From positions 1-33,933 of IMG/VR virus record IMGVR_UViG_3300049479_000220: a stretch of 33,933 bases of DNA, one strand, 5' to 3'. Position numbers and translations under genes: made by a program. The stretch comes from a virus. Below, one piece after another: positions 1-33,933 of this stretch. The notes beneath the pieces were generated by a model. That model worked only from the letters and a program-made list of their open reading frames with translations, had not been told where the DNA came from and made no database searches. How positions within the stretch are numbered: the first letter of the stretch is position 1; the number at the start of each line of letters is the position of its first letter.

Positions 1-1
1 C

Positions 2-766
2 GGTAGCTGGGAGCGCACGCTGCAGAAGGGGCTGAGCGAGATCGGCAAGGACATCGGTGTGGAAAGCCTGGACAAAATGCTGCTCCATGGGATCGTTGAT
101 GCGACTTTCGGCACTGCGGTGTTTAGCCGGGGTGGCCTGCAGATCGGCGTACCCATGCTGGGGATGTTCCGGGCGGGGGCCGACATGGACAGCGAGATGG
201 TGAAGGCACTGGGCGCTGCGTACGGCGCGGCGTCGAACACCACGAAAGCCTTCGGCTCACTGAGCAACGGCGATATGGAGGGGTTCTTCCGGCAAGTGCC
301 AGTCACCCTGGTGCGGAACTTCGCGGACGCCATCAGCTACGCCAGTTACGACAACGTGATGAACAAGCGCGGTCAGGTGGTTGTAAGAGACCCGAGCGGT
401 TGGGACGTGGTCGCCAGAGCGCTGGGCTTCTACCCGACAGAGGTGGGCTATTCGAACCAGTGGGTGCGCAACGAGAAGTACGTGTCCGAGTACAGCAAAG
501 CCGTGAAGGAAGCCTTCGTCATTGAATACCGCAAAGCCAAGGTGGCCGGCGACAGCGAGGGAATGGCTGAGGTGCGAGCGGCAATGCGCGAATGGAATAT
601 CATGGTCGGCAGAAAGAGCCCGCTCTACTTCGAGGATTTCACTAAGTCGCTGGAGCGTGCGGGTGAAGAAGCCGCCATGACCCTCGGTGCCCGGACGTTG
701 AAGACGCTGCCAAAGTCGCAGCAAGAGTCAGCCAAGATGTACATGCTGGACGAAGAGGAAGAGTAA
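2..766 (+). CDS. C-terminal end of a large phage protein (polyvalent or internal virion type), 5' truncated
   Basis: The reading frame is open from the first bases of the window, so the true start lies outside; 254 residues are visible. A GTG at 59 is in frame but has no convincing SD and is probably internal. The visible part alternates glycine-rich hydrophobic stretches (LLHGIVDATFG, GGLQIGVPMLGMF) with charged helices and ends in an acidic tail, MLDEEEE. This pattern (hydrophobic segment, an RNFADAISYA-like helix, then LGFYPTEVGYSNQ) resembles the C-termini of very large phage polyvalent or ejected virion proteins; that is family resemblance by eye, not a proven match. It is the only plus-strand gene before the minus-strand cluster and would be the last late gene if the map is circular. 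Confidence 0.6.
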   Translation, partial: GSWERTLQKGLSEIGKDIGVESLDKMLLHGIVDATFGTAVFSRGGLQIGVPMLGMFRAGADMDSEMVKALGAAYGAASNTTKAFGSLSNGDMEGFFRQVPVTLVRNFADAISYASYDNVMNKRGQVVVRDPSGWDVVARALGFYPTEVGYSNQWVRNEKYVSEYSKAVKEAFVIEYRKAKVAGDSEGMAEVRAAMREWNIMVGRKSPLYFEDFTKSLERAGEEAAMTLGARTLKTLPKSQQESAKMYMLDEEEE

Positions 767-770
767 AAGG

Positions 771-793
771 ACCGGGGCGCAAGCCCCGGTCTG
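771..793. terminator. Bidirectional intrinsic terminator between convergent genes
   Basis: ACCGGGGC (771-778) and GCCCCGGT (783-790) form an 8 bp stem around a GCAA loop. Short T-containing tracts follow on both sides (CTGCTTTAC on plus, CCTTTTAC on minus). It sits exactly between the plus-strand gene ending at 766 and the minus-strand gene ending at 796. Confidence 0.85.
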
Positions 794-795
794 CT

Positions 796-3705
796 TTACT
801 TGGCAAGCTTCACCACGTTGCTACCTTCTTCCTGCATACCCTCATCGTCGACATCGAGCATACCGGCCAGTTGTTCAAGGCTCAGGTCAATGCCCAGCAC
901 GGGCACTTGGCCCTGTCTCAGCGGCGTGTTCCTGGTCAGGTAGGTCTTACCACACTTGTTCGGCGTGACGAGCCCTCCGGCCCCGGCAATGGCCTCCTGC
1001 ACGCTGCGATAGTCGTATCGTCGTGAAGTCAGCCAGCGTTGGAAGTGCGAGCGGTCGATGTACAGTCGGCCTGTACCCGTGGGCCTTGAGTATTTGTTCT
1101 GGTCAATCTCCATCCTGATATACACCTCGCCCTGCGGCAGCTCCTTGGCCATTGGCTTGAAGGCGTCGCGGTAATAGACCACCAGCTTGGAGCGCTGGTG
1201 CTCGTTGATGTACTCGGACAGCATGTCGAACGGGTCAGGTGTGTGTTCGCTCACCATAACGCGCTGCTTGAGCGTCTGGTTCAGCGCGGCTTGAATGCCG
1301 GCTTTCCCATCGAACTTTACTAGGCCCATCTCATTCGCCAGTTCAATACCCAGAGAGATCAGCGTGATGGCCAGTGCCCAGTAACGCTCCTTGCCGGCGA
1401 ACTTGACGCCGTACTCCTTTTCAATCTTCTTGGTCTGCGCTTCAATGCGGGCACGCAGCTTGTCAGCCCCGATGCCCATGAGCCCCTTGATGTAGGCCCG
1501 GCCCACGTAGCCATAGTTCGACTTGAGGAAACTGCCGAGGCGGCGACCGTAGTCGTGCATCTCGTTGAACACGGAGTTCTCAGGGACCATGAACTCCAGT
1601 AGGCGCAGGCTGATGGCTTCTGTATCAGAAGAGATCGCCACCAGGCGGTCGCGCAAGGACTTGTTGCTGCTCATAACAACGGGCAGTGCCCAGGTGTTGG
1701 CGATGGCTTCCGTGGCGCGGTTCTTGTCCTGCCCTTGCGTGGCCCAGTAGAGGATGTCGGCCAGTACGTTAGGCTCCATCAGCGTGCATTCGTCGATGGC
1801 GACGGGCATGTTCCCCAGGATACCGAAGCGCTGCACGAACGACAGCTTGGTGTCCTCCTTCTTCATCATAAGGCGATGCGGGTTCCCATAGACGCTGGCC
1901 ATCCAGTTCTGCATCGTGGATTTCCCTGTACCTGAAGGTCCGAGCAAGGACATGCTGAATCCGTGCAGACCTGTGAGGGCGACGAGCGGGGCGGCGAACG
2001 CTGTGCCGAGCACCACCTGGTGGATGGCCAGCTCTTTGTGTTTGAGCAACTCCGTCCATTCCACCCACTCACGCATATCCCCCTTGAGGTCGAAGGCAAT
2101 GTCGAGGGCTTTTTCGGAGACGGCTTTGGACACGCCCACTTCCTTCATGTGGACTTCGCCGTCTGCGCCCCGGCTGTACTCCACCGTGCCGAGCACGAAT
2201 TTCTTGTAGTCGTCCTTCCAGCCAAAGGACCCATAGAGTTCGGTAGTCGCCTGATGCTGTTGCAGGCGCTGAACGTAGGCTCGCATGTAAGCTCCTATGC
2301 ACACTTGGTTTTGCTTGGTGGCGATGAACAAGCCGTGGTTGGCCAGGTGGCTAATCAGCTCGCCAAGATTCGAGTCGCTGAAGATGTGAGCCGTGCGGAC
2401 CCGCAGCTTGGTATAGCCCACATGGGGTTTCTTCCACACCCATTCAACCTCTTCGTAGCCTAGCGTCGGATCGTAGGTGATGTGGCTGGGGAACAGGTCA
2501 TAGCTGCAGATCACCACCGGGGTTTCGCCCTGCAGGTTCATCGTGACGCCGGCCTCGGTGCGCTTGAACGGCACGGGCGGCTCGACTGCCGGCGACGGCA
2601 CGTCGGGGATTTCGCTCAACTCTCTTGGCCGTGGGTGACCCAGCTTGGCGGGCGTGCCGATCTTCTCAAACAGCGGGCACTTGCTGCATGTACCAGGAGA
2701 GAGCTTGTCGAACTTGCTGCAGGTGGGCGGGCCGTCCGCGTTGGACAACCACTGGTTCATCTTCTCGATGGACTCGTTGGCGTCGAAGTCCTTGTGCCCC
2801 TTGGACCACTCAATGACCGTTGCTTCTGGCTCGGCTGTGTAGCCAGCCATGCCGCAGGCCAAGTACCACTCAGGCTCCTCAGCATTCGCCCCATTGGCGA
2901 AGGTGATGCGGGCCATCTGCTTGCAACCCGCAATGATTTGTTCAGGGATGAGGGCGGGGTAGTCTTGCTTACCACCTGCCAGTGCGGCCTCCATGACCGA
3001 CGACTTGACGCTCATCGTGACAGGCTTCGCCTTTTTCTCAGGGGTACTGGCTGGCTGCAAGGACTTCAACCGCTTGGCGAACTCCAGGGTCGGCAGCGCG
3101 TCGCGCACGATCACCGGCGTCACAGGATGGTTACCCTTGAAGTTCGTCGTGTCGAGCGGGCGCAGCACCATGGACGGGTCGAATACCTTGGACTCGTCGA
3201 CAGCTAGGCCTTTTTCTTTGACCAGGGCGAAGAGCACTTTACTCATGCCCACCCATGTGTCCTTTTTGATGGCGGTATCGAGTGGCCAGTAGACGTGCAG
3301 TCCGTTGCCCGATGATATGACAAGCGGCTTGGGTAAGCCTGTGGCTTTGACGAACTGGGCCAGTGCTTGGGCGCCAGCACGCTGGGTGGTGTAGGGCTTG
3401 TCGGGCCCGCAGTCGATGTCGAGTGCCAATGTCTTGAACAGGTGTGCCTGGGCCTGCTTACGCTCAGCCTTGACGCGCCCTTGGGCATCGACCTTCTCGT
3501 TGTCGATGAAGGTGCCCAGGGCATAGTAGGCGGTCATGCCCTTACTGCTACCCCACACGGCGAGGTCGGCAGCTTCCTTTATCGAGCGTGCGTTCCGGTT
3601 GAAGAATATCTTCTTGCCTTCATCGGTGGTCTTGCCGAGGGTGACAACATAGTTGCCGTTGCCTTCGGGGGCAAGCACCAGATTCAAAAAGTCATAACGA
3701 TCCAT
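796..3705 (-). CDS. Bifunctional primase-helicase (AEP-like primase plus P-loop helicase)
   Basis: 969 residues. The N-terminal part looks like an archaeo-eukaryotic-type primase: acidic motif LDIDCG (95-100, D96 and D98), histidine motif SSGNGLHVYW (131-140), then FDPSMVLRPLDTTN (175-188). Residues about 250-350 resemble a PriCT-type linker with a Cys cluster (C329, C340, C343) that could bind zinc. The C-terminal half holds Walker A GPSGTGKST (589-597), Walker B PVAIDE (634-639) and a sensor-like MSSN (678-681), as in DUF927/SF3-like phage helicases. It would prime and unwind DNA for the phage polymerase. It is the last gene of the minus-strand cluster, behind a terminator that separates it from the putative SSB gene. 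An AAAGG site precedes the ATG. Confidence 0.85.
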   Translation of the reverse strand: MDRYDFLNLVLAPEGNGNYVVTLGKTTDEGKKIFFNRNARSIKEAADLAVWGSSKGMTAYYALGTFIDNEKVDAQGRVKAERKQAQAHLFKTLALDIDCGPDKPYTTQRAGAQALAQFVKATGLPKPLVISSGNGLHVYWPLDTAIKKDTWVGMSKVLFALVKEKGLAVDESKVFDPSMVLRPLDTTNFKGNHPVTPVIVRDALPTLEFAKRLKSLQPASTPEKKAKPVTMSVKSSVMEAALAGGKQDYPALIPEQIIAGCKQMARITFANGANAEEPEWYLACGMAGYTAEPEATVIEWSKGHKDFDANESIEKMNQWLSNADGPPTCSKFDKLSPGTCSKCPLFEKIGTPAKLGHPRPRELSEIPDVPSPAVEPPVPFKRTEAGVTMNLQGETPVVICSYDLFPSHITYDPTLGYEEVEWVWKKPHVGYTKLRVRTAHIFSDSNLGELISHLANHGLFIATKQNQVCIGAYMRAYVQRLQQHQATTELYGSFGWKDDYKKFVLGTVEYSRGADGEVHMKEVGVSKAVSEKALDIAFDLKGDMREWVEWTELLKHKELAIHQVVLGTAFAAPLVALTGLHGFSMSLLGPSGTGKSTMQNWMASVYGNPHRLMMKKEDTKLSFVQRFGILGNMPVAIDECTLMEPNVLADILYWATQGQDKNRATEAIANTWALPVVMSSNKSLRDRLVAISSDTEAISLRLLEFMVPENSVFNEMHDYGRRLGSFLKSNYGYVGRAYIKGLMGIGADKLRARIEAQTKKIEKEYGVKFAGKERYWALAITLISLGIELANEMGLVKFDGKAGIQAALNQTLKQRVMVSEHTPDPFDMLSEYINEHQRSKLVVYYRDAFKPMAKELPQGEVYIRMEIDQNKYSRPTGTGRLYIDRSHFQRWLTSRRYDYRSVQEAIAGAGGLVTPNKCGKTYLTRNTPLRQGQVPVLGIDLSLEQLAGMLDVDDEGMQEEGSNVVKLAK

Positions 3706-3732
3706 GTCGACCTTTCGTCGCTAACCTGCATG

Positions 3733-3757
3733 AAAAAGGGGAGCCCGGAGGCTCCCC
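3733..3757 (-). terminator. Intrinsic terminator downstream of the putative SSB gene
   Basis: GGGGAGCC (3738-3745), loop CGGA, GGCTCCCC (3750-3757). Read on the minus strand the hairpin is followed by TTTTT (3737-3733). It would partly insulate the primase-helicase gene from upstream transcription. Confidence 0.85.
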
Positions 3758-3775
3758 GCAGTGTCAGGCTAGTGA

Positions 3776-4846
3776 TTACATATCCACTTCACCATCGAAC
3801 ATGTCGCCGAGTTCATTGGCCAGCGCATCCACACCAGCATGAACCGGAGCGGGAGCAACCGGAGCCGCTACATTACCACTACTCGGCGCTGCTGAGAAGC
3901 CACGCTTCTTCGCAGGGGCTTCAACCGGGGCAGCCACCGGCGCCGCAGCTGCAGCAAAACCACGCTTCTTCGGGGCCGGAGCGTCTTCAACTTCTTCGGC
4001 CTCTTCAATTACCGGGGCGGGAGCCGGCTTAGGAGCGGCCTGCTTGGGGGCAGGAGCGGCTTTCGGCGCAGCCTTGGGGGTTGGCACCGGCGCAGGTACT
4101 GCAGCCTGCTCAAACGCTTCTGACGGGCTTGCCGGGCCAGAGGCCACGTCGTCGAGTCCCAACACATGTTTGGTATTGTCCGAGGTGACGATACCCTCGA
4201 TGGCAGCCGAGCCTTCTTCATCCAGGAAGCCGGCGAAGGTGAAGTCCAGCATCGGATACGTCACGTCGGTGTTGAACGAGAGGCGGGTCCGCACATACTC
4301 GATGGGGATGTTCCGCATCGCCAGCTCTTTGACGTACTTGTTGAAGGGCTTCATGCTCATGGTCGGCAGCACCAGTTGATACACGGTGCCTTCCACATCG
4401 TCAGAGGCCACGACAGCCAGCCGGCGAGAGTCAGCGCACGCCTTGGTTTCTTTCCCAAGCTCAGTGATCTTGGAGCCGAAGACGTTATGCGGGCAGGCGG
4501 CGCAGGAGGCGCACTGGGGTGTCGTAGCACGCGGGCTGGGATAGGTGCCGTCGACTGAGTAGCAGTCCGGGGCAGTGGCTTCCTGATCCGGTGTCCACTT
4601 CTTCAGGTAGAACGTCTTGGACACACCCGGCACGACGCCGACCACGGTGGTATCCAGGTGCAACGTGTTGATGAGCATCTCATCGCCACCCTCGACGATA
4701 CGGAAACGCGCTTGCTTCAGGCTGATGCGCGGTACGGACTCACCAGTGGCAGCTGCAAGGGCCGCGGCAGTGACTTTAGATGCGGCAGCGCGGGCAACCA
4801 GGTGAGCGGGCAGGGTGATGTTGGCGATAGAAGGCAGGTTTTGCAT
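3776..4846 (-). CDS. Putative single-stranded DNA-binding protein with Cys cluster and acidic tail
   Basis: 356 residues. The first 230 residues look globular, with a Cys-rich segment CASCAACPHNVFG preceded by DCYSVDG and followed by KACADSRR, a likely zinc site. Residues about 235-345 are a low-complexity Ala/Pro linker holding two KKRGF-A/S-A motifs, and the protein ends in an acidic tail, ELGDMFDGEVDM. A globular core, flexible linker and acidic C-terminal tip is the usual architecture of ssDNA-binding proteins, and the gene lies between the primase-helicase and the helicase. No OB fold can be shown by eye, so the function is inferred. GGAG lies 7 bases before the ATG, and an intrinsic terminator follows. 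Confidence 0.5.
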   Translation of the reverse strand: MQNLPSIANITLPAHLVARAAASKVTAAALAAATGESVPRISLKQARFRIVEGGDEMLINTLHLDTTVVGVVPGVSKTFYLKKWTPDQEATAPDCYSVDGTYPSPRATTPQCASCAACPHNVFGSKITELGKETKACADSRRLAVVASDDVEGTVYQLVLPTMSMKPFNKYVKELAMRNIPIEYVRTRLSFNTDVTYPMLDFTFAGFLDEEGSAAIEGIVTSDNTKHVLGLDDVASGPASPSEAFEQAAVPAPVPTPKAAPKAAPAPKQAAPKPAPAPVIEEAEEVEDAPAPKKRGFAAAAAPVAAPVEAPAKKRGFSAAPSSGNVAAPVAPAPVHAGVDALANELGDMFDGEVDM

Positions 4847-4900
4847 GGTGTTTCTCCGTATGAAAGATGGGTGTGCTAAGTTGAACTAAAGGGTGCTGCG

Positions 4901-5293
4901 TTATTTGCCACGGCGTACCGTGACGGTGCGGCGGGTGCTGAAGTTGACTCCCGTGGGCACGCCGCCTTCGGTCTCGATGTAAGACCGTACTGCTTTTGCA
5001 CTGGCTCGACGCTCGATCAGATCCCAAGCGTCGTTGTCCTTGATGAACTGCAGAAAAGCCTCGGGGTCTGCGACGGATGCGTTGTCGCGGCTGCCGAAAT
5101 AGACCAGCCCGCTGTTCGTCGGGATGTTCTTCAGCCCATCCTGCTCTGCCAATGCGAGGAAATACGTTTCGATCTTGTCCATCTTCGCCCGCAGTACAGC
5201 TGTCTGTTCCTTCGCTGCGGATTCAATGGCGTCGATCTCGTCGCGTAACTCCAAGTACTTCTGGACTAAGCGGTCTGGGGTTATGGTGCTCAT
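4901..5293 (-). CDS. Conserved phage protein with N-terminal coiled coil, Gam/Gp157-like appearance
   Basis: 130 residues. Residues 8-50 are a heptad-rich charged helix (VQKYLELRDEIDAIESAAKEQ), followed by a small mixed domain ending in a basic strand RRTVTVRRGK. This layout is seen in phage Gam-like nuclease inhibitors and Gp157-type proteins; I cannot assign it to either with certainty. The ATG overlaps the stop of the helicase gene (ATGATATGA) behind a strong AGGAGG, so the two are translationally coupled. That suggests a DNA-metabolism role. Confidence 0.65.
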   Translation of the reverse strand: MSTITPDRLVQKYLELRDEIDAIESAAKEQTAVLRAKMDKIETYFLALAEQDGLKNIPTNSGLVYFGSRDNASVADPEAFLQFIKDNDAWDLIERRASAKAVRSYIETEGGVPTGVNFSTRRTVTVRRGK

Positions 5294-6846
5294 ATCATGC
5301 CTCCTTGTTGTTGCACAATTTCTAACAGTGAGTCTTGCGACTCTTGCTTTTCGCTCAACCGCTTATAGATCAGCTTCTCTAGCGTGCTACCTTCGATATG
5401 CACAATCGTCGTCTTATGCTTTTGCTTCGGCCCCTTGATTCGGGCACAGGCTTGTTCATAAACTTCGTTGCTATACGTCGGAGCAGCCCATATTACAGTA
5501 GTTGCTGCGGTTAAGTCAAGCCCGTGAGCCATGGTCCTTGCGTCAGCTACCAACACTCTTGGGTTCGGTGATCCTCTAAACGATGCGAATATCTCATTGC
5601 GTTTGCTTGCAGTTACACCTCCATATATTAACTCAACTGTTGCGATCTGGGAAATAGATTCTGCCATCGCCATCAATGCTCCGGTGTACGGCACGAAAAC
5701 TATAACTTTTTCAGAACACTCTTCGATGACTTCTTTAATGACGCTGATGCGTGGCTCACACCCGATATAAACTTCGTTACCTTCGTTGTCATATACCACA
5801 CCTGTAAGTAACTGCAGGCACTTACCTATCTTAACGGCAGCGTTGACGGCGGTAATGCTGTTCCCCTGCACCTCCATGGCCATCTCACGCATCATCTCTT
5901 TGAACAGCTTGGCCTGGTGCTTGGTCATTTCACAGTGACGGGTTTCAATCACGGTGTCTGGCAGGTCGAAGCAATCGTCACGGCTGAAGCGTATGCTGGG
6001 TTGCAGGTATGCGTACACCGTCTGTTCCGCCCCCTCTCTTGGTCGCCACTTCCACTGCCCGCTTTTCTCCATGACCATATCGCGGAAGCGTGTCTGTCTT
6101 GGTAGGTCTTCAACGCCGATGAGCTTGCACAAGGCCCACGCATCCGTGGGTTCATTGGGCGTCGGCGTACCCGTCAGCAGCCACAGTCGAGTTGGGTTAT
6201 CTTCGATGAAAGCCTGGAAAGACTTGAAGCGTGAGGTGCTGTTGTTGCGCAGCACTGCTGCTTCATCGTAGATCACGAGGTCGACTTTATCCCGGAGGGT
6301 GTCCTTGACGATGTCGAAGCCGTCGTGGTTCACGATGTAGAAGTCGAAGTCTTCGCTGGCCATCTTCTCCCGATGCTTACGCGACCCATGCAGCACAACA
6401 AACGTGCGCTCATAGAACGTACTGTACAGTGCGTTACCCCACACATCTTGCAACGTCGAGAGCGGGCTTACAATCAACACTTTCTTGACTAACCCCTCGC
6501 GCATCATATAGTCTGCTGCCCAAAGACATGCGAGGGTCTTGCCCGTACGGGGTGCGTTCAATACAGCGCACCTATGATGTAGTGTCACAAACTCAGCTGT
6601 CTTAATCTGATGCTCGAATGGTGCGTACCTACCCTCGTACTTGGGATAGTCGTAGTAGTACCAGATGGGCGGCGGTGCTGATACGCCCATGTTACGCAAC
6701 ACCTTCACGCTGTCCATATGGTGTGGCACGAAGGCTACGAACTTATCTTTCTGGTGGAACACACGGGTGCCAGGGATAAGCTGCTTAACAGCGTGTGGGT
6801 CACGCACCCGCAGTGCTAATGACTTATGCTGTGGAAAGACCTTCAT
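5290..6846 (-). CDS. SNF2-family (SF2) DNA helicase/ATPase
   Basis: 518 residues from the chosen ATG. Motifs in order: FEHQ (77-80, Q motif), Walker A APRTGKT (98-104), Ia LIVSPLSTL (124-132), Walker B DEAA (194-197), motif III LLTGTPTPN (223-231), a C-terminal RecA lobe with VIWAAPTYSNEVYEQACARI, and a final TLEKLIYKRLSEKQ typical of SNF2 ATPases. It probably remodels replication or recombination intermediates. A longer start at 6888 has no SD; the ATG at 6846 has GGAG 10 bases upstream and overlaps the VRR-NUC gene by 23 bases, as is common in this cluster. Confidence 0.88.
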   Translation of the reverse strand: MKVFPQHKSLALRVRDPHAVKQLIPGTRVFHQKDKFVAFVPHHMDSVKVLRNMGVSAPPPIWYYYDYPKYEGRYAPFEHQIKTAEFVTLHHRCAVLNAPRTGKTLACLWAADYMMREGLVKKVLIVSPLSTLQDVWGNALYSTFYERTFVVLHGSRKHREKMASEDFDFYIVNHDGFDIVKDTLRDKVDLVIYDEAAVLRNNSTSRFKSFQAFIEDNPTRLWLLTGTPTPNEPTDAWALCKLIGVEDLPRQTRFRDMVMEKSGQWKWRPREGAEQTVYAYLQPSIRFSRDDCFDLPDTVIETRHCEMTKHQAKLFKEMMREMAMEVQGNSITAVNAAVKIGKCLQLLTGVVYDNEGNEVYIGCEPRISVIKEVIEECSEKVIVFVPYTGALMAMAESISQIATVELIYGGVTASKRNEIFASFRGSPNPRVLVADARTMAHGLDLTAATTVIWAAPTYSNEVYEQACARIKGPKQKHKTTIVHIEGSTLEKLIYKRLSEKQESQDSLLEIVQQQGGMI

Positions 6847-7144
6847 GACCAATAGTCTCCAAGAACTCTGCCAATTGTTGCGGGTCATCTACAACCAATG
6901 CCCAACCCCGCGCAGTCTGTATCGCTTCGATTTGTTTAACCTGCGTCGGTCGTAGCTGGTTACGCTTGCCGGGTGCTTTGGTTTCAATGGCCAAGAAATG
7001 GCCGGTAGGAGGGACACAACAAACAAAGTCAGGGATACCAGCAACACCGTACCCCGTTTGTACCGGCATGTAAAACCAGATGTTGTTGTCCCGTAGTATT
7101 TTCTTAACCGCATCTTTAACCTTTCCTTCAGGTGTCGTTGCCAT
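6824..7144 (-). CDS. VRR-NUC domain nuclease
   Basis: 106 residues. VRR-NUC signatures are E6 in PEGKVK, GIPDF (36-40, D39), and AIETKAPGKRNQLRPTQ (52-68, catalytic E54 and K56, then Q). This is the restriction-endonuclease-like fold found in stand-alone phage nucleases thought to cut branched DNA such as Holliday junctions. The ATG at 7144 lies 2 bases after the upstream stop and has a GTGAG site; an upstream in-frame ATG at 7171 lacks an SD and would overlap that gene. Confidence 0.85.
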   Translation of the reverse strand: MATTPEGKVKDAVKKILRDNNIWFYMPVQTGYGVAGIPDFVCCVPPTGHFLAIETKAPGKRNQLRPTQVKQIEAIQTARGWALVVDDPQQLAEFLETIGHEGLSTA

Positions 7145-7146
7145 GG

Positions 7147-7809
7147 CTATCTCACTTTCGCATACTTGCATCCGAGTTGTTTATGGACGTCGCACCAGCC
7201 GCACAACCCACTCGGTTTAGCCGGCCATACGTCACTATCTACTGCGTTATAAACCCGCCGTATCTTCGCCATAACTTTACCCCACAGTTCGTTGGCTTGA
7301 TCGCGAGTGTATGTCTCGCTGTCCATCGAGTTTTCTTTCAGCCATACCAACGAGGTCTTCACCTTATGCACTTCTGGATAGTGTGCCCAGATAAGTAGGG
7401 CGAAGAGTTCTAACTGGTCGAAGTCAGGCCTACGCTTGCCTGTTTTGTAATCTCCTACAAATACAGTCTTATCATCTATCCACACAAGCACGTCGACTAT
7501 GCCACGTATCCAAGCGTCGGCGTCGAACCAACCAGTGGGTTTCAGATGTTCATTCACACACAGCTCTAATTCGCACTCAACACGTTTGCCGTCGAATTTC
7601 TTGGCAATCGGCTCGAACTTCTCGAACTCCTTGGTCAGCGGCGTACCGTCTTTAACCCTGTGCTCAAGCGCCGCATGAACCTCCTCACCCCACTTGGCCT
7701 CGGCCCCTTGCACAAAAGCAACATCCTTAAGGATACGCTTATGCTTAAACGCCAGCGGGCAGTTGGCAAAGTCCTTTAATGCTGTATAGCTGAAACTCAG
7801 CTTACTCAT
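7147..7809 (-). CDS. PD-(D/E)XK nuclease of the RecB/Cas4/AddB type
   Basis: 220 residues. N-terminal SYTALKDFANCPLAFKHKR, motif EEVHAALE (H45), core GIVDVLVW (D106), GDYKTGK (119-125, D120 and K122) and the helix QLELFALLIWA (132-142). Four cysteines, C17 near the start and C203, C206 and C214 at the end, match the arrangement that holds an iron-sulfur cluster in Cas4 and AddB nucleases. It probably processes DNA ends during replication or recombination. It sits between the polymerase and VRR-NUC genes and is not linked to any CRISPR locus. Confidence 0.88.
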   Translation of the reverse strand: MSKLSFSYTALKDFANCPLAFKHKRILKDVAFVQGAEAKWGEEVHAALEHRVKDGTPLTKEFEKFEPIAKKFDGKRVECELELCVNEHLKPTGWFDADAWIRGIVDVLVWIDDKTVFVGDYKTGKRRPDFDQLELFALLIWAHYPEVHKVKTSLVWLKENSMDSETYTRDQANELWGKVMAKIRRVYNAVDSDVWPAKPSGLCGWCDVHKQLGCKYAKVR

Positions 7810-7817
7810 GATAGCTC

Positions 7818-9851
7818 CTAGTTGTCTGCGCTCGCCATTGAGCGCGGCTCGATAGGCACATCATAGCCTGGAACGCCTGCGCTGGCCAGCATCTTCTCGG
7901 TGTTGCGTATGTACCAGTCGTAGTTGAGATCGTCAGGGAAGTCCTTGGGCAGATTCAAACAGAGCTTGCCGCCTTCCGTGCCGGCCACCTTGTTCCCAGA
8001 CCCCACGTAGGTGATGGCTGGGATGACTTCCGTTGTCATGTACCAACGAGCCACGCGACCGAACGGCACGCCACCCACACCGCGCCACAAGGCTTTCGGC
8101 TTGGACTTCCGCTTCATCTCCTTGCCAGTGGATGCGCTGCGCCACAAGTTCTTCGCTGATCCGTGATCCTCGATCAGCTCCCAATCGTCGAACTGCTCTT
8201 CGCTCAAGTGCTGCACGCCGCCGCCTTTCACCTGACGTATCTCGGTGAAGTCCAAGAAGTTCTCGCACCCACGGATCGTCTCTTCGATTGGCGTGAAGTC
8301 CAGCAGATAGGCCGCTGCTGCGTCCGCACAGACCTGCATCGTCGGGCTGACGTTCTCCATTACACCTGCCTTGGCAAACGCGCCTTTGCGCTTCAGAGAG
8401 GGCTTGCTGCCGGGTATCTCTTGCAACTCCCAGCCGGGGGCAAGGATGACGCTGCTGCGCTCGTCAGTCACAGCGATGTAGCTGTTCACGTCCCGCATGG
8501 CCACCCGTTGGTATGGCGTTTCCTCGTACTCGAAGCCAGTGCGCTCCGCGTTTTCACCGAACACCTGCAGCACATCGCCGTCCGCCGCTGGCGGATAGAG
8601 CACCAGCAGACCATCCGTGTTCGCCGATGCCACCTTAACACCGGGGATCTTCTCCAGCTCCCAGATGAGACACAGTAGGTTTAGCTGGCCTGTGATGGTA
8701 ACTGCAAGCATTAGTTCAGGAGCGTAGAAGCTACAGTACAAGCTGCCTAGTTTTCCAAAAGTGCCGTTTAAAACAATTTTAAGAGTGTTAGATGTACGCT
8801 TATCTCCACTACGTTTTGCCGCTAATCGCTGACTGTAGATGTCAGAGTATGCCTTGAGAAACTCACCACCTTTACCACCGCCGATGTCTGGAATCAGGCC
8901 TGCTTTCATCATGATGTTCGGATAGTAACTGGCTACATCGAAGTCGCTCACCAGCAGATTCTCATCGGCTTGCACAAAGAACTTCGTGTCGTGCTGGCTG
9001 TGCAGCCCACCGATGCCGAACTGATAGGTGCCGTGGCCCAGCTTGATGGGTTCGGTGAGGAACTCTGGGAACGTCGGTGACCCGTTGCCCTTGTTGATCT
9101 CGAAGAAGTGCGACTGTATCTGCCCAATGAGCTGGTTGATCTGCTCGCTGTCCGTCTTGATGAAGGCCGGGGATTGGTACTGCACATGGCTGGGGACAAT
9201 CTTGTCCCGGTTGTTGATGCCGCACACCTTCTTCAGAATCGCCTCGGCGCACTGGGCATCTGACTTGCTCCGCAGATCAACACCATACTTGGCACCCAAT
9301 GTGACACGCGTCTCCAAGTCTTTTCCCACCAGTTTGAACAGCGCCTCGGTCACGCCGATGTCGTTCATGCAATACCGTTGCAGCTCGGTGAGCTGGTCAA
9401 GGGTGGTCAAGTCCTGGTCGTGATGGAAGGGCATATCCACCATGGTCGGGTAGCCCATGCGTCCTGCGTAAGTCTTCAAGCTGAGCATCACACCTGGCGG
9501 GACTTCCATCAAGTCAATGTGGTCGTACTCCAGAAAGGGGATGTTGAACTGGCGATACGTCTGCCAGCTGCGCAGCTCATCACTGATGATCGACTGCGCC
9601 AGTCCTTTAATCTCAAGGTCAGTCCAGCCCGCCGCCAGTGCGGCGATGAGTGGGCGGTCGAAGTTCTCTGAGTTGAACCCTACCCATGTGTACTGCGGGT
9701 CGAAGATCAGCTGGCCGAGGCGCTCAACGTCGGCCTCGTACTGGCCCCAGAAAGAGAAGGTCTCCCCGGTTTCAACCACCTTGGCACAGATAAGGAAGAC
9801 AGGTGCTGCGTCGCCGATGATCTCGGTGTCGAAGATCACATGGTTTTTCAT
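7818..9851 (-). CDS. Family B DNA polymerase with 3'-5' exonuclease domain
   Basis: 677 residues from the ATG that overlaps the upstream stop (ATGA). Exonuclease motifs: FDTE (7-10), WVGFNSENFDRP (56-67) and YCMNDIGVTEAL (160-171). Polymerase motif A is DFDVASYYPNIM (303-314), motif B is KIVLNGTFGKLGS (358-370), and motif C is NTDG (411-414) in place of the common DTD. This is a short phage-type family B replicase and the likely replicative enzyme. An upstream extension of 49 residues in the same frame is Arg/Pro-rich, lies inside the exonuclease gene and is not likely translated. Confidence 0.92.
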   Translation of the reverse strand: MKNHVIFDTEIIGDAAPVFLICAKVVETGETFSFWGQYEADVERLGQLIFDPQYTWVGFNSENFDRPLIAALAAGWTDLEIKGLAQSIISDELRSWQTYRQFNIPFLEYDHIDLMEVPPGVMLSLKTYAGRMGYPTMVDMPFHHDQDLTTLDQLTELQRYCMNDIGVTEALFKLVGKDLETRVTLGAKYGVDLRSKSDAQCAEAILKKVCGINNRDKIVPSHVQYQSPAFIKTDSEQINQLIGQIQSHFFEINKGNGSPTFPEFLTEPIKLGHGTYQFGIGGLHSQHDTKFFVQADENLLVSDFDVASYYPNIMMKAGLIPDIGGGKGGEFLKAYSDIYSQRLAAKRSGDKRTSNTLKIVLNGTFGKLGSLYCSFYAPELMLAVTITGQLNLLCLIWELEKIPGVKVASANTDGLLVLYPPAADGDVLQVFGENAERTGFEYEETPYQRVAMRDVNSYIAVTDERSSVILAPGWELQEIPGSKPSLKRKGAFAKAGVMENVSPTMQVCADAAAAYLLDFTPIEETIRGCENFLDFTEIRQVKGGGVQHLSEEQFDDWELIEDHGSAKNLWRSASTGKEMKRKSKPKALWRGVGGVPFGRVARWYMTTEVIPAITYVGSGNKVAGTEGGKLCLNLPKDFPDDLNYDWYIRNTEKMLASAGVPGYDVPIEPRSMASADN

Positions 9852-10411
9852 AGCTCTAGTCCAAGTACGCAAGCGATGCGTTGCAAGTGCAAGGCTTGCC
9901 AGCGGGCGTCGGCCAGTGCGTTGTGGTGTTCGTCGTTGTGTGGCGGCTGCAGGTTTTCGTCGGGCACTAGGTTCTTCAGCGTGCGGTAGCACATGCAATC
10001 ACGGTACTGCCACGGGTTGGCTATGCCCACCGCAGCATACACGGCTTCGAGCACGGGCTGGTCGAACGATGCGCCGTTGCCCCAGACTTTCATACGCCCG
10101 TCGCCTACGCTGGGGCGCTGCTTTAGCAGCCAGGTGTTGAAGTTGATGAGGGCTTCATGCACTCGCATGCTGCCAGTGTTGAACGCTGCACGGGCCTGCT
10201 TACTCTGCTGCATCCACCACATGACTGTGCTGGCGTCGATGGTGAGTCCGCACCGCTGCGCATCGTCGGGTTTGATATTGACATAGAACGCATCGACGAT
10301 ACGCTCGGCGTCGAAGGACACGGCACCAATGGACAGGACCACACAGCCGGGCTTGGTGCCCAGTGTCTCAAGGTCCAGCATGATATTGAGGGGCTTTGGT
10401 AGGGTGTTCAT
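9848..10411 (-). CDS. DEDDh 3'-5' exonuclease (DnaQ/RNase T fold, Rv2179c-like)
   Basis: 187 residues. Exo I MLDLETLGT (D13, E15), middle motif WGNGASFDQP (110-119, D117), and exo III HNALADARWQA (163-173, H163 and D168). The segment STVMWWMQQS is typical of the Rv2179c-like exoribonuclease group often found in phages. It may degrade RNA or trim DNA ends next to the polymerase, to which it is coupled by an ATGA overlap. AGGAG lies 9 bases before the ATG. Confidence 0.85.
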   Translation of the reverse strand: MNTLPKPLNIMLDLETLGTKPGCVVLSIGAVSFDAERIVDAFYVNIKPDDAQRCGLTIDASTVMWWMQQSKQARAAFNTGSMRVHEALINFNTWLLKQRPSVGDGRMKVWGNGASFDQPVLEAVYAAVGIANPWQYRDCMCYRTLKNLVPDENLQPPHNDEHHNALADARWQALHLQRIACVLGLEL

Positions 10412-10584
10412 AGTGCTAACTCCTGTTGGGAAAGGTCTATCTCGATGGCTTCGGACACCGCCTGCTCCGTCGCCTTCATGATGCGGTAATAGCGGCGCAG
10501 TAACTCAAGCGCCAGGGCGTCGTTGGTCTGGTGAGCCAGCACGTCCAGCTCATCTAACGACAGGTTCTTTGGGTCAATGCCCAT
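10408..10584 (-). CDS. Small unknown helical protein
   Basis: 58 residues, almost all predicted helical by composition (NLSLDELDVLAHQTNDALALELLRRYYRIMKATEQAVSEAI). The start at ATG 10584 is set by GGAG 8 bases upstream. Its stop overlaps the exonuclease ATG (ATGA). No family recognised; coupling suggests an accessory role to the exonuclease or polymerase. Confidence 0.65.
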   Translation of the reverse strand: MGIDPKNLSLDELDVLAHQTNDALALELLRRYYRIMKATEQAVSEAIEIDLSQQELAL

Positions 10585-10594
10585 GGCTGTCTCC

Positions 10595-10622
10595 AAAAGA
10601 AAGCCCCTGAATCATCAGGGGC
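10595..10622 (-). terminator. Intrinsic terminator within the replication cluster
   Basis: GCCCCTGA (10603-10610), loop ATCA, TCAGGGGC (10615-10622). On the minus strand the hairpin is followed by TTTCTTTT (10602-10595). It lies between the 85-residue gene ending at 10661 and the start at 10584, so it may attenuate transcription into the polymerase genes. A separate 14-base palindrome, CCACCGTACGGTGG, occupies 10626-10639. Confidence 0.75.
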
Positions 10623-10660
10623 GAACCACCGTACGGTGGAAGGGAGGAAGTAAAACGGTA

Positions 10661-10918
10661 TTACTCTACACGCCAGACGCGGACGCCGTCAACACCGTCC
10701 TTCTGGGTGGTACGCACGCTGTACTTAACAGCGTAGTCCGTCTGGGCTTTGGTGCATGCGCCGCGCAGGCGGTTACTCAGCTTATCCAGCTCGACGCCAT
10801 CTGCCGAGACGAAGAACGACTGGCCAACCTGCATCTCAAGCAGAGGGTACTTACTGCCCTGCGATGCGCGATTGCGGGTAAGCGGGGGGAGGGTGATGCC
10901 ATCTTCAATTTGGTACAT
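10661..10918 (-). CDS. Small conserved phage protein, unknown (ends GVRVWRVE)
   Basis: 85 residues. A central KYPLLEMQVGQSFFVSADGVELDKLSNRLRGA followed by YAVKYSVRTTQKDGVDGVRVWRVE is a pattern seen in small phage proteins of unknown role (DUF7303-like in appearance). The start at ATG 10918 is decided by CAGGAG 8 bases upstream and follows the dUTPase stop directly; longer in-frame versions overlap dut without an SD. Confidence 0.7.
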   Translation of the reverse strand: MYQIEDGITLPPLTRNRASQGSKYPLLEMQVGQSFFVSADGVELDKLSNRLRGACTKAQTDYAVKYSVRTTQKDGVDGVRVWRVE

Positions 10919-10919
10919 G

Positions 10920-11357
10920 TCATACTCCTGATGAACCAAAGCCTTTGTCGCCTCGGTTAGTTTGCTCCAATTCATCCACCTCCACCCAGTTGATATGGGG
11001 TATCGGCATGATGACCATTTGTGCTATGCGTGCATCCGGTGCGCAGCGAAACGTCTCGTTGCTACCGTTATACACCACAGCTTTTACTTCTCCCCGATAG
11101 TTCGCGTCGATCAACCCTGGGCTGTTGATGATGTTGATCCCATGCACCACACTAATACCGCTACGTGGGATGATGAACGCCCCATAACCTTCGGGTAACT
11201 CCATTGCAAAGCCGAGCGGGATAGTCTCCCAACGACCGGGGTGTATGTTGAAGTGGTGGTCGATGCAAGCAAAGACATCCATCCCAACATCACCGGGGCG
11301 CTGATAACGCGGCGCCTTAGAACCATTGTACAACAGTTTGATTTTAACATCAATCAT
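10920..11357 (-). CDS. dut: dUTPase (trimeric dUTP diphosphatase)
   Basis: 145 residues, the normal length for the trimeric family. All five motifs are visible: I GDVGMDVFA (22-30), II PRSG (64-67), III GLIDANYRGEV (81-91, catalytic D84), IV RIAQ (110-113), V RGDKGFGSSG (135-144). It hydrolyses dUTP to dUMP, keeping uracil out of phage DNA and feeding dUMP to the ThyX-like protein encoded upstream. AGGAG lies 6 bases before the ATG. Confidence 0.95.
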   Translation of the reverse strand: MIDVKIKLLYNGSKAPRYQRPGDVGMDVFACIDHHFNIHPGRWETIPLGFAMELPEGYGAFIIPRSGISVVHGINIINSPGLIDANYRGEVKAVVYNGSNETFRCAPDARIAQMVIMPIPHINWVEVDELEQTNRGDKGFGSSGV

Positions 11358-11369
11358 GATGACTCCTAA

Positions 11370-12242
11370 TCACATATCAATCAGATCACGCCAGCCCAAG
11401 AACACAGGGTGACGCGGCTTATCCTTCACGCCAATCTCGAAGTACTTATACTTTACCACACGGCCAAGGTATTTGTCACGATTGTCCCACACCTCTTGCC
11501 GCTGCGCATCATCGAAGCCTGTGCCTACAGCGAACTCCACGCCATCTGCGTTGCGCACTAACAGTGCGCCAAGCGTACCCATCGGCACCTTGTTTCCCTG
11601 ATGACTACTGCGTTTCGTATAACCGCGCTCGTCGACGGTGGCCTCGTTGGCGTTGTGCATGCGCTCTTCAAATCCAATGACCGTGGCCTCGGCGTCACTG
11701 AACCGCTTGAGTTTCATCAGGCACTGGTCAGTCATACTGCCCCGGCCTTGTTTGTACGCTGCGTAAGGATCACGCAGAATCACTCCTTCGTAACCTTGAC
11801 TGAGCACATACTGCTCGTATTCAATCAGCTCTGCCTCGCTGTTGATGCGATACTGCTTCAACAACTCGAAGTCCATGCCGGATGTGTGCATTTCAAGCAA
11901 GGCTTTGTACCTCGTATGATACGAGTCTGCCGAAGTGGCCAGGTCGAACACATGGAAGTTGACGTTCGGTTCACCGTCATGGCTCATGACACCACTTACC
12001 GTGGTGCGATAAACATCCGGGGCGTTGGGTGGGCCGACGATCAGCTCACCATCGAAACCCTCGAAGCCTTTGAACAACTGCTGCACATGGCGGTTCGGCA
12101 GGGGCTTGTTGCTCCTGCTCAGCACTACTCCGTCTTTGACATACGCTCGCACACCATCGAGCTTGGGTGAAGCGAGCACGGGGTAACGCAGCTTGGCCAG
12201 GTTGCAGTCACAGGCCAGCATAACGCGGAAAGGTTTAGTCAT
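11370..12242 (-). CDS. ATP-dependent DNA ligase
   Basis: 290 residues. Adenylation motif PKLDGVRA with nucleophile K27 (KLDG 27-30), motif III FDGELIVG (63-70), motif IV EGVILRD and motif V LMKLKRF, followed by a compact OB-like C-terminus (RVVKYKYFEIGVKDKPRHPVFLGWRD). It is a minimal phage ligase that would seal Okazaki nicks. AGGAG precedes the ATG; the start overlaps the end of the next upstream gene by 8 bases. Confidence 0.92.
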   Translation of the reverse strand: MTKPFRVMLACDCNLAKLRYPVLASPKLDGVRAYVKDGVVLSRSNKPLPNRHVQQLFKGFEGFDGELIVGPPNAPDVYRTTVSGVMSHDGEPNVNFHVFDLATSADSYHTRYKALLEMHTSGMDFELLKQYRINSEAELIEYEQYVLSQGYEGVILRDPYAAYKQGRGSMTDQCLMKLKRFSDAEATVIGFEERMHNANEATVDERGYTKRSSHQGNKVPMGTLGALLVRNADGVEFAVGTGFDDAQRQEVWDNRDKYLGRVVKYKYFEIGVKDKPRHPVFLGWRDLIDM

Positions 12243-12459
12243 TTATGCACTCCTGTTGTTTGTAAAAGTCCAGAACTTTTCTCGCTCTGTCGTAGTTGTC
12301 ATCGAACTCGACCTTGTATTGATAATCGTCCAACAGACGTTCAAGTTCCTGCGTTAATACCATAACTGCGTCAGCGAGGTCTTTGAATGTTTCATAGTCG
12401 AAATGCTGCCGTGGTGATTGACGTATTGCTTCGATGTCGTGTTGCCAGTGGTTGGTCAT
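12235..12459 (-). CDS. Small unknown protein
   Basis: 74 residues, acidic and mostly helical (LADAVMVLTQELERLLDDYQYKVEFDDNYDRARKVLDFYKQQE). GGAG lies before the ATG; the start overlaps the upstream stop (ATGA) and the end overlaps the ligase start. No family recognised. Confidence 0.65.
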   Translation of the reverse strand: MTNHWQHDIEAIRQSPRQHFDYETFKDLADAVMVLTQELERLLDDYQYKVEFDDNYDRARKVLDFYKQQECIND

Positions 12460-12653
12460 CGTGCAGTCTCCTTGTCTAATCTACCCAGGTACTTAACACA
12501 GGGTTTTGCATGTGCTTTGGCAAATGCCTCAGCTCTCTCTAAAGATGTGTGGGTATTAACACCGATTGCAAACCAAAGCGGCCAATGCCACCATTTCCTG
12601 ATCTGAACTTCGTATCCACAGTATGTGTCTCTAACAACTCTGTACTCAGACAT
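12456..12653 (-). CDS. Small unknown protein, Trp-rich
   Basis: 65 residues (MSEYRVVRDTYCGYEVQIRKWW...). The pattern YxVRDTYCGYEVQ followed by TSLERAEAFAKAHA suggests a small alpha/beta domain. ATG 12653 is chosen because GAGGTGG lies 7 bases upstream; longer in-frame starts lack an SD and lie deep in the neighbouring gene. It is coupled on both sides by short overlaps. Confidence 0.65.
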   Translation of the reverse strand: MSEYRVVRDTYCGYEVQIRKWWHWPLWFAIGVNTHTSLERAEAFAKAHAKPCVKYLGRLDKETAR

Positions 12654-13239
12654 TATCAACCACCTCATCCGGCTCTGGCACACCTACATCCTTCAGCTTA
12701 TCTCTCACATCCTGCGGAATGACCATGGGTAATCCAGAGACTACCGTTCGTTTAGGGACTAATTTTGCGTACTCTGGGAAGTCCTGTTCCAACTTCTCTA
12801 CAGTTTTGTACGCTTCCAGTGTGCCGCTGAGAAGGTCATAAGCCGAGTTGTAGTCATTCCACAATTTTGTATACGCTTTTTCCCACTGATCGCCAGGCTT
12901 GTTCAGGTTTTTTGAATACGTAGCAGGTACAACATAATCGGAAATAAGCATATCAATGTAGTTTACACCGCGCTTTCTGGTGCCAATTATCGTGCCGTAT
13001 ACAGGTTCCATAGCATAATAACCATCGCTATGTCTCAGGTAAATGTAGTGGCTAGCCCTAAGATATTCCCTAGCAGCTACATCATTCCAAAGTTCATAGA
13101 ATTTCGTATGTTCGGCTTTGATTTTCTCAAGAACAAGTTCAGTGCCTTTGTTCTTCAGTTTTTCAAACCTACCTTTGAAAGACTTGGCAAGTACAGATGT
13201 CAGTACAGCTTGACGGTCGGCTTTTGTTAAGGTTGTCAT
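12646..13239 (-). CDS. Nmad5-like protein (putative nucleotide-modification associated)
   Basis: 197 residues. The N-terminus TTLTKADRQAVLTSVLAKSFKGRFEKLKNKGTELVLEKIKAEH and the central two-stranded region resemble the Nmad5 family, found in phages and predicted from gene neighbourhoods to accompany modified nucleotides. The match is by eye and its activity is not established. AGGAG lies before the ATG. Its neighbours are small unknowns, with dCMP deaminase and ThyX genes about 1-2.5 kb upstream in the cluster. Confidence 0.5.
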   Translation of the reverse strand: MTTLTKADRQAVLTSVLAKSFKGRFEKLKNKGTELVLEKIKAEHTKFYELWNDVAAREYLRASHYIYLRHSDGYYAMEPVYGTIIGTRKRGVNYIDMLISDYVVPATYSKNLNKPGDQWEKAYTKLWNDYNSAYDLLSGTLEAYKTVEKLEQDFPEYAKLVPKRTVVSGLPMVIPQDVRDKLKDVGVPEPDEVVDNV

Positions 13240-13312
13240 TCTAAATCTCCTAAAAGTGGTGATAAACAGACGTGCAGGTGCTCTTGATTTTTGCAGCTTT
13301 CTCTAGGTCTCC

Positions 13313-13543
13313 CTAGTTCATTTTGAACTCTTTATAATCACAGAAGTATTCTGAGTTCTTCCTTTTCAGAGGTCTGTCTAAAGCATCAAACCTGGCATCT
13401 AATTCGGATACCGTAGAGTATCCACGTACCTCGTACACTTTATCAGTTGGTACATGTCGCCAATAAAGGAAGGCTCTCCAGTCCGGAGATTCAGCAGTGC
13501 CTTTGTTCTGAGCCTCTACAACTAGAATTTCTCGTTTAGTCAT
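13313..13543 (-). CDS. Small unknown protein
   Basis: 76 residues (MTKREILVVEAQNKGTAESPDWRAFLYWRHVPTDKVYEVRGYS...), probably a small beta-rich domain with a basic C-terminus. The ATG overlaps the stop of the DUF2591-like gene (ATGA) behind AAGGGA. No family recognised. 73 bases without a gene follow, holding only a weak CTAGG/CCTAG inverted repeat. Confidence 0.6.
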   Translation of the reverse strand: MTKREILVVEAQNKGTAESPDWRAFLYWRHVPTDKVYEVRGYSTVSELDARFDALDRPLKRKNSEYFCDYKEFKMN

Positions 13544-13914
13544 TTCATTCCCTTACCAATTTCTGCTGCTGCACGAACGATGGCTAGGCGAGTAGCGGCG
13601 CATGGGTCGTCGTTGTGTGCCAACCAAAACTCAGGTGGTAGTTCCGACCCAATCAAAACACCAGTGCCTGGTTGTAGATCAATCCCTGATTTGTAATCTG
13701 TGAATACCTGTAGTCCCAACTTCACCGCTAGACGTAGTGCATCACCGTCGTTGTCTATCGGGTTCCATTCCACTACTTCACCTTCTACCTCTGTGTGGCA
13801 AGGTGTAAGGATGATACGAGACCCGTCCTCGTTTCTACCTCCATTCATACGAGGGGACCATACTTCAACACCACTGGCTCTAGCTGCAAGTTCAAGCATT
13901 TCCTGTTTACTCAT
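13540..13914 (-). CDS. DUF2591 / phage ABA-sandwich (NinX-like) protein
   Basis: 124 residues. The blocks NPIDNDGDALRLAVKLGLQVF and DDPCAATRLAIVRAAAEIGKGM are the signature of this small phage family, whose function is unknown. ATG 13914 follows AAGGAAG closely; the in-frame upstream start at 13938 has no better SD. Confidence 0.75.
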   Translation of the reverse strand: MSKQEMLELAARASGVEVWSPRMNGGRNEDGSRIILTPCHTEVEGEVVEWNPIDNDGDALRLAVKLGLQVFTDYKSGIDLQPGTGVLIGSELPPEFWLAHNDDPCAATRLAIVRAAAEIGKGMK

Positions 13915-14164
13915 CTTCCTTAGTCTCCCACTCAACAATCGTCAGAACTTCTTCATTAGTCAGATAACCCAAGGGATCACCATTGAGGTCAAAGTCATAG
14001 GAACTATCACCGTGAAACTTCACCTTACATATCTCAAACAGACCTTGTTCATATCCAAAACTCCCAGGCTGGCAAACTACAGACAGCCCTTCGTTACCTT
14101 GTCTGAAGATACGTTGGTTCCCTTCCTTACGTCCTGGCTTCACACCGTCGTAGATCAATCTCAT
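13907..14164 (-). CDS. Small unknown protein
   Basis: 85 residues; an N-terminal basic strand (RLIYDGVKPGRKEGNQRIFRQG) and an acidic C-terminus (DLNGDPLGYLTNEEVLTIVEWETKEDE). AGAGGAG precedes the ATG. It overlaps the next gene by 8 bases. No family recognised. Confidence 0.6.
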   Translation of the reverse strand: MRLIYDGVKPGRKEGNQRIFRQGNEGLSVVCQPGSFGYEQGLFEICKVKFHGDSSYDFDLNGDPLGYLTNEEVLTIVEWETKEDE

Positions 14165-14176
14165 TTCTATTCTCCT

Positions 14177-14632
14177 CTAAAGTTCAATCACTTCAACACC
14201 AGCCTCACGAAACATCTTCAAGGCTTCCACGCAATCGTCCAACCACCTCACTTTGAACTCGCCCTCGGGCTTGGCATACACCACAGTCTTGATCTCAGAC
14301 TGGATAATGTCCCCTGCACACTGGCTGCAAGGTGGGTGGGTGACGTAGATCGTGCACTCTGTCAGGTCACGTTGGGCGAACAAGAGGGCGTTGCGTTCAG
14401 CGTGAATGGTGCGCCTCAGCTTGCGGTCCCGGTCTTGGTAGATTTCCTCTGAATCGTCGGTGCCTGCTGGGAAACCGTTGAAGCCTAGGCTGACGATGCG
14501 CTTGTTGAGGGTGATGACCGCGCCGACCTTGGTGCTTGGGTCTTTGCTCCACTGGGCTACAGTGTTGGCGAGTTCGAGGAATCGGTGGTGCCATTTGTTT
14601 ACGTACTTGACTTCTGGTGTTGTGTAGTTCAT
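14177..14632 (-). CDS. dCMP deaminase
   Basis: 151 residues. Zinc site HAERNA (77-82, H77 with catalytic E79) and PPCSQCA (C102, C105), with the substrate-loop region GFNGFPAG typical of phage deoxycytidylate deaminases. It converts dCMP to dUMP, which dUTPase also yields and which the ThyX-like enzyme would methylate, so the set raises dTTP supply. The ATG overlaps the upstream stop (ATGA) behind AAGGGG. Confidence 0.93.
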   Translation of the reverse strand: MNYTTPEVKYVNKWHHRFLELANTVAQWSKDPSTKVGAVITLNKRIVSLGFNGFPAGTDDSEEIYQDRDRKLRRTIHAERNALLFAQRDLTECTIYVTHPPCSQCAGDIIQSEIKTVVYAKPEGEFKVRWLDDCVEALKMFREAGVEVIEL

Positions 14633-14823
14633 TCAGCATCCCCTTCTAATATCCCTACTACCTTGTCAATACAGTCAGGACAGGCTACCAGTCGTCCACC
14701 TTGCAGTGCATTTAATAATGCGTGATCCAGATTAACGAAGAACGGTTTGTATTCTCCACCGCACAAGGGTTTAAGTGTCTCTCTTGGGTGGCTGATGCAC
14801 TGAATGTAGTCTGGTCTGGTCAT
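14629..14823 (-). CDS. Small unknown protein with possible metal site
   Basis: 64 residues. Cys/His residues in IQCISHP, KPLCGG and ACPDCIDK could form a small zinc site. Starts with ATGA overlap behind GAGGAAG and ends with ATGA overlap to the dCMP deaminase gene. No family recognised. Confidence 0.6.
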   Translation of the reverse strand: MTRPDYIQCISHPRETLKPLCGGEYKPFFVNLDHALLNALQGGRLVACPDCIDKVVGILEGDAE

Positions 14824-15197
14824 TTCTTCCTCGCCTCCATCATTGCATCTGCCTGCCTATATGCCGCTGTTGCCACCTCTTGTTCTGAACATGTGGTGTA
14901 ACGCGGATCGTTAATAAAACTAACCATTGCCATACCAGCAAACCAATCCCGCAGGGTCATCTCATTAGGCAATAAGAGGTTATTGCAGGCTTCGTTGTGT
15001 TCCTCAGCCAGATGACGGCGAAGCATATCCAATTCTGTTTCCTCCATATCATCCTCCATACAATCCTCTTCGGTTAAATCCAACTTTACTGAACCAAGAC
15101 ACAACAGCGCGTCAATTTCATCTTGGGATAAGAAAGGTTCTTTCCCATCTTTGAACCTTTCAGTAGCTGTTTCAGCTTTAGGTCTCATTCTGGGCAT
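14820..15197 (-). CDS. Conserved phage protein, unknown (TLRDWFAGMAM motif)
   Basis: 125 residues. A very acidic middle (LDLTEEDCMEDDMEETELDML) precedes TLRDWFAGMAM...ATAAYRQADAMMEARKK, a C-terminal motif common in small phage and prophage proteins of unknown function. GGAG lies 8 bases before the ATG; it begins 2 bases after the thyX-direction neighbour is cleared and couples to the following gene by ATGA. Confidence 0.65.
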   Translation of the reverse strand: MPRMRPKAETATERFKDGKEPFLSQDEIDALLCLGSVKLDLTEEDCMEDDMEETELDMLRRHLAEEHNEACNNLLLPNEMTLRDWFAGMAMVSFINDPRYTTCSEQEVATAAYRQADAMMEARKK

Positions 15198-15199
15198 TG

Positions 15200-15778
15200 T
15201 TAATCTCCAAACAATTCAGGTGCTAACTGGGTCAGCTGGTTACGTATCTCCATGGCTACGGTGCGGACTTCCCACTGCGCTGCGGGATGACAACGGTTGT
15301 TAAGAAAGTCCTGCCATGCTTGGAAGTTCAAGCACATGCGCAGCTTAGTGGCGCAGCCTTGCGGCAGGATGTACCGTGCGTCTTCCTTCTTCATCAACTT
15401 AGTATCGACCAAGTGTAGGTAGAGTTCCTCTGCCATGTCTTGTATCAACGCCCACTTGTACGCCACATCCACTGGTAATAGGGCCACTGCCGGCGGGTCG
15501 ATGTACTCTACCTTGGTTTCTTTCACATATCTTTGAGAGCGTTGCAGCAGGCCGGCGTGTGCCAGGCGTACGATCTGATGGGAACACACACGGCTTATGC
15601 CATCGATCTCAAAGTCTGCGTAGGCGAAACGCATCGTTGCCAAGTGCCCACTGTCCTTACACTTACCGGCCCGTCTGATACAAGCTTCTCGACTAACGTC
15701 GCTGTCGTAACATATACTCGCTGCCTCTCCGATGTGGGCGACGGCGTCTGGGGTAATGAACTTAAGAGTTACCTGCAT
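15200..15778 (-). CDS. thyX: ThyX-like flavin-dependent thymidylate synthase with atypical signature
   Basis: 192 residues. The fold is recognisable from SRVCSHQIVRLAHAGLLQRSQRYV (split here at 63-85) and the C-terminal NNRCHPAAQWEVR. ThyX methylates dUMP to dTMP using methylenetetrahydrofolate and FAD. The canonical RHRX7S signature reads R71-L72-A73-X7-S81, so the His and second Arg are replaced while the S-Q-R-Y end is kept. This may be a lineage variant or altered chemistry. ATG 15778 is chosen because GAGGAG lies 8 bases upstream; a TTG at 15793 is less likely. Confidence 0.85.
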   Translation of the reverse strand: MQVTLKFITPDAVAHIGEAASICYDSDVSREACIRRAGKCKDSGHLATMRFAYADFEIDGISRVCSHQIVRLAHAGLLQRSQRYVKETKVEYIDPPAVALLPVDVAYKWALIQDMAEELYLHLVDTKLMKKEDARYILPQGCATKLRMCLNFQAWQDFLNNRCHPAAQWEVRTVAMEIRNQLTQLAPELFGD

Positions 15779-15779
15779 A

Positions 15780-15983
15780 TCAGCGCTCCTCAATCCGCCA
15801 GCCGATGGCCTTGGCCACCCGCTCAGTAGCTACGTCGCACCCTACCACACGGTGCATCGTCTTGTTCTCATGGTCGATACGATATATGGCGTTCGATCTG
15901 GGTATGCACCACATGCCACCGCTACGTATCTTTGATAAGTGATCGGTCAGCCAGTCACGCGCTTCTTGTGAATCGGTCTTCAT
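15780..15983 (-). CDS. Small unknown protein
   Basis: 67 residues (MKTDSQEARDWLTDHLSKIRSGGMWCIPRSNAIYRIDHENKTMHRVVG...). GGAG lies 8 bases before the ATG. It ends one base before the thyX ATG, so the two are likely co-translated. No family recognised. Confidence 0.6.
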   Translation of the reverse strand: MKTDSQEARDWLTDHLSKIRSGGMWCIPRSNAIYRIDHENKTMHRVVGCDVATERVAKAIGWRIEER

Positions 15984-16173
15984 AATTATTCTCCGTTAAA
16001 TTAACATCGTGCTTAAGGCACTCGCCACAACGGCACACATCCACTGCGCCTACACGTATCAGTCTGGTGTCCCACGCCGCGCACTCAGCTGTGCCGTTCA
16101 TCCTTACCAAGTGCGAGCAGGCCCATGGACAGAACTCGTTGCTTAAATCCTCGACCTCTTCAGGCTGGGTCAT
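15955..16173 (-). CDS. Small Cys-rich protein, possible zinc binder
   Basis: 72 residues with five cysteines (EFCPWACSHL, AECAAW, DVCRCGECLKH). ATG 16173 is set by AGGTGAG about 8 bases upstream. It overlaps the next gene by 29 bases. No family recognised. Confidence 0.6.
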   Translation of the reverse strand: MTQPEEVEDLSNEFCPWACSHLVRMNGTAECAAWDTRLIRVGAVDVCRCGECLKHDVNLTENNYEDRFTRSA

Positions 16174-16210
16174 ACTGCGCTCACCTATGTATGCTGAGAT
16201 GTGTCCTGGT

Positions 16211-16342
16211 CTAGCGATCATCTTCATGCTCCTTGCTAACGTATATCGTATCCTCAATCATCCATATAAGCAACCATCCTGCGACAGCAAACACCGCTAC
16301 TACCCCTATAAATAACAGCACCATAATAGCGTTATCTAACAT
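16211..16342 (-). CDS. 43-residue single-pass membrane protein
   Basis: A short gene (MLDNAIMVLLFIGVVAVFAVAGWLL... ending KEHEDDR). Residues 5-27 form one continuous hydrophobic helix followed by WMIEDTIYV and a charged tail, so it is likely an inner-membrane peptide with a cytoplasmic or periplasmic acidic end. AAGGGG lies about 7 bases upstream and the ATG overlaps the preceding gene by 11 bases, matching cluster style. It could be a small holin-like, superinfection or membrane-signal peptide; no evidence distinguishes these. Confidence 0.6.
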   Translation of the reverse strand: MLDNAIMVLLFIGVVAVFAVAGWLLIWMIEDTIYVSKEHEDDR

Positions 16343-16544
16343 CGCGCATCCCCTTCGCACACTGCGGGCATATGAATTTGCCGGCTATACGCCGGCTACC
16401 AACTACCTCACCATAGGTATTACATCGACTGCATAACCTGCGTGCTACGGTTACACCGACCATGGCGTTGCTGTTCTTACGGTAGTTCGCCTCGTGGTGC
16501 AGCGCCCAGTGCACTGACTCAATCTTCATCCGGTTCATACTCAT
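16332..16544 (-). CDS. Small zinc-ribbon protein
   Basis: 70 residues. CSRC (38-41) and CPQC form a four-Cys zinc ribbon separated by about 18 residues; the N-terminus is basic with His residues (VHWALHHEANYRKN). It is coupled to the upstream pyrophosphohydrolase-like gene by ATGA. Likely nucleic-acid or protein binding; exact role unknown. Confidence 0.65.
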   Translation of the reverse strand: MSMNRMKIESVHWALHHEANYRKNSNAMVGVTVARRLCSRCNTYGEVVGSRRIAGKFICPQCAKGMRDVR

Positions 16545-16960
16545 GGGCGCACCTCATTATCCTCCAACTCTTTGATAATACAGTGCAGTCGGGCCAGTGC
16601 GTTCCAAGCCAAGTGCGCTGCGTGTAACAGACCTGTGTCAGGGTCTTTGCCCTCTCGATACTCAGCGAAATAGTGCCGCAGCATCGCTTCGCTGTACCGT
16701 TCTACCCCGTTGGGTACGTGCTGCCAGCCGTTGGGGCTGTACTTCTGGGCACCATAGGTGCCGACGGCGACCACATGTTCGAGCGCCTTACTGAACCCGC
16801 CGAGCACCAGGTGGGGTAAGGGTTTGCCATGATCCAGCTTCGCCCCTGGCTCATTGGGTGCGCGGCCAGTGGGGTCCGCCTCTTTCGGTGTGGCATAGCG
16901 GCGCACCAGCGTGCCGACAAACGGCGTCTCGATCACGTCGGTTTCATTGAAGGGTTGCAT
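16541..16960 (-). CDS. dATP/dGTP diphosphohydrolase-domain protein (DUF5664/PF18909 type)
   Basis: 139 residues. The blocks GAKLDHGKPLPHLVLGG (39-55), YGAQKYSPNGWQ (69-80), VERYSEAMLRHYFAEYREG and DTGLLHAAHLAWNALARL are characteristic of this phage family, an all-alpha NTP-pyrophosphatase related to MazG; some members remove dATP or dGTP. It fits the dNTP-handling theme of the cluster. GGAG is one base from the ATG at 16966 but 7 bases from the ATG at 16960, so the latter is the better start. Confidence 0.75.
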   Translation of the reverse strand: MQPFNETDVIETPFVGTLVRRYATPKEADPTGRAPNEPGAKLDHGKPLPHLVLGGFSKALEHVVAVGTYGAQKYSPNGWQHVPNGVERYSEAMLRHYFAEYREGKDPDTGLLHAAHLAWNALARLHCIIKELEDNEVRP

Positions 16961-17210
16961 CGTCATACTCCACGTAGGATGGGTTGTCTTGGTGCCGCCG
17001 CTCGTCGTACTGGTGCCAGATGAACTGATGGATATGACTCAGCATCTCCGGGGTGACGGCGAACGGTGGTAGTGATGTGTCGGCTTCGGTCATTACTTCC
17101 ACAGCGAAGACCGTGCAAACGCGGGTGGGATGGGTCTCAATGAACGCGCCGGCCTTCATCATTAACGTCTGCTCGCCTGACTGCAAAGGTAGGATGACTT
17201 GCACTATCAT
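16944..17210 (-). CDS. Small unknown protein
   Basis: 88 residues (MIVQVILPLQSGEQTLMMKAGAFIETHPTRVCTVFAVEVM...), probably one beta-rich domain followed by a His/Tyr-rich tail. CCGGAG precedes the ATG. Overlaps the next gene by 17 bases. No family recognised. Confidence 0.6.
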   Translation of the reverse strand: MIVQVILPLQSGEQTLMMKAGAFIETHPTRVCTVFAVEVMTEADTSLPPFAVTPEMLSHIHQFIWHQYDERRHQDNPSYVEYDDATLQ

Positions 17211-17222
17211 GGGTGGCTCCGG

Positions 17223-17432
17223 TTATCTTGCGTAGTTTTTGCGCAGCTGCCAGTCATCCCGGCAGTCAGCGTCACAGAATCTGTCGCCCTCAGCAAGCGG
17301 CTCCAGGCAGTTCCAACACTGGCCTGAGGGGTTACCCTCCACCTGCTCAGCAGACACGCTCCTGGCTGCCGCCAGGGCTATTGACAGGGCGTGCAGCGCC
17401 AGCTCGTTGGCTTCATCAATCTGATCAGCCAT
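17223..17432 (-). CDS. Small DksA/TraR-like zinc-finger protein
   Basis: 69 residues. An N-terminal helix (DEANELALHALSIALAAARS) precedes CWNCLEPLAEGDRFCDADCRDDW, a CxxC-x10-CxxxC zinc motif like that in phage DksA/TraR-type and related proteins, which can bind RNA polymerase. The match is only to the zinc module. ATG 17432 is chosen over a GTG two codons upstream because GAGGTG is better spaced. Confidence 0.65.
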   Translation of the reverse strand: MADQIDEANELALHALSIALAAARSVSAEQVEGNPSGQCWNCLEPLAEGDRFCDADCRDDWQLRKNYAR

Positions 17433-17439
17433 GGTCACC

Positions 17440-17628
17440 TCACTTTACGACATGAAGATTAGGCCGGCTGTGCGGCGGGCGCCAGTAAGCATCGAGGGTT
17501 TCACGGTACGTCTCGATAACGGCGAGGCTGGTCAGCATGGGCAGCGTGGTGTTCATCCACCAGGTGTGGATATACCATGGCAACAGCTTGGGGAAGCAGT
17601 TGTGTGCGGCGGGTATAAGTAGGTTCAT
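17440..17628 (-). CDS. Small unknown protein
   Basis: 62 residues starting MNLLIPAAHNCFPKLLPWYIHTWW; Trp- and Pro-rich with an aromatic N-terminal half. The ATG at 17628 overlaps the upstream stop (ATGA), and a long in-frame Arg-rich extension upstream is antisense-like and inside another gene, so it is not used. Confidence 0.6.
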   Translation of the reverse strand: MNLLIPAAHNCFPKLLPWYIHTWWMNTTLPMLTSLAVIETYRETLDAYWRPPHSRPNLHVVK

Positions 17629-18200
17629 TTGTCGTCCTTTATAGTGGTTGTTTTCACACGGGTTCGTATGCGTTTCGGGCGGGCAGACTGCGGGTTTTGC
17701 GTGGTCTGTACCCGTGCCCCATGCTGGCGGCCAGGGCGTTTCTGCTCTTCGTTCTGCACGTTGAACTCGGGCAGTTCCTCGGCGTTGAACACGCCGTTTT
17801 TTGTGTCGTGCCACCAGCTATCGAAGGCGGGGGTACGCTCGTACTTGTACGGCTGGCGGGCATGTGTTTGTGTGCGGAGCAAGCGGCCGGTATCCACAAG
17901 GGCTTTCAGCACAGCGGCGGGCACACGATCCACTGCACCAAGTGAAAGATCACCAGCGGCGAAGGCGCCTTGGGTACGAGAGATGAGCTCGTACCAGTTC
18001 TGATACTCGACCTTCCTATCCAGCTTGACCCGCCGCTTGGGTGTGAAGGGGGTGAAGTAGGCCTCGATCTGATCGGGGGTGGGCAGGGTGTTTGGTATCG
18101 AGCGCCAGCCACAGCGTGCGCCAGGCGCAGCCGATTGATGCAGGGCTTTGCCCGTGGCTGAAGTGTGCTTATATGGGGGAGGTACGGGGATGTATGCCAT
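17625..18200 (-). CDS. Unknown basic protein
   Basis: 191 residues. The middle (PTPDQIEAYFTPFTPKRRVKLDRKVEYQNWYELISRTQGAFAAGDLSLGAVDRVPAAVLKALVDTGRLLRTQ) looks like a small winged-helix-type domain; the C-terminal 60 residues are disordered and strongly basic (RPKRIRTRVKTTTIKDDK). This could be a DNA-binding protein, but no family is recognised. AAGGA lies 9 bases before the ATG. Confidence 0.6.
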   Translation of the reverse strand: MAYIPVPPPYKHTSATGKALHQSAAPGARCGWRSIPNTLPTPDQIEAYFTPFTPKRRVKLDRKVEYQNWYELISRTQGAFAAGDLSLGAVDRVPAAVLKALVDTGRLLRTQTHARQPYKYERTPAFDSWWHDTKNGVFNAEELPEFNVQNEEQKRPGRQHGARVQTTQNPQSARPKRIRTRVKTTTIKDDK

Positions 18201-18211
18201 AACGGTAGTCC

Positions 18212-18718
18212 TTAGTTAATTGCGGGTGCTGCGTTGGCTGCTTCGATCGGCGCTTCAATGGGCGCGTCTGCTTGCGTGAGTCCCATCGCCTCGACTTCGA
18301 TGGCGATGGACGTTGTGGTGCTCAGGTCTATCAGTTGAGCCAGCGTCAACCGACGTAAAAGCGCCTCGCACTGGGCGAGGCACTGCCAGGCTGACGTTAT
18401 GTCAGTCTCGGTGAGCATCATACCATACTCTAGTTTGTTCTGCAGTTTCTGCAGGGGTGACGTTGGGCAAGCTGTTGTGGTAGGTGCGCGGTTGAGCATG
18501 TCGATGAAGCCGGCAATGACGTAGTCCATCCGCACCAGCTCGCCTTGATAGGCCATGACGGGGAAGCCATCGACTGCGTGACACTCACCCTTCGCCAGTT
18601 GGCTGACCAGAGTGTACATCGGCATGAGCCAGTGCCTGATCCTCTGCGATGGCACCAGGCTGCGGCCCTTCTTGGAGTTGATTAACCGGGCTTGCGCCCG
18701 GCGTTCTTTACGTGGCAT
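18212..18718 (-). CDS. Unknown protein, helical
   Basis: 168 residues. A basic N-terminus (PRKERRAQARLINSKKGRSLVPSQRIRHWL) is followed by helices and an Ala/Pro/Glu-rich tail (ADAPIEAPIEAANAAPAIN) containing a short APIE repeat. GGAGG lies 5 bases before the ATG. No family recognised. Confidence 0.6.
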   Translation of the reverse strand: MPRKERRAQARLINSKKGRSLVPSQRIRHWLMPMYTLVSQLAKGECHAVDGFPVMAYQGELVRMDYVIAGFIDMLNRAPTTTACPTSPLQKLQNKLEYGMMLTETDITSAWQCLAQCEALLRRLTLAQLIDLSTTTSIAIEVEAMGLTQADAPIEAPIEAANAAPAIN

Positions 18719-18742
18719 GGTGCCTCCGTGTTATTGGGATCG

Positions 18743-18961
18743 TTAAGGCTGGCCGCCAAGGTGGCGGATGTTGTCGCTGACCGTACCAATAACGCGCACG
18801 GTTTCGTTGATGCGTATGTCCAGTGCTTTGAGCTCGCGCACCAGACGCTGTCTGTCCTTGGCCAATCGTGTCAAGGTGGCAGTCTCGGTATCGAGTTGGG
18901 TGCCGAGTAGAGCGAGGCGCATGCCCCGCTCGCTGATTGTTACAGGCTGAACGGGGTGCAC
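18743..18961 (-). CDS. Small coiled-coil protein, GTG start
   Basis: 72 residues, largely one heptad-rich helix (LLGTQLDTETATLTRLAKDRQRLVRELKALDIRINETVRVIG). A GTG at 18961 with GAGGAA about 9 bases upstream, 2 bases after the preceding stop, is the best start; no suitable ATG is present near the N-terminus. No family recognised. Confidence 0.55.
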   Translation of the reverse strand: MHPVQPVTISERGMRLALLGTQLDTETATLTRLAKDRQRLVRELKALDIRINETVRVIGTVSDNIRHLGGQP

Positions 18962-18963
18962 GG

Positions 18964-19302
18964 TTACTTTTCCTCGTTGGTGTCGTTGATCTGGCAGACT
19001 TCACAGTGGTCATCGTACTTGATCCGCTGTTCCTCAGCGAACGCGACGAGCTCGTGATAAAACTCGAACGTGTACTCTTCGCCACAATTAGGACACGTCC
19101 AGTCCCAAGTCGGGGCGTCCATGCCCGGTCCCATAAAGACGGCGCCTTCCCAGTCTTCATCCCAGATATACACGTTGCCTGAGCATTCGTTGTAGCCGGC
19201 CTCTGTGCATTGACCGATACTGCAGCCGTCCTCAGAGGCCTTCAGGATGCAGCGTGCTAGACGGACTGCGTCGTTGCCTTGGATACGATGGGTGATTTTC
19301 AT
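18964..19302 (-). CDS. Unknown protein with zinc-ribbon segment
   Basis: 112 residues. CPNCGEEYTFEF and CEVC form a likely four-Cys ribbon near the C-terminus; earlier cysteines (C18, C27, C32, C40) may form a second site. The acidic middle WDEDWEGAVFMGPGMDAP is unusual. AAGGA precedes the ATG, and the start overlaps the upstream stop (ATGA). Confidence 0.6.
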   Translation of the reverse strand: MKITHRIQGNDAVRLARCILKASEDGCSIGQCTEAGYNECSGNVYIWDEDWEGAVFMGPGMDAPTWDWTCPNCGEEYTFEFYHELVAFAEEQRIKYDDHCEVCQINDTNEEK

Positions 19303-19490
19303 TTCGCGGATCCTTTCTTTTGGACTTTGTTCGCATCGCTAAGTACCCACTTAGGGCCGAGGTATTCGATGGCATTGAGCCATGAACGGCGCAGGTGTTT
19401 GGTCTGCTGCGGGGTGGCCGTGATGGTACGGGGAAATAGACGGGTGGCCTGGCGGGCCTTGAGTGAGTTGGGATATTTCTGCATGGACAT
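19299..19490 (-). CDS. Small basic unknown protein
   Basis: 63 residues (MSMQKYPNSLKARQATRLFPRTITATPQQTKHLRRSWLNAIEYLG...), strongly basic and possibly nucleic-acid binding. GGAG lies 6 bases before ATG 19490. Its leader carries a GGGCGGC/GCCGCCC hairpin and shares flanking sequence with the leader at 25095-25125. Confidence 0.6.
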   Translation of the reverse strand: MSMQKYPNSLKARQATRLFPRTITATPQQTKHLRRSWLNAIEYLGPKWVLSDANKVQKKGSAK

Positions 19491-19559
19491 GATGCGCTCC
19501 TTCATAACGGGCGGCACGGCGCCGCCCTTGGTTTGGAATGGTCGATGGTGGGCGGGTTG

Positions 19560-20591
19560 TCAGTTATACCAGTGCTCGTTGCCTACCTGCTGTTCATCGT
19601 AGTCACCGACCACGACAGCCCATGCCAGGTCGTCTATGAAGTCGGCGATGGTCTCCATAGGCTGGGTAAACAGCCATGCTTTGCGCTGGGCGCTGGTCAT
19701 ATCGAGCCAGGCTTCGGGGGTTAGCTCGGCGGATGAGCTGGATGAGCTGGATGAGTTGTGGCTGCGTGTCTTGCTTGATGGGGCGAAGCTGTTGAAGTCC
19801 CAACGGGACTTATAAGGCACGCCGAAGTCGCCGGGTTCGCGGGTGGCGTGCTGTACGAGGGTCGCCCAGTCGACTTCAATACAACGGCCAGTGAGGTCGC
19901 TCAGATAGTTTCCATCGAGGGTTTCTTCCGGGCCGTGCTCGTGATCGTAGCCCACCGATATGTTGAGGCACTCCGGGACTAGGTGCGCCAGGTTCGCCGT
20001 GTCCGTGAATGAACCGTAGGGTGATGGGGAGTGGCCCATGGATAGGAGGGCACATGTCGCCTCTGCGAAGGCCAGTGAAGCGCACTGGCCGACGCCTTGC
20101 TCATACACCACGTCCTCAGTACCACGCCGATCAAAGGCAATGGCAGCTTTGAGGTTGATGAACAGCTCGGGGTGCTGCTTGGCCATGTGACTGGAGCCAA
20201 TGCCGCCGCATTCTTCTCCCGTGAAGAAGAAGTAATGACCGGGCTTTTGTGCAGCGATCATCTGGATGAGGACGTAGATACCCGCCCCATCGTCGGCACC
20301 AAGGCATTTGCCGGGTTGTGACTTCGGCTGACTGAGGTAATACCAGTCCACGTTCTGATCATGAGCGATGGCGCCCACTGGTCGGGCTGTGTCGGTGTGT
20401 GCGGTGAAGGCGATCGGCAGGTCGCCGATCTTGACGTGGATGCACTGGACGGTTGCCTCGGTGTCCATGTAGGTAGTCACAGCCGGATGGCCGGCCACGT
20501 CGATGAGCAGGCAAGCGAGATCACCGATGAACCGGGTGTGTTCCACGGAGCCTTGGGGGCCACGGGAGGTGAGAATGGTGTTCAGGTTCAT
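19560..20591 (-). CDS. Phage-encoded zinc metallopeptidase of the M20/M28/M42 fold
   Basis: 343 residues. The co-catalytic zinc-exopeptidase residues are in order: AHTDTA (64-69, H65 and D67), GADDGAG (98-104), TGEECGGIGS (124-133, E126/E127), AFDRRG (152-157) and DHEHGPEE (216-223). Such enzymes remove single amino acids or cleave small peptide-like bonds; the substrate here is unknown. Bacterial peptidases of this fold are common but phage-borne ones are not. A serine run near residues 276-287 is encoded by three 9-base repeats and links the enzyme to a C-terminal extension of about 55 residues (LTPEAWLDMTSAQRKAWLF) outside the usual core. AGGAG precedes the ATG. Confidence 0.8.
   Translation of the reverse strand: MNLNTILTSRGPQGSVEHTRFIGDLACLLIDVAGHPAVTTYMDTEATVQCIHVKIGDLPIAFTAHTDTARPVGAIAHDQNVDWYYLSQPKSQPGKCLGADDGAGIYVLIQMIAAQKPGHYFFFTGEECGGIGSSHMAKQHPELFINLKAAIAFDRRGTEDVVYEQGVGQCASLAFAEATCALLSMGHSPSPYGSFTDTANLAHLVPECLNISVGYDHEHGPEETLDGNYLSDLTGRCIEVDWATLVQHATREPGDFGVPYKSRWDFNSFAPSSKTRSHNSSSSSSSSAELTPEAWLDMTSAQRKAWLFTQPMETIADFIDDLAWAVVVGDYDEQQVGNEHWYN
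19732..19758. repeat. Three 9-base tandem repeats encoding a serine run
   Basis: Units GATGAGCTG at 19732, 19741 and GATGAGTTG at 19750, in frame inside the peptidase gene, at the junction between catalytic core and C-terminal extension. Confidence 0.85.
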
Positions 20592-20600
20592 GATGGCTCC

Positions 20601-22391
20601 TCAGATTTGTGCGTTGATTTGTGCGTTGATTTGTGCGTTGTTGGTCGGGGTGACTTCGAACCAGCCGATGGCGTCAGTAACCGCTGACGAGGTTTCCACG
20701 TTGAAGGTGTATCGGGGATGATGCTGCCGGTTGATGGCCCATACAGGGGAGTAGTTGGCTTCCCAGCCTGTGTATTCCTTGCGTACCGGCGGGGTGTTAT
20801 TCCCCATCCAGCGCAGCTGGGCTTCGTTGAGGCGATCGAGCTGGTGGTACATATAACGACGATACTTGCCCGTTATGAGGTCGCGGCAGGTGAAGAAATG
20901 ACCGGGAGCATCACGGTCGATGACTAAGAGAATGGTACGGTGCATAAAGTCGCTGACGATGTCGCCTTGCATGGTGTCGGCTAGACGCGGGAGATGGTCC
21001 TTGACGATGTGGCGGTTGTCTTCGTCTTCGTCTTCGTCTTCGTCTTCAGGCAAGCAGGCTTCGCAATACGTCGCGTCGCTGCGGTCGTGGTAATGACCAT
21101 CGTTGTTATGGAAACGCTCATCGCAGGACGGACAGACGAAGGTTTCGTCTACGGGATGCCACTCGTCGTGTGTGGTTTGGATGTAGCCGTTGGCCATGGC
21201 CGCCCTGGCGCTTGTGAAGCACTCGCCGTCTTCGGCTTGGATGTAATCTGAGTCTTGGTGGACTATAATGTAATCACCATAGCGATCACAGCACTCGACG
21301 CCGTAGTTTTCCACACACGATGAGCAGATGACTTCGTAGCAATTGGTGCGACGGGTATCGTCCTCGTCGCAATACTCTCCGCACCAGTCGCAGGCTACAC
21401 GGCAGTCATCGTACGTGCCGTTCGTGTTGTTACACACGACGGAGCCGTGTCGGTCTACGATGAGGTCGCCGCTTTCCCACCGGCAATTCGGCTGGCAATC
21501 GAGGTATGGTACGTGTCCCTCCCTTGCAAGGGCTAAGGTGAGCCCGGTTAAGGCGTGGCCGTCCTGGCGATAGCCCGTCTGCTCCAGCAGGCTGATGAGC
21601 ACCTGCGTGTTGGTATCCGGCGTTGTTTCACCCTTTTCAAGGACGCCGTAGGGGCGCAGGTAGAGCTTGCGGTGCGTGTTGACCAGACAACGACCCTTGA
21701 GGTCGCCAGCCTGCTGGAGCAGGGCTATGGCGAAGTTCCCGTTGTCGAGATGGGCATACGCCGAGGGGTACTGGTCCCCAGTCATGCAGGATGAGTAGGT
21801 GGATCCTTGCGCGTTCATGGATATATCGTAGACATCTACGATATCTTCGGGGTTTGCTGCACCAAGGTTGAGAAACTCAAGGATATATGGGGCTCCCTTT
21901 TGGGCAATCAGCGCATCCCATGCGCGGCTTATGGCGTCGGCTTCTGGGCCGGTTATGCCGATACGGGAGAGGAGCTTGGTGAGGCTGGTGGCGGTGCGCT
22001 CGTTGATAAAGACGTTATTCAAGGTCCGCCAATAAGCTGGCCGACGCCCATCTTCGGCGACGCCGATACTATGAATGGGGAGCCCGTAGGTGCCTTCGAA
22101 GCATACCAGTTGGTCTGCGGTTAAGCGATCGAACAGGAACTCTGCCAGAGCCCTGTTATCGGGGTTCAGATCGAAGGTGGGGGTGATGGGTTCAGGGAAC
22201 TGCCGCGCGTCGCCTAGAGCGACGGCAAGGGTATGCAGCGGGGCGGGGCTGAAGTTGCCCATGCGGTATGCTTCGCAGTATGTGGAGAGCTTCTGGGACT
22301 CGCTGGCCGGCACTGAGGACAACAGGTCGACGATTTCTGGATTGTAATTCTGGCCCGTGAGGTACTGGTGACGTTCTTCGTAGGTACGCAT
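20601..22391 (-). CDS. Large Cys-rich acidic protein, unknown
   Basis: 596 residues. The first 300 residues look globular; the segment IEFLN-like PYILEFLNLGAANPEDIVDVYDISMNAQGSTYSSCMTGDQYPSAY resembles conserved parts of phage proteins of unknown function. The second half has repeated CxxC-like groups (CDWCGEYC, CSSC, VECCD, CPSCDERF, CEACLPE), indicating several zinc sites, then an (ED)5 run encoded by five GTCTTC repeats. The last residues are NAQI repeated three times, encoded by a 12-base tandem repeat. ATG 22391 has AGGAG about 9 bases upstream. A 38-residue gene at 22792-22908 repeats its first 33 residues. Confidence 0.75.
   Translation of the reverse strand: MRTYEERHQYLTGQNYNPEIVDLLSSVPASESQKLSTYCEAYRMGNFSPAPLHTLAVALGDARQFPEPITPTFDLNPDNRALAEFLFDRLTADQLVCFEGTYGLPIHSIGVAEDGRRPAYWRTLNNVFINERTATSLTKLLSRIGITGPEADAISRAWDALIAQKGAPYILEFLNLGAANPEDIVDVYDISMNAQGSTYSSCMTGDQYPSAYAHLDNGNFAIALLQQAGDLKGRCLVNTHRKLYLRPYGVLEKGETTPDTNTQVLISLLEQTGYRQDGHALTGLTLALAREGHVPYLDCQPNCRWESGDLIVDRHGSVVCNNTNGTYDDCRVACDWCGEYCDEDDTRRTNCYEVICSSCVENYGVECCDRYGDYIIVHQDSDYIQAEDGECFTSARAAMANGYIQTTHDEWHPVDETFVCPSCDERFHNNDGHYHDRSDATYCEACLPEDEDEDEDEDNRHIVKDHLPRLADTMQGDIVSDFMHRTILLVIDRDAPGHFFTCRDLITGKYRRYMYHQLDRLNEAQLRWMGNNTPPVRKEYTGWEANYSPVWAINRQHHPRYTFNVETSSAVTDAIGWFEVTPTNNAQINAQINAQI
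20605..20640. repeat. Three 12-base tandem repeats at the 3' end of the Cys-rich gene
   Basis: ATTTGTGCGTTG repeats at 20605, 20617 and 20629; on the minus strand they encode the C-terminal NAQI triplicate. Confidence 0.9.
21018..21047. repeat. Five 6-base tandem repeats encoding (ED)5
   Basis: GTCTTC repeated five times without interruption; on the minus strand it encodes alternating Glu-Asp between the last zinc-type cluster and the C-terminal domain. Confidence 0.9.
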
Positions 22392-22410
22392 TTTGCGTTC
22401 TCCTAGGTTG

Positions 22411-22460
22411 TGGCCGATTGTTGGCCGATTGTTGGCCGATTGTTGGCCGATTGTTGGCCG
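22411..22460. repeat. 11-base tandem array directly upstream of the Cys-rich gene
   Basis: TGGCCGATTGT units start at 22411, 22422, 22433, 22444 and 22455 (the last partial). The period is one helical turn, so each copy lies on the same DNA face. The array ends about 10 bases before the SD of the gene starting at 22391. A CCGTTCC/GGAACGG hairpin (22458-22478) adjoins it. The 109 bases 22392-22501 hold no other gene. Confidence 0.9.
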
Positions 22461-22501
22461 TTCCCACATGCGGAACGGCGGGTTGTGCTACAAGGTGGGA
22501 G

Positions 22502-22792
22502 CTACTCCGGGTCAAACCCGAAGTTCTCGCGCTCTTCGGGCGTCATTTTCTCGTAACAGATGGCCCACAAGTTCCAGTCCTGGTACAAGGTGTAACGATC
22601 CTCGCCATATTCAAGGTAGGCGACGTGCTGCACTTCGTTCCACGCGTCCCAGTACCAGTCCTGGTAAGGGTCAGCAAGGTGTTTCTGGGCTTCAGTCGGG
22701 ACGTGCCACGCGTCCAGGTCGTAGCCCTGGGCAAAGTCCCGAGGGATGTATAATCCACGTGCGCCACGGAGGAGGAGGATCACGGCATCCAT
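22502..22792 (-). CDS. Small acidic unknown protein, Trp/Tyr-rich
   Basis: 96 residues. An aromatic-rich middle (WHVPTEAQKHLADPYQDWYWDAWNEVQHVAYLEYGEDRYTLYQDWNLW) and an acidic C-terminus (TPEERENFGFDPE). GGAGG lies about 8 bases upstream, and the ATG shares a base with the stop of the preceding gene (TAATG). No family recognised. Confidence 0.65.
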   Translation of the reverse strand: MDAVILLLRGARGLYIPRDFAQGYDLDAWHVPTEAQKHLADPYQDWYWDAWNEVQHVAYLEYGEDRYTLYQDWNLWAICYEKMTPEERENFGFDPE

Positions 22793-22908
22793 TATTTCAC
22801 CTCCTTGGTCTGGGACTCGCTGGCCGGCACTGGGGACAGCAGGTCGACGATGGACTCGTCATAACCGTAGGTGGTGAGGTACTGGTGGAGTTCTTCATAG
22901 GTACGCAT
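22792..22908 (-). CDS. 38-residue partial paralogue of the Cys-rich protein N-terminus
   Basis: MRTYEELHQYLTTYGYDESI then VDLLSPVPASESQ closely matches the first 33 residues of the 596-residue protein (MRTYEERHQYLTGQNYNPEI, VDLLSSVPASESQ), then diverges to TKEVK and a stop. The SD and spacer AGGAGAACGCAAA are identical in both. It is either a functional small competitor or the remnant of a local duplication. An in-frame extension upstream to 23139 is open but has no SD and a GTG start, so it is not used. Confidence 0.65.
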   Translation of the reverse strand: MRTYEELHQYLTTYGYDESIVDLLSPVPASESQTKEVK

Positions 22909-23411
22909 TTTGCGTTCTCCTGAGTTAACGAGTGTTCGGGATGAACAGCTCAAGGGAGCCCACTCGCTTGCGCCAATGGGCTCGATGAATTGTCTATCGT
23001 CCTTATCGTCCTTGTTGTCGTACTGTAACCACACGTTGTGTGGCCCGTGGGCCGATCGAGCCCACTGCGCAGTACCGCGTCGCTCCCCATTGAACTTGCC
23101 GGTAATGATCCTAGAGCGACGCCGCGCAGCGTAGCCCACCCGTTATGGGATGTGTGATCGTTACCAGGGCGTACCCTGGGTCACGGTTGAATTTTACTCG
23201 GGATTTACCCTCGCGGCGCTTACCAGGCGCTGAGTGGAATCATGGTGGCTGACCACCGCCGTATTTATCACGGTCTATCGGGGCTTGGGGCAGTTCATCC
23301 CACATGCCGTGAGATGTTATGCAAACCCTTGGATAGACGGAGTGCGGCTCCTGAGACCAGTTGATTTATATATACATAGCGAAGCTGGCCTTCGCTGCAT
23401 CGATGGGGCAC
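22909..23411. other. Non-coding leader region, no gene seen
   Basis: About 500 bases upstream of the minus-strand gene starting at 22908. It contains a CCAGGG/CCCTGG hairpin (23164-23179) and a short repeat near 23000-23012, but no open frame with an SD on either strand. It would be the 5' leader if the promoter at 23412-23440 is used. Confidence 0.5.
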
Positions 23412-23440
23412 ATTGTGGCGGATTGGGCAAAATTTGTCAA
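23412..23440 (-). promoter_or_regulatory. Candidate leftward sigma70 promoter
   Basis: On the minus strand, perfect -35 TTGACA (23440-23435), 17 base spacer, and -10 CACAAT (23417-23412), 4 of 6 to consensus. It points into the cluster beginning at 22908. Confidence 0.45.
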
Positions 23441-23516
23441 GGGCTTGGTGCAAGTCGCTGATTTTGCAGGGCTTTTTCGGCAGGACCATGCCAAGTGGGA
23501 CCATAGGTGTGTAGTA

Positions 23517-23545
23517 TTGACAAGGGAGAAAAACTTCGATAAACT
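23517..23545 (+). promoter_or_regulatory. Strong rightward promoter P1
   Basis: TTGACA (23517-23522), exactly 17 bases, TAAACT (23540-23545). The -10 lies inside a 32-base palindrome. No gene follows; an intrinsic terminator lies about 190 bases downstream. Confidence 0.75.
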
Positions 23546-23566
23546 CAACGCGTTGAGTTTATCGAA
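23535..23566. promoter_or_regulatory. 32-base perfect palindromic operator over P1
   Basis: Arm TTCGATAAACTCAACG (23535-23550) followed at once by its exact complement. It covers the -10 and predicted start site, so a bound dimer would block P1. The core TAAACT...AGTTTA is shared with the operator at 24254-24278. Confidence 0.8.
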
Positions 23567-23753
23567 AAGTATGTGCGGGGCATATAATCAAAAAAATCTA
23601 TGATAAGTGCGAAATAATCAAGCCGGATTGTTTGTAAGTGCTTGATTTTGCAGGATTGTTACACAAATAATCAAATAATCTTGCTGAGCGGCGAGAGGGT
23701 GGGGCTGGCGTGTTCCACCACGCCCGCTAATTTTTAGCGGGCTAACTTTTTTT
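23552..23753 (+). ncRNA. Candidate small RNA from P1, about 200 nt
   Basis: Bounded by promoter P1 and the terminator ending at 23753. The longest ATG-initiated frames are 10 residues or fewer and have no SD, so a peptide product is unlikely. The transcript contains three ATAATCAA words and one copy of the 20-base repeat. Confidence 0.55.
23722..23753 (+). terminator. Intrinsic terminator of the P1 transcript
   Basis: GCCCGCTAA (23722-23730), loop TTT, TTAGCGGGC (23734-23742), then TAAC and seven T (23747-23753). A 9 bp stem with a strong U tract on the plus strand. Confidence 0.88.
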
Positions 23754-24060
23754 CGGGAAAACTCAATTTGGGGTAATTATTTTGATTATTAAGATTATTT
23801 ATATAATAATTAAGAAAGAAAGTAAGTAAGTCGTTGATTTCATTGGGCCCCTTGGGCGGACTTGCAAATTTTGTCATATTTTGAGGTGGGTTTCAGCCGG
23901 ATGTCATGGTCCAAAAAATATAGCATGTCATAAAAAATTTTGTCATAACCCCTTTGAAATCAACGACTTGCAAAAAAATCAAAATAATTTTTTTGCAGAT
24001 GACAACCGAATTTTCTAGTCCCGAAATATATAGCATGTCATAAAAAATTTCGTCATATTT
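23754..24060. other. AT-rich non-coding region with 30-base direct repeats
   Basis: No gene with an SD. It holds an A/T core (23761-23825) and a 30-base direct repeat, ATATAGCATGTC... ending GTCATA, at 23918-23947 and 24028-24057 with one mismatch, offset by exactly 110 bases. TTTTGTCATA also occurs near 23869. Together with the repeats on its left, this is the best origin candidate in the window. Confidence 0.6.
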
Positions 24061-24073
24061 CGCGAATTTGACG

Positions 24074-24091
24074 ATCTACGTGCACGTAGAT
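24074..24091. promoter_or_regulatory. 18-base perfect palindrome
   Basis: ATCTACGTG followed by its complement CACGTAGAT. It has no T tract and lies between the repeat region and promoter P2, so a protein-binding site is more likely than a terminator. Confidence 0.5.
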
Positions 24092-24232
24092 ACAGACATG
24101 TACGTACTAGGACGTAGCATAGTTTCTCGCCCGGGCAGGCGGATTTTCGCGCGCGTTGACGCGGATTTCGAGGCGGCGCGGCATACTGAGCGGCCAGCCT
24201 CCGGCACATGGTGTTGGGGCAGGTGGATTTGC

Positions 24233-24261
24233 TTGACAAAAATTTTTATGAAGTGTAAACT
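24233..24261 (+). promoter_or_regulatory. Strong rightward promoter P2
   Basis: TTGACA (24233-24238), 17 bases, TAAACT (24256-24261): the same -35, spacing and -10 as P1. Confidence 0.75.
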
Positions 24262-24278
24262 GACGTTGTCAGTTTACA
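24254..24278. promoter_or_regulatory. Palindromic operator over P2
   Basis: Arm TGTAAACTGAC, spacer GTT, and the exact complementary arm ending at 24278. It covers the -10 and start site. Its TAAACT/AGTTTA half sites match those of the P1 operator with a spacing that differs by one base. Confidence 0.8.
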
Positions 24279-24349
24279 TCGAATGCCAGTTTGCAGCGGC
24301 CACCCACCGCGAAATTTTGCGAGCGGCGAGCCCTCGACCGACTGACGTG

Positions 24350-24371
24350 AAAAAGCCCGCTGGGTGCGGGT
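24350..24371 (-). terminator. Secondary leftward terminator-like hairpin
   Basis: GCCCGC (24355-24360), loop, GCGGGT; on the minus strand followed by TTTTT (24354-24350). It lies behind the main terminator of the gene ending at 24471. Confidence 0.55.
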
Positions 24372-24388
24372 AGTTTGGGCGTTTTGGA

Positions 24389-24418
24389 TTTAAGCTGCAG
24401 CGCAGCTTAAACTTTTTG
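24389..24418 (+). terminator. Intrinsic terminator of the P2 transcript
   Basis: TTTAAGCTGC (24389-24398), loop AGC, GCAGCTTAAA (24402-24411), then CTTTTTG. A 10 bp stem with U tract on the plus strand only. Confidence 0.82.
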
Positions 24419-24442
24419 CCCCAGCTTGTCAAGCGGAAATGC

Positions 24443-24464
24443 AAAAGCCCGCCTTGTGGCGGGC
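24443..24464 (-). terminator. Intrinsic terminator after the 119-residue gene
   Basis: GCCCGCC (24447-24453), loop TTGT, GGCGGGC (24458-24464); on the minus strand followed by TTTT. It ends leftward transcription 7 bases past the stop at 24471, separating the right-hand small genes from the non-coding region. Confidence 0.85.
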
Positions 24465-24470
24465 AGACTT

Positions 24471-24830
24471 CTATTCTTTGGGCGGCACGACGGCCCATAT
24501 TGCTGGGCGCAAAGTCCATAACCGCTTCACTAGCGACACCTGACTACCAGCCGGCAACACCCTGTCTTCGATAACAACGTCGCTGGTAAGTGTAGTCCAG
24601 CGTGTGCGGGTCAGCCGTACGTTGCCATCCTCGTCGAGTTTGTGGGCGCCAGGCGCGACCGCGCCGGCAGGTATTGCTGCTCTGGTGTGCACCAGGTCTG
24701 CCACTGGTAGATCAGCTGGCAGGTAGTTGAATCCGTCGACCGTGCGAACTTCGACCAGTTCCTTGATGTATCTTGCTGTGGTCTGTAGCATGGTGCGCCC
24801 TGTTAGCTTGGCGCGGTCAATGAACTTCAT
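24471..24830 (-). CDS. Unknown protein, first-cluster gene
   Basis: 119 residues (MKFIDRAKLTGRTMLQTTARYIKELVEVRTVDGFNYL...), probably beta-rich in the second half (VRLTRTRWTTLTSDVVIEDRVLPAGSQVSLV). GGAG lies about 8 bases upstream; a GCCCCGCC/GGCGGGGC hairpin (24850-24869) lies just before the SD and may stabilise the message or shape translation. No family recognised. Confidence 0.65.
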   Translation of the reverse strand: MKFIDRAKLTGRTMLQTTARYIKELVEVRTVDGFNYLPADLPVADLVHTRAAIPAGAVAPGAHKLDEDGNVRLTRTRWTTLTSDVVIEDRVLPAGSQVSLVKRLWTLRPAIWAVVPPKE

Positions 24831-24877
24831 AATTAATACTCCAGGTTATGCCCCGCCTTGCGGCGGGGCTGTGTGGG

Positions 24878-25087
24878 TTACTTGTGCAGCGGAATACCAA
24901 TACCGTCGACATCCCACCGGAGCTCATCGGCTTCCGCGTTGTAGGTGCCGTTGTCGATGAGCCGAAGGATCGTCTTTGCCTTGGCCTTTTCCAGGCCAGT
25001 GCGGGTTTTTGCCGCAACGATTCCCTTGGCAGTCCAATCTCCACCCACAGGGTGGACACTCCATTCAGCGATTAAAATATGACGCAT
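24878..25087 (-). CDS. Small unknown protein
   Basis: 69 residues (MRHILIAEWSVHPVGGDWTAKGIVAAKTRTGLEKAKAKTILRLIDNGTYNAEADELRWDV...), a small alpha/beta protein. GGAG lies 8 bases before the ATG, behind a hairpin leader shared with the gene starting at 19490. No family recognised. Confidence 0.65.
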   Translation of the reverse strand: MRHILIAEWSVHPVGGDWTAKGIVAAKTRTGLEKAKAKTILRLIDNGTYNAEADELRWDVDGIGIPLHK

Positions 25088-25094
25088 ATCAAAA

Positions 25095-25125
25095 CTCCTT
25101 CATAACGGGCCATTGGCCCTTGGTT
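25095..25125 (-). promoter_or_regulatory. Hairpin leader element shared with 19497-19533
   Basis: CTCCTTCATAACGGG, a hairpin (GGGCC/GGCCC here; GGGCGGC/GCCGCCC at 19509-19527) and CCCTTGGTT occur in both leaders. On the minus strand each gives a hairpin followed by GTTATGAAGGAG and the gene start. Confidence 0.6.
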
Positions 25126-25129
25126 AAAT

Positions 25130-25155
25130 CCAGCAGGGTCGCAAGACCCTGCTGG
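25130..25155 (-). terminator. Hairpin after the 138-residue gene, probable terminator or attenuator
   Basis: An 11 bp stem, CCAGCAGGGTC with GACCCTGCTGG, around a 4-base loop. The downstream minus-strand tract is only ATTTAA, so termination may be partial and allow the next genes to be read. Confidence 0.55.
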
Positions 25156-25163
25156 GTACTGCC

Positions 25164-25580
25164 TTACTTAGGTGCTGCCGGCTTTGCCTTGGTTTTTTCC
25201 GCAGCAGGTGCTGCCGGCTTTTTCTTGGTCGGCAGTTTCCAGTCTACCCAGGCTTCCCCGATATACACCTTGGTCACCTTGGTCAAGTCGGCACCTTCGG
25301 GTTCGAGCACGTCGTCGCCGATTAGCACCCATTCGGTTCCAGCCGGCAAAGCCGTGTCGACTTTGGCCTTAGCCTTGAGGGGTTCAGGTTCCGGTGATAC
25401 CAGAAGCCAGAGCTCGAACTTAAGATCAGCGCCAGCGTGTTTCATGGTGGTCACAGACCAGACCTTCCCAGCGTTTTTTTCCTTGCCTTTGACTTCTCTG
25501 AGACTGGCCTCAAATCCCTTGGTGCCTGCAAAAGTGCTGATTTCGTTGATAAGGCCGGCTTGCAGTTGTTTCTTGTTCAT
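25164..25580 (-). CDS. Unknown protein with Lys/Ala/Pro tail, first gene of the leftward unit
   Basis: 138 residues. A compact alpha/beta body (MNKKQLQAGLINEISTFAGTKGFEASLREVKGKEKNAGKVWSVTTMKHAG...) and a disordered basic tail (KKKPAAPAAEKTKAKPAAPK). ATG 25580 is chosen because GGAG lies 8 bases upstream. It directly follows a strong promoter, so it is an immediate product of leftward transcription; a host-takeover role is possible but not shown. Confidence 0.7.
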   Translation of the reverse strand: MNKKQLQAGLINEISTFAGTKGFEASLREVKGKEKNAGKVWSVTTMKHAGADLKFELWLLVSPEPEPLKAKAKVDTALPAGTEWVLIGDDVLEPEGADLTKVTKVYIGEAWVDWKLPTKKKPAAPAAEKTKAKPAAPK

Positions 25581-25643
25581 AATATTACTCCTTAACACCC
25601 CTAGGGGCTTTGTTGCTGCAGCACCGTTGCTGCAGTGGTTCCC

Positions 25644-25671
25644 ATTCTACACCCTTTAGAGTACTTGTCAA
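25644..25671 (-). promoter_or_regulatory. Strong leftward sigma70 promoter PL
   Basis: On the minus strand TTGACA (25671-25666), 16 bases, TAGAAT (25649-25644). It drives the gene at 25580 and possibly more of the leftward cluster. Confidence 0.8.
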
Positions 25672-25676
25672 GTACT
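25660..25676. promoter_or_regulatory. 17-base palindromic operator over the PL -35
   Basis: AGTACTTG-T-CAAGTACT, perfect about a central base, containing the whole -35 element. A bound dimer would block polymerase. Confidence 0.7.
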
Positions 25677-25843
25677 ATCTGCACTTTTCTACACCCTATC
25701 ACCTACTCTTTTACACGCAATCAGCATACTTACGGGTGCAGGTACGCCTACGCGGGTGCCGGGGAGAGGGTGAAAGCCCCTGCCCTCCGGTGTAGAGGTA
25801 GCTGCGCAGCCGCGCAGAGCGTCGTTTTCTACGTCATGATTAA
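25677..25843. other. Intergenic region between divergent promoters, left part
   Basis: No gene seen. Contains CTACACCCT twice (near 25647 and 25690) and a GCGCAGC-rich short inverted segment near 25801. Separates PL from the 29-base repeats. Confidence 0.4.
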
Positions 25844-25959
25844 CATCTTAATCACCTACACCAGCAAGCTAACATCTTAATCACCTACACCAGCAAGCTA
25901 ACATCTTAATCACCTACACCAGCAAGCTAACATCTTAATCACCTACACCAGCAAGCTAA
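25844..25959. repeat. Four perfect 29-base tandem repeats
   Basis: Units start at 25844, 25873, 25902 and 25931, each CATCTTAATCACCTACACCA followed by GCAAGCTAA, with no spacer. A degenerate fifth part (TCAATCACCTA) follows, and GATTAACATCT flanks both ends. The array lies midway between divergent promoters. Confidence 0.95.
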
Positions 25960-26030
25960 CTCAATCACCTATATGATTAACATCTAAATCGCGCGAAGCC
26001 AAGCCAGCTAAAGCCAAACCAACTGAATCC

Positions 26031-26059
26031 TTGCAAAAATCCTCAGCCCGTGGTATACA
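26031..26059 (+). promoter_or_regulatory. Rightward promoter PR for the late cluster
   Basis: TTGCAA (26031-26036), 17 bases, TATACA (26054-26059). Expected start near 26066, giving a short leader before the ATG at 26088. Confidence 0.65.
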
Positions 26060-26087
26060 GGCGTGACTAAAACTAAATCTCACCATT

Positions 26088-26279
26088 ATGGAACCGGATC
26101 GCGTTTGTCTCAAGTGCAACACGTTGATGCCCGCAGGCTGTTTTGCCAGGGATCGCACACGTAAGGACGGTCGTCGCCCATATTGTAAAGCGTGCGCAGC
26201 GGATGCCCACACGGAGTGGCGCCGGCGCACCTCCAAGCCACGGCCACCCAAAGAGTTGGAGCCTGATTATGATGTATGA
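26088..26279 (+). CDS. Small zinc-finger protein (HNH/endonuclease VII-type Cys module)
   Basis: 63 residues. CLKCNTLMPAGCFARDRTRKDGRRPYCKACAAD has the CxxC...CxxC ribbon that precedes the catalytic part in many phage HNH and endonuclease VII proteins, but the catalytic part is absent here. It lies in front of terS, where HNH proteins often aid packaging. No clear SD precedes the ATG, so translation may use a short leader. Ends inside the terS start. Confidence 0.6.
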   Translation: MEPDRVCLKCNTLMPAGCFARDRTRKDGRRPYCKACAADAHTEWRRRTSKPRPPKELEPDYDV

Positions 26280-26955
26280 GACCCCATCTGATCTGTTGGC
26301 CGCCGCTGACCCCACACAGCCACCCGTACTGACCATAAACCCAGCGGCCATGGCCCCATATCCTGTGGGACTGAGCCTCGATATTGCGCTGGAGTCGGCC
26401 CCGCTCCTCAATATATTGGACAGCTATGGGCTCACCCAAGATGATTACAAAGTAATCACACAAAACCCCGCGTTTCAGCGTGAACTCGCAGACCACCGCG
26501 AGTCACTTAAGATCGAAGGCTGGTCGTTCCGCAAGAAAGCCCAGGCACAGGCCGAGGTGTACCTCGATCTGATCTTTGGTATGGTGAACTCCCCGCAGAC
26601 GCCGGCGAATATCAAGGCGGACCTCATCAAATCCACAGTAAAGTGGGCGGGAAATGATAACCCTATGCCAGTAATCACTCCGCAAGCGCAGCAGCAGAAC
26701 CTTGAGCAGCTCAGCCAACAGCTGAAAGACATGAGCGACGAAGAGCTTGAGTTGAAAGTACTACAGCTGGTGACTAAACAGACTGTGACAACGAACACAC
26801 TACCGGACGGTACGCGGCAGACGACCACCACGGTGACCAGCGGCGCCCAGATCGCCTCAACGCACACGCAAAAACCCCAGCCGCGCACGGTCCGCACACC
26901 TTTTGGTGAGGCAGTCATCGAGCATAACGCAAATACATACGACAATGACCTTTGA
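26269..26955 (+). CDS. terS: Terminase small subunit (probable)
   Basis: 228 residues. The N-terminal half holds helices suited to DNA recognition (SYGLTQDDYKVITQNPAFQRELADHRESLKIEGWSFRKKAQAQAEVYLDLIFGMV); residues 125-160 form a likely oligomerising helix (QQQNLEQLSQQLKDMSDEELELKVLQLV), and a Thr-rich tail follows. It lies directly in front of terL and overlaps it by 11 bases, the standard arrangement. GGAG lies 7 bases before ATG 26269. Assignment rests on position, size and helix pattern. Confidence 0.75.
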   Translation: MMYETPSDLLAAADPTQPPVLTINPAAMAPYPVGLSLDIALESAPLLNILDSYGLTQDDYKVITQNPAFQRELADHRESLKIEGWSFRKKAQAQAEVYLDLIFGMVNSPQTPANIKADLIKSTVKWAGNDNPMPVITPQAQQQNLEQLSQQLKDMSDEELELKVLQLVTKQTVTTNTLPDGTRQTTTTVTSGAQIASTHTQKPQPRTVRTPFGEAVIEHNANTYDNDL

Positions 26956-27826
26956 ATTAAACATTGATGACACCGCCCTAGCAAAATTACCGCAGCATGA
27001 GGCCGCTGTCATAAAAGAATACCTACGGCGTAGAGACATTGCACGTCGATCGGAGAGCTTTCTGGACTTTGTTCAGCAGGTAGCCCCTTGGTTTGTCTTC
27101 GACGAGGTGCACGTGCTGATTGCACGCCGGTTGGAAGCCTTAAAACGGGGAGAAATCGACCGGTTGATGGTGATGATCGCGCCCCGCGCTGGGAAGTCCC
27201 TCATGTGTTCCGAGCTGTTACCGGCCTGGTGGATGGGTCATAACCCCAAGGACAAGGTGTTGCACACCTCCTATGCTTCAAGTCTTGTGGAGAAGTTTGG
27301 GCGGAAGATACGTAACATGGTTGCCAGTCCAGATTACCAGCAGATGTTCCCCAAAACTAAGGTGGCGAAAGACTCGAAAGCCGCAGCGCAGTGGGCTACT
27401 ACCGAAGGGGGTGAGTATAACGCTGTGGGCGTAGGAGGAGGCGTTGCTGGGAAAGGCTTTATGCTCGGGCTGTGCGTGGCGCCTGATTCGACTGTCGTCA
27501 GTAAGCGTGGGGCGCTTCCCGCCGCCGAGGTTGATGTCGGTGACTATCTGCTCGGAGCGACAGGCTGGGGAAGGGTTACAAAAAAGTGCTTGACGACGCA
27601 CGAAAACCAGGTGACAATCAACAGCAGACTCACCTGCTCGTTGAATCATCCTGTCTGGGTGGTTGGACGCGGGTGGGTTGAAGCCTCCGAGTTGCAGCTC
27701 GGAGATCGAGTGGAAACCCAAACCATATGGAGCAAACTATGGATACTACTACCAAACCCGCCAAGCGTCCGACGCCTATTGTATACCCTTCGCAACTTCC
27801 TGAGCGCAAAAGTTGGGCGGCAATGA
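26945..27826 (+). CDS. terL: Large terminase N-terminal half fused to an N-intein
   Basis: 293 residues. Residues 1-176 are TerL ATPase sequence with Walker A APRAGKS (79-85) and end GKGFMLGL just before the Walker B acids. Residue 177 begins an N-intein: block A C177-VAPDSTVVS, then GDYLLG, and block B RLTCSLNHPVWVV with the conserved His (the usual TxxH Thr is Ser), ending in GDRVETQ. The frame stops at 27826 after a short non-conserved tail that overlaps the endonuclease gene. Alone it lacks the Walker B acids and nuclease domain and cannot be a working motor. It needs the partner at 28587-29789. Confidence 0.88.
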   Translation: MTFELNIDDTALAKLPQHEAAVIKEYLRRRDIARRSESFLDFVQQVAPWFVFDEVHVLIARRLEALKRGEIDRLMVMIAPRAGKSLMCSELLPAWWMGHNPKDKVLHTSYASSLVEKFGRKIRNMVASPDYQQMFPKTKVAKDSKAAAQWATTEGGEYNAVGVGGGVAGKGFMLGLCVAPDSTVVSKRGALPAAEVDVGDYLLGATGWGRVTKKCLTTHENQVTINSRLTCSLNHPVWVVGRGWVEASELQLGDRVETQTIWSKLWILLPNPPSVRRLLYTLRNFLSAKVGRQ

Positions 27827-28605
27827 TGAACCGCTGCTACAACCCAAACGCCAAGGATTACTTACACGGCATCAAAGTTGCTGAGCGCTGGCATGATTAC
27901 GAAAAGTTCATCGGGGACTTGGGGAAGCGACCGAGCCCACAACACACATTGCTCCGACAGGACGAGACTAAAGACTTTGAACCCGGTAATGTAATCTGGT
28001 GGGAGCGCCATGGTAAGACGAAGAGCCGTGTATACTCAATCTGGAAAGGCATACTTGCCCGCACAGGCAACCTCGGCAGTGTGGTGGCAGCAAAGCCATC
28101 TGTCCAAAAGAACTACTTGGGTAAAGGTATTTGGGTGTGTGACGAGTGGTTGACCTTCGACAATTTCTACCGCGACATGGGTGACCCACCTACTGACAAA
28201 CACAGCATCGACAGGATAGACGGCGATGACGGTTACTACCCGGAGAATTGCCGTTGGGCGACACCTAAAGAGCAGGCCAGAAACACAGCCTGGAACAGGA
28301 TGCTCACCTACAAAGGCGAGACGCGCTGTGTGTCGGAGTGGTGTGAAGTGCTTGGCTTGAACCAGGCTGTTGTTCGCAACCGTCTGCGGGCGAATCTTCC
28401 GATTGAAAAAGTGTTGTACGCGGGCAGTTTTTCTACGAATCGAGGGCGGCGTGTGCAGCGTCTTGATGTACACGGGGGCTCGGTAATATTCGACAGCGCC
28501 AAAGAGGCCGCAACTTCTACGGGGTTATCATATGCGGCTGTGTCTAAATGCCTAAGCGGCGGAAACGCCACATGTGGAGGGTATAGGTGGGATTACGTAG
28601 ACTGA
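27739..28605 (+). CDS. Free-standing HNH homing endonuclease between split-intein halves
   Basis: 288 residues, in a frame different from both terL parts. The functional module is WVCDEWLTFDNFYRDMGDPP, then KHSIDRIDGDDGYYPENCRWAT (154-175) and KEQARN, the HNH pattern of phage mobile endonucleases. Residues 22-97 repeat the same layout in degraded form (W-AAMMNRCYNP, GIKVAERWHDYEKFIGDLG, LLRQDETKDFEPGNVIWWE). A helical DNA-binding region (190-226) and a NUMOD1-like end (RRVQRLDVHGGSVIFDSAKEAA...GGYRWDYVD) follow. ATG 27739 is set by GGAG 6 bases upstream. It would cut intein-free terL and spread the whole cassette. Confidence 0.88.
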   Translation: MDTTTKPAKRPTPIVYPSQLPERKSWAAMMNRCYNPNAKDYLHGIKVAERWHDYEKFIGDLGKRPSPQHTLLRQDETKDFEPGNVIWWERHGKTKSRVYSIWKGILARTGNLGSVVAAKPSVQKNYLGKGIWVCDEWLTFDNFYRDMGDPPTDKHSIDRIDGDDGYYPENCRWATPKEQARNTAWNRMLTYKGETRCVSEWCEVLGLNQAVVRNRLRANLPIEKVLYAGSFSTNRGRRVQRLDVHGGSVIFDSAKEAATSTGLSYAAVSKCLSGGNATCGGYRWDYVD

Positions 28606-29789
28606 AGAACTGGGTAACAAGGAACCTCCTCGGGTATGAGGAGGTTTTTTCGCTTGTCGAAAGTGAGTGTCGCGCACCGCTGGTTGACTTCACGGTTGAC
28701 ACCACCCATGAGTTTTACGCGCAAGGGTTTCGCACGCATAACTGTGACGATCCTCTTAGTGAACAAGACCAGTTTTCGCGCTCCGCGATGGATAACGTGT
28801 ACGAGTGGTACGGTGCGGGTTTCTACACTCGTCGCATGCCAGAGCGCAACGTGATCGTGGTAATCATGACGCGGTGGAACGTCGGGGACATATGTGGTCG
28901 ACTACTGGCGGACGCGGTGTCTAATCCTGGCGCAGACCAGTGGGAGGTGTTGAAGATACCGGCGATCATTGACCAGGCCACGGCGGACCTGCTGAACAGC
29001 TGCAGCGACGACCCACATATCGACACCCCGCACTTTTACAAACCAGGGGATAGCTTCAGTCCGCGCCGCTGGCCGCTCGAAGAACTCATGCGGACCAAGG
29101 CCACGCTGACGTCCAAAGCATGGTCCTCGCTCTACATGCAGAACCCCGTGGAGGAAGAGGGTGGGATACTGCAGCGCCACTGGTGGCGCGCATGGCCGAA
29201 GAATAAACCACTACCGGAGTGCTCCGCTGTTTATCAAAGCTACGACACGGCGTTCGAGGAGGGCGAGCACAACGACTTTTCCGTGCGGACCACATGGGGC
29301 GTCTTCACTCGCGAGAGCGATAACAAGCAGTGCGTGATCCTGCTGGAGCGCATGAAGGAGCGGCTGTCGTTCCCGAAGCTCTTGGAGAATACACTGGCAT
29401 CATACCGGGAGTACAAGCCGGATCGGCTCATCATCGAAAAGGCGGCGTCTGGGATACCGCTCATACAGGAGATGCGTAAGCGGGGAGTACCCGTGGCACC
29501 CATAAAGCCCATCGGATCGAAGATCGCCCGCGCCCATGCGGCGGCTATCGTGCTTGAACAGGGGTCGGTGTATTACGTGGAGCGGGCGTGGGCCGAAGAC
29601 CTCTTGGACGAGTGCGCCGCGTTTCCAAACACAGTACATGACGATCAGGTAGACAGCACTGTAAATATGCTGTCGTACTTTAGACGCGTGCATCTAGTTG
29701 ACACGCCGAACGATTATGAGCCCGATGAAGACGAGTATGACCAAGACAGCGCGGCCAAGAGGCGGTATGCTGTGCGGCGTCGCAAGTAA
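28587..29789 (+). CDS. terL: C-intein fused to large terminase C-terminal half
   Basis: 400 residues, GTG start with GGAGG 6 bases upstream. Residues 1-52 are a C-intein: block F PLVDFTVDTTHEFYAQGF and block G ending RTHN, followed by Cys53, the +1 splice residue. Residues 53-400 continue TerL: CDDPL (Walker B acids D54, D55), coupling motif IMTRWN (93-98), and nuclease residues D220 (SYDTAF), E284 (LIIEKAASG) and HDDQVDS (351-357). Splicing to the N-terminal half gives about 524 residues, a normal TerL length. The start overlaps the endonuclease stop by 19 bases, so translation is coupled. Confidence 0.9.
   Translation: MGLRRLKNWVTRNLLGYEEVFSLVESECRAPLVDFTVDTTHEFYAQGFRTHNCDDPLSEQDQFSRSAMDNVYEWYGAGFYTRRMPERNVIVVIMTRWNVGDICGRLLADAVSNPGADQWEVLKIPAIIDQATADLLNSCSDDPHIDTPHFYKPGDSFSPRRWPLEELMRTKATLTSKAWSSLYMQNPVEEEGGILQRHWWRAWPKNKPLPECSAVYQSYDTAFEEGEHNDFSVRTTWGVFTRESDNKQCVILLERMKERLSFPKLLENTLASYREYKPDRLIIEKAASGIPLIQEMRKRGVPVAPIKPIGSKIARAHAAAIVLEQGSVYYVERAWAEDLLDECAAFPNTVHDDQVDSTVNMLSYFRRVHLVDTPNDYEPDEDEYDQDSAAKRRYAVRRRK
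28623..28650 (+). terminator. Terminator-like hairpin inside the C-intein coding sequence
   Basis: AACCTCCTC (28623-28631), loop GGGTAT, GAGGAGGTT (28638-28646) and a T run to 28650. It lies 18 bases after the endonuclease stop but within the C-intein frame. The CCTCC of its left arm can also pair with the GGAGG SD at 28576-28580. Confidence 0.6.
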
Positions 29790-29818
29790 TCACCGCTATC
29801 AGCTTGAAGGAGCACAGC

Positions 29819-32434
29819 ATGAAGGGTAACGCATACAGTCAGATGGCGCAAGGCGCCTACAACAAGCTCAGCACCGAGGACATGGCGTCCCCCGCTGAAA
29901 CGGAGATCGAGATGGAGGTCGGTGGCGCAGACGAGATGGGTGACGAAGAGTCCCTGTCCGTGGACCCTGAGACTGGTGAAGCGGAGATCGTCATTGAGAC
30001 GGACGCCGAGGGGGCGCAGCAGATAATGGAGGCGCTGATACCGCACAATGCCAACCTGGCGGAGCACCTCGAAGAGTCGGCGCTGGATGAGCTGGGCGAG
30101 CGCTTGCACGGGTATTACGAGTCCGACAAGGAGTCGCGGTCTGAGTGGTACGACACGCTCACCACCGGCCTGCGTCGGCTTGGGATATACAAAGGCGATG
30201 ATGCTGGCGACGCCGGCGTGCAGAACGTCACCCACCCGCTGATTATCGAGGCGGCGACGCAGTTCCAGGCACGGGCCATGGCGGAGCTGTTCCCACCCGG
30301 CGGCCCGGTGAAAACGCGGATACTCGGTGAAAGCACCAAAGACACCATCGCGCAGTCGCGGCGCATCGAGGACTACATGAACTATCAGCTCACGGTCGAG
30401 GATCGTGGGTATTATGACGAGCAGGATAAGAAGTACTTCCGCCTGGCCCTCTCAGGCAGCGAGTTCGACAAGCAGTATTACTGCCCGTCTGAGCGCCGTG
30501 TGGTGTCCCGCTGGGTAAAGTCCGACGACTTCGTGATGCCATACACCTGTGGCGGCCTGCGCCACGCGCCTCGTTATGCTCACAAGATAACTTACACCCA
30601 CGCCCAGTATCGTCGCTTGGTGGCCGCCGGGTTCTACAAGGACGTGTGCGGCTGCGAGCCCGAGGACGGGATGGTCGATCCCACGGATGACTTGGTCAAG
30701 AGCCCCACCAGCGACGTGGTCGCGGAGATCACTGGGGAGCAGGTGCGCCACGCGGTGGATGACATGGACCGTCTGCACGTCTTCGCCGAGATGCACATCG
30801 ACCTGGACCTGCCGGGGTTCGAGTACGAGTACCCCCTGCCGTATATCGTGACGTTCGATCTCAGTACGAAGAAAGTGCTGAATGTGTATAGGAACTGGGA
30901 CGAGGGTGATGACAACTACAAGCGCCGCGTGTGGTTTACCCAGAAGGACATGATGCCGGGCCTCGGTGCCTACGGGTTCGGATTGATTCACTGCATCGGC
31001 GGTATCGCAGACGCGGCCACGGACATCCTGCAGATCCTCATCGACAGCGGCGCGTTTTCCAGCCTATCCGGCGGGTTCAAGTCCAAGGATGCCAAGATCA
31101 ACGGAGAGGTGGACTTCGTCCCCGGACAGTGGAAAGACACTGAGATGACGGCGGATGAGCTGTCCAGGGCGTTCTTCCCCCTGCCGTACAAAGAGCCGAG
31201 CAACGTGCTGCTCACGCTCTTGGGCACCCTCACGGAGTTCGGCCAGCGGTTCGCCGCAACGACGGACACCATGGTGGGCGACGCGGCGAATTCAGGCCCC
31301 GTGGGGACCACGGTGGCCCTCATCGAGCAGGGGTCGAAAGTCCTGTCCGGTATTCACAAGCGCCTGCACAAAGCCCTCGGCGACGAGCTGATAAACATAG
31401 CCAAGCTCAACGGCGAATACTTGCCCGAAGCCTATCCATACAACGTGGGCGAAGGTGCTGTACTGCGGCAGGACTTCGACGGGCGCATCGACGTTATCCC
31501 GGTCAGCGACCCGAACATATTCAGCTCCGCGCAGCGGATCGCTATGGCACAGACAGCCTTACAGCTGGCTCAGTCAATGCCGGACATCGCCGACCGCCGG
31601 GCGGCAGCGCTGAATCTCCTCGAAGCCGTGCGGTTCCCAGACCCTGAGAAGGTGTTCCCGAAACCCGCCGAAGCACAACGGGCTGACCCGATCAGTGAAG
31701 GGGTGTTTGTCTTCCTGGGCCGCCCGATCAAGGCGTTCCTCGATCAAGATCACAGCGCACACCTCGCGGTACACCAGCTCCAGCTGCAGACTATGCAGCC
31801 GCCCATGAGCAACGCGTTGCAGGCCCACCTCCAAGAGCACATGGCGATGATGACGTACATGCAGTTCGCGCAGATGGGAGCGCCGCTGCCGCCGATAAAC
31901 TTCCACGCCGAGAGCAACGAGCCGATGCTCCCAGACCTCCCACCCATGATTGAAGTGCAAATCTCACAGCAATCTGCTATGATGGCGCAGCAAATCATGC
32001 AGCAACAGATGCAGGCAGCACAAGCCCAACAGGCGGCGCAGCAAGGACAGGCCGCTCAACCACAAGTTGATCCGGTCCAGCAGGCAGCACAGCAGGAGCA
32101 GCTCCGGGCACAACAAGCCCAGTTGCAGGAGGAGCGGAAGAATCAGTCGTTCGCCTTGGACCAGCAGCGTAAGGACCGGGCACTGGCGGCGGATATTGAC
32201 CGCAAGGACGCAATGCAGGGGCTGTCTCCCCAGCTGGTGAAGCAGGCTGAGGAGTTCATCACAGAGACGGGTGTGCCGATGTCGCCGCGTGAGCTGGCGG
32301 TACTGGCGAAAGCCCTGGGTAAGCCGTTTGCCGAGGTGGTGCAGTCGTTGAGCCGAATGATGCAGGGCGGGCAGGGCGGCAGCCAGTTCGCGCAGACCAC
32401 TGAGTTTGCTAACAAAGAAGGACGGTATCGGTGA
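29819..32434 (+). CDS. Portal protein (head-tail connector)
   Basis: 871 residues. Very acidic first 90 residues; then the portal body (LHGYYESDKESRSEWYDTLTTGLRRLGI, VTHPLIIEAATQFQARAMAELFPPGGPVKT), GSEFDKQYYCPSERR, a central FGLIHCIGGIADAATDILQILIDSG, and a helical GPVGTTVALIEQGSKVLSGIHKRLHKAL stem-type segment. The last 200 residues are Gln/Ala-rich coiled coil (MMAQQIMQQQMQAAQAQQAAQQ), as in long portals with a barrel. It directly follows terL. ATG 29819 has AAGGAG 6 bases upstream. It would form the 12-subunit ring through which DNA is packaged. Confidence 0.85.
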   Translation: MKGNAYSQMAQGAYNKLSTEDMASPAETEIEMEVGGADEMGDEESLSVDPETGEAEIVIETDAEGAQQIMEALIPHNANLAEHLEESALDELGERLHGYYESDKESRSEWYDTLTTGLRRLGIYKGDDAGDAGVQNVTHPLIIEAATQFQARAMAELFPPGGPVKTRILGESTKDTIAQSRRIEDYMNYQLTVEDRGYYDEQDKKYFRLALSGSEFDKQYYCPSERRVVSRWVKSDDFVMPYTCGGLRHAPRYAHKITYTHAQYRRLVAAGFYKDVCGCEPEDGMVDPTDDLVKSPTSDVVAEITGEQVRHAVDDMDRLHVFAEMHIDLDLPGFEYEYPLPYIVTFDLSTKKVLNVYRNWDEGDDNYKRRVWFTQKDMMPGLGAYGFGLIHCIGGIADAATDILQILIDSGAFSSLSGGFKSKDAKINGEVDFVPGQWKDTEMTADELSRAFFPLPYKEPSNVLLTLLGTLTEFGQRFAATTDTMVGDAANSGPVGTTVALIEQGSKVLSGIHKRLHKALGDELINIAKLNGEYLPEAYPYNVGEGAVLRQDFDGRIDVIPVSDPNIFSSAQRIAMAQTALQLAQSMPDIADRRAAALNLLEAVRFPDPEKVFPKPAEAQRADPISEGVFVFLGRPIKAFLDQDHSAHLAVHQLQLQTMQPPMSNALQAHLQEHMAMMTYMQFAQMGAPLPPINFHAESNEPMLPDLPPMIEVQISQQSAMMAQQIMQQQMQAAQAQQAAQQGQAAQPQVDPVQQAAQQEQLRAQQAQLQEERKNQSFALDQQRKDRALAADIDRKDAMQGLSPQLVKQAEEFITETGVPMSPRELAVLAKALGKPFAEVVQSLSRMMQGGQGGSQFAQTTEFANKEGRYR

Positions 32435-32631
32435 GAAGCGTCTTTGACCTGAAGGAAAAGCTGCTACGCGCCATTGAAGAACAGCGCGTAGCGGTGGAGA
32501 AACGGGTGGTGGGTGGTCAGGCTGCCGACCACGCGGAATACCGCGCCCTCGTCGGGACGATACGAGGGATGAATGAAGCGGCGAATATCGTCAAAACGCA
32601 GTTCGATAAACTTCTTGATGAAGGAGATTGA
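32431..32631 (+). CDS. Small helical head-region protein
   Basis: 66 residues starting at GTG (GTGA overlap with the portal stop, GAAGGA 8 bases upstream). Nearly all helix (VFDLKEKLLRAIEEQRVAVEKRV... then YRALVGTIRGMNEAANIVKTQFDKLLDEGD). Small coiled-coil proteins between portal and scaffold are common in podovirus-like phages; exact role unknown. Confidence 0.7.
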   Translation: MRSVFDLKEKLLRAIEEQRVAVEKRVVGGQAADHAEYRALVGTIRGMNEAANIVKTQFDKLLDEGD

Positions 32632-32632
32632 T

Positions 32633-33028
32633 GTGAAAGTACCTGGAGATAGCACGGGCTGGGACAATGAGGACGCCGTCCACCCGGAGGGATTCTTCGA
32701 CGGAATCAAACCTATCTATTGGCGTATGTTGGTCATGCCGGTACGGCCCAAGGTCCGTACGAAGAGCGGCATTCTGATTGCGTCAAGCACCCAAGAGGCG
32801 CAGGAAGTGCTGACTTACGTCGGCAAAGTCGTTGGGATGGGGTCGAAAGCCGGTAAGGATCAGCGTCTGGACGGCGAGCCGCACGCACCGAAGGTGGGCG
32901 ACTACGTGATTTTTGGCCGGTATGCCGGGCAGAAGATCACCTACAAGAACGTCAAGCTGTTGCTCGTCAACGACGACGAGATCCTCAGCGTGGTGACCGA
33001 CCCAGAAGACCTGCGGATTCACATTTAA
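32633..33028 (+). CDS. GroES-like (Cpn10-fold) protein
   Basis: 131 residues, GTG start with AAGGAG 6 bases upstream, directly after the preceding stop. The body fits a co-chaperonin beta barrel: YWRMLVMPVRPKVRTKSGILIASSTQEAQEVLTYVGKVVGMG, then KVGDYVIFGRYAGQKITYKNVKLLLVNDDEILSVV, as in the GroES signature VGD.V.F..y.G...... In phages such proteins (T4 Gp31 is the classic case) help fold the capsid protein. Its place between portal and scaffold supports a head-assembly role. Confidence 0.75.
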   Translation: MKVPGDSTGWDNEDAVHPEGFFDGIKPIYWRMLVMPVRPKVRTKSGILIASSTQEAQEVLTYVGKVVGMGSKAGKDQRLDGEPHAPKVGDYVIFGRYAGQKITYKNVKLLLVNDDEILSVVTDPEDLRIHI

Positions 33029-33037
33029 GGAACTGAC

Positions 33038-33933
33038 ATGAGTGAATTGATTGACGACAAAATTGAAGTTGAGACCGACGAAGACTTCGAGGTAGTGGTA
33101 GATGAGTCCGAAGAACACGAAGGTGCCGAGCCCACCGACGAACCAGCAGAGCCTGGAGAGTCTACGACGGGAGACGTTCCTGCTGATGAGCCGGATAGCG
33201 CTGAAGCTGCAGACGGAAGCGATACAGGAGATGCGGAAGAACTCGACGAAGAAGTAAAGGGTTACTCCAAGCAGGTGCAGAAGCGCATCTTCCGTGAGAT
33301 TCGTCTGCGTAAGAAGCATGAGGCGGAAGCCGTGCAGGCCAAGACCATCGTGGCCAAGGCGCACGAGATCATTCAGCAGCGCGACCGGGAGTTGCAGGAG
33401 GCCCGCGAGCGGGTGGCCCAGGTGGAGCTCCAGCACGCCGAAGTGTTGGATCATGCCTTCGCTACACAGATCGCACTGAAGTCCAAGGAGCTGAAAGCCG
33501 CCCGTGAGGCCGGTGAGTACGACACCGAGCTGCAGCTGCAGGGTGAGGTGGATGAACTGCGCTTCCGACTGAACCAGGTACGTGAACACAAACGCGGCCT
33601 GGAAGCACGCAAGCCCGCACAGGCGCCAGCCCGTTCCGAAGCCCCTACACCGCAGGCACAGCCGCAACGCCAAGCACCGCAGGCCAACCCCGCTGCACAG
33701 AAGTGGCTGGCGAAGAACAAAGCCTGGTTCGAGAATCCGAAGTTCGCCGCGCACAAGCAATTCGCGCTGGCAGTGGACACCCAGCTGACGGCAGAGGGCT
33801 ACAACCAGATGACCGACGAGTATTTCGCGGAGCTGGATCGCCGTATCGACGAAGCCTTCCCCACCATGCGCAAGAAGTCGGCCACCCCGCAGAAGAGCCC
33901 TGTGGCTGCGGCAGCGGCTGCCGCGCCGGCCAC
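33038..33933 (+). CDS. Scaffold-like head-assembly protein, 3' truncated by window end
   Basis: 298 codons are visible without a stop. A very acidic N-terminus (residues 1-75) is followed by a long coiled coil (KQVQKRIFREIRLRKKHEAEAVQAKTIVAKAHEIIQQRDRELQEARERVAQVE...), a Gln/Pro/Ala linker, and AQKWLAKNKAWFENPKFAAHKQFALAVDTQL. Acidic, coiled-coil proteins at this place, just before the expected major capsid gene, are typical phage scaffolds. AAGGA lies 7 bases before the ATG. Confidence 0.75.
   Translation, partial: MSELIDDKIEVETDEDFEVVVDESEEHEGAEPTDEPAEPGESTTGDVPADEPDSAEAADGSDTGDAEELDEEVKGYSKQVQKRIFREIRLRKKHEAEAVQAKTIVAKAHEIIQQRDRELQEARERVAQVELQHAEVLDHAFATQIALKSKELKAAREAGEYDTELQLQGEVDELRFRLNQVREHKRGLEARKPAQAPARSEAPTPQAQPQRQAPQANPAAQKWLAKNKAWFENPKFAAHKQFALAVDTQLTAEGYNQMTDEYFAELDRRIDEAFPTMRKKSATPQKSPVAAAAAAAPA

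Follow-up and report, generated by a model that had tools for sequence, protein, structure and literature searches.

A canonically split intein and an intervening HNH endonuclease gene in the fractured terminase gene of a virus

How can a virus make its packaging ATPase when the terminase (TerL) gene lies in two pieces, with an endonuclease gene placed between them? The question is raised by a 33,933-base virus record, analysed here over its whole length and referred to as the window, in which the TerL locus lies on the plus strand, flanked by putative TerS and portal genes. The best explanation, to which we assign a probability of roughly 80%, is a fractured TerL whose halves would trans-splice via two intein parts, IntN and IntC, whereby the HNH endonuclease would home to the terminase region and the gap would serve as a landing site for exchangeable endonucleases.

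The locus consists of three overlapping genes, all on the plus strand and each in a different reading frame. The TerL-N gene (26945-27826; start ATG at 26945, stop at 27824-27826) encodes the N-extein (26945-27472; PHROG 4758, E 2.4e-36), which carries the Walker A motif APRAGKS and is fused to IntN. The free-standing HNH gene (27739-28605; start ATG at 27739, stop at 28603-28605) encodes a product of 288 aa and has its own Shine-Dalgarno sequence, GGAG, at 27730-27733, about 5 nt before the ATG. The TerL-C gene (28587-29789; PHROG 38, E 1.6e-54; TIGR01630, 1.2e-15) opens with IntC, continues with the C-extein (28743-29786) and is preceded by the Shine-Dalgarno sequence GGAGG at 28576-28580, 6 nt before the GTG at 28587. 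The HNH gene shares its first 88 nt with TerL-N and its last 19 nt with TerL-C. Upstream, the putative TerS gene (26269-26955, plus strand) overlaps TerL-N by 11 nt; it had no match in the PHROG search and was assigned by its position and its likeness to the gene preceding TerL in locus L002. The portal protein gene (29819-32434, plus strand; PHROG 1216, E 6.9e-25) follows downstream. TerL is thus present as two separately translated open reading frames, one ending in IntN and the other opening with IntC, and between them, on the same strand, lies an endonuclease gene with its own start.

The catalytic core of IntN comprises 82 aa (27473-27718, plus strand). It begins at Cys177 of TerL-N (27473-27475), which is Cys1 of the intein and opens block A (CVAPDSTV); block B reads LTCSLNHPVWV. 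Residues 1-82 matched a profile built from 17 further TerL inteins that occupy this insertion site, with an hhalign probability of 98.1% (E 1.3e-13). The remaining 35 residues of TerL-N (27719-27823, plus strand) overlap the HNH gene, lie outside the profile match and are probably a non-functional by-product of that overlap, judging from the sequence. IntC has 52 residues (28587-28742, plus strand) ending in RTHN, with Cys+1 at 28743, and its end reads LVDFTVDTTHEFYAQGFRTHN|C. Its core of 36 aa (28635-28742, plus strand), delimited by hhalign, contains block F (LVDFTVDTTHEFYA) and block G (GFRTHN). IntC matched the equivalent profile of the same-site TerL inteins with a probability of 84.7% (E 6.7e-6); its match to TIGR01443 was below the cut-off. 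In the PDB, the joined IntN and IntC matched the VidaL intein with E 5e-5; the matches to the NrdJ-1 and gp41-1 inteins were weaker. An AlphaFold model of IntN alone was mostly beta (mean pLDDT 87), and the top ten Foldseek matches to it were all inteins, with gp41-1 leading and DnaB among them, albeit with weak E-values (8e-3 at best).

In the alignment with the same-site inteins, all splicing residues are present: Cys1, SLNH of block B, Asp/His of block F, the terminal His-Asn and Cys+1. The split falls after block B and before block F, which is the canonical endonuclease position. Both the blocks and the coordinates given in the earlier note for a split intein at this position checked out. 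Its split sizes of 117 and 52 residues stood only as regards the canonical split point, since the intein proper ends after about 82 of the 117 residues of IntN, and the last 35 are a tail. The window IntN is at most 38% identical to the other same-site TerL inteins.

The interrupted gene can be compared with an uninterrupted one. The closest TerL relative, L002, is in one piece, with 64% (N) and 66% (C) identity, and reads GKGGNLIIVDDP where the window has GKGFMLGL, the intein and CDDP. The register is kept (GKGGNLII|V-DDP in L002 vs GKGFMLGL|...|C-DDP in the window), so that Cys+1 is the residue preceding the Walker B DDP. In this alignment both exteins are intact, including Walker A, DDP, MTRW and the nuclease residues. 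When viral contigs were searched for close relatives of the intein or the interrupted gene, nothing came up beyond L002, which is uninterrupted, and TerLs or inteins at a greater distance. The C-extein profile brought in further TerL relatives, mostly 36-44% identical; none of those readable at the insertion site had an intein there, a minority of loci not being readable by the pattern used. Since the window TerL groups in the extein tree with L002 at full support, beside the likewise uninterrupted L007, the intein looks like an isolated acquisition within its TerL clade.

The HNH protein (PHROG 3377, E 1.7e-63) combines an HNH core with a C-terminal, NUMOD-like DNA-binding domain of the I-HmuI type (Pfam I-HmuI_NUMOD-like, PF22083, E 5.4e-9), as in I-HmuI-like phage HNH homing endonucleases. 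These matches, with the gene's own ATG and GGAG, bear out the reading of a free-standing NUMOD/HNH endonuclease between the halves. Its nearest relatives, at best 58% identical over a segment, are free-standing and located outside inteins. One of them (L342) immediately precedes the terminase genes in a phage whose TerL is uninterrupted. We infer that the window HNH protein is a homing endonuclease and that its target is the terminase region.

An identical TerL site is occupied by inteins in other phages. A probe alignment with three invented rows was used only to fetch loci and was then replaced by an alignment of real loci; in this way, 20 further distinct phage TerL inteins were found that end exactly at HN|CDDP. 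Six of them are cis mini-inteins (L156, L175, L271, L272, L279, L292), and in seven, also in cis, the intein linker holds a zinc-ribbon HNH gene in its +1 frame (L149, L161, L168, L178, L223, L253, L281). The other seven are split: three (L284, L288, L295) have a GIY-YIG gene between the halves, two (L204/L206, L207) a zinc-ribbon HNH gene, and L148 a short gap without endonuclease. In L280 an unclassified open reading frame stands upstream of the C-half, and the contig ends before the N-half. A wider motif scan of this and neighbouring sites, which misses some split loci (e.g. L284 and L295), found 56 cis and 5 split-like inteins, all five of the latter at the exact HN|CDDP. Apart from L280, the split loci resemble the window in the split, the identical site and, where an endonuclease is present, gene boundaries that overlap or abut. 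They differ from it in carrying other endonuclease families (or none) and in belonging to another TerL clade. In the intein tree, the nearest to the window's intein are L284 (GIY-YIG) and L148 (no endonuclease), a placement made unsure by the window's very long branch.

These loci bear on whether, as the earlier note proposed, the two intein parts and the endonuclease move as one unit. That proposal is not supported: the same site houses GIY-YIG, zinc-ribbon HNH or no endonuclease, and the closest relatives of the window HNH stand outside inteins. As far as sequence comparison goes, the varied endonucleases in the same gap and the free-standing relatives suggest that the gap endonuclease is exchangeable, being gained and lost without the intein. 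Since the gap holds unrelated endonucleases or none in other phages, the split intein would be a tolerated landing site for such genes.

The arrangement has counterparts in other genes. Genes fractured at a split intein, with an endonuclease gene between the halves (gp41, NrdJ and IMPDH type), were reportedly described by Dassa et al. in 2009, a study that PMC6892783 cites. The window shares with this type the gene halves fused to half-inteins, the canonical split site and the endonuclease gene between them on the same strand; it differs in its host gene, TerL, and in its NUMOD/HNH endonuclease, the endonuclease there being of another family. In Pseudomonas phage MIJ3, an HNH gene also lies between the halves of a split intein, although the host gene is PolB (PMC6892783) and not TerL. 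The natural atypically split inteins AceL-TerL, GOS TerL, TerL CAT and VidaL have an IntN of 16-30 aa where given (PMC13014065). Like the window intein they are naturally split and cysteine-dependent; AceL, GOS and CAT are named for TerL, and VidaL is the best PDB sequence match of the window intein. The window IntN core, at 82 aa (117 with the tail), is however far from the very short IntN of AceL and VidaL. The window hence belongs with the fractured-gene split inteins (gp41/NrdJ type; PolB of MIJ3), in TerL and canonically split, and the membership claimed for it earlier agrees with the split, its position, the endonuclease and the splicing residues. No description of the combination of a TerL host, a canonical split and a NUMOD/HNH endonuclease was found.

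From the sequence we infer that TerL would depend on protein trans-splicing, for which the following course can be proposed. The three overlapping genes would yield two TerL fragments and a separate HNH endonuclease, and the first fragment, through its terminal IntN of 82 aa, would bind the IntC of about 36 aa that opens the second. With Cys1, Ser/His of block B, Asp/His of block F, the final His-Asn pair and Cys+1 as its catalytic residues, the intein would then excise itself. The ligation of ...GKGFMLGL to CDDPL... would restore Walker B in the packaging ATPase. The HNH enzyme may once have cut, or may still cut, terminase genes that lack the interruption, or DNA close to them, after which repair would copy the interrupted version in.

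Some features of the locus do not fit easily with this course. The N-extein flank FMLGL is atypical, with F at -6, M at -5 and G at -3 found in 0 of 97 intein-free TerLs; it could make the Walker B strand of the spliced protein weaker, or could be a trace of co-conversion with some other donor. A terminator-like hairpin, AACCTCCTC-GGGTAT-GAGGAGGTT followed by TTTT (28623-28650, plus strand), lies inside the IntC frame just past the HNH stop. Its stem is a perfect 9 bp (z -2.4 over a stretch of 94 nt), and a comparable hairpin was absent from the six other split loci compared. It may terminate transcription of the HNH gene or serve to control TerL-C.

The aberrant flank, the very long intein branch and the hairpin inside IntC are what would be expected of a decaying or inactive intein, in which case an HNH invasion would have broken the gene and TerL would persist as two unspliced subunits or as a dead gene; a ribonucleotide reductase that a homing endonuclease gene has divided into two peptides, which stay unspliced, as cited in PMC10448857, would be a precedent. 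We consider this unlikely. The catalytic residues and the exteins (with Walker A, DDP, MTRW and the nuclease residues) are all intact, an unligated TerL could hardly tolerate being broken right within Walker B, and the same split is kept in seven other phages. Far less probable still is that an ordinary intein, with its HNH domain embedded in a single frame, was misread in sequencing or assembly or was damaged by a frameshift. The locus is known from one metagenomic contig, as such an error might have it, but it has three frames and separate Shine-Dalgarno sites, and over the length of the HNH gene the two other frames are broken by 9 and 18 stops (11.1 and 17.0 expected from synonymous codon shuffles), which one or two base changes cannot remove to join the TerL frames; the stop counts led us to reject it. 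In the split loci, too, stops in the other frames of the endonuclease gene are as frequent as chance predicts, which precludes translation of TerL straight through the gap. The same three-gene layout with other endonucleases in independent contigs likewise marks the architecture as recurrent rather than as a sequencing error. That the HNH gene sits in a self-splicing RNA intron can practically be dismissed: I-HmuI-type phage HNH genes are, as a matter of general knowledge, often inside group I introns, yet no Rfam covariance model matched at the gathering threshold anywhere in the window, on which ground a group I or II intron was rejected, and the intein blocks are in register on both sides.

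The cis inteins with an overprinted HNH gene hint at how such a split might have arisen. In all seven, the intein frame stays open for 218-231 codons, although codon shuffles would put 4.3-11.6 stops there (P at most 0.004 each). The corresponding frame of the two split loci with the same zinc-ribbon HNH contains 35 and 26 stops, as chance predicts. A broader scan found dozens more TerL inteins with an out-of-frame open reading frame in the linker, many of them with zinc-ribbon or HNH-like motifs. In the ShiLan methylase insertion, an out-of-frame HNH gene lies inside another gene without splicing domains (PMC11855218), and a 2025 preprint, according to its citation in the same paper, deals with actinobacteriophage inteins of 'non-canonical architecture'. 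One may tentatively suppose, and on the sequences at hand we regard it as possible rather than probable, that the TerL Walker B site preserves a route of split-intein origin from cis-overprinted through split to docking site. An HNH gene would first be overprinted in the +1 frame of a cis intein, with selection keeping the intein frame open; once this constraint was lost, the intein would split and trans-splicing would become obligatory. The gap would then dock GIY-YIG, zinc-HNH and NUMOD-HNH endonucleases, each replacing another, and the window would represent a late stage, with an unrelated HNH occupying the gap.

Overall, the window adds a well-supported case to a known but rare arrangement. 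If the halves splice, it holds a canonically split TerL intein divergent from the same-site TerL inteins, and a divergence of this size (at most 38% identity over IntN) means that it may be orthogonal to the split inteins in current use for protein ligation. At one residue of one essential gene, inteins occur in cis, in cis with an overprinted gene, split with three endonuclease families and split with none, and this comparative set of same-site TerL inteins makes the origin of split inteins directly testable.

In seven viral loci whose TerL intein is encoded in cis, with both intein halves in one gene, the intein linker is overprinted in the +1 frame by a gene for a zinc-ribbon HNH endonuclease (L149:3973-5013, L178:3994-5013, and likewise in L161, L168, L223, L253 and L281). 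The intein frame of these loci contains 0 stops, against the 4-12 expected from synonymous codon shuffles, implying that both frames of the overprinted linkers are held open by selection. A second TerL insertion site, close to the C-terminus, is occupied by inteins ending in HN|CDA (L306:2290-2964 and other loci). Their linkers are overlapped by +2-frame ORFs, several of them HNH-like, and for many of these inteins selection for open frames is less well supported than for the +1-frame set.

In locus L206, the Walker A motif of the TerL-N piece (L206:2495-4297) holds another intein, which is in frame and sits between ...PRHMKG and SLAIS. Both ATPase motifs of this one gene are interrupted, Walker A by the in-frame intein and Walker B by the split one. 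In the window, a terminator-like hairpin lies within the IntC coding sequence (28623-28650), and no hairpin of this type was found in the other split loci examined; the N-extein flank GFMLGL (27455-27472) differs from that of all 97 intein-free TerLs compared. A GroES-like co-chaperonin gene is located at 32573-33028 (PHROG 3188, E 2e-18). A relative of the window's HNH gene is free-standing in another phage (L342:1874-2446), directly 5' of the genes for the small and the large terminase subunit, and the TerL of that phage is uninterrupted.

Among the cis inteins, L279 has a bare mini-intein, whereas L281 has an intein at the same site together with the overprinted HNH gene, and the TerLs of these two loci are close relatives. 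This contrast suggests that the endonuclease alone was gained or lost recently.
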